Of a DNA stretch of 64,000 bases, positions 1 through 64,000 are shown piece by piece. The first letter of the stretch is position 1; each line of letters starts with the position of its first letter. The translations under genes were made by a program, and so were the position numbers. The notes under the pieces were generated by a model, which was given only the letters and a program-made list of their open reading frames with translations, was not told the origin of the DNA and did no database searches. Origin of the DNA: Altererythrobacter sp. H2 (GTDB lineage Bacteria > Pseudomonadota > Alphaproteobacteria > Sphingomonadales > Sphingomonadaceae); contig NZ_CP141285.1 of NCBI RefSeq assembly GCF_035319885.1, positions 1,488,001 to 1,552,000 of the forward strand, given 5' to 3'.

Positions 1-332
1 ATGTCATAGCCGTGGCTTTCGGCCAGCTTGTTGAAGGCGATGTGTTCGCGGGTGTGATTGATTTCTTGCCGGACGAAAGCCCGGATCTCGGCATCGAGCT
101 TGGGGCCAGCACCTTCACGGTGGGCTTTGACGGCTTCGATGAAGAACGCCTCGCCGCGCGGGAAGGTGGCGGACAGCGCGTTGTGCCAGGCGGTGCCGAA
201 CGGCTCGCCTGCCCACCAGCGATTGGGGGTGGTGTTGCGGTTGAAACGCTCGTCCCGCACGGTGATGTCAAGGTCCGACGGCGTGGGGGCGGACTCGCGG
301 CGGTCAAGGTCGATCTGGACGGGGGCGTTCAT
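1..332 (-). CDS. PF10118-type metal-dependent hydrolase, partial (C-terminal part off-window)
   Basis: Only the first 110 residues are in the window; the gene continues past base 1. The protein begins MNAPVQIDLDRRE and holds the conserved stretch with FPRGEAFFIEAVK and RQEINHTREH at about residues 61-98. Glu and His residues spaced as in ferritin-like di-iron helices are visible. It is clearly paralogous to the complete gene at 420-1328, whose equivalent stretch reads RQEVNHTREH. Family PF10118 is called 'metal-dependent hydrolase', but its biochemical function is not established. The ATG at 332 is preceded by a GGAG ribosome-binding site. A long palindrome overlies the likely promoter just upstream, so separate repression of this copy is likely. 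Confidence 0.85.
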   Translation of the reverse strand, partial: MNAPVQIDLDRRESAPTPSDLDITVRDERFNRNTTPNRWWAGEPFGTAWHNALSATFPRGEAFFIEAVKAHREGAGPKLDAEIRAFVRQEINHTREHIAFNKLAESHGYD

Positions 333-352
333 GTGATACTCCGAATCAATAC

Positions 353-391
353 TGACATCAATGTAAGTATGGACTACTTACATTGATGTCA
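353..391. promoter_or_regulatory. 17-bp-arm palindromic operator overlapping the promoter of the first gene
   Basis: Bases 353-369 and 375-391 are perfect inverted repeats of 17 bp around a 5-bp spacer. Each arm contains a shorter near-palindrome (TGACATCAATGTAA and its complement), so the element resembles two 14-bp operators about 25 bp apart. On the minus strand a perfect TTGACA box lies at 392-387, inside the outer arm. A weak CATACT -10 follows after 15 bp, and the ATG of the first gene is at 332. The layout fits a dimeric repressor such as a TetR-family protein covering the promoter. The regulator is not known; the TetR gene at 1359 is the nearest candidate. Confidence 0.7.
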
Positions 392-419
392 ATAACGTTC
401 GGTTACCTGGTTGGCCGCG

Positions 420-1328
420 CTATTCGGCGGGCATCACCGCATCGGCATAAGGGCTGTCGAACCTGGCGATCAGCGCCCGGTCATCCAGCTTCCACGGATG
501 GAACCCCGGCATCAGGATCGCGGCCCATTCGCCGAACATCCGCCGCATCATCCCCGGCTTCCACCACAGGAAAGCATAGAGCTTGCGCCGCGCCTGCTTG
601 CGGCTGAAACCGTCCTGCTCCAGCAGGCCGATGGCGTCGCGGATGCGGTTACCGAAATACTTCTTCGTGATCAGCACGGCGATCAGCGAGCGGACCTTCC
701 ACCGCTTCCACGCGCTCCATTCGCGGGTGGCGTGGAGCCATACGTCATAGACCAGCCCCTTGTGCTCGATCTCTTCAGTCGCGTGCCAGCGCCAGACGTC
801 GGCCGCGACCGGGTCGGCCCCGGCGAGGTATTCCGGATGCACCAGCAGTTGGCGGCTGATCACTGCGGCGAAATGCTCGAGCGCGATTGTGACCGCCAGG
901 TTGAATTCGGGCGGGCGGCCCGCGGTCAGTTCAAGCATGGCATGGATGCCCTGGTCGATGCTTTCGACATCGTAGCCGTGATCCTGTACGATCCGGTTGA
1001 ACGCGACATGTTCGCGGGTGTGGTTCACTTCCTGCCGGGTGAAGGCCTTGACCTCTGCTGCCAGCTTGGGCGGCAGGTCAGCCCGGAAAGCCTTGAGGGT
1101 GTCGATAAAGAACGCTTCGCCCCGGGGCAGGCTGGCCGAAACCGAATTGTACCACGCGGTCGCCACTGGATCATTCGAATGCCACCAGCGCGGAACAAGG
1201 TGATCGCGGTCAAACCGCTGGTCACGGATGATCAGGGCATGTTCTTCCGGCGTGGCGCTCCCGCCAGCGACAGTTGACTTGCCGAGCGGCTGCGCGCGCT
1301 CTAGGTCGAGCTTTGTTTGGTCACCCAT
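420..1328 (-). CDS. PF10118-type metal-dependent hydrolase
   Basis: A complete 302-residue protein of the ferritin-like PF10118 family. Visible landmarks are PRGEAFFID near residue 90, RQEVNHTREH near residue 119 and HATEEIEHKG near residue 206. The paired ExxH patterns are the expected metal ligands of a di-iron four-helix bundle. It is paralogous to the truncated gene immediately downstream, 87 bp away, suggesting a local duplication. The gene is divergent from a TetR-type regulator only 30 bp away, a classic arrangement for local control. The family often sits beside TetR genes and lipid or fatty-acid genes, but its substrate is unknown. The ATG at 1328 gives the family's usual length. Confidence 0.85.
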   Translation of the reverse strand: MGDQTKLDLERAQPLGKSTVAGGSATPEEHALIIRDQRFDRDHLVPRWWHSNDPVATAWYNSVSASLPRGEAFFIDTLKAFRADLPPKLAAEVKAFTRQEVNHTREHVAFNRIVQDHGYDVESIDQGIHAMLELTAGRPPEFNLAVTIALEHFAAVISRQLLVHPEYLAGADPVAADVWRWHATEEIEHKGLVYDVWLHATREWSAWKRWKVRSLIAVLITKKYFGNRIRDAIGLLEQDGFSRKQARRKLYAFLWWKPGMMRRMFGEWAAILMPGFHPWKLDDRALIARFDSPYADAVMPAE

Positions 1329-1358
1329 AGATTAACATACTATTAGGCATAGATTTCC

Positions 1359-1958
1359 ATGGCAAGTCGCAAGCGCTGGACCCCTGAAGAATCCCGTACG
1401 GCGGCGCTTCAGGCGGCGCGCAGCCTTCTGATCGAAACCGGGCCTCAGTCCGTAACGCTCAAGGCCGTCGCCGGCCGGATCGGGCGCACACACGCCAATC
1501 TGCTGCACCATTTCGGTTCGGCATCAGGGCTCCAGAAGGAGCTGGCCCGGCATCTCGCAGAGACCGTGTGCGAGTCGATCAGGGATGCCGTGCGGGCCAC
1601 CCGTGCGGGCCTCGGCTCCCCGCGCGAAGTGGTCGATCTGGCGTTCGATGCCTTTGACAAGGAAGGGGCCGGCGCGCTTGCGAGCTGGATGATCCTGACG
1701 GGCAACGAAGACGCGCTTTCGCCCATTGTCGAGACGATTCACCAGCTGGTCGACGAGATCGCCCAGGATGAAGCAACCCACACTGGCGAAGCCATGCGGG
1801 TGCACGAGGACACCCTGGCGCTGGTGCTGATGGCGATGGGCGATGCCCTGATCGGATCGGCGCTGGCCCGGTCGCTCGGCTTGCCCGAAACGGCCGCGCG
1901 CGACCGTGCCCAGCGGATGCTGGAAAGCTCGATCGCCGCGTTCAATCAGCTGGCTTGA
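1359..1958 (+). CDS. TetR/AcrR family transcriptional regulator
   Basis: A 199-residue regulator with an N-terminal TetR DNA-binding domain. Residues about 10-60 contain the helix-turn-helix, with SVTLKAVAGRIGRTHANLLHHF as the recognition region, split here around TLKAVAGRIG and THANLLHHF. The rest is a helical ligand and dimer domain typical of the family. It is transcribed divergently from the PF10118 gene at 420-1328, with only 30 bp between starts, so both promoters must overlap and autoregulation is likely. The 3' end overlaps the 3' end of ygfZ on the other strand by 17 bp. The ligand is unknown. The ATG at 1359 leaves little leader, so a leaderless or short-leader transcript is possible. 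Confidence 0.9.
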   Translation: MASRKRWTPEESRTAALQAARSLLIETGPQSVTLKAVAGRIGRTHANLLHHFGSASGLQKELARHLAETVCESIRDAVRATRAGLGSPREVVDLAFDAFDKEGAGALASWMILTGNEDALSPIVETIHQLVDEIAQDEATHTGEAMRVHEDTLALVLMAMGDALIGSALARSLGLPETAARDRAQRMLESSIAAFNQLA

Positions 1959-2673
1959 GCGCGTCTGCGAGCCAGCCGGGGGCGGAGTCCGGGGCGATGT
2001 CCTCCACCCGGCGATAGTCCACGGCCAGGTCCAGTCCGGGGTAGGCGGCGCGCTGGCGCTTTTCGTCCGACTGGGCCAGCGGCACCACCACCAGGCGCCG
2101 GTTGACCTTTTGCCGCCAGTTCATCCGGGCGGTGTTCTCCTGCCCGATATAACAGCCCTTGGTGAAGCTGACGCCGTTCAGCTCGGCGGCATTGGTTTCC
2201 AGCCAGAGGAGGTCGCCCAGCTCGGCGCGGCCCTCGGCGACGCCCAGTGAGAGGCGGTGCGCCAGCCAGGCGGCGTCGCCCGCGCCATCACTATCGAAAA
2301 CTGGCCCGACCGACCGCTGGCCGAGTGCGGCAAGGCGCGGATCATCCGCGCCCTCTTGGTCGAGGCTCCAGAACACGCCAAGCGCATCGTCCCGCGCAAT
2401 CGCCAGCTTGCGGCGCAGGCGGTAGAGCGAGAGCCGGCGTACCAGCTCGTCAGCGTGCTCCCCCTCGCAATCGAGCAGCAGGTCGTCGCCATCGGCCCAG
2501 ACCAGAAAATCGAACATGTGCTTGCCCTGGGCGCTGAGCAGGGCCGCATAGACAGGCAGTCCGCCGGTCACGTCGTTGGTGACGAGTCCCTGAAGGAAAT
2601 CGCGTGCGCTTTCGCTGGTGTCGGTCGGGGAAATGCGGATCACGGCGCGGGAGGCCAAACGGTGTGTCGTCAT
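1942..2673 (-). CDS. ygfZ: YgfZ/GcvT-family folate-binding protein (Fe-S cluster maintenance)
   Basis: A 243-residue protein of the COG0354 family. The YgfZ signature K-G-C-Y-x-G-Q-E is present as FTKGCYIGQENTARM near residue 166, including the essential Cys. YgfZ is a tetrahydrofolate-binding protein related to GcvT that supports repair or synthesis of certain Fe-S enzymes. The start was set at the ATG at 2673 (MTTHRLASRAV), because the open frame upstream reads through the promoter region shared with pyrC. It is divergent from pyrC with 40 bp between starts. The domain order is the expected one, and the protein is somewhat shorter than the E. coli homologue, as is usual in alphaproteobacteria. 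Confidence 0.92.
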   Translation of the reverse strand: MTTHRLASRAVIRISPTDTSESARDFLQGLVTNDVTGGLPVYAALLSAQGKHMFDFLVWADGDDLLLDCEGEHADELVRRLSLYRLRRKLAIARDDALGVFWSLDQEGADDPRLAALGQRSVGPVFDSDGAGDAAWLAHRLSLGVAEGRAELGDLLWLETNAAELNGVSFTKGCYIGQENTARMNWRQKVNRRLVVVPLAQSDEKRQRAAYPGLDLAVDYRRVEDIAPDSAPGWLADALKPAD

Positions 2674-2713
2674 GCGTGACAGATAGGGCGGGGCGCGACT
2701 AAGGGAAGCCCTT

Positions 2714-3748
2714 ATGGAATCGCTGACAATCCGCCGCCCCGATGACTGGCATCTCCACTTCCGCGATGGTGCGGTCATGCACGGGGTCGTGCCCTACACC
2801 GCGCGCCAGTTTGCCCGCGCGATCGTGATGCCCAACCTGTCGCCGCCGGTCACGACCACCGCGCTTGGCGCTGCCTATCGCGATCGGATCCTGGCGGCCG
2901 TGCCGCAGGGTGTCGATTTCACCCCGCTGATGACCTGCTATCTGACCGACAACACCGATGCAGGCGACATTGCCCACGGTTTTGCCAGCGGCGTGTTCAC
3001 CGCAGCCAAGCTTTATCCGGCAGGGGCCACCACCAATTCGGACAGCGGGGTGACGGATATCCGGCGGCTCGACCAGGTGCTGGAGCGGATGGCCGAAATC
3101 GGCATGCCCTTGTGCATCCATGGCGAGGTCACTGACCATGATGTCGACGTGTTCGACCGCGAGGCGGTGTTCATCGAACGCACGCTCGCCCCGCTGGTGG
3201 CGCGGCTGCCGCAGCTGAAGGTCATCTTCGAACACATCACCACTGAAGATGCGGTGCAGTTCGTGGACGGATCCGGGCCCGGCATCGGCGCCACCATCAC
3301 GCCGCAGCACCTCCACCTCAACCGCAATGCCATGCTGGTGGGGGGGATCCGTCCCCATGCCTATTGCCTGCCGGTCGCCAAGCGGGAGAAACACCGTCTG
3401 GCGCTGCGTGCGGCAGCCACGTCGGGCTCGACGAAGTATTTCCTTGGCACCGACAGCGCGCCCCATGCGCGCGAGGCCAAGGAATCGGCCTGCGGCTGTG
3501 CGGGCATCTTCAACGCGCCGTTCGCACTGGAAACCTATCTCGCTGTGTTCGACGAGGAGCGCGCGCTGGACCGGTTCGAGGCCTTTGCCAGCGAAAACGG
3601 CCCGCGGTTCTACGGGCTGCCGCTCAATGAAGCACGCATCAGTCTGGAGCGGGCCGAGGTCAAGGTGCCGGAGCTGCTGGACGTGAACGGCACCATGATC
3701 GTGCCATTCCACGCAGGTGAAACGCTTGGCTGGCGCCTAGCCGGCTGA
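2714..3748 (+). CDS. pyrC: Dihydroorotase, class II (homodimeric)
   Basis: 344 residues, the normal length of the E. coli-type class II enzyme, which converts N-carbamoyl-aspartate to dihydroorotate in pyrimidine synthesis. The metal-binding motif [10 protein letters not shown] is at residues 11-20. The carboxylated-lysine segment is [12 protein letters not shown] near residue 100. The later histidines are in LCIHGEV and FEHITTED, and the catalytic Asp is in LGTDSAPH near residue 250. All expected zinc ligands are present, so the enzyme should be active. An AAGGGAAG ribosome-binding site lies just before the ATG. The 3' end overlaps the convergent rarD-like gene by 12 bp. Confidence 0.96.
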
Positions 3749-4639
3749 GGCCGCCCGCCGCCGCGCCAGCAGATCCCACACGAATACAGCCAGCGCAGAC
3801 CAGATCAGCACGAAGCAAGCCAGCTGGAGCCAGTCGAGCGGCTGCCCGAAAAGCGTCAGCCCAAGCACGAACACGATGGTGGGGGCGATGAACTGGATCA
3901 TGCCCAGAACCGAATAGTCGAGCCGTCGGGCAGCTACCGCGAACATCAACAGCGGCACGGCGGTAATCACCCCGCCGAGCATGATCGCGAGGCTGAGGCC
4001 CAGATCTTGCCCGAAGGCAGGCCCCGCCGGTGTGCCGGCATAGTACCAGGCGATGGCGAGGGCCGGGGGCAGCAGGATCGCCGTTTCAATGGTCAGGCCC
4101 GGCACCGATCCGACCACCACCTGCTTGCGCAGCAGGCCATAGAACCCGAAGCTCATTGCCAGGGTGAGGCTGATCCACAGCGTGGTCAGCGCACCGCCGA
4201 GAAGTAACCCGACACCGCAGGCTGCCAGCGCCACCGCCAGCCATTGCAGCCGGGTCAGCCGCTCGCGCAGGAAGACCGTGCCGAGCACGACATTGAGCAG
4301 CGGATTGATGTAATAGCCAAGGCTGGCAGCCAGCACCTCGCCGCGCTGGATGGCCCAGACATAAACCAGCCAGTTGATCCCGATCAGGGTGGCGCTGCCA
4401 GCCAGCAGCAGCAGGCTGCGCCGGTCTGCCAGGGCGACTCGCAAGTCCGGCCCCTGCTTGCGCCAGGCAACGATCAGCAGGCACACCGGCAAGGTCCAGA
4501 TGATCCGCCAGCCGACGAATTCAAACGGCGGCACCTCGCGCACCAGCAACAGGTAGACCGGCAGAAAACCCCACATCACGTATGCTGCCAGCGCAGGCGG
4601 CAGGCCGGACGGGACGGGCGGAGTGTTGTCTCGGTCCAT
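3737..4639 (-). CDS. rarD: RarD-type EamA family membrane permease
   Basis: About 300 residues with roughly ten hydrophobic helices and the drug/metabolite transporter (EamA) fold. It opens [20 protein letters not shown], characteristic of the RarD subfamily (chloramphenicol-sensitive protein). The substrate of RarD is unknown. The start was taken at the ATG at 4639 because the 23 codons upstream are Pro/Ala/Gly-rich and unlike the family N-terminus; the longer reading from 4708 is possible but less likely. It overlaps pyrC tail-to-tail. No operon partner is evident. Confidence 0.85.
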
Positions 4640-4826
4640 GGCAGGCGCGCTAGGCCCCGCGCACAGCCCCGGCAAGCGGCAATCGGTCGGCACAGGGCCT
4701 CCGTTCATCGCAAAATCGAAACCTGCACAAGCCGTTGCAGTCCGTTCAGGAAAGGCGGGTTATTCCTGAACTCACCGAGCGGCCGGTTATCCCACTCTCC
4801 GCTCTTGAACGGGAAAAGGACGAACG

Positions 4827-5330
4827 ATGACCCGCATGACCTTGAAGTTCGCTGCCCTGGCACTTGCTGCTCCTGCGCTGGCCGTTGCAACCCCATCCGC
4901 TGCTCAGGTGACGGCGGATGCGGCTGCATGGATGCCGCAGAACATGGCCCACAACTATGACACCGCTGCCAACGGTGGCGACCGTTACCGCAAGTATGAC
5001 AACTATCGTAAGGGCCGCGGCTATGACCGCCGCAACGACCGTCGATATGACCGCCGGTACGACCGCCGCGAGGCCCGCAGCTATGACCGGGGCTATTACG
5101 AAGAGCCGGTCTATCGCGATACCCGCGTGTGGCAGGGCAATGACGGCCGTTATTACTGCCGCCGCAAGGATGGCACCACCGGCCTGTTGATCGGCGGTGC
5201 CGCCGGGGCGCTGCTTGGCCGCGAGATTGCCGGGCGCAACGGTGACCGGACGCTCGGGGCCATTCTCGGCGCGGCGGGCGGAGCCCTGCTCGGTCGTGAG
5301 ATCGACCGCGGCAGTTCGCGCTGCCGGTAA
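4827..5330 (+). CDS. Exported glycine-zipper 2TM domain protein
   Basis: 167 residues. The N-terminus is a signal peptide (MTRMTLKFAALALAAPALA) ending near an SAAQ cleavage site. The middle, residues about 50-95, is a low-complexity basic/aromatic stretch built of repeated YDRR/RYDRR units. Near residue 112 comes the glycine-zipper region LLIGGAAGALLGREIAG, repeated as ILGAAGGALLGREIDRG, which matches the Rick_17kDa_Anti/glycine-zipper 2TM fold of outer-membrane 17-kDa-antigen-like proteins. An AAAAGGACGAACG ribosome-binding region supports the ATG. The function is unknown, with a structural or anchoring role in the envelope likely. A strong hairpin follows the gene. Confidence 0.85.
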   Translation: MTRMTLKFAALALAAPALAVATPSAAQVTADAAAWMPQNMAHNYDTAANGGDRYRKYDNYRKGRGYDRRNDRRYDRRYDRREARSYDRGYYEEPVYRDTRVWQGNDGRYYCRRKDGTTGLLIGGAAGALLGREIAGRNGDRTLGAILGAAGGALLGREIDRGSSRCR

Positions 5331-5395
5331 GCCATGAAACCAGCTTCGGGCCGCACCCACCTGCGGCTCGCAGCGCAGCCCTCAACCCGCTGCGG

Positions 5396-5429
5396 AAGGC
5401 GCCTCGGACCATCCGGTCCGGGGCGCCTT
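5396..5429 (+). terminator. Strong hairpin downstream of the glycine-zipper gene
   Basis: Bases 5396-5410 and 5415-5429 form a 15-bp stem with one G-U pair and an ATCC loop, about 65 bp after the stop codon at 5330. It lacks a clear T-run, so it may act as a transcript-end stabiliser or a Rho-assisted terminator rather than a textbook intrinsic terminator. Confidence 0.65.
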
Positions 5430-5477
5430 CGACCGTGGGGTAGGGTCAAATTAACCACGGGCCGCTAAGTCACCCCG

Positions 5478-6218
5478 ATGAAGTCCGCCCGCTCCTGCGC
5501 GATGCCGCTGGCGCTCGTCGCTCCATTGCTGTTGGCGGCTTGCAGCGACGCGCCTGGCGAGATCGGGCCGCAAGAGGACCTCGATCCCGCCGTGGCGCAT
5601 GCGCTGAACGAGCCCCTGATGACCGATCCCGATCTGGTGTCATCGAACGAGGCCAATGCAGCACTCACCGGCTCGCAGGATCACTCGCTCCCCGCAGACA
5701 TCGCCACGCCGGAGGCGATCCGTGAGGCGCAGGACCGTGCCGTGGCCCTGCTCGGCGGGAGCGGAGCGGTGCCCCGCCTGCCCGAGCCGGGCCCGCTGGG
5801 CCCCGAAGGCGAGGTGTCGCCGCTGGTCATGCTCGAAGGCGTTGCCACGCAGGTGCCGGGCCTGGAAAAATGTCTCGCGGGCGCCCGCTATGGTTTTGGC
5901 TGGGCGGCCCTCCTGCCAGGCTCAAGTCCGGTTTTCCCCCGCGGCACCACCATCGAGGCGCTCGGTAGTGACCGGCAGGGCTGCGCATTTCGCGCGGTGC
6001 GCTTTCGCAGCCCCGTTCCCGCCGAAGATATGGCAGCGTTCTATTTCGGCAAGGCAAGCCAGGGCGGCTATGCGGTCACCTATCGCCGGGGTGACGATGT
6101 CTGGCAGATCGAAGGGCGCAAGCGCGGCGCCAGATTGCTGGTCCGGGGGCGCCCATCCTTTCTGGGCCACCAGGAAGTCGACCTCGTGACGGGTGGTGCA
6201 GGCCCGCCGGCGGCCTGA
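5478..6218 (+). CDS. Hypothetical lipoprotein
   Basis: 246 residues with no family I can name. The N-terminus, MKSARSCAMPLALVAPLLLAAC, is a lipoprotein signal peptide with a LLAAC lipobox, so lipidation at Cys near residue 22 and anchoring in the envelope are expected. The next 90 residues are acidic and Pro/Ala-rich, probably a flexible tether. The C-terminal half, about residues 110-235, looks folded, with segments such as CLAGARYGFGWAALLPGS and AAFYFGKASQGGYAV. It ends 2 bp from the convergent astD stop. Sphingomonads carry similar uncharacterised lipoproteins. No catalytic motif is visible. Confidence 0.75.
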   Translation: MKSARSCAMPLALVAPLLLAACSDAPGEIGPQEDLDPAVAHALNEPLMTDPDLVSSNEANAALTGSQDHSLPADIATPEAIREAQDRAVALLGGSGAVPRLPEPGPLGPEGEVSPLVMLEGVATQVPGLEKCLAGARYGFGWAALLPGSSPVFPRGTTIEALGSDRQGCAFRAVRFRSPVPAEDMAAFYFGKASQGGYAVTYRRGDDVWQIEGRKRGARLLVRGRPSFLGHQEVDLVTGGAGPPAA

Positions 6219-6220
6219 CC

Positions 6221-7636
6221 TCAGCCTTCGCTGAAGCCCACGCCCACGCTGGCACGCGGCTGCTCCATTTCGGTGCTGGCCACGGGATAGGCGCAATAGT
6301 CTGCCGCGTAATAGGCTGAAGGGCGGTGATTGCCCGAAAGACCCAGGCCGCCGAACGGGGCCTTGGACGATGCGCCGTTGGTGGGCCGGTTCCAGTTGAT
6401 CACTCCGGCGCGGACATTGGCCCAGAAACGGCTGTAATCCTGCGGGGTTCCGCCAATCAGTGAAGCCGAAAGGCCGAACCGTGTCCGGTTGGCTTCGGCA
6501 ATGCCTTCATCAAGATCAGCCACCCGGATCACCTGAAGCAGGGGGCCGAACAGTTCGACATCGGGCCGGTCCTTTATCGCGGTCGTGTCGATTATTCCCG
6601 GGGTGAGGAACGGCCGGTCGTTGTCGGGCCGGGTCATGTGGCGGATCGCCTTGCCCCCGTGGGACAGGAAATAAAGGAAGCTCTCGACCAGCTGCTCGGC
6701 CGCGTCGTTGTCAATCACCGGGCCCATGAACGGGGCCGGCTCGGCAAAGGGTTCGCCCACGATGATGCGGGACGTCAGCGCTTTGACCTCCTGCATCAGC
6801 GGGTCGTACATGCTGTCCTTCACGATCAGCCGCCGCGCCGCGCTGCATCGCTGCCCTGCGCTGGTGAAAGCCGACTGGACGATCAGCACGGCAGCATCGG
6901 AAATCTTCGGCGTGTCCATCACCACGATCGGGTTGTTGCCGCCCATTTCCAGCGCCACGATCTTGCCGGGATTGGTGGCGAGCCGCTTGTTGATGGCAAT
7001 CCCGACGCGTGCCGATCCGGTGAAGAGGACGCCGTCGACACCGGGGTGCGCGACCAGCTCCTGCCCTTCCTGCGGGCCGCCGATGAACAGCTGGGCCACG
7101 GCGGCAGAGATCCCGGCGCGGTTGAAGCAGGCCATCAGCCGCTCTGCCGTGGCGGGGGTCTTCTCGCTCGGCTTGAAGATCACGGCATTGCCCGCAATCA
7201 GCGCAGGCACGATATGTCCGTTGGGCAGGTGGGCCGGGAAATTGTATGGCCCCAGCACGACCATCACGCCGTGCGGCTTGTGCCGGACAGCGGACGATCC
7301 CTGCAGGGCGCTGTCGAGTTTCTTCTGGCCCGTCCGCTCGGCGTAGGCGTTGACCGAAATGTCCACTTTCGCGACCACCGATTCCACTTCGGTGCGGGCT
7401 TCCCACATCGGCTTGCCGGTTTCCCGGGCAATTGTTTCGGCCAGACGGTCGGCATCCTTGCGCACTTCGTTGGCAAAGCGGCGGACCAGTTCGATCCGGG
7501 TGGCTAGCGGCTGGGCTGCCCAGGCGGGCCAGGCGCGGCGGGCGCGGTCAACAGCTTCGGCAACATTGCCGATCTTGCCGCGCCAAAGTTCAACGCCAGT
7601 GGCCGGTTCGAAAGAGACGATATCGGATTGGGACAC
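6221..7636 (-). CDS. astD: N-succinylglutamate 5-semialdehyde dehydrogenase
   Basis: 471 residues of the NAD(P)-dependent aldehyde dehydrogenase family, best matching AstD, which oxidises succinylglutamate semialdehyde to succinylglutamate in the arginine succinyltransferase (AST) pathway. Visible motifs are the NAD-binding FTGSARVGIAINKRL, the ALEMGGNNP region holding the catalytic Glu, and the catalytic Cys in SAGQRCSAARR. LFGPLLQV and FGGLGLSGNHRPSAYYAADYC near the C-terminus resemble AstD rather than other aldehyde dehydrogenases. A GTG start at 7636 is chosen because an AGGAAGGA ribosome-binding site lies 8 nt upstream; reading from 7696 would add 20 atypical residues. The other ast genes are 43 kb away at 50.6-54.2 kb. 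Confidence 0.9.
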   Translation of the reverse strand: MSQSDIVSFEPATGVELWRGKIGNVAEAVDRARRAWPAWAAQPLATRIELVRRFANEVRKDADRLAETIARETGKPMWEARTEVESVVAKVDISVNAYAERTGQKKLDSALQGSSAVRHKPHGVMVVLGPYNFPAHLPNGHIVPALIAGNAVIFKPSEKTPATAERLMACFNRAGISAAVAQLFIGGPQEGQELVAHPGVDGVLFTGSARVGIAINKRLATNPGKIVALEMGGNNPIVVMDTPKISDAAVLIVQSAFTSAGQRCSAARRLIVKDSMYDPLMQEVKALTSRIIVGEPFAEPAPFMGPVIDNDAAEQLVESFLYFLSHGGKAIRHMTRPDNDRPFLTPGIIDTTAIKDRPDVELFGPLLQVIRVADLDEGIAEANRTRFGLSASLIGGTPQDYSRFWANVRAGVINWNRPTNGASSKAPFGGLGLSGNHRPSAYYAADYCAYPVASTEMEQPRASVGVGFSEG

Positions 7637-7992
7637 GATCGACGTCCTTCCTATCAGGCTGGTTGTGTGTTTCCCGCGAAGAGGCATGGTTGGCAAAGAG
7701 CTAACGAGCGGGCTTCTACCCGGAGTCGCATAAGGGTCAACAATCTTGGCCGCTTGTTTAATCCCGATTAGTCTTGATTAACGTTTGTAAGCACGGCAGA
7801 TACCACGCTGCTTTTACGAGACGTAAGGCACTGGCGCCCCTGACGGGTGTCATTTCAGGGGCAAACAGGGGCGCGCCGTCTGGCACGGTGACAGTTCCAT
7901 TCCCTGCATAAACGGGTCGCATCCGTTGGCCGCAGCGTGACACGCGCGCGGTTTTAGTTCTGCTCAGGCTTCGGCCGGTGGGAGTTTATGTG
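7637..7992. other. Intergenic leader region between astD and the adhesin gene
   Basis: A 356-bp gap carrying the divergent promoters of astD and the adhesin. It contains a perfect 8-bp inverted repeat, GCCCCTGA at 7836-7843 and TCAGGGGC at 7855-7862, which could be a leader hairpin or operator about 130 bp before the adhesin start. It is locally richer in A/T (around 7755-7790) than its surroundings, as expected of a promoter. No small ORF with a convincing ribosome-binding site and no RNA gene was recognised. Confidence 0.5.
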
Positions 7993-10539
7993 ATGCGTAA
8001 GAATTCCGGATATCTCGGTGGTCTGGGCCTGGCGGGCTCGACCCTGGCGTTTGCCGTCGTGGCGATGACCACGATGACCGCTGCCCCGGTGGCGGCAGAA
8101 GAGTGCTTGCTCGACGATGGCGATCCCGCGTTTGAAGGCGTGGTTGATGACGCACTGCTCGTACCGCCGACCGATTCGACCGGCGGCGCAGTCTCGACCG
8201 GACCGGGAAGCACCGATTCGCTCGCATGCGGCCCGAATGCACAGGCAACGGGGGCAAACAGCACCGCGGTTGGGGCAAACACTTCGGCGACAGGTGACCA
8301 ATCGACCGCCGTGGGCAGCCTTGCCTCCGCAGGTGGGCGCAATTCCGTCGCGATGGGCCGCGTCGCTACCGCATCCGGTAGCGAAGCGGTCGCCATGGGC
8401 TTCCGTTCCACGGCCAGCGGTGCCAACTCGGTCGCCTTGGGGCGTGAGAGCCAAGCCACAGGCGCTGGTGCCTTTGCAGCGGGCTCTTTCGCGCTTGCTT
8501 CGGGTCGCGCCTCGACCGCAACCGGCTTTGGGGCGGCGGCGCAGGGCGAAACCTCGACTGCTGTCGGGACGCTCGCGGTCGCATCGGGCGACGATGCTGT
8601 GGCGATTGGTGAATCGGCTATTTCTTCCGGCCTGAACTCCGTCTCGGTCGGTTCGGAAAGCTCGGCAACGCAGCCGGGCACGTCGGCCTTCGGCTGGCGC
8701 GCCAATGCGACCGGCGTCCGTTCGACGGCGCTCGGTCACCTGACAGTAGCGAGCGGCACCCGCTCGACTGCGGTGGGTGAAGCAGCGCAGGCAACCGGTT
8801 CCCAATCAATTGCGGTTGGCAACCTGGCATCATCGACCGCCGTCCTCAGCGTGGCGATTGGTGGTGACAACGATGGCAACTTGATTGGTGCCACGGCCAG
8901 CGGCCCCGGCGGTGTTGCCATCGGTGGTGATGCTGATGCGAGTGGTTTCATATCCACTGCGCTGGGGGTCAGCAGCACTGCGTCAGGGGATCAAGGCACT
9001 TCGCTCGGCGGTTTCTCGACCGCCTCGGGCGACTTCAGCACGGCGGTTGGTATCGGTGCCAGTGCGACTGGCTTTGCCAGCAACGCTTATGGTGGCGGCG
9101 CCAATGCTTCTAATGAATTCACCGTCGCAATCGGCAACCTTTCCCAAGCCACTGGCGCTGCTGCCAATGCCATTGGGAATGGCTCAAACGCATCGGGTAG
9201 CTTCTCCGTCGCTCTGGGCAACGTAGCCCAAGCCACCGGAAACAATTCGGCTGCGCTGGGCAATGGTTCCGTGGCAGCCTTCGACAACTCGACCGCCGTC
9301 GGCGTCGGGACCGTCACCGACCGTGCTGGCCAGGTCAAGCTGGGCAACACGGGCAGCTCGGTAACGGTTGGCGATATCGCCGCCAGCACCGCCGCCCAGA
9401 CCGGGACCCTCTTCATGGCCACCACCGATGCCAGCGGTACGCTGGGCCAGGGCGTGGACGTGAGCACGCTGGCTTCGGTTGCCCAGGTCGATGCGCTCGA
9501 CGGACGTCTCACGACGGCCGAAGGTGATATCGTTGTTCTCGACGGACGTCTGACCACGGCCGAGGGCGACATTGTGGCACTCGACGGGCGCCTGACCACG
9601 GCGGAGGGCGACATTGTGGCGCTCGACGGACGCCTAACCACGGCCGAGGGTGACATTGTCGCTCTCGACGGACGTCTGACGACGGCTGAAGCAGGGATCG
9701 CCACCAACGCTTCGGCCATCGCTGCCAGCGCCACCGCAATTACGGCGCTCGACACGCGGGTCACGACCAACGAAGCCAACATCGCCACCAACACCACGAA
9801 TATCGCGGCCAATGCTTCGGCGATCACGGCTCTCGACACGCGGGTCGCGACCAACGAAACCAACATCGCGACAAACACGGCGAACATCGCGACGAACACC
9901 GCCAACATCGCCACCAACACCACGAATATCGCGGCCAATGCTTCGGCAATCACGGCGCTCGATACGCGGGTGACCACCAACACCAGCAACATTGCCACCA
10001 ACACGGCCAATATTGCTGTGAACGCTGGTAACATCGCCACCAACACAGCCAATATCGCTGTGAACGCTGGCAACATCGCCACCAACACCACCAATATTGC
10101 CGCGAACACGGCAGCAATCGGGGTGCTTGATACGCGGGTGACCACCAATACGACCAACATTGCTGCCAACTCGACGGCAATCAACGGTCTCAACACCCGG
10201 GTGACGGCAAACACCACCAACATCGCAGCTCTGCAGACCCTGACTCAGACCCATACCGGACAGATCAACCAGCTGTTCGGTGAAACCGCTGCCAACCGCG
10301 CAGCGATTGACCGGTCGAACGAAGGTGTGGCCATGGCGCTCGCGATGGAATCGCCGATGCTTCCCGCAGGCACCACGTTCGCTCTCTCGGGCGGCGTCGG
10401 TTACTTCGAAAGCCAGGGTGCCGGCACGCTCGCCATCTCGGCCCGGGTCAGCGAAAACGCTGCCTTCTCGGCCGGCGTCGGTATCGGCTTCGACAGCGGC
10501 GAAGTCGGTGCACGTGGCGGCTTCCAAGTCGCCTGGTAA
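7993..10539 (+). CDS. YadA-like trimeric autotransporter adhesin
   Basis: 848 residues (from the ATG at 7993, preceded by GGGAG) with the full domain plan of a type Vc secreted adhesin. A signal peptide occupies residues 1-35, ending near APVAAEE. About residues 80-450 form a head of YadA-head (Hep_Hag) repeats with the pattern AxGxxSxAxGxxAxA, such as NSTAVGANTSATGDQSTAVG. A stalk follows at about 490-750, first five 14-residue LDGRLTTAEGDIV units, then heptads of the NIATNTA type with N at core positions. The last 75 residues are the YadA anchor, forming four strands per monomer and ending in GGFQVAW. The trimer would secrete and display itself on the outer membrane and bind surfaces or host matrix. 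A specific ligand cannot be inferred. Confidence 0.93.
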   Translation: MRKNSGYLGGLGLAGSTLAFAVVAMTTMTAAPVAAEECLLDDGDPAFEGVVDDALLVPPTDSTGGAVSTGPGSTDSLACGPNAQATGANSTAVGANTSATGDQSTAVGSLASAGGRNSVAMGRVATASGSEAVAMGFRSTASGANSVALGRESQATGAGAFAAGSFALASGRASTATGFGAAAQGETSTAVGTLAVASGDDAVAIGESAISSGLNSVSVGSESSATQPGTSAFGWRANATGVRSTALGHLTVASGTRSTAVGEAAQATGSQSIAVGNLASSTAVLSVAIGGDNDGNLIGATASGPGGVAIGGDADASGFISTALGVSSTASGDQGTSLGGFSTASGDFSTAVGIGASATGFASNAYGGGANASNEFTVAIGNLSQATGAAANAIGNGSNASGSFSVALGNVAQATGNNSAALGNGSVAAFDNSTAVGVGTVTDRAGQVKLGNTGSSVTVGDIAASTAAQTGTLFMATTDASGTLGQGVDVSTLASVAQVDALDGRLTTAEGDIVVLDGRLTTAEGDIVALDGRLTTAEGDIVALDGRLTTAEGDIVALDGRLTTAEAGIATNASAIAASATAITALDTRVTTNEANIATNTTNIAANASAITALDTRVATNETNIATNTANIATNTANIATNTTNIAANASAITALDTRVTTNTSNIATNTANIAVNAGNIATNTANIAVNAGNIATNTTNIAANTAAIGVLDTRVTTNTTNIAANSTAINGLNTRVTANTTNIAALQTLTQTHTGQINQLFGETAANRAAIDRSNEGVAMALAMESPMLPAGTTFALSGGVGYFESQGAGTLAISARVSENAAFSAGVGIGFDSGEVGARGGFQVAW
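9496..9690 (+). repeat. 42-bp tandem repeats coding the adhesin stalk (14-aa unit)
   Basis: Units begin at 9496, 9538, 9580, 9622 and 9664 (the last truncated to 27 bp) and each encodes LDGRLTTAEGDIV plus one variable residue. Copies differ at a few silent positions, so they are old or have been partly scrambled, but they remain similar enough for slippage or recombination to change stalk length. Confidence 0.85.
9748..10230 (+). repeat. Heptad-coding repeats of the adhesin coiled-coil stalk
   Basis: About 160 codons made of 7-residue units close to NIATNTA/NIAANAS, interrupted by LDTRVTTN segments that recur about every 27-48 residues. Asn recurs at a fixed heptad position, typical of trimeric coiled-coil stalks that coordinate anions in the core. 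Several blocks are nearly identical in DNA (for example around 9790-9840 and 9910-9960). Confidence 0.8.
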
Positions 10540-10557
10540 GCCGTTACAGCTGCGGTC

Positions 10558-11103
10558 ATGAAATTGATCGCCCGAAACAGGAAGATGCCGGGGCTTCGCG
10601 CTCCGGCATTTTTCTTTGCCGCCCTGGCCTGTGCCGCCACCGCTCCTGCTTTTGCGCAGGTCCAGCAAGTGCAGGGGCAGCCGACCGTCCAGCCGCCGGC
10701 TTCCATGCGCCCGACGCCCAGCCAGCTCGAACTGTCGAAGCTGATCTGGTCCACTTTTGCCGCAGTCGACCATGCCAACCGTTCGGGCAATTATTCGGTG
10801 CTGCGCGACATATCCTCGCAAGGGTTCCAGATTGCCAACACCGCGTCGCGCCTGTCGGAGATTTTTGCCGGGTTGCGCAATTCGCAGATCGATCTGTCGA
10901 ACGCCTTCCTCGTGCCGCCCACATACCTTGAGGCGCCACGGCTGGTGCGCGAGGACCTGTTCCAGGTGAAAGGCCTGTTCCAGCTCCGCCCGATTTCGCT
11001 GGCTTTCGACTTCACTTACCAGTGGGAACAGGGGCGCTGGAAACTCTACGCGATCAACATCACCCCTGCCGAAATGGTCCAGCAGGCACCGGCCGCACGC
11101 TAG
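10558..11103 (+). CDS. Small exported protein downstream of the adhesin
   Basis: 181 residues with a signal peptide (hydrophobic core FFFAALACAATAPAFAQ, residues 18-34) and a QVQQVQGQP linker. The mature domain has TPSQLELSKLIWSTFAAVDHANRSGNYSVLRD and later WEQGRWKLYAINITP, a pattern resembling small NTF2/SnoaL-like or DUF4864-like periplasmic domains; this assignment is tentative. It lies 18 bp after the adhesin stop on the same strand. A strong hairpin with a T-run sits within its first 20 codons, so co-transcription with the adhesin may be reduced or controlled. The alternative start at Met10 (10585) falls at the base of that hairpin. The function is unknown. Confidence 0.75.
   Translation: MKLIARNRKMPGLRAPAFFFAALACAATAPAFAQVQQVQGQPTVQPPASMRPTPSQLELSKLIWSTFAAVDHANRSGNYSVLRDISSQGFQIANTASRLSEIFAGLRNSQIDLSNAFLVPPTYLEAPRLVREDLFQVKGLFQLRPISLAFDFTYQWEQGRWKLYAINITPAEMVQQAPAAR
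10585..10613 (+). terminator. Intrinsic terminator overlapping the start of the next coding region
   Basis: Bases 10585-10594 and 10600-10609 form a 10-bp stem (one G-U pair) with a TTCGC loop, followed directly by TTTTT and then CTTT. This is a textbook Rho-independent terminator, placed 45 bp after the adhesin stop codon. It lies inside the first 20 codons of the exported-protein gene at 10558-11103, so it is also coding sequence. Confidence 0.8.
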
Positions 11104-11115
11104 GCCGTTCCGGCT

Positions 11116-12513
11116 TCAGCCATGGCCTGCCGGTGCGGGAACCGGCCCCAGCGCTTCCCCCATGCGCCGGATCTGCGTGACCTTATCATGGAGCGGACGC
11201 CAGTCGTCACGCTCGTCAATGGCGGACCAGAGCGCCTCGACCTCATCGATCAGCAGGGAAACCGGTGCTTCCTCGCGCCACCAGGCACGCGCATAGCGTG
11301 AGTCATGATAGCCAGCGAGGGCGTCCTTGACCGGTCCATCCACAAGCTGGCGGGCGCGGATGCGGTGGAAGAAGGCGTCAGGTTGTTCTCTGCTGTCCCG
11401 CATGGTTGCCTCGCAGGCCGCCACCAGGGCCATGTCGGCCTCGCCGCCCTTGGGCTCCACGCCCAGACGCCAGCACCAGCGCCGGGCGACCGCTGCCATG
11501 TAGAGCGGCCCGAACCGCTCCAGCGCGGCGATCAGCGGCGGGGCGTCTGCCAGCAGGCGCAGTGCCACCGCCAACTGCCCGCAGTTCCAGTGGACCGCCT
11601 CCGGCTGACGGCCGAAGGCATAGAGCCCGCCATGGTCGAAATAGGCGGCGGTAAACCCCTGGTCCCATGTGGGCAGCCAACGCCAAGGGCCATAGTCGAA
11701 ACTCTCGCCCGAAATGTTCATGTTGTCAGTGTTGAGCACGCCGTGGACGAACCCTGCCACCATCCATGCAGCAGCCAGATCGGCCACCCGTTCCACCACC
11801 TGATGGAGCAGGATTACCGCTGGCTGCTCACGCCCGGGCGCATCCTGCGGCGGAAGCGGGCCGGGGAACTGTGCCAGGCAGTAGTCGACCAGCTGCGCCA
11901 TCTCGTCGGCCTGCTCCAGCGCCAGCAGCCGCTGGAAGGTGCCGAAGCGGATGTGTCCGTGGCTGAGCCTGGTCAGCACGGCAGAGCGGGTGGGGGAGGG
12001 CTCGTCGCCGCGCCACAGCTTCTCGCCGGTTTCGATCACGGAAAAGGTCTTCGATGTGTTGACGCCCAGCGCCTCCAGCATTTCGGTCGCGAGGATTTCG
12101 CGGACCGCGCCTTTGAGCGTCAGCCGCCCGTCGCCGCTGCGCGACCATGGCGTCTGGCCCGATCCCTTGGTGCCGAGGTCGAGCAATCGCCCTTCGCCGT
12201 CCCTCAGCTGGGCAAACAGGAACCCGCGCCCGTCCCCGATTTCGGGGTTGTAGACCCGGAACTGGTGGCCGTGATAGCGCAGGGCGAGCGGCTGGGGCAG
12301 GTTGCCGGGCAGCGGTTCGAACCGGCCGAAGTGGCGTTCCCACTCCGCATCGGTCAGACGGTCAAGCCCCACGGCCCTGTCCCACCTGTGGTTGCGGAAA
12401 CGGATCGTCGTGCCGGGAAAGTCAGCCGCAGCCACCGGGTCGCCCAGCCAGGGGGCCAGGGGCAGGATTGCGGGATCGGGGCGATACGGCGCGGCTTGCG
12501 GTTCTGGTCGCAT
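11116..12513 (-). CDS. selO: Protein adenylyltransferase SelO (YdiU/UPF0061)
   Basis: 465 residues, close to the family norm. SelO is a pseudokinase-fold enzyme that transfers AMP from ATP to Ser/Thr/Tyr of proteins, linked to redox stress. Visible motifs are the nucleotide-binding LLDLGTKGSGQTPWSRSGDG near residue 107, LKGAVREILATEMLEALG, and the metal/catalytic region NTDNMNISGESFDYGPW near residue 235. The C-terminus (GPVPAPAGHG) has no Cys, unlike the redox-active CxxC/U tail of some homologues. The start at 12513 (MRPEPQAAP) is preferred over 12582 because it leaves a promoter region before the divergent hydrolase gene at 12606. Confidence 0.9.
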   Translation of the reverse strand: MRPEPQAAPYRPDPAILPLAPWLGDPVAAADFPGTTIRFRNHRWDRAVGLDRLTDAEWERHFGRFEPLPGNLPQPLALRYHGHQFRVYNPEIGDGRGFLFAQLRDGEGRLLDLGTKGSGQTPWSRSGDGRLTLKGAVREILATEMLEALGVNTSKTFSVIETGEKLWRGDEPSPTRSAVLTRLSHGHIRFGTFQRLLALEQADEMAQLVDYCLAQFPGPLPPQDAPGREQPAVILLHQVVERVADLAAAWMVAGFVHGVLNTDNMNISGESFDYGPWRWLPTWDQGFTAAYFDHGGLYAFGRQPEAVHWNCGQLAVALRLLADAPPLIAALERFGPLYMAAVARRWCWRLGVEPKGGEADMALVAACEATMRDSREQPDAFFHRIRARQLVDGPVKDALAGYHDSRYARAWWREEAPVSLLIDEVEALWSAIDERDDWRPLHDKVTQIRRMGEALGPVPAPAGHG

Positions 12514-12605
12514 CGCGCGATAGTGGGCGCGGGCGTCCGTGCTGGCAAGGCAGGGCGCCGCATTGTTTTTCCAGAGCAGCATTTCCGGGGGTTGGCAGAG
12601 CGCAG

Positions 12606-13466
12606 ATGGACACCAGTTACCAGGACCGCTTCTGGACCAGCCCTGACGGCTTGAAACTGCATTTTCGCGATTACCCGGGCCGGGACGATCGCCTGCCGGT
12701 TCTTTGCCTGCACGGGCTGACCCGCAACGCGCGCGATTTCGAGCAGCTGGCAGCGCATCTGGCGGGGGAACGCCGGATCCTCGCCCTCGACATGCGCGGG
12801 CGCGGTGACAGCGAATATGCGCGCGACAGCGCCACCTACAATCCGGTCACCTATGTCGGCGATGTCATCGCGCTGCTGGAGCAGGAGGGGATCGCGCAGT
12901 TCATTGCGGTTGGCACTTCGCTCGGCGGGCTGATGACCATGCTGATGGCCTCGATTGCGCCGCAGCGCCTTGCCGGGGCCGTGCTCAATGACATCGGGCC
13001 GGAGGTTGATCCGTCCGGTATTGACCGGATTCGCGAATACCTGGGGCAGGCACGCAGTTTCCCGACCTGGATGCACGCGGCCCGCGCCTTGCAGGAAGTT
13101 CACGGGGCATCGCACCCCGGCTTTGCCATCGAGGACTGGCTGGCGATGGCCAAGCGGTGCATGGTGGTGCAGCAGAACGGCCGGATCGGGTTCGATTACG
13201 ACATGGCGATTGCCGAGCCGTTCCGCGATGCCGAAGGGGCTGTGCCGCCTGACCTGTGGCCTGCGTTCGAGGCGCTTGCGGCTGCACCGCTGCTGATTGT
13301 TCGCGGGGGCGCATCCGACCTGCTGAAGCCTGAAACGCTGGCGGAAATGCTGCGCCGCCATCCCGATGCCGAAGCGGTCACCATTGCCGATGTGGGCCAT
13401 GCCCCCACGCTCGATGAGCCGGAAGCCGTGGCCGCTATCGACCGGCTGCTTGCCCGCCTTCCATGA
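12606..13466 (+). CDS. Alpha/beta hydrolase
   Basis: 286 residues of the alpha/beta-hydrolase fold. The oxyanion-hole region is LCLHGLTRNARDF near residue 35, and the nucleophile elbow is GTSLGG near residue 105 (Gly-x-Ser-x-Gly). The acid is probably Asp in the LLIVRGGASDLL region, and the His is in VGHAPTLDEPE near residue 265. Such proteins hydrolyse esters, lactones or similar bonds, and the substrate is not deducible. The ATG at 12606 begins MDTSYQDRFW. The stop codon overlaps the start of the glycosyltransferase gene by 4 bp (ATGA), indicating translational coupling. Confidence 0.9.
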   Translation: MDTSYQDRFWTSPDGLKLHFRDYPGRDDRLPVLCLHGLTRNARDFEQLAAHLAGERRILALDMRGRGDSEYARDSATYNPVTYVGDVIALLEQEGIAQFIAVGTSLGGLMTMLMASIAPQRLAGAVLNDIGPEVDPSGIDRIREYLGQARSFPTWMHAARALQEVHGASHPGFAIEDWLAMAKRCMVVQQNGRIGFDYDMAIAEPFRDAEGAVPPDLWPAFEALAAAPLLIVRGGASDLLKPETLAEMLRRHPDAEAVTIADVGHAPTLDEPEAVAAIDRLLARLP

Positions 13467-14614
13467 GCAGAAAGCCCGGCGCTTTCCCGCGCATCCTGCA
13501 TCTCCATTCGACCTTCTCGGCGGGCGGAAAAGAGCTTCGCTGCGCCCGTCTGATCAACGCCTTCGGGCCGCGGGTGGAGCATAGCATCGTATCGGCAGAG
13601 CCCGAGCGGATGGAAGCGGCAAAGCACATTTCCGCCTCAATTCCCGTCCGTTACCCGGCAGATTTGCCGACGCTTGTCGGGCGGCCCACACCGGGCCGGC
13701 TGCAGCGGCTGGCCAGGGCGATGGCCGGATACGACCTGATCCTCACCTACAACTGGGGGGCGATGGATGCGGTCATGGCGCATACCCTGTTCGGCGAAGC
13801 ACTGGGCCTGCCGCGGCTGATCCACCATGAGGACGGGTTCAACGCCGACGAGCGGGACAAGCTCAAATGGGGGCGCAACTGGTATCGCCGCATCGCCCTG
13901 GGCCGGGCCAGCGGGCTGGTCGTGCCCTCCGAAACGCTGGAGCGGATTGCACTGGAAGTGTGGGACCAGCCGATCGGGCGGGTCAGGCATATCCCCAACG
14001 GGGTCGATACCGCCCGCTTCGGCAAGCGGTGCCGCGCCGATGCCCTGCGCGGCGTGGTGAAGCGCCCGGACGAGCTGTGGGTGGGGACACTCGCGGGCCT
14101 GCGCCCGGTCAAGAACCTGACGCGGCTGGTCCGCGCCTTTGCCGGGTTGCCCGCGCAGTGGCAGCTGGTGATCGTTGGCGAGGGGCCGGAGCGGGAGGCA
14201 ATCCGCGCCCAGGCCTTGCAACTCGGTATCGAGCACCGCGTTCACCTGCCCGGCTTCGCCTCCGATCCGGCCCGCTTCGCCGGTCTGTTCGACATTTTCG
14301 CCTTGTCGTCCGACAGTGAACAGGCCCCCATTTCGCTGATCGAGGCGATGGCTGCAGGCTGCGCTGTCGCCTCCACCGATGTGGGCGACGTGGCGGCGAT
14401 GGTGGCTGAGCCGAACCGCCCTTTCATTGCCGCAAACGAAGCCGGGCTTGGCGCCGCCCTGTCTGCCCTTGCCACGGATGCGAACCTGCGGTCGAGCCTT
14501 GGCGAGGCCAACCGGGCCAGGGCGCGTGAAGCCTTTGATGAAAAGGCCATGATCGCCGCCTACCGCCGGCTCTATTCGTCTGCCCTGGGGGGCGACGGCC
14601 TGCCCAAACCCTGA
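13463..14614 (+). CDS. Glycosyltransferase family 4 protein
   Basis: 383 residues with the GT-B fold of GT4 retaining transferases. The N-terminal domain begins RILHLHSTFSAGGKELR, with the acceptor-site GG-K loop. The C-terminal donor domain has GTLAGLRPVKNLTRLVRAF, VIVGEGPEREAI and SDSEQAPISLIEAMAAGCAVA, the E-x7-E signature region that contacts the nucleotide sugar. It is probably cytoplasmic or membrane-peripheral, acting on a polysaccharide or lipid-linked sugar. It is coupled by a 4-bp overlap to the upstream alpha/beta hydrolase, but no polysaccharide gene cluster surrounds it, so its product is unknown. Confidence 0.9.
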   Translation: MSRKPGAFPRILHLHSTFSAGGKELRCARLINAFGPRVEHSIVSAEPERMEAAKHISASIPVRYPADLPTLVGRPTPGRLQRLARAMAGYDLILTYNWGAMDAVMAHTLFGEALGLPRLIHHEDGFNADERDKLKWGRNWYRRIALGRASGLVVPSETLERIALEVWDQPIGRVRHIPNGVDTARFGKRCRADALRGVVKRPDELWVGTLAGLRPVKNLTRLVRAFAGLPAQWQLVIVGEGPEREAIRAQALQLGIEHRVHLPGFASDPARFAGLFDIFALSSDSEQAPISLIEAMAAGCAVASTDVGDVAAMVAEPNRPFIAANEAGLGAALSALATDANLRSSLGEANRARAREAFDEKAMIAAYRRLYSSALGGDGLPKP

Positions 14615-14740
14615 ACCGGCCTTCACCCTCTGTTCACGCGGCGGGGGACAGGCACTGGCCGATGCAGGATTGTAAGTTGAATTGGCTCGCCCATCCGCTT
14701 AACACCGCGCCCGGATAGACAGCATAGCGAAAGAGCCTCT

Positions 14741-15520
14741 GTGGCCCTCACACCGACCAGCAACAAGACCGCCGAAGAGAAGAAAGCCGCGCAGGACGAA
14801 GTCCTGATGCGCGAGATCGACGATGCCGTGCGGGAGGACCAGTTTGCGGAATTTGCCGCACGCTATGGCAAGCCCATCCTTGGCGTGGTGGCGGCGGGGC
14901 TGCTGGCCTTTGCCGGCTACTTGTGGTGGGACGGGCAGCAGGAGGCCTCGCTGGAGGCCGATTCCGAAACTCTCGTCAGCGCGCTGGACCAGATCGAATC
15001 CGGCAACCTCGATTCCGGCGCAGCCACCTTGGAAACGCTGATTGCCGAAGGGAACGACGGCGCTGCGGCCATGGCCAAGCTGCTCAAGGCCGGTGTGATC
15101 ATGGAGCAGGGCAAGCCGGCCGACGCAGCCCGCCTCTATGCTGAAGTGGCTGCATCGGGCGATAGCCCGCCCGCGCTGCGTGACCTCGCCACCGTTCGCG
15201 AGATCGCCGCGACCTTTGACACGCGCAAGCCGGACGAAGTGATTGCCCGGCTCAAGCCGCTGGCGGTGCCCGGCAACGCCTATTTCGGCAGCGCCGGGGA
15301 AATGGTCGCCATGGCCTATCTGGAACAGGGCAAGCGCCGCGAGGCCGGAACCCTGTTCGCCGAAATCGCCAGGAGCGAGGACGTGCCGGAAGGGCTCAGG
15401 TCGCGTTCGCGCCAGATGGCCGGCCTTTTGGGGGTCGATGCGATCGAAGACGTCAACGAAGTGCTCGAAGCGACGCGGCTCGATGACGGTAGCGCCGCAC
15501 CGGCACCATCGGGCGAATAA
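14741..15520 (+). CDS. YfgM-like tetratricopeptide membrane protein
   Basis: 259 residues with a GTG start. A cytoplasmic N-terminal helix (about residues 10-45, charged) is followed by one transmembrane segment (PILGVVAAGLLAFAGYLWW, about 46-64). The remainder is a periplasmic TPR-like helical domain with ETLIAEGNDGAAAMAKLLKAG and AYLEQGKRREAGTLFAEIA. This is the YfgM/DUF2133 architecture, an ancillary subunit of the Sec translocon that works with periplasmic chaperones in E. coli. It lies directly before bamB, as yfgM does in many proteobacteria, 19 bp apart, so co-transcription is expected. Confidence 0.87.
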   Translation: MALTPTSNKTAEEKKAAQDEVLMREIDDAVREDQFAEFAARYGKPILGVVAAGLLAFAGYLWWDGQQEASLEADSETLVSALDQIESGNLDSGAATLETLIAEGNDGAAAMAKLLKAGVIMEQGKPADAARLYAEVAASGDSPPALRDLATVREIAATFDTRKPDEVIARLKPLAVPGNAYFGSAGEMVAMAYLEQGKRREAGTLFAEIARSEDVPEGLRSRSRQMAGLLGVDAIEDVNEVLEATRLDDGSAAPAPSGE

Positions 15521-15539
15521 GATGCAGGAAACGAAGTCC

Positions 15540-16892
15540 ATGATGCGTAAACCAGTCGGTACCCGTTCACTGCGCCTTGCAGCCGTGGCCCTGCTTGCAA
15601 CAAGCCTCGGCGCTTGCAGCGGCGGGCTGTTCGGCGGGGGCGACGACAAGACCACGCCGACCATCGGGACCCGTGTGCCCATCCTTTCGAAGATCGAGAG
15701 CGGTGCGGTGGTCGATCCTGCCCTGGCAGAAATTGCCGTTGTCCTGCCCCCGGCTCAGAGCAATCCGGCATGGCCGCAGGCTGGCGGCACGGCAAGCAAG
15801 TCTTACGGGCACCTAGCCCTGGGCGGCAGCGTGTCACGCGCCTGGACTGCGCAGATTGCCGGATCCAACAATCGCCGCCGGCTGGCCGCATCGCCCGTGG
15901 TGGGCGACGGGATGCTGTTCTCGGTCGATACCTCCGGCACGGTTCACGCCTTTGACGCGCAGACCGGGGCACGGCGCTGGTCCTACCAGATGGAACTGGC
16001 CGGCAACCTGCAGAACGCCGCTTTCGGGGGCGGGGCCAGCTTTGACAGCGGACGGGTCTATGCCACCAACGGCGTGGGCGAAGTCGTGGCGCTCGATGCG
16101 GCAACCGGCACCCAGGTGTGGAAGGTCAAGCCGGCTGGCCCGCTGCGCGGATCGCCCACGGTCGCCTTCAACACTGTGTTCGTGATGACGCAGGACAACC
16201 AGATCCACGCGATGACCGCCGCCACGGGTGAGCCGGTTTGGAGCGAAACGGGATCGATCTCGCAGGCCGGTGTGTTCGGCGTTGCCGCCCCGGCCGCCGG
16301 GCAGGGCACGATCGTGGCAGGCTACAGCTCGGGCGAGCTGGTTGCCTACCGGTACGAGAACGGCCGCACCTTGTGGTCGGACGCGCTGGCACTGACCTCG
16401 ATCTCGACCCAGGTTGGCTCGCTGACCGATATCGACGCCGATCCGATCATCGACCAGGGCCGCGTCTATGCGTTGGGCCAGGGCGGCCGCATGGCAGCCT
16501 ACGAACTGGTCACCGGACAGCGCCTGTGGGAACTCAACGTCGCCGGGATCTCGACCCCGGCCATCGCCGGTGAGTGGATTTTCGCTCTCACAGACGATTC
16601 CCGCCTGCTCGCCATTGCCCGCTCCACCGGCAAGATCCGCTGGATCACGCAGCTCGCCCGCTTCCGGGATGAAGAGGACAAGGAAGGCCCGATCTTCTGG
16701 ACCGGTCCTGTGCTGGCCGGGGGCAACCTGTGGGTCGCCAGCAGCCGGGGCGAGCTCTACCAGGTCAGCACTGGCGAAGGTTCAGCCAGCCTCCATTCCG
16801 ATCTGGGGGCTTCGGTCAGCCTGGCGCCCGTGGTCGCGAACAACACGCTCTACGTGCTGGACGACGACGGCCGGATCCACGCTTTCCGCTGA
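15540..16892 (+). CDS. bamB: Outer membrane assembly lipoprotein BamB
   Basis: 450 residues. The signal peptide ends in an LGAC lipobox (TSLGACSGG), so the protein is an outer-membrane lipoprotein. Eight PQQ-like beta-propeller repeats follow, visible as VHAFDAQTGARRWSY, VVALDAATGTQVWKV, IHAMTAATGEPVWSE and MAAYELVTGQRLWEL. BamB binds BamA and helps fold outer-membrane beta-barrels. The start at 15540 (MMRKPVG) is chosen because AGGAA lies 9 nt upstream; an in-frame ATG at 15522 is possible. The neighbouring yfgM-like gene supports the assignment. The usual der gene does not follow; a membrane methyltransferase does. Confidence 0.95.
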   Translation: MMRKPVGTRSLRLAAVALLATSLGACSGGLFGGGDDKTTPTIGTRVPILSKIESGAVVDPALAEIAVVLPPAQSNPAWPQAGGTASKSYGHLALGGSVSRAWTAQIAGSNNRRRLAASPVVGDGMLFSVDTSGTVHAFDAQTGARRWSYQMELAGNLQNAAFGGGASFDSGRVYATNGVGEVVALDAATGTQVWKVKPAGPLRGSPTVAFNTVFVMTQDNQIHAMTAATGEPVWSETGSISQAGVFGVAAPAAGQGTIVAGYSSGELVAYRYENGRTLWSDALALTSISTQVGSLTDIDADPIIDQGRVYALGQGGRMAAYELVTGQRLWELNVAGISTPAIAGEWIFALTDDSRLLAIARSTGKIRWITQLARFRDEEDKEGPIFWTGPVLAGGNLWVASSRGELYQVSTGEGSASLHSDLGASVSLAPVVANNTLYVLDDDGRIHAFR

Positions 16893-16946
16893 GCGGGCAG
16901 GCGCGTTACGCCGGCTTTAACCCTTTTATCCTAGTTCCCTCGCGTG

Positions 16947-18323
16947 ATGAGCGCGAGCCAAGCCCCTGCTGGCAGCCCGGCCAAGGCTGAAGGCCTGCCG
17001 CGAAGCGACGTGTCCGCAGGCGTGGGCCTGGCGGGCCTGCTGGGGCTGTTCGTGTGGATCCTGTTCTGCCGCAACTATCCGGCCTTTGCTGACTGGCTGG
17101 CGCTGCCCGGCCCGCGCGAGCGGCTGACCGGGCCGCACGCTGCGCTCACCGCGATGCTGTTCTCCAGCGTGCCGATGGTTCTGTGGTCAGTGCTGGTCGA
17201 CAAGGTCCACCGCAATCCTTCGACCGGGATCGACTGGGACAACAAGCGCCCGCTGGCCGATGTCCTGCCCGCATCGCTGGTCAAGCTGGCCGGGCTGTGG
17301 GCGACCTGGCTGATCCTTGCCGGGCTCTATTGCCTGGGCCGGTGGTACTGGGACGGGCAGTACCTGTTCGCGATGAAGGTGCTGGGCGTGGCAGCGATCC
17401 CGCTGTTCGTGCTCTCGGTGCCTTATGTCCTGTGGCTTGACCGGGTGACGAAGGAGCCGCGTGATCACGCCTGGCATTTCGGTGCCATGCTGATCGGACG
17501 CGAACCCTATGATCCGGACGAGGTGAAGAAGCATTGGCGCGCGTGGATCATCAAGGGCTTTTTCGGCGCATTCATGATTTCGATACTCCCCGGCGGGTTT
17601 GCCGCGGTGGTCGCGGCCGACCTCACCGACATCACCAATCAGCCGGTGCGTTTCGCCCTTATCCTGATCGAGCTGCTGTTCGTGATCGACGTGCAGATCG
17701 GCACAGTCGGCTATCTGCTGACCCTGCGCCCGCTCGATGCCCATATCCGCAGCGGCAATCCGTTTCTGGCGGGCTGGCTGGCGGCGCTGATCTGCTATCC
17801 GCCGCTGGTCTACGCCTTCATGGGCCCCACCGGAATGATCGCCTACGAGGTCAACACCCCGGGCTGGGCGCACTGGTTTGGCAATCATGCGGTGCTGCTG
17901 TGGTTCTGGGGCGCATGGCTGGTGTTCCTCACCGGCGTCTATGCCTGGGCCACGGTCGTGTTCGGAATCCGCTTTTCCAACCTGACCTATCGCGGGGTTA
18001 TAACCCACGGCCCCTATCGGTTCACCCGCCACCCGGCCTACCTGTCCAAGAACCTGTTCTGGTGGAGCGCGACCTTGCCATTCCTCGTCACCAGTGGCTC
18101 ACCGGTGGACGTGATCCGCAACACGGTGTTCCTCGCCGCCGTCAGCGGGATCTACTACTGGCGCGCGCGGACGGAGGAGGCGCATCTCCTGATGGAAGAC
18201 GCCAAGTACCGCCAATACCATGCGTGGATGGGCGAGCACGGGGTCATTACCGCACCGCTCGGCCGCTTCGCGCGCCGCCTGCGCCCGCGCGGGCCGGTGC
18301 TGCAACCGCACCCGGCGGAATGA
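16947..18323 (+). CDS. Integral membrane protein with C-terminal ICMT-like methyltransferase domain
   Basis: About 458 residues with around ten hydrophobic segments. The last 130 residues hold THGPYRFTRHPAYLSKNL and YYWRARTEEAHLLMEDAKYRQY, the signature of the isoprenylcysteine carboxyl methyltransferase/phospholipid methyltransferase (PEMT/ICMT) superfamily, which uses S-adenosylmethionine on lipid or prenyl substrates. The N-terminal 300 residues are a large extra membrane domain not found in minimal ICMTs. The ATG at 16947 is one codon inside an equally possible GTG at 16944. The gene is 54 bp after bamB on the same strand. The substrate is unknown. Confidence 0.8.
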   Translation: MSASQAPAGSPAKAEGLPRSDVSAGVGLAGLLGLFVWILFCRNYPAFADWLALPGPRERLTGPHAALTAMLFSSVPMVLWSVLVDKVHRNPSTGIDWDNKRPLADVLPASLVKLAGLWATWLILAGLYCLGRWYWDGQYLFAMKVLGVAAIPLFVLSVPYVLWLDRVTKEPRDHAWHFGAMLIGREPYDPDEVKKHWRAWIIKGFFGAFMISILPGGFAAVVAADLTDITNQPVRFALILIELLFVIDVQIGTVGYLLTLRPLDAHIRSGNPFLAGWLAALICYPPLVYAFMGPTGMIAYEVNTPGWAHWFGNHAVLLWFWGAWLVFLTGVYAWATVVFGIRFSNLTYRGVITHGPYRFTRHPAYLSKNLFWWSATLPFLVTSGSPVDVIRNTVFLAAVSGIYYWRARTEEAHLLMEDAKYRQYHAWMGEHGVITAPLGRFARRLRPRGPVLQPHPAE

Positions 18324-18626
18324 TCAGAACAGCGAGGCGCCTTCGCCCGTCTCGTACTTGAGCGCTTCGGTCACCTGCATCCCGGTTCCGGCAATCGCAG
18401 CCTGGAAGGCAGCCATGTGCGGAGTGGAGAAATGGAACTTCAGCGCGTCTTCATCGCGCCATTTCTCGACAATGTGCATGGTGCCGGGATCGAGCACATC
18501 GGAGGTGAAACTGTAGGCAAGGCAGCCTTCCTCGGCCTGCGATGCGGCCACCATCGTGGCTATGGCTCCGCGCACGGCGTCGAGTGCGCCAGCGGGAATG
18601 GTGGCCTTGGCCAGCACGATCAGCAT
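18324..18626 (-). CDS. Antibiotic biosynthesis monooxygenase (ABM) domain protein
   Basis: 100 residues forming a ferredoxin-like alpha/beta barrel of the ABM/YgiN type. Landmarks are MLIVLAKATIPAG at the start, EEGCLAYSFTSD in the middle, and IVEKWRDEDALKFHFSTPHM, where His/Trp/Glu residues of the quinol-monooxygenase pocket occur. Homologues such as YgiN oxidise quinols or degrade small aromatic molecules, but many have no known role. An AGGGAG ribosome-binding site supports the ATG at 18626. It follows gshA by 14 bp on the same strand and is probably co-transcribed. The stop is adjacent to the convergent methyltransferase stop. Confidence 0.85.
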   Translation of the reverse strand: MLIVLAKATIPAGALDAVRGAIATMVAASQAEEGCLAYSFTSDVLDPGTMHIVEKWRDEDALKFHFSTPHMAAFQAAIAGTGMQVTEALKYETGEGASLF

Positions 18627-18640
18627 CCGGTATCTCCCTG

Positions 18641-20011
18641 TCAGAAGCTCAGCTTGTAGACCTGGCTCATGTCGCCCGCCCATTCGCCATTGTAGCAGTC
18701 AAGCAGACGCTGGGCCGGAACCTTGCCGCTGGCGACGATTTCGTCGAGCGTTTCGAGGAAACCCGTCTCGTTGTCGCCGCTGGTGTTGAGCCGGGCCCGG
18801 GCGGCCAGGCCTGCGCGCGCGATTGCCAGGGCTTCCTTGCCGATGTCCTGCAGCCTGCCGCCGCCGGGAACCGGGGCATCGAGCGCCAGCTTCGGCACGG
18901 CGCTGCGCAGTGCCTCGCGTTCGTCCATGGTCCAGTCCTTGACCAGATCCCACGCCGCATCGAGCGCGCCCTGATCGTAGAGCAGGCCGACCCAGAAGGC
19001 GGGAAGGGCGCAGATCCGGTTCCACGGCCCGCCATCGGCCCCGCGCATTTCAAGGAAGCTCTTCAGACGCACTTCGGGGAAGGCGGTGGAGAGATGATCC
19101 CACCAGTCGCTCTGCCGCGGCTTTTCACCCGGCAGGACCGAGAGCTTGCCGTCGAGGAAATCGCGAAAGCTGAGACCGGCGGCGTCGATGTACTTCCCGT
19201 CGCGGAAGACGAAGTACATCGGCACGTCGAGCATGTAATCGACCCATCGTTCGTACCCGAACCCGTCCTCGAACACGAACGGCAGCATGCCGGTGCGGTG
19301 CGGGTCGGTGTCGCTCCAGATATGGCTGCGGTAAGAGAGATAGCCGTTGGGCTTGCCCTCGGTGAAGGGCGAATTGGCAAACAGCGCGGTCGCCAGCGGC
19401 TGAAGCGCCAGCCCGACGCGGAACTTCTTCACCATGTCGGCCTCGCTCGAATAGTCGAGGTTGACCTGGATGGTGCAGGTCCGCAGCATCATGTCGAGGC
19501 CCATGCTGCCCACCCGGGGCATGTGGCGCAGCATGATGTCGTAGCGGCCCTTCGGCATGATCGGCAGCTCGGCGCGGGTCTTGTCCGGCCACATGCCGAG
19601 GCCGAGGAAGCCGACCCCGCAGGCGTCGCCCACTTCCTTGACCTGTTTCAGGTGACGCCCGGTCTCGTTGCAGGTTTCGTGCAGGTTTTCCAGCGGCGCG
19701 CCCGACAGTTCGAGCTGGCCAGCCGGTTCCAGGCTGACTGCGCCATCCGCACCCTTGAGGGCGATAACCTTTCCGCCTTCCTCCACCGGTTCCCAGCCGA
19801 ACTTCTGCATGTTCAGCAGCATATCGCGGATACCGCAGGGCTCGTCGTAACTCGGGGCGCGGAAATCATCCCGCTTGTAGACCAGCTTCTCGTGCTCGGT
19901 GCCGATCCTCCACGCGCTTTTCGGCTTCTCGCCGAGCTGCATCGGGGCGACCAGCTGGTCGCGGGATTCGATGATCGGGTCATCCCCGGCGGAGGTTTCG
20001 CGCGTGCTCAT
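18641..20011 (-). CDS. gshA: Glutamate-cysteine ligase (plant/alphaproteobacterial type)
   Basis: 456 residues of the GCS2 family that forms gamma-glutamylcysteine, the first step of glutathione synthesis. Visible motifs are WRIGTEHEKLVY near residue 42, containing the metal-binding Glu residues, and QVNLDYSSEADMVKKFR. LSYRSHIWSDTDPHRTGMLPF, MEMRGADGGPW-like text and DWWDHLSTAFPEVRLKSFLE are typical of the plant-like class III enzyme. The start was set at the ATG at 20011 (MSTRETSAGDDP), which fits the family. An ABM-domain gene follows 14 bp downstream. Confidence 0.93.
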   Translation of the reverse strand: MSTRETSAGDDPIIESRDQLVAPMQLGEKPKSAWRIGTEHEKLVYKRDDFRAPSYDEPCGIRDMLLNMQKFGWEPVEEGGKVIALKGADGAVSLEPAGQLELSGAPLENLHETCNETGRHLKQVKEVGDACGVGFLGLGMWPDKTRAELPIMPKGRYDIMLRHMPRVGSMGLDMMLRTCTIQVNLDYSSEADMVKKFRVGLALQPLATALFANSPFTEGKPNGYLSYRSHIWSDTDPHRTGMLPFVFEDGFGYERWVDYMLDVPMYFVFRDGKYIDAAGLSFRDFLDGKLSVLPGEKPRQSDWWDHLSTAFPEVRLKSFLEMRGADGGPWNRICALPAFWVGLLYDQGALDAAWDLVKDWTMDEREALRSAVPKLALDAPVPGGGRLQDIGKEALAIARAGLAARARLNTSGDNETGFLETLDEIVASGKVPAQRLLDCYNGEWAGDMSQVYKLSF

Positions 20012-20053
20012 AGGGCCCGCGTTAGGCAAGCGACGGCCGCCGCGCCAGCGGAA

Positions 20054-20824
20054 TTATGAGAGTGCCGAAGTGCTTTCACCGCGCCAGTCCCCCGAGGTTC
20101 CCATCCAGAGTGCCAGCGCCGCAATCGCCGCTGTCTCCCCGCGCAGTATTCGCGGACCAAGGGTGATCGGTTTCACCGCCGGATGGGCGCGCAGAAGCTC
20201 GCGCTCCCGGTCATCGAACCCGCCTTCCGGACCGACCAGGATCGCGGCGGGCGTGCCGTGGGCGGCAAAGGCTTGCGCGGCGGGTTCGCCGCCCAGTTCG
20301 TCGGCAAAGAACAGGGCGCGTCCGGCCGGCCAGCCTCGCAACAAGGCGTCGAGCGAAACCGGCGCGGTCAGCTCGGGCAGGGCGGTGCGGGCGCATTGCT
20401 CGGCAGCTTCGGTCACCACGGTCCGTGCCCGTTCGGGGTTGAGCTTGTCGGCCACGCAGCGGCGGGTCAGCACCGGCTGGATTCGCGCTACGCCCAGCTC
20501 GGTCGCCTTCTCCAGCACGAGGTCGAACCGGTCCTTCTTGAGCAGGGCCGGACACAGCCACACATCCGGCACCGGTTCGCGTGGGCGCAGGTGCCGGTCT
20601 GCCTCCACCACCACGGTGCGCTTGCCCGCTTCGATTACCGTGCAGGCCCATTCCCCGGTCATGTCGTCGCACAGGATCACCGCGTCGCCGGGGGCCACCC
20701 GCATGACCTTGCCGAGATAATGCGCCGGGTTCCCTTCCAGCGTGACCGTGCGCCCGAGCGCCAGTTCTTCGCCGACAAACAGGCGGGGGGCACTTCGCGG
20801 CGGCCAGGCTGGGGTTGCGGGCAT
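20054..20824 (-). CDS. rsmE: 16S rRNA (uracil-1498-N3)-methyltransferase
   Basis: 256 residues of the SPOUT methyltransferase family. The N-terminal PUA-like domain includes RLFVGEELALGRTVTLEGNPAHYL. The C-terminal knot has ILVGPEGGFDDRERELL near residue 205 and ITLGPRILRGETAAIAALAL near residue 230, the SAM-binding trefoil signature of RsmE. It methylates U1498 of 16S rRNA. The start at 20824 (MPATPAWPP) is used because upstream codons are repeats and Pro-rich. It is divergent from ubiA across a 258-bp region. The 3' end is 42 bp from the gshA start on the same strand, so it may be co-transcribed with gshA. Confidence 0.93.
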   Translation of the reverse strand: MPATPAWPPRSAPRLFVGEELALGRTVTLEGNPAHYLGKVMRVAPGDAVILCDDMTGEWACTVIEAGKRTVVVEADRHLRPREPVPDVWLCPALLKKDRFDLVLEKATELGVARIQPVLTRRCVADKLNPERARTVVTEAAEQCARTALPELTAPVSLDALLRGWPAGRALFFADELGGEPAAQAFAAHGTPAAILVGPEGGFDDRERELLRAHPAVKPITLGPRILRGETAAIAALALWMGTSGDWRGESTSALS

Positions 20825-20915
20825 GGACCTGCCATAACCACATCGCCTGACCGGGCAAAAGCGGTGATTTCCTACAGCGGCAAAATCTGCCAGCGTTCGA
20901 ATGGTCCTGTTATCC

Positions 20916-20942
20916 GGCTCAGGCGGCTCAGGCGGCTCAGGC
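20916..20942. repeat. Three perfect 9-bp tandem repeats GGCTCAGGC
   Basis: Copies at 20916-20924, 20925-20933 and 20934-20942, in the rsmE-ubiA intergenic region. A G-rich stretch follows (20949-20966). The tract is about 90 bp upstream of the rsmE start and could vary in copy number. No coding role is apparent. Confidence 0.85.
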
Positions 20943-21039
20943 TGCATAGGGGGGCGGGGCGGGGGTGTGTCCCGACTGTCAAGTACGGCACAATATGGTA
21001 AAGGCATGAAATTGCGTAATAATATCCCGAATCAAGCGC

Positions 21040-21054
21040 TTGACACCGTGTCAA
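21040..21054. promoter_or_regulatory. 7-bp inverted repeat TTGACAC-C-GTGTCAA upstream of ubiA
   Basis: A perfect dyad of 7-bp arms around one base, 29 bp before the ubiA ATG. Each arm contains TTGACA, a -35-like box, on its own strand. The plus-strand copy is too close to the ATG for a normal promoter unless the transcript is nearly leaderless. The minus-strand copy could serve rsmE. It may instead be a repressor site. Confidence 0.5.
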
Positions 21055-21082
21055 CTTCGTCAAGTTCGGGCGAAGCACATCC

Positions 21083-21994
21083 ATGACCGGCCCGGGCGAA
21101 ACCGTTGTCCCCGATAGCGAACATCACGGCCTTGTCGCGCGCCTGCCGCAGGGGCTGCGCGACCTCGCGCTGCTGGCGCGGTTTGACCGGCCGATCGGCT
21201 GGTGGCTGTTGTTCTGGCCCTGTGTCTGGGGCGTGTGGCTGGCGGGCGCAGGCTGGCAGTGGCCGCTGCTCGGCTGGCTGCTGCTCGGCAGCATCGCCAT
21301 GCGCGGGGCGGGGTGCGTCTACAACGACATTGTCGATGCCGATCTTGACCGGCAGGTCGCCCGCACCGCTGCGCGGCCCGTCGCCAGCGGGCGGGTGAGC
21401 CGCAAGAAGGCCTGGGCCTGGCTCGCCGCGCTGTCGCTGGTCGGGCTGGTCGTGCTGCTGCAATTGCGCTGGGAGGCGCAGATTGTCGCGCTGGCGAGCG
21501 TCGCGCTGGTTGCGGCCTATCCCTTCATGAAGCGGATCACCTGGTGGCCGCAGGCGTGGCTGGGGCTGGTGTTCAGCTGGGGCGCGCTGGTCGGCTGGAC
21601 GCAGCTGCGCGGCGACAACTGGGACGTGCTGGCCGCGCTATACCTCGGCACGGTGTTCTGGGTGATCGGGTACGACACGATCTACGCCCTGCAGGACCGG
21701 GAGGATGACGCACTGGTGGGCATCCGCTCCTCGGCGCTGCGATTGGGCGAGAAAGTGCGCGGCGGGACATTGCTGTTCTACGCGCTCGCCGTGGCGCTGT
21801 GGGCGCTGGCGTTCTGGCTCTACCGGGCGGACTGGATCGCGCTGCTGGCGCTGATCCCCGCCGCGGCACACCTCGGCTGGCAGGTCATGACGCTTGATCC
21901 GGCCGACGGGGCCAACCCGCTCGAGCGGTTTCGCTCCAACCGCTGGACCGGGGCGCTGGTTGCCGCCGCCTGCTTCGTGGTGGGCAACGCGTAA
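21083..21994 (+). CDS. ubiA: 4-hydroxybenzoate polyprenyltransferase
   Basis: 303 residues, an integral membrane prenyltransferase with about nine helices. The two Asp-rich Mg-pyrophosphate motifs are visible: CVYNDIVDADLDRQVARTAAR near residue 82 (NDxxDxxxD) and YALQDREDDALVGIRSSA near residue 208 (DxxxD). The start of the protein (RPIGWWLLFWPCVWG) is typical of UbiA. It attaches the polyprenyl tail to 4-hydroxybenzoate in ubiquinone synthesis. The stop codon overlaps the start of the SRAP gene (TAATG), so the two are likely translated in coupling. Confidence 0.94.
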   Translation: MTGPGETVVPDSEHHGLVARLPQGLRDLALLARFDRPIGWWLLFWPCVWGVWLAGAGWQWPLLGWLLLGSIAMRGAGCVYNDIVDADLDRQVARTAARPVASGRVSRKKAWAWLAALSLVGLVVLLQLRWEAQIVALASVALVAAYPFMKRITWWPQAWLGLVFSWGALVGWTQLRGDNWDVLAALYLGTVFWVIGYDTIYALQDREDDALVGIRSSALRLGEKVRGGTLLFYALAVALWALAFWLYRADWIALLALIPAAAHLGWQVMTLDPADGANPLERFRSNRWTGALVAAACFVVGNA

Positions 21995-22620
21995 TGTGCA
22001 ATCTCTACCGCATGACCAGGACGCCGGCCGAAGTCGCGGCATGGTTCGATGCGGTCGAGGCGACTGGCGGGGCAAACTTCGGCGCGGAGGTCTATCCCGG
22101 CTACCCCGGGCTGGTGGTGGCGACAGGCGAGGTGCGGCGGATGACCTGGGGCTTTCCCTTGGTGCTCAAGGGCAAGCAGGGCCAGCCCTTGAAGCCCAAG
22201 CCGGTCAACAATGCCCGCAGCGACAAGCTCGACAGCTTCTTCTGGCGGCACAGCTTCGCCGAGCGGCGCTGCCTGATCCCGCTGACCGGCTGGGCCGAGG
22301 CGCAAGGCCGGCGCGGGAAGATGACCCGCACCTGGCTCAGCCTGCCCGATGAACCGCTGTTCGCCGCCGCTGGTGTATGGCGGCAGAGCGACGAATGGGG
22401 CGCGTGCTACGCGATGGTGATGACTGCCTCGGAAGGTTGCGCGGCGGCGGATGTGCACGAGCGGATGCCGGTGCTGCTGGGGCGAGAGGCATGGGCCGGG
22501 TGGACACAAGGCTCGCCGGAGGAGGCGATGGGCTTGTGCGCGGCGTGGTCAGGCGAGCTGGCGATCAACCGGACAGCGCAGCCATGGGCTGGAGGTGCGG
22601 CACCCGCAACGCTGCTCTAA
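21994..22620 (+). CDS. SOS response-associated peptidase (YedK/HMCES family)
   Basis: 208 residues of the SRAP family. Cys2 (MCNLYRMT) is the catalytic residue that forms a thiazolidine crosslink with abasic sites in single-stranded DNA. The other active-site parts are visible: NARSDKLDSFFW with the conserved Asn/Arg, RRCLIPLTGWAE with the Glu-like acid near residue 100, and the H in VHERMPVLL near residue 155. YedK protects abasic sites from strand breakage. It overlaps ubiA by one base and should be co-transcribed with it; no functional link between the two is known. Confidence 0.92.
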   Translation: MCNLYRMTRTPAEVAAWFDAVEATGGANFGAEVYPGYPGLVVATGEVRRMTWGFPLVLKGKQGQPLKPKPVNNARSDKLDSFFWRHSFAERRCLIPLTGWAEAQGRRGKMTRTWLSLPDEPLFAAAGVWRQSDEWGACYAMVMTASEGCAAADVHERMPVLLGREAWAGWTQGSPEEAMGLCAAWSGELAINRTAQPWAGGAAPATLL

Positions 22621-22645
22621 AGTCCTCCCCTTTTGGGGGCGAATC

Positions 22646-23914
22646 TTACTCCGCCACTTTGCCGCCCTTCATCACCCAGTCGACATCGGCCAGCGCGGTG
22701 ACGTCGGTCAGCGGGTCGCCGTCGACTGCGATCAGGTCGGCGTAGGCACCGGGACGCAGGGTGCCGACTTTGCCCGACTGGCCGAGCGCGGCGGCGGCGG
22801 TCACGGTGGCGGCGCGGATCGCCTCCAGCGGGGTCATGCCGTATTCGACCATCGTGGCAAACTGCCCGCCGACTTCCTCGTGCGGCATCACGCCCGCGTC
22901 ACTGGCGAAGACCATCTTGACGCCCGCCTTGTGCGCCTTGCGGAAGTTGTCGCGCTGGATCTGGGCCACTTCGCGGTCTTTGCGCAGGTTGTCTTCCAGC
23001 ACCCCGTTGGCCTTGCCGGTGCGCTGAGTGTAGTCGGTGTTGTAGATATCCATCGCGAAGAAGGTGCCCTTCTCGGCGGCCAGGCGAATGCCTTCGTCGT
23101 CGACCAGGCTGGCGTGCTCGATGGTATCGATCCCGGCGCGGATGGCCAGCTTGATGCCGGTCGCCCCGTGGGCATGGGCGGCGACCTTCAGGTCCCAGAA
23201 ATGCGCTTCCTCGGCAATCGCGGTCAGCTCGGCGAGGGTCAGCTGCGCCTGCCCCGGCTCGGTGTTGCGGCTGAACACCCCGCCAGTGGCGCAGACCTTG
23301 ATTACTTCGGCACCGTACTTGCGCTGTTCGCGCACCCGCAGGCGCAGCTCGTCCGGATTGTCGCCCACCGCCGGACTCTTGGCCTTGAAGCTGGGCGGCA
23401 GGTAGGTCTGGTCGCAGTGCCCGCCGGTCGCGCCGAGCGAGTAGTTGGCGTTGATGATGCGCGGCCCCGGCACCCAGCCTTCGCCGATGGCCTGATCCAG
23501 CCCGGCGACGTTGTAATCGCCATCACCCAGATTGCGCACGGTGGTGAACCCGGCCTTGAGCATCTTTTCGGCATTGGCGACTGCCAGCACGGTAGCGAAC
23601 CGGTCCGTGAATTGGAGGCTGGAATAGCCGCCGTACTCCGGGCGCCCGTCAAGGTGCACGTGCATGTCGATCAGGCCGGGCAGCAGGGTATGGCCGGTAA
23701 GGTCGATCACCTCGGCACCCGCCGGAGCAGCGCCGCCGCTCGTCACCGACGCGATCAGGCCATCGGTCACGGTCACCAGCGGTGCATCGACATACTTGCC
23801 GGTTTCGACCTCCAGCAGGCGGTCAGCCTTGATGTAGACCGTTTCGGCCGCCGCCGGGGCGGCGCCGGCGATCACGGCAGCAAGGGCGGCAAGCGACAGG
23901 GCAGAGCGGTTCAT
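22646..23914 (-). CDS. Exported amidohydrolase (imidazolonepropionase/prolidase-like)
   Basis: 422 residues. A signal peptide (MNRSALSLAALAAVIAGAAPAAA) directs it to the periplasm. The metal-dependent amidohydrolase barrel starts with the HxH motif LPGLIDMHVHLDG near residue 76. Later come the Lys in VIKVCATGG near residue 192, His in VAAHAHGATG and TIEHASLVD, and Asp in FASDAGVMPHE near residue 312. All binuclear-metal ligands appear present. This subfamily includes Xaa-Pro dipeptidases and organophosphate-acid hydrolases; the exact substrate is unknown. The ATG at 23914 fits the signal peptide. The gene stands 16 bp after the SixA-like gene on the same strand. Confidence 0.9.
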   Translation of the reverse strand: MNRSALSLAALAAVIAGAAPAAAETVYIKADRLLEVETGKYVDAPLVTVTDGLIASVTSGGAAPAGAEVIDLTGHTLLPGLIDMHVHLDGRPEYGGYSSLQFTDRFATVLAVANAEKMLKAGFTTVRNLGDGDYNVAGLDQAIGEGWVPGPRIINANYSLGATGGHCDQTYLPPSFKAKSPAVGDNPDELRLRVREQRKYGAEVIKVCATGGVFSRNTEPGQAQLTLAELTAIAEEAHFWDLKVAAHAHGATGIKLAIRAGIDTIEHASLVDDEGIRLAAEKGTFFAMDIYNTDYTQRTGKANGVLEDNLRKDREVAQIQRDNFRKAHKAGVKMVFASDAGVMPHEEVGGQFATMVEYGMTPLEAIRAATVTAAAALGQSGKVGTLRPGAYADLIAVDGDPLTDVTALADVDWVMKGGKVAE

Positions 23915-23930
23915 GGGCAGTTTCCTCGCG

Positions 23931-24458
23931 TCAATGTTCAGGGCCCAGCGCCGGGTCGAGATCGCGCGGGCGCTTGAAGTGGGTCAGCTTGCCGCAGCCT
24001 TCGGCGAGCTGCGACCAGTCGTCAATCGCCAGCTCCAGCAGGGCAAATCCGGTGGTGGGGAACTTGCGCGCGGCCTCGTCGAACAGGCTGTTTTCCGCAG
24101 CGGGCGGCACCAGCGCGAGCAGGGCTTCCTGCATTCCGGGGTTGTGCCCCGATACCAGCACCGTTCCGGCCTCACCGGCCCGTTCGCGGATTACATCGAA
24201 AATCGTTTCGGCGCTGGCGAGATAGAGCCGCTCGTCCCACACAGGCGCCGCATCGGGCAGGGTCAGGTCCAGTGTTCGTCGGACCCGCTCGGCCGGACTG
24301 GCCAGCACCGCGTCCCACGCCAGGTTTTTGCGGTTGAAGTATTCGCCCATCAGGGCAGCACCGCGCCGTCCCCGGTCGTTGAGGCCGCGATCGAAGTCAC
24401 GGGTGGCCATGTCATCCCAGTCGGACTTGGCGTGGCGCAGGAGGCCGAGTTTCTTCAC
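23931..24458 (-). CDS. SixA-like histidine phosphatase
   Basis: 175 residues with a GTG start at 24458. The catalytic RHG-type motif is LLRHAKSDWDD at the N-terminus, with His as the phosphoacceptor. A second conserved His lies in VLVSGHNPGMQE near residue 100. This matches SixA-type phosphohistidine phosphatases, which dephosphorylate histidine-containing phosphotransfer proteins, although many alphaproteobacterial members have unknown substrates. The start overlaps the helicase stop by 4 bp (GTGA), so it is translationally coupled to the helicase gene. Confidence 0.88.
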   Translation of the reverse strand: MKKLGLLRHAKSDWDDMATRDFDRGLNDRGRRGAALMGEYFNRKNLAWDAVLASPAERVRRTLDLTLPDAAPVWDERLYLASAETIFDVIRERAGEAGTVLVSGHNPGMQEALLALVPPAAENSLFDEAARKFPTTGFALLELAIDDWSQLAEGCGKLTHFKRPRDLDPALGPEH

Positions 24459-27220
24459 GTTGGCTGCTCATCCTCCACCATCGGCGCGTCTGCCGTGCCA
24501 GAAGCACGGCTGGCGACACGTTGTAAAGCCTCCTCCAGTGTCACCCGCATGACGGGGGTGCCTTGAGGGAACGCAGAGAGCAGGCGGCTGGGGAAAGCAG
24601 AGGAAAGCATCACGAAGTGGCCGGCATCGTCCTTGCTGCGGATCAGGCGGCCGAACGCCTGCGCCAGCCGCGCCCGGATCAGGCGGTCGTCATAGGCCGA
24701 TCCGCCCCCGGCGGCGCGGCGGGCGCGGTGGAGAATGTCCGGGCGGGGCCAGGGCACCTGCTCCATCACCACGCAGCGCAGCGATTCGCCGGGCACGTCG
24801 ACGCCGTCGCGCAAGGCATCGGTGCCCAGCAGGCTGGCCTTGGGGTCGTCGCGGAACATGTCGACCAGGGTGCCGGTGTCAATCGGATCGACATGCTGGG
24901 CATAGAGCGGCAGCCCGACACGCGCCAGGCGGTCGGCGATGCGGCCATAGACCGCCCGCAGCCGCCGGATCGCGGTAAACAGGCCGAGCACACCGCCACC
25001 CGCCGCTTCGATCAGCCGGGCATAGGCCCCGGCCAGCGCGGCAAGATCCCCCCGCGGCACGTCAGTCACGATCAGGACTTGCGCGCGCGCGGCGTAGTCG
25101 AACGGGCTTTCCGCCTCCACCAGCGCCGGAACCAGGTCGATGTGCGGCGCGCCGGACCGGGCGATAGCGCTGTCCCAGTCGGCCCCGTCAGCGCCCCGGC
25201 CACACAAGGTCGCGCTGGTCATCATCACGCCATGCGCAGGTTCCAGCACGACCTTGGCAAAGGGCTGCATCGGATCGAGCCAGCGGCGGTGGATGCCGAT
25301 GTCGAATTCACGTGCCTCGCTGCGATCGACTGCCAGCCAGTCAACGAACTGCGGGTCGGCCGGGCCGCCCAGGCGGCCGAGCAGGGCCTCCCAGGCAGCC
25401 AGCAGGTCGACCCGCCAGGCGAGTGAATGGCGCGCGCCTTCGATCCGGGCGCGGCCTTGTGCATCAAGCCAGTCGGGCGCGTTCTCGACCACGGCCTCCA
25501 GCCGCAGGGCGAGCTTCATCAGCGGCTGGCGGATGCGGGCGAGGGCGGCCGAGCCGTCCTGCGCCTTCTCGACCAGGTCACCGGGCAGCCCGGCGGCTTC
25601 GGTCTCGATGCCGTAGCCCGCTTCCTGCCCGCCGCTTTCATCGCGCGCATAGGTGGTGGCGCGAACCGCGGCGAGCAGGCTTTCGAGCGGGCCGTGCGGC
25701 TCTCCATCGTGCAGCCGCTGGAGCCAGCCTTCGGCGGGCAGGGCATGGGCAGCCGTCACCGCCGCCTCGATCGCCTCACCGCCTGCGTCGTCATAACTGG
25801 CGACATCGGCAAGCCGGGCGGCCAGGCCGCGGCGGCGGCCCTTGGCCTTTTTCTCCGGCCCGATAATCCAGCGCCGCAGCTCGATCGCCTCCTGCCCGGT
25901 GAGGGCAGCGGCGAAAGTGGAATCGGCCGCCTCGAACACGTGATGGCCTTCGTCGAACACGATCCGGGTCGGGCGATTGACGGGATCGCGCGCGCGGGCG
26001 GCGTTGATCATCACCAGCGCGTGGTTGGCGATGACCAGGTCGGCCTGGGCCGAAGCGCGGCTGGCGCGCTCGATGAAGCATTTGCGATAATGCGGACAGC
26101 CGGCATAGACGCATTCGCCGCGCTGGTCGGTCAGCGCCGCGATCCCCCGCTTGCGGAACAGGGTGCCGAGCCAGCCGGGCAGGTCGCCCCCGATCATGTC
26201 GCCATCGCGCGAATAGGCCGCCCATCGGGCCACCAGATGGGCCAGCATGGCGGCGCGCCCGCCGAAGCCGCCTTGCAGGGCGTCTTCCAGGTTGAGCAGG
26301 CAGAGGTAGTTCTCGCGTCCCTTGCGCACCACCACCGGGCGCGAGCCATCGGGGCGGGCAGGGGGCCAGGCACGGGCGCTCTCGTCCTTCAGCTGGCGCT
26401 GGAGGTTCTTGGTGAAAGTCGAGACCCAGACCGTGCCGCCCGACGCTGCGGACCACAACGAGGCCGGGGCGAGGTAGCCGAGGGTCTTGCCGATCCCGGT
26501 CCCGGCCTGCGCCAGCAGCATGTGCGGCTGGCCGCGCTGGCGGCGGGGCGCGAACATTTGCCCGGCGGACCGGGCATAGAGCTGCTGCCCTTCGCGCCGT
26601 TCCGCCTCGCTGCCGGTGAGATGGTCGAGCTGCGCAGCAATGTCGGCTTCCGCCAGGACGACCTGGGCGGGCTGGGGCCGCTCGGGCGCATCTTCCCATT
26701 CGGGCAGGCGGCTGAACAGCCAGCGCTCAGGCTGCTCGGGGCGGCGAACATGGGGCAGCAGGATCTGTGCCCAGGGCCAGCGCAGGCGGGCCAGCGATTG
26801 CAGGGCGCTCCACGCGCCTTCGCGCTCAGCCCAGTCGTCGCTTCCGCACGTCTGCAGCAAGACGCCAGCGGCCTGTTGCAGCAACAGGGGCACGCCATCC
26901 TCACCCTGCGGCTGTTGCAGCCCGAGGGTATGGGCCAGACCTTTCGGCGTCGGCACGCAGAACCGTGCCGGATGGATGAAGGCAAACAGTTCGAGAATAT
27001 CGAGGCCTGACAGGTCAGGATAGCCCAGCCTGCTCGCCACCAGCGGCGCGTTGAGCATCAGCACCGGCGTATCGGCGGTGGCGGTAATCGCTTCTCCCTT
27101 GGAGCAACCCCGGGTCTGGCCGGCGGCATCGCGCAGCCAGGTGCCCGCGTGGGAAGCGTGCAGCGCGGGCAGGGCTGGCAGCGCGGACAGGGCGCGTGGA
27201 TCGGGCGGCTCGGCAGGCAT
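24455..27220 (-). CDS. DinG/XPD-family ATP-dependent DNA helicase with Fe-S cluster
   Basis: 921 residues, a superfamily 2 helicase. The first ~220 residues include LDILELFAFIHPARFCVPTPKGLA, reminiscent of the exonuclease-like domain of DinG relatives, but without clear DEDD nuclease residues. Walker A is LLAQAGTGIGKTLGYL near residue 245. Fe-S cysteines appear in NYLCLL and ECVYAGCPHYRKC. The DEAH box reads FDEGHHVFE near residue 420. Motif VI-like text YDDRLIRARLAQAFGRLIRS and the VFEA/GVDVPGESL region lie in the C-terminal third. Such enzymes unwind DNA 5'-3' and resolve R-loops or damaged forks. The stop overlaps the SixA-like start. Confidence 0.9.
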   Translation of the reverse strand: MPAEPPDPRALSALPALPALHASHAGTWLRDAAGQTRGCSKGEAITATADTPVLMLNAPLVASRLGYPDLSGLDILELFAFIHPARFCVPTPKGLAHTLGLQQPQGEDGVPLLLQQAAGVLLQTCGSDDWAEREGAWSALQSLARLRWPWAQILLPHVRRPEQPERWLFSRLPEWEDAPERPQPAQVVLAEADIAAQLDHLTGSEAERREGQQLYARSAGQMFAPRRQRGQPHMLLAQAGTGIGKTLGYLAPASLWSAASGGTVWVSTFTKNLQRQLKDESARAWPPARPDGSRPVVVRKGRENYLCLLNLEDALQGGFGGRAAMLAHLVARWAAYSRDGDMIGGDLPGWLGTLFRKRGIAALTDQRGECVYAGCPHYRKCFIERASRASAQADLVIANHALVMINAARARDPVNRPTRIVFDEGHHVFEAADSTFAAALTGQEAIELRRWIIGPEKKAKGRRRGLAARLADVASYDDAGGEAIEAAVTAAHALPAEGWLQRLHDGEPHGPLESLLAAVRATTYARDESGGQEAGYGIETEAAGLPGDLVEKAQDGSAALARIRQPLMKLALRLEAVVENAPDWLDAQGRARIEGARHSLAWRVDLLAAWEALLGRLGGPADPQFVDWLAVDRSEAREFDIGIHRRWLDPMQPFAKVVLEPAHGVMMTSATLCGRGADGADWDSAIARSGAPHIDLVPALVEAESPFDYAARAQVLIVTDVPRGDLAALAGAYARLIEAAGGGVLGLFTAIRRLRAVYGRIADRLARVGLPLYAQHVDPIDTGTLVDMFRDDPKASLLGTDALRDGVDVPGESLRCVVMEQVPWPRPDILHRARRAAGGGSAYDDRLIRARLAQAFGRLIRSKDDAGHFVMLSSAFPSRLLSAFPQGTPVMRVTLEEALQRVASRASGTADAPMVEDEQPT

Positions 27221-27267
27221 TGCGGAGTAACGGTTACCGGTCCGTCACCCGCTTGAACAGGGGGCGA

Positions 27268-29085
27268 TCAGACGAAGCTGACGATGGCGATGCAAGTGGC
27301 GATGCCAACCACGATGTTCATCGGGATGCCGATCTTGAGGAAGTCGGTGAACTTGTAGTTTGCCGCCCCGTAAACCAGCGTGTTGGTCTGATACCCGATC
27401 GGCGTGGCGAAGCTGGCGCTGGCGCCGAACATCACCGCCATGATCAGCTGGCGTTCGTCCAGCGGCACGGCATCAGCCAGGCCGATCACGATTGGCGTCA
27501 TGATCACCGCCACGGCGTTGTTGGTGACGGTCTCCGTCAGCGCGCTGGTGATGGCATAGACCGCAACCAGCAGCACCAGCGGCGAGGAGACGGACAGCAG
27601 CGGGCGAAGATGCTCCACGATCAGTTCCACTGTCCCGGCATTCTGCAAACCGATCCCGATCGCCAGCATTCCGAAGATCAGCACCAGGGTGTTGCCGTCA
27701 ATCGAGCGCCAGGCGTCCTCGGGCTCCATGCAGCGGGTCAGCAGCACCAGCGCCACGCCGCCCAGCGCGAGCGCCTCGATCGGATAGCCGAACAAGGCTG
27801 CGCCCATGACCACCAGCGCAAGCGTGGCGATTGCGATCGGGGCCTTGGTGCGGCGGAAGGCCCGCACCGGTGCCTCGGCCACGTCGGCCAGCCCGACATT
27901 GGCCTGGAGCGAGACAATCGCGTCATTGCCGGCGGCGATCAGCAGCCGGTCACCGGCGCGCACGCGGGCGTTGGCGAGGTCAGGCCCGGCAAGGTGCCGT
28001 GGCCGGGCGAGGCCCAGCACGCGGACCCGAAGCCGCGAAAGCAGCGGAATGTCGGCCAGCCGCCGCCCGACAATCGGGTGGGTGGAGGAGATCATCGCCT
28101 GGATAAGCCGCAGGTCTTTCGGCCGCTCCGCCCCGGCAGTGACCACGCCGCCGCCGACCCCGGTCAGGCCGACCCGGAAGTCGTGGGCTTCGGCGAGCGA
28201 GGCGAGCTCAGCCGGTGATGCCGAGACGATCAGCTGGTCGCCTGCCTCGAGAACGTGCTGCTCGATATCCTTGCGCGCAATCTCGCCGCCCCGGGAAACG
28301 CCGACCACCTTGACCCCCGGGCGCCTGACCAGCGAGGATTCGCCGATCTTCGCCCCGACCAGGTTGCTCTGTTCGACCAGCAGGAGAGAGGACAGGTAAC
28401 TGTCATTCTCACCCTGCTCGTCAATCGCGTGCTCCGGCCGGTCCGGCAGCAACCGGCGGCCGAACAGCAGCAACAGAGCGATCCCCGCCGCGCCGCTGAC
28501 CAGCCCGACAGCGGTCATCTCGAAAATGCCGAAGGGCTCCTCGCCCAGGCTTTGCGCCACGCCGTCAACCAGCAGGTTGGTCGACGTGCCGATCAGGGTA
28601 AGGGTGCCGCCGAGGATGGAGAGGTAGGAAACCGGGATCAGCAGCCGCGTTGGCGAAATCTTCAGCACCCGGGCCAGCCGCTTGACGATGGGGATCATCA
28701 CGATCACCACCGGCGTGTTGTTCATGAAGGCTGAGGCGGCAATCGTGCCAGCACCGATTTCGCCGACGGCCAGCCGCGGATGACGCAAGGTGCGGCGGAT
28801 CACCCAGCCGGACACTGCCTCCAGCGCCCCGGTGCGCAGCAGTGCGCCGCTCAGGATGAACATGGCGCCAATGGTGATCGGGGCAGGGTTGCTGAAGACC
28901 GAAAGCATGTCCTGGGGGCTGATGAAGCCCAGCACCAGCATGAGCACTGCGCCCGCACTGGCGATGACCACTGGCGGCAACCGTTCGAGCGCAAAGGCAA
29001 CCAGCAGGCCCACCAGCAGCAGCACGCCGAGGATCGCGCTGTTGGCGGTGAGGAACTGGGCAATGAACTCGGGCAAACGGGGCAT
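27268..29085 (-). CDS. SLC13/DASS-type anion permease with two RCK-C domains
   Basis: About 605 residues. An N-terminal set of hydrophobic helices (LLLVGLLVAFALERLPPVV onward) is followed by two cytosolic TrkA-C/RCK-C-like domains at about residues 220-380, and then a second half-membrane domain (about 400-605) with LILIFGMLAIGIGLQNAGTVELI and TNNAVAVIMTPIVIGLADA. This is the architecture of the SLC13 family with RCK-C inserts, often annotated as a sulfate, phosphate or dicarboxylate transporter. The substrate is not deducible. The start at 29085 (MPRLPEFIAQF) is preferred to 29307, which would run into the lysK promoter and its coding region. Confidence 0.86.
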   Translation of the reverse strand: MPRLPEFIAQFLTANSAILGVLLLVGLLVAFALERLPPVVIASAGAVLMLVLGFISPQDMLSVFSNPAPITIGAMFILSGALLRTGALEAVSGWVIRRTLRHPRLAVGEIGAGTIAASAFMNNTPVVIVMIPIVKRLARVLKISPTRLLIPVSYLSILGGTLTLIGTSTNLLVDGVAQSLGEEPFGIFEMTAVGLVSGAAGIALLLLFGRRLLPDRPEHAIDEQGENDSYLSSLLLVEQSNLVGAKIGESSLVRRPGVKVVGVSRGGEIARKDIEQHVLEAGDQLIVSASPAELASLAEAHDFRVGLTGVGGGVVTAGAERPKDLRLIQAMISSTHPIVGRRLADIPLLSRLRVRVLGLARPRHLAGPDLANARVRAGDRLLIAAGNDAIVSLQANVGLADVAEAPVRAFRRTKAPIAIATLALVVMGAALFGYPIEALALGGVALVLLTRCMEPEDAWRSIDGNTLVLIFGMLAIGIGLQNAGTVELIVEHLRPLLSVSSPLVLLVAVYAITSALTETVTNNAVAVIMTPIVIGLADAVPLDERQLIMAVMFGASASFATPIGYQTNTLVYGAANYKFTDFLKIGIPMNIVVGIATCIAIVSFV

Positions 29086-29230
29086 CCAGTGATTCGGCAG
29101 GAAGCTTTGGTTACAGGGTATTGTCGCTGGCAGGAAGGTTCGGGGGTGATGGTGGTTGGTCCGGCGCCGGCTGGCTGACTCAAATTCCGGCTTGCGCCGC
29201 CCGCGCATTGCCGCAAAGGCCCACTGCATC

Positions 29231-30859
29231 ATGACCATGGAAGACCTGATCGCCGCCGCCCGCGTGTCCAAGGCCTGGCCCTTCGAAGAAGCGCGCAAAC
29301 TGCTCAAGCGCTATCCTGACGGGAAGCCCGGCAATGTGCCGGTCCTGTTCGAGACCGGCTATGGCCCCAGTGGCCTGCCCCATATCGGCACTTTCCAGGA
29401 AGTGCTGCGCACCACGCTGGTCCGCCGCGCCTATGAGGCGATGATTGGCGCGCGGCCGGAAGATGGCAAGACCCGGCTGGTCGCCTTCAGTGACGACATG
29501 GACGGGCTGCGCAAGGTGCCCGACAATATCGCCAACAAGGCCGTGCTCGAGGCCAATCTCGGCAAGCCGCTGACCCGCATTCCCGATCCGTTCGGAACGC
29601 ACCGGAGCTTCGCCCACCATAACAACGCACGTCTGGTCGCCTTCCTTGACCAGTTCGGCTTCGAGTATGAATTCGTCTCCTCGAGCGACCAGTACAACTC
29701 GGGCGCATTCGATGATGCGCTGCGGCAGGTGCTGCGCCAGAACCAGGCAATCCTCGACATCATGCTCCCGACCTTGCGGGAGGAACGACGCAAGACCTAT
29801 TCGCCGGTGCTGCCGGTCAGCCCTTCGTCGGGTGTCGTGCTGCAAGTGCCGGTCGAAGTGGTCGATGCGGAGGCCGGGATCGTTCGTTTCACGGATGCAG
29901 ACGGCACCGTGGTCGAGCAATCCGCGCTCGGCGGCATGTCGAAGCTGCAATGGAAAGTCGACTGGGCCATGCGCTGGTATGCGCTGGGCGTGGATTACGA
30001 GATGTGCGGCAAGGATCTGACCGACAGCGTCACCCAATCGGGCCGGATCGTGCAGGCTCTGGGCGGCCGCAAGCCCGAAGGGCTGATCTATGAGCTGTTT
30101 CTCGATGCCAACGGCGAAAAGATATCCAAGTCCAAGGGCAACGGCCTGACGATCGAGCAATGGCTGACCTATGGCTCGCAGGAGAGCCTGGGTTTCTACA
30201 TTTTCCCCAATCCCAAGAGCGCCAAGCAGCTGCACGCGGGCGTGATCCCGCGCGCAGTCGATGATTACTGGCAGTTCCGCGCTGCCTTGCCGACGCAGGC
30301 GCTGGACAAGCAGCTGGGGAACCCCGCCTGGCACCTGCTGCGCGCCAATGGCGGGTTCGATGCTGCAGAAGCGCCGGGTGCAGGGGAACAGCTTCCGGTG
30401 ACCTACGGGCTGCTGCTGAACCTGGTGGGCGTGCTGGGAGCAGATGCGAGCCGGGAACAGGTCTGGTCGTACCTCGGCAACTATATCCCGGATGCCGACC
30501 CGGCCAGGCATCCGGAGCTCGATGTCCTGGTGGGCACGGCGCTGGCTTACAACCGCGATTTCGTAGCGCCAACGCTGTCAAAGCGCGCGCCTGCTGCCAA
30601 TGAAGCCGCCGCGCTCTCGGCGCTCGATCAATGGCTGGCGTCCGCATCGCCCGATACCTCGGCCGAAGACCTGCAGACCCAGGTCTACGAAATCGGCAAG
30701 CGCGAGGAGTTCGGGTTCGAAAATCTGCGTGACTGGTTCAAGGCGCTGTATCAGACCTTGCTCGGCAGCGACCAGGGGCCGCGCATGGGCAGCTTCATCG
30801 CGCTTTATGGTATCGCCAACAGCCGCAAGCTCATTGCCGAGGCGCTGGCGCGGGCATGA
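29231..30859 (+). CDS. lysK: Lysyl-tRNA synthetase, class I
   Basis: 542 residues of the archaeal-type class I LysRS, which charges tRNA-Lys. The HIGH-type signature appears as PSGLPHIGTFQE near residue 45. The KMSKS-type signature is GEKISKSKGNGLTIEQW near residue 298. Other landmarks are DDMDGLRKVPDN and WAMRWYALGVDYEMCGKDL. No class II lysS motifs occur here. The class I enzyme is normal in alphaproteobacteria but not in most bacteria. The start was placed at the ATG at 29231, with an alternative at 29237. The downstream DUF1003 gene overlaps by 4 bp. Confidence 0.95.
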   Translation: MTMEDLIAAARVSKAWPFEEARKLLKRYPDGKPGNVPVLFETGYGPSGLPHIGTFQEVLRTTLVRRAYEAMIGARPEDGKTRLVAFSDDMDGLRKVPDNIANKAVLEANLGKPLTRIPDPFGTHRSFAHHNNARLVAFLDQFGFEYEFVSSSDQYNSGAFDDALRQVLRQNQAILDIMLPTLREERRKTYSPVLPVSPSSGVVLQVPVEVVDAEAGIVRFTDADGTVVEQSALGGMSKLQWKVDWAMRWYALGVDYEMCGKDLTDSVTQSGRIVQALGGRKPEGLIYELFLDANGEKISKSKGNGLTIEQWLTYGSQESLGFYIFPNPKSAKQLHAGVIPRAVDDYWQFRAALPTQALDKQLGNPAWHLLRANGGFDAAEAPGAGEQLPVTYGLLLNLVGVLGADASREQVWSYLGNYIPDADPARHPELDVLVGTALAYNRDFVAPTLSKRAPAANEAAALSALDQWLASASPDTSAEDLQTQVYEIGKREEFGFENLRDWFKALYQTLLGSDQGPRMGSFIALYGIANSRKLIAEALARA

Positions 30860-31383
30860 ACGCAGCCAATCCCCACGAGCTTGCCCGGCTGCTGCTCGAA
30901 CGCGAGTTTGACGAGCTGGGGCCGGACGAACAGAAGGTGCTCGAACGGGTGGCAAGCGGGCGCCTGGCAGGGCTCGATGCCAGCGAACTGGCTGACCGGA
31001 GCAGCACTTTCGGCCAGCGCCTGGCAGACCGGGTGGCGGCAGTGGGCGGCAGTTGGGCCTTCATTGCCGTCTTTGCAGCGGTGCTGGTGCTCTGGGTCGT
31101 GCTCAACAGCGGGTTGCTCCCGCTGATCGGGATCGCACCGTTTGACCGGTACCCGTATATCTTCCTCAACCTGATGCTGTCGATGCTGGCTGCGGTCCAG
31201 GCACCCATCATCATGATGAGCCAGAACCGGCAGGCCACCAAGGACCGCATCGCTGCCCGGCATGACTACGAGGTCAACCTGCGCGCCCAGCTGGAAATCG
31301 TGCGCCTGTCCCACAAGACCGACAAGGTTCTTCGCCAGCTTGCCTCGCTGGAGGCGAAGCTCGAACGCAGACCACCGGCCTGA
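30856..31383 (+). CDS. DUF1003 membrane protein
   Basis: 175 residues of the DUF1003 family. The N-terminal 50 residues are charged (RLLLEREFDELGPDEQKVLERV). Two transmembrane segments follow (WAFIAVFAAVLVLWVVL near residue 72 and IFLNLMLSMLAAVQAPIIMM near residue 98), then NRQATKDRIAARHDYEVNLRAQLEI, the hallmark of the family. The C-terminus is a predicted coiled coil. The function is unknown. Its start overlaps the lysK stop (ATGA), implying coupled translation. Confidence 0.9.
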   Translation: MNAANPHELARLLLEREFDELGPDEQKVLERVASGRLAGLDASELADRSSTFGQRLADRVAAVGGSWAFIAVFAAVLVLWVVLNSGLLPLIGIAPFDRYPYIFLNLMLSMLAAVQAPIIMMSQNRQATKDRIAARHDYEVNLRAQLEIVRLSHKTDKVLRQLASLEAKLERRPPA

Positions 31384-31386
31384 CGC

Positions 31387-32055
31387 TCAGCCCCACTTGC
31401 GGGTGCGGTACCACTTGGTGATGACATACTTGGTCCCGGCCTCGACCGGGGTTCCGGCATGGAGTGTCCCTTCATTGGGCGAGCCGTCCGGCAGGGCGTT
31501 GTTCCACACCAGCAGCACGCCCTGCCGGGGCTGGATCTTGATTCCCACGTTGACGAAATGCGTCTCGCCACCCTGTTCCACATCGTTGAGGAACACCATT
31601 CCGGTCCAGCTGCGCTGGCCGCCGCGCCTGCGCTCGATCTGCCAGTACTTCTCGGTGGTGTAGAACCAGTCGTTGTGCGGCTTGAACTGCTGACCCGGCA
31701 TGTAGCGCTGGCCCTGGACCGCTTCGCCCACTTCCGCCGGCAGCCCGAGCAGATCGTCAATCCGGCGCGAGATCCCGGCCACGAAGGGATCGCCCGGGTC
31801 CAGGTTGCCGGAATATGAGGTGCGGAAACCCGCCGCATAGTCCATGTCGTAAAGCGGGCTTGGCTCGGCGACGGCATCGATCATGGCGATCAGGCGGTTG
31901 CATTCGTCCGGCGAGAGGAAGTCACCGATGGCGAACAGTTCGGCCACATCGCTTTCGATCCGGTAGACCTGCTCGTCGGCTTGCAGGCGGGTGCGGACGC
32001 GCTCTCCCACCCGCGCGAGTGCCGCCTTGTCCGGAATCGGTTCGATCTTTGCCAT
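31387..32055 (-). CDS. 2OG-Fe(II) oxygenase, prolyl 4-hydroxylase-like
   Basis: 222 residues of the double-stranded beta-helix P4H family, which hydroxylates substrates using Fe(II), oxygen and 2-oxoglutarate. The iron-binding HxD is in FKPHNDWF near residue 130, and the distal His in GTLHAGTPVEAGTKYVITKW, where Lys would bind the 2-oxoglutarate carboxylate. An N-terminal linker with VAELFAIGDFLSPDECNRLI leads into the core. Free-standing bacterial P4Hs may modify small peptides, elongation factor or other proteins; the target here is unknown. The ATG at 32055 is selected because the longer frame upstream crosses the promoter of the divergent cytochrome b561 gene. Confidence 0.88.
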   Translation of the reverse strand: MAKIEPIPDKAALARVGERVRTRLQADEQVYRIESDVAELFAIGDFLSPDECNRLIAMIDAVAEPSPLYDMDYAAGFRTSYSGNLDPGDPFVAGISRRIDDLLGLPAEVGEAVQGQRYMPGQQFKPHNDWFYTTEKYWQIERRRGGQRSWTGMVFLNDVEQGGETHFVNVGIKIQPRQGVLLVWNNALPDGSPNEGTLHAGTPVEAGTKYVITKWYRTRKWG

Positions 32056-32155
32056 GCCCCGGCATCTAGCATCCCCGGATTGCCCGGCAAGATGGGTGTT
32101 GCGGCCTGTCCTGCCGGTGCTAGACTTTCGCCGAGGACAATCGGGGAGCAAGTAC

Positions 32156-32713
32156 ATGGCACGGTCGACTGAGACACGATATTCCGGCGTGGCGATGAGC
32201 CTGCACTGGTTCATCACCATCGCGGTCATCGCCAACTGGCGCATTGCCGAGGCGGCCGAACATGCCGCCAACCAGGAAGCGCGCAGCGCGGTGATGGGCA
32301 ATCACTTCGCGCTGGGCGTGCTGATCTTCCTCGCGATCGTCTTCCGTTTTGCCTGGCGGGCGGGCAAGGGCGTGCCGCCGCCGCAATCCGGCCATGCCCC
32401 GTGGGAGCGGGTGCTGGCCAGAACCGTCCACTACCTGTTCTACATCCTCCTGATGGTCATGCCGCTGGCCGGATGGCTGGCGATGTCCAAGTATGGCTCC
32501 CCCATCAACGTGTGGGGCATCGTCGAGATACCGCCGCTGCCGGTCGCCGCCGATCCGGACGGGGCGAAGGCGATCTTCGAGCAGCATGCCACCGCCGGTA
32601 CCGTGCTGCTGGGCCTGATCGTGGTTCACGTACTCGGCACGCTCAAGCACACGCTGATCGACAAAGACGGCAACCTGTTCCGGATGCTGCCCTTCGGCAC
32701 GCCGCGCCCCTGA
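32156..32713 (+). CDS. Cytochrome b561
   Basis: 185 residues with four transmembrane helices and the four haem-ligand histidines expected of the family: MSLHWFIT near residue 16, GNHFALGVL near residue 49, TVHYLFY near residue 90, and VVHVLGTLKH near residue 160. Bacterial b561 proteins move electrons between quinol pools and periplasmic acceptors or oxidants such as superoxide. A GGGGAG ribosome-binding site sits 7 nt before the ATG at 32156. It stands alone on its strand, 100 bp from the divergent 2OG oxygenase and about 100 bp before bamD. Confidence 0.9.
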   Translation: MARSTETRYSGVAMSLHWFITIAVIANWRIAEAAEHAANQEARSAVMGNHFALGVLIFLAIVFRFAWRAGKGVPPPQSGHAPWERVLARTVHYLFYILLMVMPLAGWLAMSKYGSPINVWGIVEIPPLPVAADPDGAKAIFEQHATAGTVLLGLIVVHVLGTLKHTLIDKDGNLFRMLPFGTPRP

Positions 32714-32815
32714 GTGCAGCCCTGAAGGAGGCATGGCGGCACCCGCGCCGCCATTCCCCGGCAAGCTGCTGTCTTTCACTTGGCGTTCAGCAGGGGGGCG
32801 GTTATACGCCCTCCC

Positions 32816-33616
32816 ATGAGCACCCGCATTGCCCCCCGATCCGTCATGCTTGCCGCCCTGGCAGGCGTGACCGTCCTCACCTCCGCCTGTGCCGGCCGCA
32901 GCGACGGTGGCCCGGAAGACACCGCCTATGTCGCGCGTGATGTGGAGACGCTCTACGCCGAGGCGAAGAGCCGGCTTGACCGCGGCAATGCCACCTTCGC
33001 CGCCGCCCTGTTTGACGAGGTTGAGCGGCAGCACCCCTATTCGCCCTGGGCCCGCCGCGCGCAGCTGATGAGCGCGTTCAGCTACTACGTGGCGCAGGAC
33101 TACAACAAGGCGATTGCCAGCTCGCAGCGGTTCCTCTCGATCCACCCGGGCAACAAGGACGCGCCATACGCCTACTACCTGATCGCGCTCAGCTACTACG
33201 AGCAGATCAGCGACATTCACCGGGACCAGAAAATCACCGAACAGGCCCGCACGTCCCTGCGCGAGGTGGAGCGCCGCTTCCCGCAGAGCCAGTATGCCTC
33301 TGACGCGCGCATCAAGCTGGACCTGGTCAACGATCACCTCGCCGGCAAGGAGATGGAGATCGGCCGTCACTATGCCCGTTCCGGCCAGTGGCTGGCTGCC
33401 CAGCTGCGCTTCCAGAACGTGGTCGAGCAGTACCAGACCACCAGCCACGCGCCCGAAGCGCTCTACCGGCTGACCGAGAGCAACCTGGCGCTCGGCGTGC
33501 CGCAGGAAGCGGTCAAGTACGCCGCAGTGCTTGGCGCCAACTACCCCGGCAACGAGTGGTACGAGAAGGCGTTCAAGCTGGTCGAACGCCACGCCCCCGG
33601 TGTGACCGCCAGCTGA
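32816..33616 (+). CDS. bamD: Outer membrane assembly lipoprotein BamD
   Basis: 266 residues. A lipoprotein signal peptide ends in LTSAC, lipidated at Cys near residue 25. The mature part is a TPR superhelix: AEAKSRLDRGNATFAAALFDEVERQHPYSPW, QLMSAFSYYVAQDYNKAIASSQRFL and APYAYYLIALSYYEQISDIHRDQ are diagnostic of BamD/ComL. It is the essential lipoprotein of the Bam complex, bridging BamA and BamC/E. The ATG at 32816 is preceded by a normal spacing of purines. A candidate terminator hairpin lies about 155 bp downstream. Confidence 0.95.
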   Translation: MSTRIAPRSVMLAALAGVTVLTSACAGRSDGGPEDTAYVARDVETLYAEAKSRLDRGNATFAAALFDEVERQHPYSPWARRAQLMSAFSYYVAQDYNKAIASSQRFLSIHPGNKDAPYAYYLIALSYYEQISDIHRDQKITEQARTSLREVERRFPQSQYASDARIKLDLVNDHLAGKEMEIGRHYARSGQWLAAQLRFQNVVEQYQTTSHAPEALYRLTESNLALGVPQEAVKYAAVLGANYPGNEWYEKAFKLVERHAPGVTAS

Positions 33617-33661
33617 GCGGCACCGGGCCGCCCGCCGCGGCTCGCTGGTTCCTGATCGCTG

Positions 33662-33690
33662 CGGGATTGCCCGCTTCGGGATTGCCCGCT
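33662..33690. repeat. Two 14-bp tandem copies CGGGATTGCCCGCT
   Basis: Perfect copies at 33662-33675 and 33677-33690, separated by one base, about 45 bp after bamD. Each copy contains a CGGG/CCCG dyad and may form a small hairpin. It falls in a gene-free stretch of about 540 bp. Confidence 0.8.
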
Positions 33691-33770
33691 GCAGGGTTCG
33701 CCGAGGGCAAGCCCCGAGACATGGACCACTTGTTACACAGTCCTGGAGCAAAAAAGTCCGCCCGGCGCGC

Positions 33771-33791
33771 GCCCGCGCTTTGGGCGTTTTT
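33771..33791 (+). terminator. Candidate intrinsic terminator downstream of bamD
   Basis: GCCC at 33771-33774 pairs with GGGC at 33782-33785, with a GCGCTTT loop, and is followed by G then TTTTT. The stem is short, but the T-run is clear. It is the first such structure after bamD on the plus strand. Pairing may extend with flanking G/C bases. Confidence 0.5.
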
Positions 33792-33836
33792 AGCGCACCA
33801 GCGAAGCGGGAGAGGGGCGGGCGGAACCGGGCCATG

Positions 33837-33953
33837 GCGCGCACGATAGCGCGCGGGAGAGGTGTAGGAAAACGCGCGGCGCTTGCCAGCGGCGGGATCA
33901 GCTGCCGATCATGCGGCCACCGGCAAGAGGGTCGCGCTTGATCCCGCTGCCAG
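33837..33953. other. Gene-free region with nested inverted repeats (possible structured RNA)
   Basis: Three dyads lie close together. GCGCGC pairs with GCGCGC at 33837-33854. A 12-bp stem (one G-U pair) joins 33889-33900 with 33939-33950 across a 38-nt loop. That loop contains its own TGCCG/CGGCA hairpin at 33903-33925. No open reading frame with a ribosome-binding site fits here. It could be a small RNA on either strand or a repetitive structural element, and I cannot name an RNA family. The surrounding 33617-34157 stretch holds no recognisable gene. Confidence 0.4.
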
Positions 33954-34117
33954 ACAACGAAATATCGCGGTGCACTTTACCGGACCACCTAGGTCGGCAG
34001 CACTGACCAACTAGAATAGCGCGCCGCGCGACCGGGCGAGTTAGGGCAAGCTCCGTGCGCAGCGCCCGCTTGCGGGGGCTGTTCTCCCCCCTCTCCTTCC
34101 GGCGCTGGCGCGCCTCC

Positions 34118-34143
34118 TCCCTCTCCCCTGAAGGGGAGAGGGA
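34118..34143 (-). terminator. Inverted repeat downstream of typA
   Basis: An 11-bp perfect stem (TCCCTCTCCCC with GGGGAGAGGGA) around a TGAA loop ends 15 bp after the typA stop. There is no T-run on the minus strand. It may be a terminator of the Rho-assisted kind or one of the GGGGAGAGGG-type palindromes common between sphingomonad genes. Confidence 0.6.
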
Positions 34144-34157
34144 TGGGAAGGGTTGCG

Positions 34158-36002
<1,845 letters not shown>

Positions 36003-36244
36003 GCGGGGTCTGGCCTTCGGTATGGGGGCGACTGCAATTGTGCAGCGCAACAATGCCGGGCCCGATAGCCGAGCCGGGCGCTTGGGGCAAGGGCGGCGGT
36101 GTGTCTGCCGCGCCACAGCGGGCAAAAGGGCCGCGAATCCGGCCGTATTGCTGCTTGCTGGCAATGCCTGCGCGCTCTATCTGCTGGCCCAGGCGGCGCG
36201 ACCACTCCCACAATTCAACCGCGCCGCGTGGATGAGGAGCTATC

Positions 36245-38812
36245 ATGAAATTCCAATCGACCGGTTCTGCCGGCCGCCGCGGGCTGTTGCTTGCGAGCGC
36301 CGCTTTTGCTGTCGCCGCCATGCCGTCTGTCGCGCTGGCGCAGGACGCTGGTGAGGACGAAGCAGAAGTTGCTGACGGCAACCTGATCGTCGTCACCGCG
36401 ACGAAGCGCGAACAGACCCTGCAGGAAACCCCGATCTCGGTGTCGGTCACCTCGGGCGAGACAATCGAGCAGGCGCAGATCCGCGACGTGCTGGACCTGC
36501 AGACGGTGGCCCCGTCGCTGCGCGTCAGCCAGTTGCAGAACTCCTCCTCTTCCACCTTCATCATCCGCGGCTTCGGCAACGGCGACAACAACTTCGGGAT
36601 CGAGCCTTCGGTCGGCGTGTTCATCGACGGCGTGTTCCGCTCGCGCTCGGCCTCGTCGCTCAACGATCTTGCCAATGTGCAGCGGATCGAAGTGCTGAAC
36701 GGCCCGCAATCGACCCTGTTCGGCAAGAACGCCTCGGCTGGCGTCATCTCGGTGGTGACCCGCGAACCGCAGTTCGAATTCGGCGGCAGCATCGAGGCCG
36801 GCTACGGCAACTACAACGACATCCGCCTGAAGGGCGACGTGACCGGCCCGATCACCGACACAATCGCCTTCTCGGTTGACGGCAGCTACAACAAGCGGGA
36901 CGGTTACGCGACGATCGTCAACCTCAATGAGGACGTCAACGACCGCAACCGCTGGACCGCACGCGGCCAGCTGCTGATCGAGCCCAGCAACGATCTCAGC
37001 ATCCGCCTGATCGGGGACTACTCCAAGATCGACGAAGCCTGCTGCGCCGTCAGCACCCTCGTCGCCGGCCCGACCGCGCCTGCCATTTTCGGCGTGGGCG
37101 GTGCGCTCAGCACCGATTTCTTCAGCTACGACACCTTCCTCAACCGCGTGCCGCGCAACGAGGTCGACAACTACGGCGGCTCGGCCCAGGTGAACTGGTC
37201 GACCGGCCCGATTTCGCTGACCTCGATCACTGCTTATCGCAAGCTGAAGAACTTCGTTGACCAGGATGTCGACTTCACCAGCGCCGACATCGTCAGCGAA
37301 ATTCGCGACCAGCGGGTCAAGACCTTCACCCAGGAGCTGCGCATTGCATCGGACTTCGACGGGCCGCTCAACTTCCTGCTCGGCGGGTTCTTCTTCGACG
37401 AGAAGATTGACCAGGCAAGCCAGCTGAACGTCGGCGCGGCGGCGCGGCCGTTCTTCACCCTGCTGGGCCGGGGCCTGTCAGGCAACCCCACGTTCAACTT
37501 CAACACGGTTGAAGGCGCGCTGGGGCTGGCACAGAACAGCGTCTTCTCGACCGGTCCCCTGACCTCGGAAGTCTACGCGATGGACAACCAGTCGTGGTCG
37601 GTCTTCGGCACGGTCGATTTCGAGCCGGTCGATGGCCTCGTCCTCACCGCCGGGTTCAACTACACCGACGACAAGAAGGACTTCGCGCTCGCCGGACAGG
37701 CGTTTGACGAGCTGGCGAACGTCAACCTGGTCGACGCCTTCATCACCCGCTTCCTGACCGGTGGTGCCATTACCACGCGGGCCCAGTTCCAGTCACTGCC
37801 TGCCGCACAGCAGGCTGCCCTGGCAGCTGCCGCAACCAACCCTGCGGTCAACCCGTTCCTCGGTCTGGCGGGCTTCCAGTTCCAGCCGCCGTTCCTTGCC
37901 ATTCCCAACGCGGTCGAGGACGGCAAGACGCGGGATGACAAGTTCACCTACACGCTGCGGGCAGCCTACGAGCTCAACAACAACCTCAACGCCTACATCA
38001 GCTATGCGACCGGCTACAAGGCGAGTTCGATCAACCTGTCGCGTGACAGCCGCCCGATATTCGGGGACTTCGTGCCCGGTCCGGGCCGGTCGAACTTCCT
38101 TGCCCCGTCTTCGCCAATCACCAACGGCGGGATCGCGGTTCCCAACCTGAACACCGGATCGCGCTTTGCCGGTCCGGAAGAAGCGAAGGTCTGGGAAGTG
38201 GGCCTGAAGGGCCAGTGGCCCGGCCTCAGCGTCAACCTGGCGCTGTTCGACCAGTCGCTTGAAGGCTTCCAGAGCTTCCTGTTCACCGGCACCGGCTTCC
38301 AGCTCAACAATGCGGGCAAGCAGTCGGTCAAGGGCTTCGAGCTCGATACGCGGATCCAGCCGGTCGATGCGCTGGTGTTCACCTTCGCGGCGACCTACCT
38401 CGATCCGGTGTTCGACAGCTTCACGGACAGCCCGACCGGGGACCTTACCGGCCTGCGTCCGGGCGGCATTCCCGAGTGGAACCTCGCCACTTCGGCGACC
38501 TACACGCACGAATTCGATGCCGGCCATCGCCTGATCAGCCGCGTGGACTACAGCCACGAAAGCAACACGCTGATCAACACCAACGGCTTGCCGACCGCTG
38601 GCCCGAACAACTTCAAGCGTGAAGTGAACCTGGTCAACGCCTCGATCACGCTGGCGCTGGAAAACGGGCTGGAAGTGGGCGCATGGGCGCGCAACCTGCT
38701 CAACGACCAGCATATCCTGACCGTGTTTGACGGCGTGGCCCAGGCCGGCACTGTCTCGGGCTATCCCAGCGCGCCGCGCACGTACGGTGGTATCGTGCGC
38801 TACAAGTTCTGA
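36245..38812 (+). CDS. TonB-dependent outer-membrane receptor
   Basis: 855 residues. A signal peptide (ends near ALAQDAGED) is followed by a TonB-box-like EVADGNLIVVTATKREQTL and a plug domain with RDVLDLQTVAPSLRV and NGPQSTLFGKNASAGVISV. The 22-strand barrel has typical beta sequence and ends in RTYGGIVRYKF, with a terminal Phe. It lacks an N-terminal STN domain, so it is not a sigma/anti-sigma transducer. The substrate is unknown: sphingomonads have many such receptors for sugars, aromatics or siderophores. The gene is divergent from typA across 242 bp. An intrinsic terminator follows 41 bp after the stop. Confidence 0.93.
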   Translation: MKFQSTGSAGRRGLLLASAAFAVAAMPSVALAQDAGEDEAEVADGNLIVVTATKREQTLQETPISVSVTSGETIEQAQIRDVLDLQTVAPSLRVSQLQNSSSSTFIIRGFGNGDNNFGIEPSVGVFIDGVFRSRSASSLNDLANVQRIEVLNGPQSTLFGKNASAGVISVVTREPQFEFGGSIEAGYGNYNDIRLKGDVTGPITDTIAFSVDGSYNKRDGYATIVNLNEDVNDRNRWTARGQLLIEPSNDLSIRLIGDYSKIDEACCAVSTLVAGPTAPAIFGVGGALSTDFFSYDTFLNRVPRNEVDNYGGSAQVNWSTGPISLTSITAYRKLKNFVDQDVDFTSADIVSEIRDQRVKTFTQELRIASDFDGPLNFLLGGFFFDEKIDQASQLNVGAAARPFFTLLGRGLSGNPTFNFNTVEGALGLAQNSVFSTGPLTSEVYAMDNQSWSVFGTVDFEPVDGLVLTAGFNYTDDKKDFALAGQAFDELANVNLVDAFITRFLTGGAITTRAQFQSLPAAQQAALAAAATNPAVNPFLGLAGFQFQPPFLAIPNAVEDGKTRDDKFTYTLRAAYELNNNLNAYISYATGYKASSINLSRDSRPIFGDFVPGPGRSNFLAPSSPITNGGIAVPNLNTGSRFAGPEEAKVWEVGLKGQWPGLSVNLALFDQSLEGFQSFLFTGTGFQLNNAGKQSVKGFELDTRIQPVDALVFTFAATYLDPVFDSFTDSPTGDLTGLRPGGIPEWNLATSATYTHEFDAGHRLISRVDYSHESNTLINTNGLPTAGPNNFKREVNLVNASITLALENGLEVGAWARNLLNDQHILTVFDGVAQAGTVSGYPSAPRTYGGIVRYKF

Positions 38813-38853
38813 TCCCGAACCCGTTCGACAAGAGCGGGCCGGACAGGAAGAGA

Positions 38854-38886
38854 GGGGCTCCGCTGCGGCGGGGCCCCTTTTCTTTT
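38854..38886 (+). terminator. Intrinsic terminator after the TonB-dependent receptor
   Basis: A 10-bp G/C-rich stem (GGGGC-T-CCGC with GCGG-G-GCCCC, one G-U pair) and a TGCG loop at 38854-38877, followed by TTTTCTTTT. It is 41 bp after the receptor stop. The hairpin and T-run are repeated identically at 39382-39412. Confidence 0.85.
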
Positions 38887-38946
38887 GCCAAACTGATTAC
38901 AATGTGTTGTCTTCAACCCCTGAAGCAAACCAGGGGGGATTGAACA

Positions 38947-39336
38947 ATGGAATGGATGCTGATGCCGCTGAAGCGGTATGCCGATTTCTCGGGCCGCTCG
39001 CGGCGCAAGGAATACTGGATGTTTGTGCTGGGGGTAATCATCGCCGCCATTCTGGCAAGCATCATCGAAGCAATACTCGGCATGAGCGGCTCGATCGGCG
39101 GCACCTACGGCCCGCTGACCCTGTTGCTCGTGCTCGGGATCATCATTCCCGGGATTGCGGTCCAGGTCAGGCGTTTCCACGATCAGGACAAGTCGGGCTG
39201 GTTCGTGCTGCTGGGCCTGATCCCGATTGTCGGTGGCCTGATCGTGCTCGTATTCATGTTCCTCGAAGGGACCAAGGGGCCCAACCGGTTCGGGCCTGAT
39301 CCGAAGGGCGCGGGCGACCCGTCGGTTTTCGAATAG
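38947..39336 (+). CDS. DUF805 membrane protein (1)
   Basis: 129 residues of the DUF805 family. It begins MLMPLKRYADFSGRSRRKEYWMF, with the family's conserved F-S-G-R-x-R-R-x-E-Y-W. There are about four transmembrane segments (FVLGVIIAAILASIIEAI, LLLVLGIIIPGIAVQVRRFHDQ, and others) and the family motif RRFHDQDKSGW near residue 76. The C-terminus has the K-G-x-N-R-F-G-x-D-P region. The function is unknown. An identical terminator hairpin flanks it on each side, and a second DUF805 gene follows. Confidence 0.9.
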   Translation: MEWMLMPLKRYADFSGRSRRKEYWMFVLGVIIAAILASIIEAILGMSGSIGGTYGPLTLLLVLGIIIPGIAVQVRRFHDQDKSGWFVLLGLIPIVGGLIVLVFMFLEGTKGPNRFGPDPKGAGDPSVFE

Positions 39337-39381
39337 GTTCAATCTCCGGCGGGCTGAGGCCTGCTGAAGGAACCGGATCCG

Positions 39382-39412
39382 GGGGCTCCGCTGCGGCGGG
39401 GCCCCTTTTCTT
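39382..39412 (+). terminator. Intrinsic terminator between the two DUF805 genes
   Basis: A hairpin at 39382-39405 with the same 24 bases as the one at 38854-38877, followed by TTTTCTT. The 31-bp core (stem, loop and T-run) is identical to that terminator, which suggests recent duplication or convergent use of a repeat element. Confidence 0.85.
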
Positions 39413-39442
39413 CAGGCGATCCAGTAGTTGGCGACAAATCCG

Positions 39443-39889
39443 ATGGGCCGATGGCACGACCTGTTCCTGCTGGCGACCGAGCCTTACCGCAATTACGGGT
39501 CATTTTCCGGCCGTGCGCGGCAGCGGGATTACTTCCTCTTCATTGCCTTCCAGTGGCTGGTGATCGTGTGCATCGCCATCCTGCACCGGGTGCTGACCGG
39601 AGGCGCGCGCTTGCCCGACCCGGAGCAGGGGTTGCACGGCAGCCTGCCTGACCAGCTGGCGGTGGCCGCGACCCTGCTGTTCATCCTGGCGAGTATCGTG
39701 CCGTGGCTGGCAGTATCAACCCGGCGGCTGCACGATCGCGGCTATCGCGGGTGGATCATGGTGCGCTGGTTCCTGCCCTATGTCGGGCTGCTGTTCATGC
39801 TGTGGGACCTGCTGCGCGCCGGAGACAGGGGTCCGAACGCCTTCGGCCCCGATCCGCGAGGCGTGAACTTCGACGACTGGTTCGAGTAG
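39443..39889 (+). CDS. DUF805 membrane protein (2)
   Basis: 148 residues. It has the same family pattern as the gene at 38947: SGRARQRDYFLFIAFQ near residue 20, RRLHDRGYRGWIMVRWF near residue 98, and GDRGPNAFGPDPRG at the C-terminus. Four transmembrane segments are apparent. The start at 39443 (MGRWHDLFLL) is used; a TTG five codons earlier (39428) is possible, and the ribosome-binding site is weak. It is a diverged paralogue, not an exact copy. The function is unknown. The stop is 2 bp from the convergent ybbP stop. Confidence 0.88.
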   Translation: MGRWHDLFLLATEPYRNYGSFSGRARQRDYFLFIAFQWLVIVCIAILHRVLTGGARLPDPEQGLHGSLPDQLAVAATLLFILASIVPWLAVSTRRLHDRGYRGWIMVRWFLPYVGLLFMLWDLLRAGDRGPNAFGPDPRGVNFDDWFE

Positions 39890-39891
39890 CT

Positions 39892-42417
39892 CTAAAGCGC
39901 CCGCAGTGCCTGCGCCGGTTTGGCTCGCAACAGGGGCAGTGACCCGGCCAGCGCGAACACCAGCACGAAGGCGATCCCACCGCCAAGCACGGCGAGGATT
40001 TCGCCCCAGTCCGGCAGCCAGTCAAACTCGAACAGCTGGGTGATGACCAGCCAGGCGAGGCCCGTGCCGAGCGCCAGCGCCACGCCCGCGAGCATGGCTG
40101 CAAGCAGGCCATATTCGGCCAGCTGCATCAGCAGGATCTGCCGTCGGCTCGCCCCCAGCACCCGCAGCACCACTGTGTCATAGGTGCGTGCAGCGCGGGC
40201 AGCGGCAATCGCGCCGACCAGCACTGCCAGCCCTGCCAGCACGGCTACCGAGGCGGCCGCAAACGTTGCCACGCCAACTTGCCCGAGGATCGTCTGCGCC
40301 TGCACCAGCACGTCGCCGACCTCGATCACCGAGGTCGAGGGGAAGGCGCGGACCAGCGAGCGCAGAAGTTCCGGGCCCGGTTCCTCGCCGGAGCCCAGTT
40401 CGACCGTGGCGGTGAGGTTGTGCGGGGCATCGCGCAGGGTGTTGGGGCTGAACACCAGCACGAAGTTGAAGCCCATGTTCTCCCAGTCGAGCCGGCGCAG
40501 GCTGGCGACCTTGGCAGTTCGCTCCACGCCCAGGATGCCGACCGTCACGTAATCGCCGACCTTGAGGTCGATCGCGCGGGCGAATTCCTCATCGACCGAG
40601 ACGAGCGGTTCGCCCTGGTACATCGGGCCCCACCACATGCCGTCGGTCAGGCTGCTGCCGGGCGGCAGTTCCTCGGCATAGGACAGGCCGCGCTCACCGC
40701 GCAGGGGCCAGGCACCGTCAGGGATTTCCTCAAGTTCGGAGACGCGGATCATCGCGTCCTGCGGGCCGTAGGCGAGGATGGCGCCGCGCAGGGTCGGCAC
40801 CATGTTGATCGCCGCATCGGGGTGCTGTTCGCGCACCAGGTTGGCGAAATCGTCCCCCCGGTCACGCGGGATGTCGAGCACGAAGTAGTCGGGTGCCTGC
40901 TGCGGCACGCTGCGTTCGATATTGCCGTTGATGCTGCTCTGGATCGCCGCGAGCAGCACGAACGCGCTGAGGCCGAAGCCGAGCGCGGTGACCAGCGCCC
41001 CGGTCGGGCTGCCGGGCCGGTGGAGGTTGGCGAGCGCGTTGCGCAGCAGCGGGTTGGCCGGGCGGGGCAGGGCACCCGCCAGCCGCCTCAGGCCCCAGCC
41101 CAGCAGCGCCAGCAGGCCCAGCACCACCGCCGCACCGGCCAGGAATCCGCCTGCCAGCAAGGGGTTGTCCGATGTCACCAGCACCAGGAGGACGATCAGG
41201 CCCAGCCCGCCGAGGACCCAGGGCAGGGCGTGCCGGTCACGCGCCAGCGGCGCAACCCGGGCGCGCATCAGCGCCATCGCCGGGAAGCTGCGCGCCCGGA
41301 TCAGCGGGGTAGCGGCAAAGACCAGCGCCACCAGCAGGCCGAAGGCTGCCGCCAGCAGCAGCGCGCCGGGCGCGAACACGAACCCGGTCTGGACCGGCAG
41401 GAGATCGCCCAGCGCCATGCCCAGCAGCGGTGTGACGGCCACCCCGGCGATCAGCCCGGCCAGCGTGCCGACCAGCGCCGCCGCGCCGATCTGCAGGGCA
41501 TAGATGCGGGCAATGTCACCGCTGCTCGCGCCCAGCACCTTGAGCGTCGCCACGCTGGTCCGCCGGGCTTCGAGATAGGATGACACCCCGCCGCCGATAC
41601 CAATCCCGGCGATCACCAGTGCAGCCAGGCCGACGAGGGTGAGGAATTCGCCCATCCGGCCGACGAAGCGGTCCGCCCCGGGAGAGGCGCGGTCACGGGT
41701 GCGGTAATCGAACCCGGCATCGGGATAGCGTTCCTCGAGTTCTTCCTGCACTTCGGCAGGATCGCGGGGGCCGGGGAAGGCGATGCGATACTTGCTCTGG
41801 TAGAGCGCGCCCGGAGCGGTCAGACCTGCCTGCGCGGGCACCGTCTCGGCGACGATAACTGTCGGGCCGAGCTGAAATCCTTCCGACAGGCGGTCCGGCT
41901 CGTTGCCGATGACCCCGCCCACGATGAGGTCGGCGGTGCCGACCCGGAACCGATCCCCCACGGCGATGCCCAGCCGGTCGAGCGCGCCCTGGCCGACCCA
42001 GGCCTGCCCGGCGGGCGGTGCCCCGACTTCGCGGCCGTCCGTCAGCGTGGCAGTGCCGTAGAGCGGCCAGCGTTCGTCAATCGCCTTGAGTTCGACCGGG
42101 GCGGCCTCGTCGCCCGCGCGGGCCATCGCCTGCATCCGGGTGCCGCCCGACAGGGTGCCATAGGCGGCGAGCGCGGCCTTCTCTTCATCGTTGAGGTCAC
42201 GCTGCCAGACTTCGACCTCCAGATCGCCGCCGAGCAGTTCCTGCCCCCGGTTGGCCAGCTCGTTCTCGATTGCGCCGGTCAGCGTGCCGATCGCGGCCAG
42301 CGCCCCGGTGCCGAGAAACAGGCATACAAGCAGCAGGCGCAGGCCCTTGAACCGCGCGTTCAGGTCACGCCGGGCAATGCGCCAGGCGGCGCTCCACGAC
42401 AGGCGCGGTTCGCTCAT
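39892..42417 (-). CDS. ybbP: ABC transporter permease, YbbP/FtsX-like
   Basis: 841 residues. The protein has one N-terminal transmembrane helix (LRLLLVCLFLGTGALAAIGTL), a periplasmic MacB-like core, and two FtsX permease modules with VGLAALVIAGIGIGGGVSSYLEARRTSVATLKVLG (split at GGVSS) and SVAVLAGLAVLVGAIAAARAARTYDTVVLRVLG. This matches YbbP of the YbbA-YbbP-TesA export system, in which the permease pairs with YbbA to move lipids or hydrophobic products. The first ATG overlaps the ybbA stop by 4 bp. The next gene in the other direction is tesA, as in many proteobacteria. Confidence 0.9.
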   Translation of the reverse strand: MSEPRLSWSAAWRIARRDLNARFKGLRLLLVCLFLGTGALAAIGTLTGAIENELANRGQELLGGDLEVEVWQRDLNDEEKAALAAYGTLSGGTRMQAMARAGDEAAPVELKAIDERWPLYGTATLTDGREVGAPPAGQAWVGQGALDRLGIAVGDRFRVGTADLIVGGVIGNEPDRLSEGFQLGPTVIVAETVPAQAGLTAPGALYQSKYRIAFPGPRDPAEVQEELEERYPDAGFDYRTRDRASPGADRFVGRMGEFLTLVGLAALVIAGIGIGGGVSSYLEARRTSVATLKVLGASSGDIARIYALQIGAAALVGTLAGLIAGVAVTPLLGMALGDLLPVQTGFVFAPGALLLAAAFGLLVALVFAATPLIRARSFPAMALMRARVAPLARDRHALPWVLGGLGLIVLLVLVTSDNPLLAGGFLAGAAVVLGLLALLGWGLRRLAGALPRPANPLLRNALANLHRPGSPTGALVTALGFGLSAFVLLAAIQSSINGNIERSVPQQAPDYFVLDIPRDRGDDFANLVREQHPDAAINMVPTLRGAILAYGPQDAMIRVSELEEIPDGAWPLRGERGLSYAEELPPGSSLTDGMWWGPMYQGEPLVSVDEEFARAIDLKVGDYVTVGILGVERTAKVASLRRLDWENMGFNFVLVFSPNTLRDAPHNLTATVELGSGEEPGPELLRSLVRAFPSTSVIEVGDVLVQAQTILGQVGVATFAAASVAVLAGLAVLVGAIAAARAARTYDTVVLRVLGASRRQILLMQLAEYGLLAAMLAGVALALGTGLAWLVITQLFEFDWLPDWGEILAVLGGGIAFVLVFALAGSLPLLRAKPAQALRAL

Positions 42418-43103
42418 GCAGCGGTATCGCTGGCGATTCGGCCGTCAGCCATGGTCACGATCCGGTCACACCGGGCCGCCAGCTCCGGGTCGTGGGTGAT
42501 GACCAGCAGGGTCGCCCCGGTCTCCGCGCGGCGGGCAAACAGCAGCTCGATGATTTCATGCCCGGTGGCGACGTCGAGGTTGCCGGTCGGCTCGTCAGCG
42601 AAAATCAGGCGCGGCCCCGGCGCGATGGCGCGGGCGATGGCGACGCGCTGCTGCTCGCCGCCGGAAAGCTGGGTGGGGTAATGGCCGAGCCGGTGGCCGA
42701 GCCCGACCGCGACGAGTTCCTCCCGCGCCCGCTCCTGCGCGCCGCTGGCACCGGCCAGCTCCATCGGCATGGCGACGTTTTCCAGCGCGGTCATGGTCGG
42801 CAGGAGGTGAAAGGCCTGGAGCACGATCCCGATCCGGCCGCGCCGGGCGGCGGCGAGCTGGTCTTCGTCCATGGTCGAGAAATCAGCCCCGGCAACATCA
42901 AGCGCGCCGCCGCTGGCCCGTTCGAGGCCGGACAGCACCGCCATCAGCGAGCTTTTGCCGGAACCGGATGGGCCGAGCAGGGCGCAGATCGACCCGTCGG
43001 CAATGTCGAGGTCGATACCACGCAGGATCTGCACCGGCGCGGCATCGCTGCCGAGGGTGAGGGTGAGGTTGCGGGCGGAAATCGCGGGGGAAGGGCTTGT
43101 CAC
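42414..43103 (-). CDS. ybbA: ABC transporter ATP-binding protein, YbbA-like
   Basis: 229 residues. Walker A is LLGPSGSGKSSLMAVLSG near residue 42, the signature motif is LSGGEQQRVAIARAI near residue 143, and Walker B is RLIFADEPTGNLDV near residue 163. LolD/MacB-type spacing is normal, so ATPase activity is expected. GTG start at 43103. It is translationally coupled to ybbP (4-bp overlap) and divergent from tesA by 47 bp. The YbbA-YbbP pair is thought to help export lipid or long-chain acyl compounds, with TesA as the accompanying thioesterase. Confidence 0.92.
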   Translation of the reverse strand: MTSPSPAISARNLTLTLGSDAAPVQILRGIDLDIADGSICALLGPSGSGKSSLMAVLSGLERASGGALDVAGADFSTMDEDQLAAARRGRIGIVLQAFHLLPTMTALENVAMPMELAGASGAQERAREELVAVGLGHRLGHYPTQLSGGEQQRVAIARAIAPGPRLIFADEPTGNLDVATGHEIIELLFARRAETGATLLVITHDPELAARCDRIVTMADGRIASDTAA

Positions 43104-43150
43104 CTGCCTGCGATGGCATAGTTGGGGGGCAAGAGCAAGGAGGCTCGCCG

Positions 43151-43843
43151 ATGCAGTTGTGCCGTCTGTCGATAGTTCCCGCCCTGATGTTCCTTTCCGC
43201 CTGTGGTGGCGGTGCGCCGCAGAGCGAGCCTGCCCCTCCCGAGGCGGCAGCGTCGGAGCAGCCGGTGATGGGGCCGGAGCGCCATGTGCTGGCGTTCGGT
43301 GACAGCCTGTTTGCCGGATACAACGTGGCGCAGGAAGACAGTTATCCGGCCAGGCTTCAGGCCGCCTTGCGGGCGCAGGGGGTCAATGCACGGGTGGTCA
43401 ACGCCGGCGTATCCGGCGATACCAGCGCCGCCGGGCTGCAGCGGCTGGCGTTCACGCTTGACGCGCAAGACCCGAAGCCTGACCTCGTGATCCTCGAACT
43501 GGGCGGCAACGACCTGCTGCGCGGCCTGTCACCGGCTGAAACGCGGGCCAATTTCGTCGCCATGCTGGACGAGCTGAAAAAGCGCAACATTCCGGTACTG
43601 CTGATGGGGATGCGCGCACCGCCCAATTATGGCCCGGAATACCAGCAGGCGTTCGATGCGCTCTATCCGGAGCTGGCGAGGCAATATGGCACGGCCTTCG
43701 TGCCGTTCTGGCTGGAATCGATCTATCAGGACCAGGCGTTGTTCCAGCAGGACCGGATTCACCCGACCGAGGACGGGATCGAGGCGCTGGTTGGCGCGAC
43801 GGTGAAGGATGTGGCCGGGGCGCTTCCGCCGGTGACGGAATAG
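43151..43843 (+). CDS. tesA: Lysophospholipase/thioesterase TesA (GDSL family)
   Basis: 230 residues of the SGNH/GDSL hydrolase family. The catalytic Ser lies in VLAFGDSLFAGYN near residue 45, the oxyanion Gly in GVSGDTSAAGLQR near residue 75, the Asn in LELGGNDLLRG near residue 115, and the Asp/His in DRIHPTEDGIEA near residue 205. The N-terminus (PALMFLSACGGG) is a lipoprotein signal with an LSAC lipobox, so the enzyme is probably anchored in the envelope, unlike soluble periplasmic TesA of E. coli. AGGAGG precedes the ATG at 43151. It is divergent from ybbA. Confidence 0.92.
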   Translation: MQLCRLSIVPALMFLSACGGGAPQSEPAPPEAAASEQPVMGPERHVLAFGDSLFAGYNVAQEDSYPARLQAALRAQGVNARVVNAGVSGDTSAAGLQRLAFTLDAQDPKPDLVILELGGNDLLRGLSPAETRANFVAMLDELKKRNIPVLLMGMRAPPNYGPEYQQAFDALYPELARQYGTAFVPFWLESIYQDQALFQQDRIHPTEDGIEALVGATVKDVAGALPPVTE

Positions 43844-43851
43844 GGCCGACT

Positions 43852-44937
43852 TCAGGCCCGCTCGGCCTTGCCCGCTGCAACCATCCACACCGCCGCCTCG
43901 TCGCGGATCTCGGCAAAGGGAGCCAGTTCGGTGCCGGTCATCCAGACCTGCGCTGCGCCCTGACGGAGCCGGTCGAACAGGGCCGCGCGGCGCACCGGAT
44001 CGAGGTGTGCGGCGACTTCATCGAGCAGCAGCACCCCCGGCCGCCCGCGCGCTGCCAGCGCCGCATGGGCTAGGGTCAGCGCGATCAGCATGGCCTTCTG
44101 CTCCCCGGTGGAGCAATCGGCGGCGGGCATGGCCTTGCCGGCCATAGTGACGAGCAATTCGTCACGGTGCGGGCCGGTCAGTGTCCGGGCAGCCTGCCGG
44201 TCGCGGCGACGGCTCACCGCAAGCGCGGCTTTCAGCGCATCCTCATCGGGCGGTCCACCCGGTTCGAGTGTAATCAGCGGCACCGCGAAGGGTTCACGCG
44301 GCAGGGCGGCGAGTTCGGATTCCAGCGCGGCGACGGTCCGCACCCGAGCCTGGGCGATAAGCGCGCCATGACGGCCAAGATGCCGTTCCACCCCGTCCAG
44401 CCAGGCAGCATCGGGCTCGCGTTCGTCGGCCAGAAGCCGGTTGCGTTCGCGCAGGGCAGCCTCGTAACGGGCGCTGTGGTGTGCGTGGGCAGGCTCCAGC
44501 GCCAGCACCATCCGGTCAAGGAAGCGGCGGCGGGCACCTGCGCTGTCGGAAAAGAGCCGGTCCATCGCCGGGGTCAGCCAGCCGAGGGCAAGCCATTCGC
44601 CCAGCGCATTGGCGCTGGTCTCGGCCCCGTTGACCTGCACCCGGCGGCGGGTGGGCTGGTCAGCGCGGGTATAGGTGCCGAGCCGGACGGCCTCGGCCCC
44701 GTCACCCTGGCCGAGCGAAGCGCCGACCGAAAACCCGCCAGATCCGTCGAGCTGGGGGAGGTCGCCCAGTGCCGCGCGGCGCAGGCCGCGGCCGGGCGCC
44801 AGCAGCGAGATCGCCTCGAGTACATTGGTCTTGCCCGCGCCGTTCTCGCCGACCAGCAGGTTGAAATGCCGGGCACCGTCGAGCGCGGTTTCACGATGGT
44901 TGCGAAAGCTGGAAAGGGTGATCCGGTCGAGCGCCAT
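43852..44937 (-). CDS. recF: DNA replication and repair protein RecF
   Basis: 361 residues, a Rad50-like ABC ATPase that loads RecA at gaps. Walker A is LLVGENGAGKTNVLEAISLL near residue 28. The signature-like motif is in DCSTGEQKAMLIALTLAHA near residue 290. Walker B is GVLLLDEVAAHLD near residue 320. The beginning MALDRITLSSFRNH is characteristic. The ATG at 44937 is selected because codons upstream do not resemble RecF. It is not linked to dnaA-dnaN here. Confidence 0.93.
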   Translation of the reverse strand: MALDRITLSSFRNHRETALDGARHFNLLVGENGAGKTNVLEAISLLAPGRGLRRAALGDLPQLDGSGGFSVGASLGQGDGAEAVRLGTYTRADQPTRRRVQVNGAETSANALGEWLALGWLTPAMDRLFSDSAGARRRFLDRMVLALEPAHAHHSARYEAALRERNRLLADEREPDAAWLDGVERHLGRHGALIAQARVRTVAALESELAALPREPFAVPLITLEPGGPPDEDALKAALAVSRRRDRQAARTLTGPHRDELLVTMAGKAMPAADCSTGEQKAMLIALTLAHAALAARGRPGVLLLDEVAAHLDPVRRAALFDRLRQGAAQVWMTGTELAPFAEIRDEAAVWMVAAGKAERA

Positions 44938-45066
44938 GGCTGCTGCGGCGATAGGAGGGCAGGCCTTCTTGCGCCAGTTCCATTTTGCCGCTCCCAACAG
45001 ATGGGGAAAAATCCCAACCTTTCGGATCAATGAACAGCGCGATTGCGCGCATTCAGGTCAGGAATG

Positions 45067-45138
45067 GCGGAATTCCGCCGTTTTCGTGAATTGGCACGGC
45101 CCGTGCAAAGCTGTGCATGTCTGGCGGAATGGTCCGCC
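45067..45138 (+). promoter_or_regulatory. Sigma54-like promoter and paired dyads upstream of the pspC operon
   Basis: TGGCACGGCCCGTGCA at 45092-45107 has GG at 45093-45094 and GC at 45105-45106, exactly 10 bp apart, close to the TGGCACG-N4-TTGCW sigma54 consensus. It is flanked by two related palindromes: GGCGGAATTCCGCC at 45067-45080 and GGCGGA-ATGG-TCCGCC at 45123-45138. The core is itself a dyad (GCACGG-C-CCGTGC), so it could instead be an operator. It is 60 bp before the ATG of a 43-aa membrane peptide that precedes pspC. Confidence 0.5.
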
Positions 45139-45166
45139 GGGCAGACAAAACGAAAGGAATTACCCC

Positions 45167-45298
45167 ATGCGTGCGTTCGAAAATCTGAGTGGCCGTGTTG
45201 TTGCCGCCCTCTCTTCGCTTGCCTTCTCGGCCTTCTTCTTTGCTGCTGCCATCGTGCCCGCCAGTCCGAACCTGATCGGTTCCGGGATGATCGCATGA
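45167..45298 (+). CDS. 43-aa membrane peptide upstream of PspC
   Basis: A 43-residue reading frame (MRAFENLSGRVVAALSSLAF and onward) with one hydrophobic helix (LSSLAFSAFFFAAAIVP, about 15-31). AAAGGAA is spaced well before the ATG. Its stop overlaps the next start (ATGA at 45295-45298), so it is coupled to pspC. It is too short to assign to a family. Its position and coupling support a real small protein, possibly a partner or regulator of PspC. Confidence 0.7.
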   Translation: MRAFENLSGRVVAALSSLAFSAFFFAAAIVPASPNLIGSGMIA

Positions 45299-45510
45299 CC
45301 GGCCTGCAGGAGCGACCCGCCGTGAGCGTACCTTCGAAAAGCTTCCGTCTCGACAAGGCCCAGGGCAAGCTCTGGGGCGTCTGCGGCGGGATCGCCAACT
45401 ACTTCGGGATCGACCCGATGCTGGTCCGGATCGGCTTCGTTGCCGGAACCGTGATCGGGTTCGGTTCGCTGATCCTGGTTTACCTTGCGATCGCCCTGAT
45501 CGCAGACTGA
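45295..45510 (+). CDS. pspC: PspC-domain membrane protein
   Basis: 71 residues. The PspC domain begins FRLDKAQGKLWGVCGGIANYFGIDP near residue 18 (with the GVCGGIA core) and ends in a transmembrane segment (IGFVAGTVIGFGSLILVYLAIALI). PspC proteins sense or relay cell-envelope stress through PspA/PspB-type partners or associate with the membrane. This is a minimal version without a PspB or long C-terminal tail. An alternative GTG start at 45322 is within the linker. The upstream gene encodes a coupled small membrane peptide. A terminator follows at once. Confidence 0.85.
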   Translation: MTGLQERPAVSVPSKSFRLDKAQGKLWGVCGGIANYFGIDPMLVRIGFVAGTVIGFGSLILVYLAIALIAD

Positions 45511-45544
45511 GGGAGCCCCAGGGGGGCTCCCTCGCACCCCTTTT
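45511..45544 (+). terminator. Hairpin terminator after pspC
   Basis: GGGAGCCCC at 45511-45519 pairs with GGGGCTCCC at 45523-45531 (9 bp, AGG loop), beginning right after the pspC stop. TCGCACCCC then TTTT follows. Two 12-13 bp copies of CCAGATCACGCCC at about 45545-45571 come next, before the convergent SDR gene. Confidence 0.7.
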
Positions 45545-45573
45545 CCAGATCACGCCCCAGATCACGCCCCCGA

Positions 45574-46368
45574 TCACATGGCGGAAATGCCGCCGTCGAG
45601 CTTGATTTCAGCGCCGGTCATGAAGCGGCTCTCCTCGCTGGCCAGATAGACCACCGCATTGGCGATGTCGTCCGGCTCGCCCACGAACCTGAGCGGAATC
45701 TGCCGCGCCAGCTTTTCGAGCAGCACGCTCTTGTCGAGGTTGTGGTGCTTGGCCGTCCCGTCGAGGATCGGCGTATCGACAAAGGTCGGATGGATCGAAT
45801 TGCAGCGGATCCGCATGTTGTTCTTGGCGCAATGCAGCGCGATCGACTTGCTCAGCATCCACACCGCCGCCTTGGATGAATTGTAGGCCGGCATCGTGTC
45901 GCTGGCGATCAGTCCAGCAATGCTGGAAATGTTGATGATCGATCCCGGCGCGTGTTCGCGCATCAGCGGCAGGGCCTTCTGGCAGCCGTGGAAGATCGAA
46001 TCGACATTGACCGCGAAGCAGCGCTTCCAGTCCTCGAACTTGCAGGTCTCGATATTGCCTGCGACGCCGATCCCCGCATTGTTGACCAGCACGCTGAGCC
46101 CGCCAAGGTGGTCACGAGCGGCGTCTACCGCCTTCTCCCAGTCCGCCGCACTGGTCACATCGTGCCCGATGGCATAGGCCGTGCCGCTGCCGAACATCTG
46201 GTTGATTGCCTCAGCTGTGCTGGCGGCGCCGCTGGCGTTGATATCGGTGCACAGCACCCGCGCCCCTTCTTCCGCCAGCCGCCGCGAATGCGCCGCGCCC
46301 AGGCCCTGCGCCGCGCCCGTTACCAGCGCCAGCTTGCCCGCACACCGTCCTTGCCCCGAAACTGACAT
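45574..46368 (-). CDS. Short-chain dehydrogenase/reductase
   Basis: 264 residues of the classical SDR family. The NAD(P)-binding motif TGAAQGLG is near residue 19, NNAG (VLVNNAGIG) near residue 92, and the catalytic Ser in NISSIAGLI with YNSSK near residue 155 as Tyr-x3-Lys. D at the end of beta-2 (LCTDIN) suggests NAD rather than NADP. The substrate is unknown. The ATG at 46368 has a GGGAG ribosome-binding site 7 nt upstream and is preferred to 46374. A NUDIX hydrolase gene lies just upstream on the same strand. Confidence 0.9.
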   Translation of the reverse strand: MSVSGQGRCAGKLALVTGAAQGLGAAHSRRLAEEGARVLCTDINASGAASTAEAINQMFGSGTAYAIGHDVTSAADWEKAVDAARDHLGGLSVLVNNAGIGVAGNIETCKFEDWKRCFAVNVDSIFHGCQKALPLMREHAPGSIINISSIAGLIASDTMPAYNSSKAAVWMLSKSIALHCAKNNMRIRCNSIHPTFVDTPILDGTAKHHNLDKSVLLEKLARQIPLRFVGEPDDIANAVVYLASEESRFMTGAEIKLDGGISAM

Positions 46369-46384
46369 CCTCATTCTCCCGTTC

Positions 46385-46924
46385 TTATTGTAGAAAACCC
46401 GGCGCCATCAGCATGGCGATCCGCACGTCGACCGCATGGCCCCGCGCGCGCCACTGCGCAACAAATTGCGGCAGTTCGGCCAGCGGCACGCGGTGGACGG
46501 TGATGTTCTCGCCCGGGGTGCCGCCACCTTCGCCGACTTTCCTCAGACCTCGCGCCCGCAGCAGGGTGAAGGCTTCGCTGACCATGCCGGGGCTGGAATA
46601 GAATTCCCCCAGGCTGACCATTTCTGCGGCGGTGTAGCCTGTCTCTTCCTCAAGCTCGCGCAAGGCGGCGGTTTCGGCGCATTCGCCCTCCTTGCCGTCG
46701 TCATCGCCGATCAGGCCGGCCGGGATCTCGAGGCTGATCCGGCCCAGAGGCACGCGGAACTGCTCGACCAGCAGCACGCAGCCTTCATCGTCGATGGCGA
46801 TGATCGCGGCGGCACGGATGCCGCGCGAACGGCTGGCGTATTCCCACCTGCCCCGGCGCTTGGCGGTCACGAACCGCCCCTGCCACATGATTTCTTCGGG
46901 TTCGTCGGATTCGGGTGCGTTCAT
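46385..46924 (-). CDS. NUDIX hydrolase (ADP-ribose pyrophosphatase type)
   Basis: 179 residues. The Nudix box is present as [16 protein letters not shown] near residue 85, with a preceding acidic insertion (GDDDGKEGE). The upstream segment [21 protein letters not shown] is typical of ADP-ribose and related nucleotide-sugar pyrophosphatases. It probably cleaves a nucleoside diphosphate linked to another group. Next to it on the same strand, 16 bp away, is an SDR gene, and on the other side a TPM-domain gene. Confidence 0.88.
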
Positions 46925-46933
46925 CCGTCGTGC

Positions 46934-47608
46934 CTAGACCTCGATCAGGCGGTCCGGCAACTCGTTCACGTCGTTTTCGCTGCGCGGGAAGTGCTGCGCC
47001 AGAACCACGCCGACATCGCGCACGCCCGCTGCGATGCCTTCGGCAATGCGCCCCTCGCGGATGTGGACCAGCATGTCGGCCATCGCCTCGCCCCAGACCT
47101 CTGCGGGGACGAGCGTGCCGATCGCCTGGTCAGCGACGATTTCCGCGCGGTGCTCCTTGAGTGAGAGGTAGATCAGCACCCCGGTGCGGCCATGGGTGCG
47201 GCGTTCAGCCCCGACCTTGAAATGCTTGACCGCGCGGGCATGGACCCGCGCCGTCCTGATCGGGCCGGGCACGGTGGCGAAACGCAAGGCATCGCCCCAC
47301 AGCAGGGCACAGGTCACGGCAAAGGCGATCATGCCCAGCGCAATGGTCATGCTGGCAAGCTCGCCCACGCTCCAGACATGGCCCCAGCCGCCAAACAGGC
47401 TGTCCCACAGGTCAAGGAAGGGATCGGGCAGGGCGGCGAACAGGCTCATCACGGTGAAGGCCGCCAGTGCCGACCAGGCGAGCACGATATCGGTGTAGCC
47501 GTCGGTCCGCTCGGCCAGCACGGTCACGATTTCGCCGGCGGTGTGTTCTTCCGCTGCGGCAACCGCTTCGGACACGATCCGGTGCCCGGCTTCGTCAAGA
47601 TAGCGCAT
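46934..47608 (-). CDS. TPM-domain membrane protein
   Basis: 224 residues. The N-terminal EEHTAGEIVTVLAERTDGYTD is a TPM (phosphatase-like) beta-strand segment. Two transmembrane segments follow (AWSALAAFTVMSLFAALP and ASMTIALGMIAFAVTCALLW, about residues 45-100). The C-terminal part has RTGVLIYLSLKEHRAEIVADQAIGTLVP (split here at KEHRA), the second TPM half, with a His and Asp-rich possible metal site. It corresponds to the cytoplasmic/membrane partner of the YgcG-type gene upstream. The start at 47608 fits; the reading frame extends further into the next gene. It is part of a LemA-TPM-TPM cluster. Confidence 0.83.
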   Translation of the reverse strand: MRYLDEAGHRIVSEAVAAAEEHTAGEIVTVLAERTDGYTDIVLAWSALAAFTVMSLFAALPDPFLDLWDSLFGGWGHVWSVGELASMTIALGMIAFAVTCALLWGDALRFATVPGPIRTARVHARAVKHFKVGAERRTHGRTGVLIYLSLKEHRAEIVADQAIGTLVPAEVWGEAMADMLVHIREGRIAEGIAAGVRDVGVVLAQHFPRSENDVNELPDRLIEV

Positions 47609-47612
47609 CGCT

Positions 47613-48455
47613 CTACCAGCCTCCGCTCGCGCCGCCGCCGCCGGACATGCCGCCGCCGAAGCCGCCAAATCCGCCGCCGCCACCACCACCGAAGCCGCCG
47701 CCGCCGCCCCAGCCGCCGCTGTCACCATCGGACATGCTGCCGATGATGGCCTTGCCTGCTTCCCACAGGATGATGTCGCCGACCACTCCGCCCACGCCGC
47801 TGCGGTAGCGCCGCCGCTTGCCGCCGCGGATCATGGGCAGGATGAAGAAGAAGAACAGGATGGCGACCCAGAACAGGGCGCCGATGGGAAAGCCCCCTTC
47901 CGCCGATTCCTGCGCCGCCGCAGCCTCGGCCGCCTCCGCCACGGCCGCGGCGTCGGCCGGGCTGCGGGCGAGGTGCTCAATAATCGCATCGATCCCGGCA
48001 GTGACCCCGCCATCGAAATCGCCCGCCTTGAAGCGCGGCGTGATGACGTCGTTGATCACCCGGCCGGACATGATCCCGCCGAAATAGGGGTGGAGGCCGT
48101 AGCCGACCTCGATCCGCAGCCTGCGGTCGTCGCGTGCAATCAGCAGAAGCAGGCCCTGGTCGCGCGCCGCGCCGCCGATGCCCCATTCGCTGAACAGCCC
48201 GGTGGCGTAGGGTTCGATCGGCGCGCCGTCGATCCCGGGCACAGTGGCCACGATGATCGCCCGCCCGGTTTCCTGGTTGTAGGCCCGCAGCCGCTGGTCA
48301 AGGGCCGCCTCGGTTTCAGGCGAAAGGATATCGGCCCCGTCATAGACCGGCCCGGCAGGGCGGGCAGGATAGTCCTGCGCCAGCACGGCGGCGGGCATGA
48401 GCGCCGCCGCCAGTGCCAGCAGGAGGACCCGCAGGTTTGCGAGGAAAGGCGTCAC
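47613..48455 (-). CDS. YgcG-type TPM-domain protein with Gly-rich tail
   Basis: 280 residues. A signal peptide (LLLALAAALMPAAVLAQ) precedes a TPM domain with TEAALDQRLRAYNQETGRAIIVATVPG and LLLIARDDRRLRIEVGYGLHPYFGGIMSGRVI. Two regions flank a transmembrane helix (IGALFWVAILFFFFILPMI, about residues 192-210). The last 45 residues are Gly/Ser/Trp repeats (GGWGGGGGFGGGGG). This is the YgcG family, associated with LemA; the role is unknown, possibly in envelope stress. The neighbour downstream is a second TPM protein and upstream is LemA. Confidence 0.87.
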   Translation of the reverse strand: MTPFLANLRVLLLALAAALMPAAVLAQDYPARPAGPVYDGADILSPETEAALDQRLRAYNQETGRAIIVATVPGIDGAPIEPYATGLFSEWGIGGAARDQGLLLLIARDDRRLRIEVGYGLHPYFGGIMSGRVINDVITPRFKAGDFDGGVTAGIDAIIEHLARSPADAAAVAEAAEAAAAQESAEGGFPIGALFWVAILFFFFILPMIRGGKRRRYRSGVGGVVGDIILWEAGKAIIGSMSDGDSGGWGGGGGFGGGGGGGFGGFGGGMSGGGGASGGW

Positions 48456-48456
48456 C

Positions 48457-49086
48457 TCAGTTGGCGGCAGCGGGCTGCTGCGCGCCGGTGATCCCGCTCA
48501 TGTCCACAGTCGGGTTGGCCTTGCTGGCTTCATCCGCCTCGAAGTATTCGAGCGGCTCGGCACCATAGATCACGTTTGCGGCAATGGTGGCCGGAAAGGT
48601 GCGGATCTCGGTGTTGTAGTCACGCGCGGCCTCGTTGTAGCGGACCCGTTCGGTGTTGATCAGGTTGTTGGCCTCGTCGATCGCCACCATCAGGTCACCA
48701 AAGCGCGGCTGGCTGGCGAGCTGGGGGTAGTTTTCCACCACCGTGCGCAACTGGCCCAAAGCCTGGGTCAGCTGGTTCTGCGCCTCGTTGAAGCGCTGGA
48801 ATTCCTCGGGGTTCGACAGGTCATCGGTGGTGATGTTGATCGAGGTTGCGCGGGCGCGGGCATCGATCACGCCCTGCAGGATGTTCTGTTCCGAAATGGC
48901 CGCGGCCTGGACCACGGAAACGAGGTTGGGGATCACGTCTGCCCGGCGCTGCAGCGCAGTCTCGACATTGCCCCACTGGGCCTTGGCCGATTCTTCCTTG
49001 GTCGGCACCGAATTGATGCCGCAGCCGGCCAGGCCGATCGAGGCAATGGCAACAAGGCCGAAACGGCGAACGGATTTCCAGTTCAT
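48457..49086 (-). CDS. lemA: LemA family lipoprotein
   Basis: 209 residues. The signal peptide ends in GLAGCGINS, a lipobox, so this member is probably lipidated. The family hallmark [20 protein letters not shown] is near residue 40, followed by the four-helix bundle with [21 protein letters not shown] and [26 protein letters not shown]. The function is unknown; LemA is often linked to TPM/YgcG genes, as here. The ATG at 49086 ([10 protein letters not shown]) is preferred over the open frame upstream. Three genes, lemA and two TPM genes, form an operon. Confidence 0.92.
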
Positions 49087-49256
49087 CGACACAGTTCTCC
49101 GCATGGGGCCGGGCGGAATGCTCCGGCAACATCTGTATTGCTCAGGTAGCACAGCGCGCATGCAATTCAAGGAGAGTTGTACGCAATGCGGCTTGGCAGG
49201 GTGACGCCATGATGGCACAGGGTCTTCGGGAAATACGTACCAACAAGGGGTTGCAT

Positions 49257-49673
49257 ATGCTGTCTGAATTCAAGGCCTTCATCGCGCGCGGCAACGTGAT
49301 CGACCTGGCGGTGGCAGTGATTATCGGCGGGGCTTTCGGCACCATCGTCACGTCGCTGACCGCTGACATCATCATGCCGCTGGTGGGTGCGATTTTCGGC
49401 GGGGTCGATTTCTCGTCCAAGTTTATCCTGCTCAGCGCGCCCGACGGCTATACCGGTTCGATGACCGACTATGCTGCACTGAAGGAAGCCGGGGCGGCGA
49501 TGATCGGCTATGGCGCGTTCATCACGGCGGTGATCAACTTCGTGATCCTGGCCTTCGTGATCTTCCTGCTGGTGCGCCAGGCCAACAAACTGATCGCCAA
49601 GCCCGAAGCGGCACCGGCCGGGCCGAGCGAAGTCGACCTGCTGGCCGAGATCCGTGACCTGCTGAAGAAGTAG
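49257..49673 (+). CDS. mscL: Large-conductance mechanosensitive channel
   Basis: 138 residues, the normal MscL length. The amphipathic N-terminal helix ([20 protein letters not shown]) leads into TM1 ([16 protein letters not shown]) and a C-terminal TM2 ([22 protein letters not shown]), with a cytoplasmic helix bundle ([15 protein letters not shown]). MscL is a homopentamer that opens under membrane tension to release solutes. The ATG at 49257 is preceded by CAAGGGG; reading from 49209 would extend the N-terminus abnormally. The tmRNA promoter lies just downstream. Confidence 0.95.
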
Positions 49674-49692
49674 CGCAAACCACCTTAGTCAC

Positions 49693-49720
49693 TTCACATT
49701 AAGCGGACGCGGCCTATATA
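49693..49720 (+). promoter_or_regulatory. Promoter of ssrA
   Basis: A -35 box TTCACA at 49693-49698 (one base from TTGACA) and a -10 box TATATA at 49715-49720, spaced by 16 bp. The predicted start at about 49727 matches the expected 5' end of the acceptor piece of the two-piece tmRNA. Confidence 0.7.
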
Positions 49721-49726
49721 GGTCGT

Positions 49727-50075
49727 GTCCGCATTCGTGCGGGCTATGGCGATAAACTGCAGTGTGCAATAGGCACAGCGGACCCGGGGGCAGTACCCGG
49801 CGGCTCCACCACCTCCGGCGGTATCGCGCTGGAAATGCTGGGGCCGAACCAGGATCGACGTGTGTTGAAAAGCACTGTTTTCGCCCGGGCTGAGTAACCC
49901 GCATAAGGCTCACAACCCACAAGTGCCAACGATAACGAAGCACTCGCAATCGCCGCGTAATTGATGGGCTAACGCCCTGATATTACAAAGCTAAAAAGCG
50001 CGGTTGGACCGACCGGGCAACAGAACGGATACCGGGGGCCCGGGGGAGCCTAGCAACAGAATCCCCCACCCGATT
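49727..50075 (+). ncRNA. ssrA: tmRNA, circularly permuted two-piece form (SsrA)
   Basis: Two RNA pieces come from this gene. The acceptor piece (about 49727-49811) ends with a T-arm (CCGGG-GGCAGTA-CCCGG) and GGCTCC-ACCA. The coding piece starts at about 49840 with GGGGCC, which pairs with that GGCTCC. The sequence CGGACCCGGGGGCAG and following resembles other tmRNA 3' ends closely. The tag at 49925-49960 reads ANDNEALAIAA followed by TAA. The RNA rescues stalled ribosomes with SmpB and tags peptides for proteolysis. The 3' end of the coding piece (around 50067-50075) is estimated. The permuted form is typical of alphaproteobacteria. Confidence 0.92.
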
Positions 50076-50221
50076 TCCACCACATTCGGCCGATGGCGGC
50101 CTGCGAAGGAGCGTCCTCTGCGCTTCCGGTGCTCACGACCTGATGGTCGCTGCGCGCCGGTTCTCGCGGCCAACCCTTCTCGACTCGCCCTCAGCCAAAT
50201 CTGGAAGGAAGTCGAATTGCG

Positions 50222-50473
50222 TCAGGCGGCCGAGTTGGTCGCGGATGCAGAGTCCGCCCGCTCCCGTTCATACCTGAGTGCATCGAGGATCTTCGCGCCG
50301 CCGAGGAATACTGCACCGCTGCATGCGGCCATCAGCAGCCAGCCGCTCCAGCCGGGATACTGCGTCAGGTAATGGCTGCCGCGGTCCATCGCGCCGAGCG
50401 CGAGGGCATAGATGATGAGATAGGCTTCCCATTTCGTCTTGATGACGAACAGCCTTCTCATTTTGCCCAGCAT
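50222..50473 (-). CDS. Small two-helix membrane protein
   Basis: 83 residues (MLGKMRRLFVIKTKWEAYLI onward), with two hydrophobic segments (AYLIIYALALGAMDRG and WSGWLLMAACSGAVFLGGA) and a charged C-terminus (DALRYERERADSAS). GGAGAGGGAG precedes the ATG at 50473. It has no family I can name, and similar small membrane proteins occur in sphingomonads. The gap 50076-50221 downstream, next to ssrA, holds nothing I recognise. Confidence 0.7.
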   Translation of the reverse strand: MLGKMRRLFVIKTKWEAYLIIYALALGAMDRGSHYLTQYPGWSGWLLMAACSGAVFLGGAKILDALRYERERADSASATNSAA

Positions 50474-50593
50474 GAACGCTCCCTCTCCGTTAACGCTTAT
50501 ACCCGCAAGCCCCGTGCCAACGGGCAATTTGCGGGCTTTGCGGTGGTTAACGCAAGGGCAATTGTAAGCCCTGCCGACGGGCGGGCAAGCGCG

Positions 50594-51844
50594 TTAACCC
50601 AGTTCCTGCAATTCGAGCGCTGCCAGCAGCGCATTCCGTGCAGCAACAACTGTCCGGACGAGGGCTGGGTTCCCGATGTCGGACGGGTCGATCTGTTCCG
50701 GCCATGACCAGGCGATGACGCGCTCGATCAGTTCGGCCTTGCCTTCGCTCAGGAGGAATCGCGGATCGACTGTTGCCGGATCGGCCACCACCCGCAGGCG
50801 CAGGCAGGCCGGGCCGCCGCCATTGGCCATCGACTGGCGCACGTCGACCGGGATTACCTGCCGGATCGGGCCGTTTCCTGCCAGCATCCCTTCGCACCAT
50901 GCCCAGACGGCTGCGTTGTCGTGGCATTCCTCCGGCACCACCAGCGCCATTTCGCCGGATGGCAGGGTGAGCAGTTGCGCGTTGAACAGGTAGCTGCGGA
51001 TCGCGTCTTCCAGGCTCACCGCGCTTGCGGGGACTTCGACTACCTCCAGACCCGGGAAGGCTTTGCTGATCGTCTCATAGGCACCCTGCTGGTCGGCAAA
51101 GGCCAGTTCGTGGGTGAACAGCACCGTGCCGTTGGCAACGGCCACCACATCGTTGTGGAAGGCGCCGGCCGCAATGGCCGCCGGATTCTGCTCGATGAAC
51201 ACGGTCCGCATCGGGTCGAGCCCGTGCAGGCGGGCGACTGCACGGCTGGCCTGCTCGTGCTGGCGGGCGGGAAATTCGCCGCCCTGCCGGCCATAGACGA
51301 ACACTTCGACCCCCGGGGCGTCATGGCTTTCGCACAGCCGCATGTGGTTGGCCGCGCCCTCATCGCCGAGACTGCCGGGAACTGCATCGTGGACCGCGAA
51401 ATGGCGCTTGTCGGCAAAGGCAATGGCGAGCTGACGGCGGGTGTCGGGCCATTCCTGCGCGCGGTGCAGCATGGTGGACAGGTTCGCCGGGGTCAGATGG
51501 CAGCGCCCGTCGGCCGTATCCGGCGCGGGGCTGACGGTGGCGGCATTAGCAGTCCACATGCTGCTGGCCGACCACGCGGCGGCGAGCAGTGCGCGCTCTG
51601 CCGTGTCGTCCACTGCCAGCCGCGCGAGCAAGTCGCCGTTGGGGCGGGGCAGGGGCAGCAGAAAGCCCTGCGCCAGGCCGAGTCCCATGTTGTGGCGCAT
51701 TTTGGCCAGCCCCTGCAGCGCCGCCGCGCGCGGGTAGGACGGGTCGCCCTTGTGGCTGGCGCTGGCCAGGTTGCCGAGGCTGAGCCCGGCATAGTTGTGG
51801 CTGGGGCCGACGATGCCGTCGAAGTTGATCTCGCTTAAGCCCAT
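50594..51844 (-). CDS. astB: N-succinylarginine dihydrolase
   Basis: 416 residues. AstB hydrolyses N2-succinylarginine to N2-succinylornithine, ammonia and carbon dioxide. The start region INFDGIVGPSHNYAGLSLGNLAS is diagnostic. FIEQNPAAIAAGAFHNDVVAV near residue 215 contains the catalytic His/Asp, and ANGGGPACLRLRVV near residue 365 holds the Cys nucleophile. The ATG at 51844 is chosen because codons upstream (from 51892) run through a REP-like hairpin and do not match AstB. It is the last gene of the M20-astA-astB operon. Confidence 0.93.
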   Translation of the reverse strand: MGLSEINFDGIVGPSHNYAGLSLGNLASASHKGDPSYPRAAALQGLAKMRHNMGLGLAQGFLLPLPRPNGDLLARLAVDDTAERALLAAAWSASSMWTANAATVSPAPDTADGRCHLTPANLSTMLHRAQEWPDTRRQLAIAFADKRHFAVHDAVPGSLGDEGAANHMRLCESHDAPGVEVFVYGRQGGEFPARQHEQASRAVARLHGLDPMRTVFIEQNPAAIAAGAFHNDVVAVANGTVLFTHELAFADQQGAYETISKAFPGLEVVEVPASAVSLEDAIRSYLFNAQLLTLPSGEMALVVPEECHDNAAVWAWCEGMLAGNGPIRQVIPVDVRQSMANGGGPACLRLRVVADPATVDPRFLLSEGKAELIERVIAWSWPEQIDPSDIGNPALVRTVVAARNALLAALELQELG

Positions 51845-51859
51845 TTCCAGCATCCGTTC

Positions 51860-51915
51860 GGTTCGAGCGAAGTCGAGAACCCGTGCAGCCATCGTGTCTC
51901 GACTTCGCTCGACAC
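51860..51915. repeat. Paired inverted REP-like hairpins between astA and astB
   Basis: Two 22-bp units face each other at 51860-51881 (GGTTCGAGCGAAGTCGAGAACC region) and 51894-51915, with 12 bp between. Each unit can form a small hairpin (7 bp with a 2-nt bulge and a six-base loop), and the two are complementary over 16 bp (TCGAGCGAAGTCGAGA). This fits the BIME-like REP pairs common in sphingomonad genomes. It lies between two co-transcribed genes. Confidence 0.8.
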
Positions 51916-51932
51916 GAACGGGGCCTTTGTGG

Positions 51933-52949
51933 CTACCGCAGAACGCTCCACACCTCTTCGCCTTCGCTGACACCCAGAAGCTCGGCGGTGCTGGCGTCGA
52001 TCGCCACCGTGCCGTCAGGCGCCAGCTCGCGCGCGCCGTAACAGGCGCGGAAGGTGGCGAGGCGGCCGGTTGCGATAAGCGCCTTCTCGCCGCGCTCCAG
52101 GGCGGTTGAGGCAATCGTCGCGCGCTTCGCCTCAGCTACGCTTTTCACCCGGTCGGTGCGGGCCAGCATGGTCGGGCCGCCATCAAAGATGTCGACGTAG
52201 CCTTCGTAGGCGAAGTTCTCGTTCTCCAGCATCCGCATCGCCGCGCGACCATTGGGGTGGGGCACGCCGATCACATCGCGCGCGCTGTCATTCAGCATGG
52301 CGATATAGACCGGATGCTTGGGCATCAGGTCGGCGATGAACTGGTTGCCGTTGATGGCGTTGAAATAGTCCGCTTCCTGGAAGTTCATCCCGAAGAAGCG
52401 GCCTGCCACCCCGTCCCAGAAGGGAGAACCGCCGCGCTCGTCGATGATCCCGCGCAGCTCTGCCAGTACCCGGTCGGCAAAACGCGCACGGTGCATGGCG
52501 ATGAACAGGTAGCGGCTGCGCGCCAGCAGCAGGCCGAGGCCCCCGGCGCGCTCGTTGGGGTGGAGGAACAGGCCGCCGACTTCGCTCGATCCTTCGAGAT
52601 CCGTGACGAGGCTGAGCATTTCCGCCCGCACCGTGCGATCCAGTTCCTGCGAATGCTGGGTCAGCGTGGTCTTGCGATAGGAGTAGAACGGCCACTGCTG
52701 CCCTACCATGCACATCAGCTGGCAGGTGCCGCGTACGTGACCGGTTTCGGTGTTCTCCAGCACCAGCACAAACTGGTCATCGCCCAGTTGGTCATCGTCG
52801 CGTTCGAAAGCGGCAGCGGCACGCTCCAGCTTGCGGGCCAGCGCCTTGCGGTCAGGCGGCAGATTGGTGAAGCCGCCCCCGGTCAGCTTGGCCATTTCGT
52901 AGAGCGGCTCGAGATCGTCGGAATGCGCCGCGCGCAGGCGAAAGGTCAA
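51933..52949 (-). CDS. astA: Arginine N-succinyltransferase
   Basis: 338 residues (E. coli AstA is 344). It transfers succinyl from succinyl-CoA to the alpha-amino group of arginine. Recognisable segments are FRLRAAHSDDLEPLYEMAKLTGGGFTNLP, LFLHPNERAGGLGLLLARSRYLF (acetyltransferase-like CoA site) and FGMNFQEADYFNAINGNQFIADLMPKHPVY, each quoted only as landmarks. A TTG start at 52949 overlaps the TGA of the upstream M20 gene (TTGA), with GGGGGA about 7 nt before it. This gives the family's normal N-terminus; a longer frame to 53168 is low-complexity and unlikely. Confidence 0.9.
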   Translation of the reverse strand: MTFRLRAAHSDDLEPLYEMAKLTGGGFTNLPPDRKALARKLERAAAAFERDDDQLGDDQFVLVLENTETGHVRGTCQLMCMVGQQWPFYSYRKTTLTQHSQELDRTVRAEMLSLVTDLEGSSEVGGLFLHPNERAGGLGLLLARSRYLFIAMHRARFADRVLAELRGIIDERGGSPFWDGVAGRFFGMNFQEADYFNAINGNQFIADLMPKHPVYIAMLNDSARDVIGVPHPNGRAAMRMLENENFAYEGYVDIFDGGPTMLARTDRVKSVAEAKRATIASTALERGEKALIATGRLATFRACYGARELAPDGTVAIDASTAELLGVSEGEEVWSVLR

Positions 52950-54154
52950 AGCGGGTCCCCCAGGGCAAGCGATTGGAGCACAAGCGCGCTCAAGGCGGCG
53001 CGCTCGGCCAGCGACGGCACGATCAGGTACTCGTCGGGTGAATGGATCGCGCCGCCGCGCACGCCCATGGTGTCGACCACGGGGATGCCGCAGGCGGCGA
53101 TGTTGTTGCCGTCGCACACGCCCCCGCTGGGCTGCCAGCCGATCGTCTGGCCCAGCTGCGCGCCGCAATTCCGGACCAGGTCGAACAGCTTCTGAGCGCG
53201 CCGGTCGACCGGCTTGGGCGGGCGGGTGACGCCGCCGTGGCGGTGGATGTGGACCTCGTGCGCCTGCTGGACTTCGCCGATCAGCGCGGCGAGCCCGGCC
53301 TCGAACGCTTCGGCGGCAGCCGGGCTTTTCGGGCGGATGTTGAAGCGTAGAACCGCATGATCGGGCACCACGTTGTTGGCCGCGCCACCGTCGATCCGGG
53401 CGGGGTTGACCGGGCAGTCGGTGCTTTCCAGACGCTTGAGGCCCAGCGTCAGCGCGGCGGCGGCGACAATGGCGTTGCGCCCGTCCTGCGGGTTGCGCCC
53501 CGCGTGGGCAGAGCGGCCGGTGATGATCAACGAATAGTTGCCGCTCCCGCCCCGGGCATGGGCCAGCGTGCCGTCTGGCAGGGCAGAGGGTTCGTAGGTG
53601 AGCGCGGCATACTTGCCCCGCGCCAGCCGCTCGATCAGCGGGGCGGAGGAGAGGCTGCCGGTTTCCTCGTCCGAATTGAGCAGCACGTCGTAGCCCAGCC
53701 GGTGCGCCTGCGGGCTCTGCTCGAACGCTGTGAGCGCGTGGAGGATCACCGCGATCCCGCCCTTCATGTCGGCCAGGCCCGGGCCGTTGAGGGTCTCCTC
53801 GTCAATCCAGCGCTGCTGCTGGAAGGGGTGATCGGAGGGGAACACGGTGTCCATGTGCCCGGTCAGCAGCAGGCGGCGCTCTGCTTCGGGGCGGACCCGC
53901 AGCACGATGTGGCGCCCGAATCCCTGTTCCACTTCCTGCCCGGCCCCATTGACCGAGGTGACCGGGGCAGGATCGATGTATTCAAGCTCCCCCGGCAGCG
54001 CGCCGAAGGCTTCGGCCAGCATGGCGGAGAAAGTTGCCAGACCGCCAAGATTGGCGGTGCCGGTGTTGACCGCGCTCCACGCCTGCACCTGCGCCAGCAT
54101 GGCTGGCTGGTCGACGGATGCGGCAAGAGCGGCGGGGTCGGTATCCGGTTTCAT
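52946..54154 (-). CDS. M20-family metallopeptidase in the ast operon
   Basis: 402 residues of the M20 di-zinc hydrolase family (carboxypeptidase G2/ArgE/DapE fold). Metal and catalytic residues are visible: [12 protein letters not shown] near residue 98 (His, Asp), [11 protein letters not shown] near residue 130 (Asp), [12 protein letters not shown] near residue 165 (catalytic and metal Glu), and AIHSPDEYL near the C-terminus (His). It is coupled to astA by a 4-bp TTGA overlap. No astE (M14-type desuccinylase) is in the window. Because DapE, another M20 enzyme, cleaves a succinyl amide, this protein could remove succinate from succinylglutamate, but this is inference. The ATG at 54154 is used. 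Confidence 0.8.
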
Positions 54155-54339
54155 GGGCAACCGGCTCTAGCCGCTGGCGGGCGACGTTCCAACCCCGCCC
54201 GCATCGGGTCAGGCAAGGGCGTTGCATTCGACAGGTCGCTTGGCCATATGGGCCGCGTCCTCCCCGGGCATTGCGATTCAACCCGACTGGCGGCACAGGC
54301 TGCCGGTCTGCCGCTGTGCACAACACGAAGCGAGGACAC

Positions 54340-56445
54340 ATGACCCAGTACACCACCCGCGCCGGATTGCAGGTTTTTCCCGGCCTTGCCGCCCTGCTCG
54401 AACAGCAGGTACTGCCGGCGCTCGGCCAGGATGCGGCGGCGTTCTGGCAGGGGTTTGCGGCCTTGCTTGAGCGGTTCGCGCCGGAGAACCGCGCGTTGCT
54501 GGCCAGGCGCGAGGCACTGCAACAGCAGATTGACGCCTGGCATATCGAGCGGCGCGGCAAACCGGTTGATCCAGGCGAATATCGTCAGTTCCTCGAATCG
54601 ATCGGCTACCTTGTGCCGGAGCCGGGCGAATTCATCATCGGAACCGAAAACGTCGATGACGAAATCAGCACGATGGCGGGGCCGCAGTTGGTGGTGCCGA
54701 TCCTCAATGCGCGCTTCCTCCTGAACGCCGCGAACGCGCGCTGGGGCAGCCTGTACGATGCGCTCTATGGCACCGACGCGCTCGACGCGCCGCCGGCGCG
54801 GCCCGGCGGCTATGACGAGCAGCGCGGCGCGGCGGTGATCGCGCGGGCGCGGGCATTCCTCGACCAGGCCCTGCCGCTGGCGGGCGGGACGAGCTGGGCG
54901 GAGCTTGCGGGGCCGGACTCAATCGAGCTGGCGGACCCCGCGCAGTATCTCGGCGAAACAGAGAAGGGCCGTCTTTTCAAGAATAACGGCCTGCATGTTG
55001 AGGTGGTTTTCGATCCCGCCAGCCCGATTGGCAGTGGCGATCCGGCGGGTATTGCCGACGTCCTCTGCGAATCGGCCCTGACCACGATCTGCGACTGTGA
55101 GGATTCGGTCGCAGCGGTCGATGGTGAGGACAAGACGCTCGCCTACCGCAACTGGCTGGGCCTGATGCGGGGCGACCTGGAAGAGAGCTTCGACAAGGGC
55201 GGGCGCACCCTGACCCGGCGGCTGGAGGACGACAAGCGCTACACCGCGCCCGACGGAAGCGAGCATACCCTGCCCGGGCGCAGCCTGCTGTTCGTGCGCA
55301 ATGTCGGCCACCTTATGACCAACCCGGCGATCCTGCTCGGCGATGGCAGCGAAGTGCCCGAAGGCATCATGGACGCAGTCTTCACCAGCGCAATCGGCGC
55401 GCTCGATGTGCGCGGGCATGGCCGGTGGACAAACAGCCGCCATGGCAGCATCTACATCGTCAAGCCGAAGCAGCACGGGCCGGAAGAATGCCGCTTTACC
55501 AATGACCTGTTCAACGCGGTTGAGGATTTGCTCGAACTGCCCCGCTACACGGTCAAGGTTGGCGTGATGGACGAGGAGCGCCGCACCAGCGCCAACCTTG
55601 CCGCCTGCATCCATGCGGTGAAGGACCGGATCGTGTTCATCAACACCGGCTTCCTTGACCGCACTGGCGACGAGATCCACACCTCGATGCAGGCCGGGCC
55701 GATGATCCGCAAAGGCGCGATGAAGACCAGCGGCTGGCTCGCCGCCTACGAAAAGCGCAATGTTGCCATCGGGTTGAAGCACGGTCTTTCCGGCCGCGCG
55801 CAGATCGGCAAGGGTATGTGGGCCGCGCCTGATCTGATGGGGCAGATGATGGTTGAGAAGATCGGCCATCTGAAAGCCGGGGCCAACACCGCCTGGGTGC
55901 CGAGCCCGACGGCCGCCACGCTCCACGCGCTGCATTACCACCAGTGCGACGTGTTCGAAGTTCAGCAGGGGCTGGGCGAAATCCCGCCGCTGGATGATCT
56001 GCTTGCCATTCCGCTGGCTGACGGGACCAACTGGTCGGAAGAGGAAGTGCGCGAGGAACTGGACAACAACGCGCAAGGCCTGCTCGGCTATGTGGTGCGC
56101 TGGATCGATGCCGGGGTGGGCTGCTCCAAGGTGCCGGACATCAACGATGTCGGCCTGATGGAGGACCGCGCCACCTTGCGGATTTCCAGCCAGCACATGG
56201 CCAACTGGCTGCTCCATGGCGTCGCCACCCGCGAACAGGTGATGGACAGCTTGCGCCGCATGGCCGCCAAGGTTGACGCGCAGAATGCGGGCGATCCGGC
56301 CTATGTCCCGCTGGTCGGCAACGAGGACGGCGCGGCTTTCCGCGCCGCCTGCGATCTGGTGTTCAACGGCGTCGAGCAGCCGAGCGGCTATACCGAGCCG
56401 CTGCTCCATCAATGGCGTCTGGCGAAGAAGGCGGCTGGCGGCTAA
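54340..56445 (+). CDS. glcB: Malate synthase G
   Basis: 701 residues (the E. coli enzyme has 723). It condenses glyoxylate with acetyl-CoA to malate in the glyoxylate bypass or glycolate use. Landmarks are [26 protein letters not shown] near residue 250, [16 protein letters not shown]-type text, [41 protein letters not shown] and [21 protein letters not shown], typical of the G isoform; each is quoted by name only. AGCGAGGA lies just upstream of the ATG at 54340. It is divergent from the M20 gene, with 185 bp between starts. Confidence 0.95.
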
Positions 56446-56473
56446 CCTTCGGCACGTTCGGAGACAGAGTCGT

Positions 56474-56902
56474 ATGAAGAAAGCCGTAATTGCCTGCCTG
56501 CTCGCTAGCCTCGTCAGCGTGCCGGTGGCAGCCCAGCAAGCCCAGCAAGCCCAGCAAGCCCAGCAATCCCCGCAGGGGCAAGCCCGGCAGGGCCAACAAG
56601 GCGTCGCCTCGAGTGGTGGTTTCCTGGTGGCGCGCGGTCTCTACACCTCGTGCGTGGCTCTGGAAGCTGGTGAGCAGCTGGCCTGTCGCAGTTATCTGAT
56701 GGGCATTGCCGATGCCATGGCGATGCACGTGGACAACCGCTGGGGTCCGCCAGTGCTGTGCAACGCGGCGACCCTTGACGTCAGCCAGCTCGGCTCGATC
56801 TACGCCGACTACATGCGCCGCAACCCGGACAAGGCCGACTGGACCGCCGCCTCAACCGCCTACAATGCCCTGACCGAACGCTATCCCTGCCAGCGGGGTT
56901 AA
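56474..56902 (+). CDS. Rap1a/Tai-like small secreted protein
   Basis: 142 residues. A signal peptide ([16 protein letters not shown]) is followed by a Gln-rich linker of QQA units. The domain contains [32 protein letters not shown], resembling the Rap1a/Tai immunity-domain family (DUF7373-like). Cys near residue 61 and the later Cys in LCNAA and PCQRG would allow disulphides. Rap1a proteins neutralise type VI effectors in Serratia, but many homologues lack a linked effector, and no effector is evident here. It lies 28 bp after glcB. The 3' end is 4 bp from the convergent rsmA stop. Confidence 0.72.
56534..56569 (+). repeat. 9-bp tandem repeats CAGCAAGCC (QQA-coding)
   Basis: Three perfect copies at 56534-56542, 56543-56551 and 56552-56560 and one variant (CAGCAATCC) at 56561-56569, encoding the QQA linker after the signal peptide. 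This length could vary by slippage. Confidence 0.85.
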
Positions 56903-57711
56903 CCCAGCACGCGCGCGACTGCGACGAACTCCTGCACCGAAAGGGTTTCCGCCCGGCGGGTTTCGTCGATGCCGACCGTCCGCAGCGCGTCGAGCGCGCC
57001 CGGCATGCCTTTGAGGCTCTGGCGCAGCATCTTGCGGCGCTGGCCAAAGGCGGCCTCGGTCAGGCGTTCGAGGGTGCGGGGTGTCACGCCTTCCGGCATC
57101 GGGGTGGGGGTCAGGTGGATCACCGCGCTCATCACCTTGGGGGGCGGGGTGAAGGCGCTGCGGTGGACCTTCATCGCCAGCCGCGCCTCGCTGCGCCACT
57201 GTGCCAGCACCGCCAGCCGCCCGTAAGCATCGCTATCCGCCGCAGCGACGATCCGCTGCGCCACCTCCAGCTGGAACATCAGCGTCAGGCTGGCCCATTG
57301 CGGGGGCCAGACCGCGCCTGAAAGCCAGCCGATCAGCAGCGCAGTGCCGACGTTGTAAGGCAGGTTGGCGACGACGTGGAACGGCCCTTCAATACGGTGG
57401 GCGACCTTCATGGCGTCACCTTCGATTACCCGCAGCTTGCCGGGAAAGGCTTCGCCCAGTTCGTCCAGGGCCGGAAGGCAGCGGCGGTCCATTTCGATCG
57501 CCGTGACCGTGGCGCCGGCCTTCAGCAACGCGCGGGTCAGCCCGCCCGGGCCAGGGCCCACCTCCAGCACCTGTTGCCCTGCCAGATCGCCGGGGATTGC
57601 GGCAATCCGGTCAAGCAGGTGTGCGTCGAACAGGAAGTTCTGCCCCAGCGCCTTGCTGGCGGAGAGGCCGTGGCGGGCAATGACGTCCCGCAAGGGGGGG
57701 AGATCAGGCAT
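56899..57711 (-). CDS. rsmA: 16S rRNA dimethyladenosine transferase
   Basis: 270 residues of the KsgA family. SAM-binding motif I is [19 protein letters not shown] near residue 47, with the [17 protein letters not shown] lead-in near residue 22, and the catalytic [11 protein letters not shown] near residue 117. It dimethylates A1518 and A1519 of 16S rRNA in late ribosome assembly. The start at 57711 ([10 protein letters not shown]) overlaps the pdxA end by 8 bp. The lptD-surA-pdxA-rsmA order is the one seen in many proteobacteria. Confidence 0.95.
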
Positions 57712-58717
57712 CGACTGTTCGGGTATCGGCGCGCCGGGTGGCCATTTCGCCCGCCATGCGGATTGCTGCAATCAGCGCGCCGGGATGCGCCAGGCCCTTG
57801 CCCGCGATGTCGAATGCGGTGCCATGATCCGGGCTGGTGCGGATGATCGGGAGCCCCAGGGTGACGTTGACTCCGCTGTCGAAATCGAGCGCCTTGACCG
57901 GGATCAGCGCCTGGTCGTGGTACATGCACAGGGCCACATCGAACGAGTTCCGTTTGTGCGGGGCGAACAGCGCGTCAGCCGGATGAGGGCCGCTGGCATC
58001 GATCCCTTCGCTGCGGAGGCGCGCGATCGCGGGGGCGATCAGGTCGATTTCTTCGCGCCCAAAAACGCCGCCTTCGCCGGCATGGGGGTTGAGGCCGGTG
58101 ACAGCGATGCGGGGGTGCGCGATCCCGAAATCGCGGGTGAGAGCGGCAGCAACGGCACGCCCGCGGCTCACGATCAGATCTTCGCTGAGGAGCCTGGGCA
58201 CATCGGCCAGTGCACAGTGGATGGTGAGCGGGACGGTCCGCAGGTTGGGGCCGGCCAGCATCATCACCGCCTGGCTTTCAGGGATACCGCAGGCATGGGC
58301 GAGAAACTCGGTCTGGCCGGGGAACGAGAAGCCCACTGCTGTCAGCGCCGCCTTGGAAACCGGCGCCGTGACGATGGCGCAAGCCTTGCCATCGCGCGCA
58401 AGGGCGGTGGCCCATTTGAGCGATTCCCAGGCCAGCCAGGCACCGTCGCTGTCGGGCACCCCGGGCCGCCAGCCTGTGCCAGCGGCGCCAAGCACCGGGA
58501 TTCCTTCAGCAAAGACCCCGAGCGCGTCGCCCGGTTCGTCGATCGGGACTATCGCCACGCCCGCCCCCTGCGCCCGGGCGGCATCAGCGAGCACACCTTG
58601 CCCGCCAGCGACCAGGAAGGGCGGCAGCTGTTCCGCGGCCCGTTGCTGCCATGCCTGTACGATCAGCTCGGGGCCAACTCCGGCAGGATCACCGAGCGAT
58701 AGGGCGAGCGGGTTCAA
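57704..58717 (-). CDS. pdxA: 4-hydroxythreonine-4-phosphate dehydrogenase
   Basis: 337 residues. PdxA catalyses the oxidation of 4-phosphohydroxy-L-threonine in the DXP-dependent vitamin B6 pathway. [16 protein letters not shown] at the N-terminus, [21 protein letters not shown] with the metal-binding His near residue 205, and [13 protein letters not shown] with the second His near residue 265 are all family signatures. A TTG start at 58717 overlaps the surA TGA (TTGA), echoing the coupling seen at astA. It overlaps rsmA by 8 bp. Confidence 0.94.
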
Positions 58718-60051
58718 TTGTATTCGATGAACGCGTCGTTCCGCAGGTCACGCAGGTAACGCTGGGCACGCTTGTTGATGCGCTCGTCTTCCATCTGCGC
58801 CAGCATCGTATCGAAGTCCGGCCCGCCCTGTGTCTGCGGGTCATCGCGGCCGCACAGCACCAGTGTGCGGACACCGTCCTCCAGCGAGCCGAACAGCGGG
58901 GTCGCCTCGCCGATCTGCATGGCCAGAATGCTGGTCTGGAGCTGCGGCGGAAGCTGGCCGACCTTGATGTCGTTGTTGGTGACCACCTCGGCCCCGACTG
59001 TCTGCGCTGCGCGCTCCACGTCACCGCAACCGCGAATCGACTGGACCGCCAGCCCGAACGCCTCGATCCGGGCGGTTGCGGCTGCTTCGCTGGTGCCTGC
59101 CGGGAAGGCAATGGCGACCTGTTTCAGGCTGAGCATGGCGTCACGCGGATCAGCCATCAGCACCTTGCGCCGGTCGATCAGGTAAACGATCCAGTATCCG
59201 CCGGGAATCTCCACCGGACCCATCAGCTGGCCCGGCTGCATTTCGCGCACGACCTCTTCAAGCTGGGGAGACTGGAGCTGTGCCAGCCGGATCCAGCCCA
59301 GATCGCCGCCGACAGCAGCCGTGGTCGCTTCGGAGAACTGGCGCGCATAGGCAACAAAGCTGCCGCCCTGGCGCAGTTGCTCCACAATGCGGGTGGCGTT
59401 CTGCCCCACCGCTTCACGGGTTTCGGGGGTGGAGGAGAGGAAAATCTCACCCACACGGTATTCGTCGCTGCCCCGGGTTTCCTCAAGGCGCTTGAGCACT
59501 TCGCGCACCTCTTCGTCGGATACGTTGATGAACGGTGCGACGTTGCGCCCGAGCAGGCGCTGCCAGGCGATTTCGCCCTGGATCTGGCGCTTGAGCGCGG
59601 CCGGGCTGGACCCGATGGAGATCAGGTAGGCGTCCATTGCCTTGGGATCGGAATTGAAGCTGCGGCTGGCCACATCGGCATAACGGGTATCGATTTCGGC
59701 CTGGGTAATCTCGATTTCCTGCGCAGCGGCTTCCTGAATCTGCAGGGTTTCATCGATCAGGTTGCGCAGCACCTGCATCCGCAGGCGAGCCATTTCCTCT
59801 GGCGGGATCTCTGCCTGCGAGGCAGCCGCGACGAGCGCCACCCGATGGTCCACGTCAGTGCCGGTGATGACCGATCCGTTGACCACGGCGGTCGGCTTGC
59901 GGCTGTTGGGATCGTTCTGGCGCAGGATGTTGACGTTATCCGGGATGCCGAGCGGGTTGTTTGCCTGCTGGGCCTGCGCGGCGACGGGGCCGAGAACCAG
60001 CCCGAAGGATGCCACGGCACCGAGAATGCGGCCGAATGTGAGTGCTGTCAC
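58714..60051 (-). CDS. surA: Periplasmic chaperone/peptidyl-prolyl isomerase SurA
   Basis: 445 residues with a GTG start at 60051 (preceded by GGAA). A signal peptide (GAVASFGLVLGPVAAQAQQ) is followed by the N-terminal chaperone segment (VAVVNGSVITGTDVDHRVAL-like text with VVNGSVIT near residue 50) and one clear parvulin domain, with GGSFVAYARQFSEATTAAVGGDLGWI near residue 250 (split at VGGDL). SurA escorts unfolded outer-membrane proteins to the Bam complex. The two-parvulin version of enterobacteria is not obvious. It precedes pdxA with a 4-bp overlap and follows lptD by 149 bp. Confidence 0.92.
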   Translation of the reverse strand: MTALTFGRILGAVASFGLVLGPVAAQAQQANNPLGIPDNVNILRQNDPNSRKPTAVVNGSVITGTDVDHRVALVAAASQAEIPPEEMARLRMQVLRNLIDETLQIQEAAAQEIEITQAEIDTRYADVASRSFNSDPKAMDAYLISIGSSPAALKRQIQGEIAWQRLLGRNVAPFINVSDEEVREVLKRLEETRGSDEYRVGEIFLSSTPETREAVGQNATRIVEQLRQGGSFVAYARQFSEATTAAVGGDLGWIRLAQLQSPQLEEVVREMQPGQLMGPVEIPGGYWIVYLIDRRKVLMADPRDAMLSLKQVAIAFPAGTSEAAATARIEAFGLAVQSIRGCGDVERAAQTVGAEVVTNNDIKVGQLPPQLQTSILAMQIGEATPLFGSLEDGVRTLVLCGRDDPQTQGGPDFDTMLAQMEDERINKRAQRYLRDLRNDAFIEYN

Positions 60052-60199
60052 CTGATACGTTCCGTCTGTTCCGCGCCACCGGCGCTGCTGTCTGTTCGCC
60101 GCGCATCTGCCTCGGACAGGCTTAACACGGGCTGAGTAGCCGGTCGGATAGCGGCTTTGCGCCGTCCCGACAATCGCCCCTGCCGCAAACTCCGCAACC

Positions 60200-62446
60200 C
60201 TAGCGGAAGCCGAGATTGCGCAGGGAGAAATAGATCTGGAAGGTATCGCCGCGGCGGGCATCGCCGGCGTCGATATAGTCGCGGCGCCAGGTCAGGCCCA
60301 TTTCGAGGCAATCGTCCTGGTAGGCGACCCCCAGACGGGTGCGAACCGGATCGAACCCGTCGGAAGTGAAGGTGGGATCTTCGCTGCGGTCGGTCAGGTT
60401 GAAGACGCCCGATCCGAACACCGACCAGTAACGTGCAAAGGCGACCCGCCCGGCCAGCCGCAGCTCTTCGCGGTCCTGCAGATCCTCGATCCCGGCCGCA
60501 ATGTCCCGGTTGAGGCGCAGGTAGCCGATTTCGGCATATGTCCGGCGCGAGCCCACGGTGGCGTCGAATTCGTTGCGGCGGACCGAGAAGCTGTCCTTGT
60601 CGAGCCGGAAACGGTGGGTGAGCTTGAGGAAATCGCGGTAGCGCACCTCGGTCCGGCCGACAAAGTCACTGACCCGGTCGCTGAGGCCCGTGCCATCGAC
60701 CAGCACGAGCGGATCGTTGTCGAGCCGGTAGGACTGCCCGATGGTGGAGCGGATCCGCCAGTCGGGAATCTGCAGTTCCCAGTCGAACCCGTACGTGACC
60801 CGCGCTCCGTCCTCGAACCGGTCATACCCCGGGAAGCGGTTGAGCGAGAAGAGGTTGGAATCTTCCAGGTCAATCGCGCGGGCATCCTCATTGGGAACAG
60901 CCAGGTTGCGGATCGGCGGGGTGGCCACCAGCTGGACCCGGGGGGTGAAGACCTGCGTTCCGCCAAAAGCCTCACCCACGAAGGGCCACTGCATGTCCAG
61001 TGCGCCCAGCGCGATGCCGCGGGCCTGCCAGCCCGGATTGCCGCGATAGGCTGCCGTTGCCGTCAGGCCGTTCTCGTCCGAATGATAGACATCGCCGCGC
61101 ACCAGCCCGGTCAGGGTAACCATCTGGCCGAGCGCGGTGATCCGGCGCAGATCCCACCGCGCCCCGGCAAAGGCGCGCTGGGTGTCCTGCCCCTCGTCGC
61201 GGGTGATCGCGAGGGTGTTGAGCTGGAGCTCAAGCGTGCCGCCAAGCCCGGTGGGGTCGGCGATGCGGCGGCGGTAGTCGATCAGCGGCAGGGCTACCGG
61301 CACCTGGCCTTGCGGCTGGCCAAGGCGCAGGGTCTGGGTGGCCCAGCCTTCGACCGAGAGGTACGATGTCTCGTCCACCCGCTCCAGCGCGAAGGTGGAG
61401 CGCAGGCGATCATCCCGGCTGATGTCGTAGCGGCGCAGGAAGGTGCGGTCACTGGCCAGCCGGACCGAACCGGTGAAGCTCCAGGTGGGGTCAAACTGGA
61501 ACCGGCCGTTGGCCTCCAGGTAACCGCGCGGATCGTTTTCCCGGAAGGGCACGCCGGTTATGTCTGACACCCGCTGGCTATAGGTTCCGTAGCCGGTGAT
61601 CTGATAGGCACCCTTGGACGTAAGGTGCCGCCATTGGGCAGAGGCCATCGGCGGCGCTTCGGTAAACAGGTAGGCCCCCAGCGTGAGGTCCTTGTTGTCA
61701 GCCATCCTCCAGTAATAGCTGCCCGAAATCTCCACCCCGTTCGATTGGGACACGCGGATATCGGGGATCAGCAGGCCCGATACCGGCCCGCCATCGGTGC
61801 GGACGGACAGGCCCGGGATCGGCAGGATGCGCGCGCCGAACAGTTCTAGGTATGCGCCGGTAAAGCGGACCTGCTTTCCCTCCGGATCATAGACCACCCG
61901 GTCAGCCGTGATACGCCAGCTGGGGTTGCGCGGGCATCCGTCGCCGTCGACCACGGCGCAGGCGCTGTAGGCGGCATCGGTCAGGACCACCAATCCATCG
62001 TCGCCCCGCTCGCCCGAGCGGGCGGCCAGGCGGCCCCCTTCGCGCAGGGCAATCAGCAGCTCCGACATGGCGCCGGCTTCGAACTTGTCGGTCAGCTCGA
62101 CCTGTTCGGTGAACAGCTGGTTGCCTTGCTGATCGACAAACCGCACGTTGCCGATTGCCGTGATGGTGCCGGCCTTGCGGTCCCACACCACTTCGTTGGC
62201 GCGAACCGACTGGTCATCGCTGCGCAGGACGACATCGCCCGCAGCGCGGATCATGTCGGTGTCCGACTCGTAGGACAGGCTGTCCGCCTCGAAATCGATT
62301 GCCCGGCCAGCCTCGATCATGCGGCTCGCCGGCTCCTGCGCCAGCGCCGGGGCGGCACACCCCAGGGCGAGCACGAATGCGGGAATACTGGCCCGCAGCA
62401 AGCGGCGACAAGGCGCCTGCACGATGGTCACATAGGCGGGGAGCAT
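60200..62446 (-). CDS. lptD: LPS-assembly protein LptD
   Basis: 748 residues. A signal peptide (IPAFVLALGCAAPALAQ) precedes an N-terminal OstA/LptA-like domain with FEADSLSYESDTDMIRAAGDVVLRSDD and EVVWDRKAGTITAIGNVRFVD. The rest is the 26-strand LptD barrel (WSFTGSVRLASDRTFLRRYDI, ARAIDLEDSNLFSLNRFPGYDRFEDG), ending EIYFSLRNLGF-like text. LptD inserts lipopolysaccharide into the outer leaflet with LptE. Start at the ATG at 62446 (MLPAYVTIVQ); the longer frame from 62545 reads into the pepA promoter. It heads the lptD-surA-pdxA-rsmA cluster. Confidence 0.94.
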   Translation of the reverse strand: MLPAYVTIVQAPCRRLLRASIPAFVLALGCAAPALAQEPASRMIEAGRAIDFEADSLSYESDTDMIRAAGDVVLRSDDQSVRANEVVWDRKAGTITAIGNVRFVDQQGNQLFTEQVELTDKFEAGAMSELLIALREGGRLAARSGERGDDGLVVLTDAAYSACAVVDGDGCPRNPSWRITADRVVYDPEGKQVRFTGAYLELFGARILPIPGLSVRTDGGPVSGLLIPDIRVSQSNGVEISGSYYWRMADNKDLTLGAYLFTEAPPMASAQWRHLTSKGAYQITGYGTYSQRVSDITGVPFRENDPRGYLEANGRFQFDPTWSFTGSVRLASDRTFLRRYDISRDDRLRSTFALERVDETSYLSVEGWATQTLRLGQPQGQVPVALPLIDYRRRIADPTGLGGTLELQLNTLAITRDEGQDTQRAFAGARWDLRRITALGQMVTLTGLVRGDVYHSDENGLTATAAYRGNPGWQARGIALGALDMQWPFVGEAFGGTQVFTPRVQLVATPPIRNLAVPNEDARAIDLEDSNLFSLNRFPGYDRFEDGARVTYGFDWELQIPDWRIRSTIGQSYRLDNDPLVLVDGTGLSDRVSDFVGRTEVRYRDFLKLTHRFRLDKDSFSVRRNEFDATVGSRRTYAEIGYLRLNRDIAAGIEDLQDREELRLAGRVAFARYWSVFGSGVFNLTDRSEDPTFTSDGFDPVRTRLGVAYQDDCLEMGLTWRRDYIDAGDARRGDTFQIYFSLRNLGFR

Positions 62447-62547
62447 GGCTTGCCTATCGCACTCCCTCGGCCTAATCGCAATCGCATCCTTTCCAGGGGC
62501 AGAGCTGGCGCGCGCCACACCACAGGCCCCGAGCACCCGGAGCAACC

Positions 62548-64000
62548 ATGCAGATAGCTTTCACTTCGACTTTGCCCGCCGACGCCGGATTGGTCGCACA
62601 CGTAGTGTCGGGGGATTCCCTGCCCGCCGGGCTGGAGCCAGCTGTGACCGCCGGCGCCAAGGCGGCGCGCTTCAAGGGAAATGAAGGCCAGCTGTTCGAG
62701 GCATTCGTCGAACGGCAGGGCAAAGTGGTCCGTCTTGCGCTGGCGGGAGCGGGCAAGGCTGCTGCGACAGACCGCGCCGCCGGGCTGGAAAAGGCCGGAG
62801 CGGCCCTGGCCGCGAAGTACCTGACTTCGGGCGAGACGGACATTGCCATCGACCTGACCGGTGCCGGGCTCGACGCGGCGGGCGCTGCTTCCGTGCTGCT
62901 GGGCCTGCGCCTGCGCAGCTGGCGGCATGACGCCTATCGCACCAAGCTGAAGGACGAGCAAAAGATCACCCTGGCAAAAGCGACCGTGGTCGGCGCGCCC
63001 GAGGGAACCGAAACCGTCTGGGCAGTCGAAGCCGCGCTGGCCGACGGGGTGGAGTTTACCCGCAATCTGGTGGCCGAGCCGGGCAACAAGATTTACCCGG
63101 TCAGCTTCGTCGAAGCGTGCGAGAAGGCCTTTTCCGGTACCGGGGCCGAACTGACCGTGCTCGATGTGGCGCAGATGGAGGCGCTCGGGATGGGCGCGCT
63201 GCTCGGCGTCGGCCTCGGCTCGGAACAGCCTTCGCGCATCCTGGCGATCCGTTGGAACGGCGGCGGCGACGAAAAGCCGACCGCCTTCATCGGCAAGGGC
63301 GTCACCTTTGATACCGGCGGAATCTCCCTCAAGCCGGGCGCTGGCATGTGGGACATGAAGTGGGACATGGGCGGTGCCGGCGCAGTGGTCGGCGCGATGC
63401 TGGCATTGGTCCAGCGCAAGGCGAAGGCCAACCTGGTCGGCGTGGTCGGGCTGGTCGAGAACATGCCTGACGGCAAGGCCCAGCGCCCGGGAGACGTGGT
63501 CACCTCGATGTCGGGCCAGACGATTGAAGTGCTCAACACCGATGCCGAAGGGCGGCTGGTGCTGTGCGACGTGATCCACTGGACGCAGGAAACCTTTGAT
63601 CCGGTACAGATGGTCGACTTCGCCACGCTGACCGGCGCGATGCTGATCGCGCTCGGGTTCGAGCATGGCGGGCTGTTCGCCAACGATGATGCGCTGGCAG
63701 ACAAGCTGCTGGCAGCGGGTAAGGCCACCGGCGACAAGCTGTGGCGGCTGCCGCTCGGCCCTGAATACGACAAGCTGATCGACTCGCCGATTGCCGACGT
63801 GAAGAACCTCGGGCCGCGCGAAGGCGGCTCGATCACAGCGGCGCAGTTCCTCCAGCGGTTTGTCCGCAAGGGCACGCCCTGGGCGCACTGCGACATCGCC
63901 GGGATGGTCTGGTCGGACAAGCCGGGCCGCACCTGGGACAAGGGCGCAACCGGCTATGGCGTGCGCCTGATCGACCGGTTCGTGCGCGACACGCTGGAGA
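62548..64000 (+). CDS. pepA: Leucyl aminopeptidase (M17), 3' end off-window
   Basis: The reading frame is open from the ATG at 62548 to the window edge (484 codons), so the stop codon is not seen. The M17 metal-binding motifs are present: FIGKGVTFDTGGISLKP near residue 250, KWDMGGAGAVVGAMLAL near residue 270, and the signature NTDAEGRLVL near residue 330. PepA releases N-terminal residues from peptides and in some bacteria also binds DNA. It is divergent from lptD with 101 bp between starts. Like other members in this order, it begins MQIAFTSTLPADAG. Confidence 0.95.
   Translation, partial: MQIAFTSTLPADAGLVAHVVSGDSLPAGLEPAVTAGAKAARFKGNEGQLFEAFVERQGKVVRLALAGAGKAAATDRAAGLEKAGAALAAKYLTSGETDIAIDLTGAGLDAAGAASVLLGLRLRSWRHDAYRTKLKDEQKITLAKATVVGAPEGTETVWAVEAALADGVEFTRNLVAEPGNKIYPVSFVEACEKAFSGTGAELTVLDVAQMEALGMGALLGVGLGSEQPSRILAIRWNGGGDEKPTAFIGKGVTFDTGGISLKPGAGMWDMKWDMGGAGAVVGAMLALVQRKAKANLVGVVGLVENMPDGKAQRPGDVVTSMSGQTIEVLNTDAEGRLVLCDVIHWTQETFDPVQMVDFATLTGAMLIALGFEHGGLFANDDALADKLLAAGKATGDKLWRLPLGPEYDKLIDSPIADVKNLGPREGGSITAAQFLQRFVRKGTPWAHCDIAGMVWSDKPGRTWDKGATGYGVRLIDRFVRDTLE

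Follow-up and report, generated by a model that had tools for sequence, protein, structure and literature searches.

Gene cluster and AST enzymes of the genome

Which enzyme carries out the last step of the AST pathway of arginine catabolism in a bacterium without AstE? The question is posed by a 64,000-nucleotide stretch of the Altererythrobacter sp. H2 genome (hereafter the window), in which a gene for an M20 metallohydrolase is followed by astA and, after a short spacer, by astB, with astD 43 kb distant (Table 1). Following the chemistry of the AST pathway, AstA would succinylate arginine, AstB would yield succinylornithine, and an ArgD/AstC-type transaminase together with AstD would yield succinylglutamate; hydrolysis of the succinyl amide of succinylglutamate to glutamate and succinate, the fifth step and that of AstE (TIGR03242, PF04952), would then fall to the M20 enzyme.

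Table 1. Features of the AST locus, in window coordinates
Feature	Position	Strand	Description
M20 metallohydrolase gene	52946-54154	minus	ATG start, 402 aa; member of NCBIfam NF005602 (PRK07338); candidate N2-succinyl-L-glutamate desuccinylase
TTGA overlap of M20 stop codon and astA TTG start	52946-52949	minus	read from sequence
astA, arginine (or arginine/ornithine) N-succinyltransferase	51933-52949	minus	338 aa, TTG start; PF04958, 432 bits
astA-astB spacer	51854-51932	minus	79 bp, long inverted repeat (hairpin); folding computation
astB, N-succinylarginine dihydrolase	50594-51853	minus	419 aa; PF04996, 581 bits
astD, succinylglutamate-semialdehyde dehydrogenase	6221-7696	minus	TIGR03240, 597.2 bits (cut-off 579.3)

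The astD coordinates are those of the open reading frame from its first TTG, the real start probably lying a few codons further in, and residues of the M20 protein are numbered from the ATG at 54154. The TTGA overlap points to translational coupling of the M20 gene and astA. The first-pass annotation had described all three genes as one coupled unit, which is retained for this pair but not for astB: astA and astB are separated by 79 bp containing a strong hairpin (-44.4 kcal/mol, z -5.93) and so are not translationally coupled.

AstA, AstB and AstD are all encoded in the genome. AstA and AstB exceed the cut-offs of their Pfam and subfamily models (NCBIfam TIGR03243 for AstA; NF009789, 550 bits, for AstB) and fall below those of the equivalogs TIGR03244 and TIGR03245 (AstA) and TIGR03241 (AstB); AstD exceeds its equivalog cut-off, confirming the earlier placement of astD away from the cluster. 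The genome is a single contig of 3.24 Mb, 99.99% complete, and contains no match to AstE, either by PF04952 (E 0.001) or by TIGR03242 (including at E 0.001), in profile searches in which the E. coli control was matched. The lack of astE first noted for the window is thus a property of the whole genome, and the search for an intact copy elsewhere leaves the reading of the M20 protein as a replacement standing. The cluster was also said to lack astC. This is correct for the cluster, and no protein in the genome exceeds the AstC model cut-off in the profile search; however, an ArgD-type transaminase that could serve is encoded outside the window (genome positions 614837-615991; NF002325, 585.6 bits). 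It is the sole strong AstC/ArgD match in the genome (393 bits with the AstC model, cut-off 609.95), its gene is directly followed by a carbamoyltransferase gene (PF00185/PF02729), and it may do double duty in arginine synthesis and the AST pathway.

Identity and fold of the M20 protein

The M20 protein is a member of NF005602 (PRK07338; 571.6 bits, cut-off 357), which NCBIfam names 'hydrolase' and whose model gives no function, and it matches PF01546 and PF07687 above the Pfam cut-offs. AstE belongs to another family, and no AstE model is present among the three Pfam matches of the M20 protein or among the 25 listed of its 48 NCBIfam matches. The scores with characterised M20 enzymes are all below cut-off: 200.3 bits (cut-off 349) with the model for the carboxypeptidase G2 (CPG2) type, PRK06133 ('glutamate carboxypeptidase'); 86.8 (cut-off 284) and 59.9 bits (cut-off 361.8) with the DapE models NF009557 and TIGR01246; and 73.4 bits, far under the cut-off, with the ArgE model TIGR01892. 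A DapE-like identity was set aside on these scores.

Among solved structures, CPG2 is the closest in sequence (E 4.8e-33), with approximately 27% identity. Structural comparison via an AlphaFold2 model of the M20 protein (mean pLDDT 84.9) likewise gave CPG2 as the best match (6xj5, Z 39.7; 1cg2, Z 39.5, rmsd 5.4, 381 residues), followed by a putative acetylornithine deacetylase (Z 34.8) and DapE with succinate (8f8o, Z 33.6), although likeness of fold to CPG2 or DapE is no proof of function. DapE, the succinyl-diaminopimelate desuccinylase, had been the comparison drawn at first. The shared fold and the cleavage of a succinyl amide remain apt, but the expected substrate is another and the closest characterised relative is CPG2, making an N-acyl-glutamate substrate more likely. 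CPG2 (glucarpidase) removes the C-terminal glutamate of folates and of p-aminobenzoyl glutamate by hydrolysis (PMC5919439).

Active-site residues

The active site was compared in an alignment of 18 sequences with CPG2 and then in one of 98 sequences, 80 of which are the closest homologues, mostly from Erythrobacteraceae. The zinc ligands H100, D129, E164, E188 and H371 and the catalytic E163 are invariant in 98/98 family sequences, so the M20 protein does keep all di-zinc residues, as had been claimed from its sequence. Equally invariant (98/98) are H217 of the dimer domain and the residues aligned with CPG2 N275, R288 and R324. For CPG2 itself we take the zinc-ligand roles, the catalytic glutamate (E175), the dimer histidine (H229), the roles of N275, R288 and R324 and the numbering offset as given. 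By analogy, the CPG2-like N261, R274 and R311 would hold the glutamate part of the substrate. CPG2 K208, a glutamate contact, is not conserved in the 18-sequence alignment.

Two further residues set the family apart from CPG2. Each lying three positions beyond a conserved residue, R220 (after H217) and K314 (after R311) are invariant in all 98 family members, and their positions are non-basic in CPG2 and in five other aligned M20 proteins. From the alignment we predict that the succinyl moiety is bound at its distal carboxylate by R220 and K314. No signal peptide was evident by eye in the M20 protein, which we count as a further difference from CPG2 and which suggests that the enzyme is cytoplasmic.

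Co-occurrence with AstA and AstE

Three genome sets were searched, for the phylum (Pseudomonadota, n = 347), the class (n = 153) and the order (n = 147), together with 14 control genomes. In the phylum set, where the best five or six candidates per genome were listed for AstA, M20 and AstE, AstA was found in 123/347 genomes, AstE (E 1e-20) in 83 and M20 above cut-off in 39. The 123 AstA genomes divide into 82 with AstE only, 39 with M20 only, none with both and two with neither (G082 and G544). The exclusion of AstE by M20 has a Fisher p of 5e-30 with kinship ignored; the split largely follows the division between alphaproteobacteria and other classes, so the counts are not independent events. 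M20 is present in 36 of the 38 alphaproteobacterial AstA genomes, and AstE in none, while AstE is present in 82 of the 85 non-alphaproteobacterial ones, the other three (G438, G500 and G586) all having M20. Among the 224 phylum genomes without AstA, M20 above cut-off was found in none and AstE in one (G496).

The pairing recurs in the order set, as anticipated by the first-pass annotation. AstA was found in 125/147 genomes, and M20 in 124 of these and in none of the 22 others; in 123/125, the M20 match is found no more than 3 kb upstream of astA and in the same orientation (no more than 200 bp in 122), the match edges being a median of 14 bp apart. The exceptions to adjacency are G153, where both genes are at contig ends, and G159, and in 7/126 M20 match rows the matched region includes a stop codon. 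AstE above cut-off by TIGR03242 is absent from all 147 genomes of the order set. Weak TIGR03242 matches occur in 45 of them (best 37 bits), which could be taken to mean that a distant AstE/aspartoacylase-like protein performs the step in Sphingomonadales. This is hardly credible: the matches cover part of the model only, none reaches the cut-off, they are seen in AstA-free genomes as well (e.g. G210, G267, G164, G172 and G176), and the window genome has none at E 0.001. These remote AstE paralogs were set aside. In the class set, eight of 153 genomes contain AstA; six of the eight have M20, none has AstE, and G082 and G087 have neither.

Relatives of the M20 protein were also found below the family cut-off. 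G146, a class-set genome without AstA, has a 255-bit match, and eight further phylum genomes, all with AstA and AstE, have an M20-like relative at 265-285 bits. The latter were not counted as family members; the two compared for R220 and K314 (L194 and L195) lack both residues. In the controls, Caulobacter vibrioides matches AstA and M20 but not AstE, and Thermus composti matches M20 with no AstA match, so that a relative without AstA exists; both match M20 at E 1e-75, and one of the two is above cut-off.

Taking all three sets together, AstA occurs without either AstE or M20 in four genomes (G082, G087, G159 and G544). No astB was found in the 16 kb (G082) and 18 kb (G544) around astA, whereas astA, astD and astB are all present in G087 and G159. 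No third desuccinylase was obvious by eye in the astA neighbourhoods of the four genomes. The G159 assembly is 95% complete in 160 contigs, and its family sibling G153 has M20 and astA at contig ends, so a contig may be missing from G159. Either another enzyme exists in these genomes, or the assemblies are incomplete.

These genomes bear on the view that the M20 protein is a general CPG2-like glutamate carboxypeptidase, acting on folates or peptides and merely residing in the operon, with an unrecognised protein performing the last step. Such a view would fit CPG2 as the closest solved relative, the four AstA genomes that manage without AstE and M20, and the AstA-free T. composti with its relative. 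We nevertheless consider it very unlikely, as M20 tracks AstA through the phylum set (0/224 without AstA) and excludes AstE, and as the family-specific invariant residues are missing from CPG2.

Gene order in related loci

Gene order was compared in the best 80 of 224 M20 homologues, mostly from Erythrobacteraceae. The order M20-astA-astB is found in 77/80 loci, and the remaining three stop at a contig edge. The M20 stop codon, read together with the base before it, gives TTGA in 41, GTGA in 23 and ATGA in 15 loci (79/80 in total), consistent with a stop-start overlap. The AstE-type loci, represented by the 30 best-scoring AstA matches of the phylum set, have the order astC-type, astA, astD in 29/30; astB and astE come next in L108 and L109, which were read over a longer stretch. 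The M20 gene is thus usually upstream of astA, whereas astE follows astB in these two; in some genomes, such as G529, astE is on a different contig from astA.

Gene order is variable among the M20-type loci. The arrangements are astC-type/M20/astA/astD/astB in L086 (G125) and L092 (G438), M20/astC-type/astD/astB/astA in L106 (G178), and M20/astA/astD/astB in L083, L087, L091, L099, L103 and L107; in L094 (G500) a true AstC (693.6 bits, above cut-off) accompanies M20/astD/astB, with AstA encoded elsewhere. In those clusters where the remaining AST enzymes are all encoded, desuccinylation is the only step still to be filled.

The same loci speak to an alternative in which M20 splits N2-succinylornithine into ornithine and succinate, so that AstC and AstD would be bypassed by an ArgE-like shortcut. 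Acyl-diamino acids are substrates of M20 relatives of the ArgE/DapE type, and the M20 gene of the window adjoins no AST genes but astA and astB, astD being far removed. However, astD is intact in the genome, and in several relatives M20 clusters with astD and sometimes with an astC-type gene, which the shortcut would render useless; the DapE (NF009557) and ArgE (TIGR01892) scores of the M20 protein are, in addition, far under cut-off. The shortcut was set aside as decidedly improbable, for the retention of astD and its clustering with M20 in several relatives.

In a tree with long branches, the AST-linked M20 proteins are grouped together to the exclusion of CPG2 and five further M20 proteins (support 90/99). 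In the AstA tree, G500 and G586 fall with the AstE-type AstAs and G438 falls with an alphaproteobacterial AstA, with moderate support and long branches. Together, the two placements suggest that the cluster moved as a whole into or out of the G438 lineage, and that M20 was paired separately with an AstE-type AstA in G500 and G586.

Proposed function and implications

We conclude that the M20 protein (PRK07338) is very probably a dedicated, cytoplasmic di-zinc N2-succinyl-L-glutamate desuccinylase that takes step five of the AST pathway in place of AstE. The last step is assigned to it because AstE is missing and M20 accompanies the rest of the pathway: 0/123 AstA genomes have both enzymes, and M20 clusters with the other AST steps. 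Substrate and activity are inferred from AstE exclusion and operon content, and the replacement of AstE suggested by the first-pass annotation gains from the genome-wide absence of AstE, the mutual exclusion, the recurrence of the pairing and the content of the clusters.

A broader reading is also likely, if a little less firmly held, namely that PRK07338 is a second, structurally distinct succinylglutamate desuccinylase family derived from a CPG2-like glutamate carboxypeptidase, in which R220 and K314 read the succinyl carboxylate, and that it serves nearly all AST-using alphaproteobacteria, never occurs with AstE and reached other proteobacterial lineages on more than one occasion. CPG2 and the M20 protein share the fold, the di-zinc site, the catalytic glutamate, the dimer histidine and the N275, R288 and R324 positions.

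Some observations point the other way: the four AstA genomes without AstE or M20, the T. composti relative without AstA, the G146 match, the lack of conservation at CPG2 K208, and the window AstA and AstB scores under the equivalog cut-offs.

No published assignment of desuccinylase function to PRK07338 was found in the literature searched, though a curated database may hold one; the main text of PMC9007349 mentions neither succinylglutamate nor astE. The family itself is already catalogued in NCBIfam, and what is new is its AST role, assigned here from genomic evidence. A widespread family labelled only 'hydrolase' in that catalogue is thereby given a testable function. Across the phylum sample, the AST pathway would offer a clear case of one step filled by two different, mutually exclusive zinc hydrolase families, and, if the assignment is true, the arginine catabolism predicted for Sphingomonadales and other alphaproteobacteria would no longer have a gap at AstE.

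Sequence elements and neighboring genes of the AST cluster

The long inverted repeat in the astA–astB spacer is present as a single copy within the 64,000-nt window. Identical paired arms lie at the astA–astB junction of three loci from related genomes (L110, L147, and L171) and the same pair is located 3′ of astB in L126; unpaired single arms occur at other places in L081, L140, L146, and L147. Possible identities of the repeat are a palindromic element of the REP-like kind and a terminator that has been conserved. At the M20 end of the cluster, the promoters of the M20 and malate synthase G genes may be linked via their common intergenic region.

Coordinates of the features discussed
Feature	Sequence	Position	Strand	Remarks
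Long inverted repeat, arms TCTCGACTTCGCTCGA	window	51854-51932		astA–astB spacer
Malate synthase G gene	window	54118-56445	+	adjoins M20 gene, divergent transcription
Second AST cluster	L106 (genome G178)	6991-13449		order M20, astC-type, astD, astB, astA

Variation in AST gene content in other genomes

G178 carries an ordinary M20–astA cluster besides the M20-first cluster of L106, in which the AstA model matched astA over 4–275 of 337. In G496 (L197), an AstE-family match scored 279 bits, below the cut-off, and a search of the genome with the AstA model gave no match. Finally, searches for both AstE and the PRK07338 M20 enzyme found neither in the genomes bearing the astA–astD–astB clusters L085 (G087) and L096 (G159); a third desuccinylase, beyond those two, may exist.
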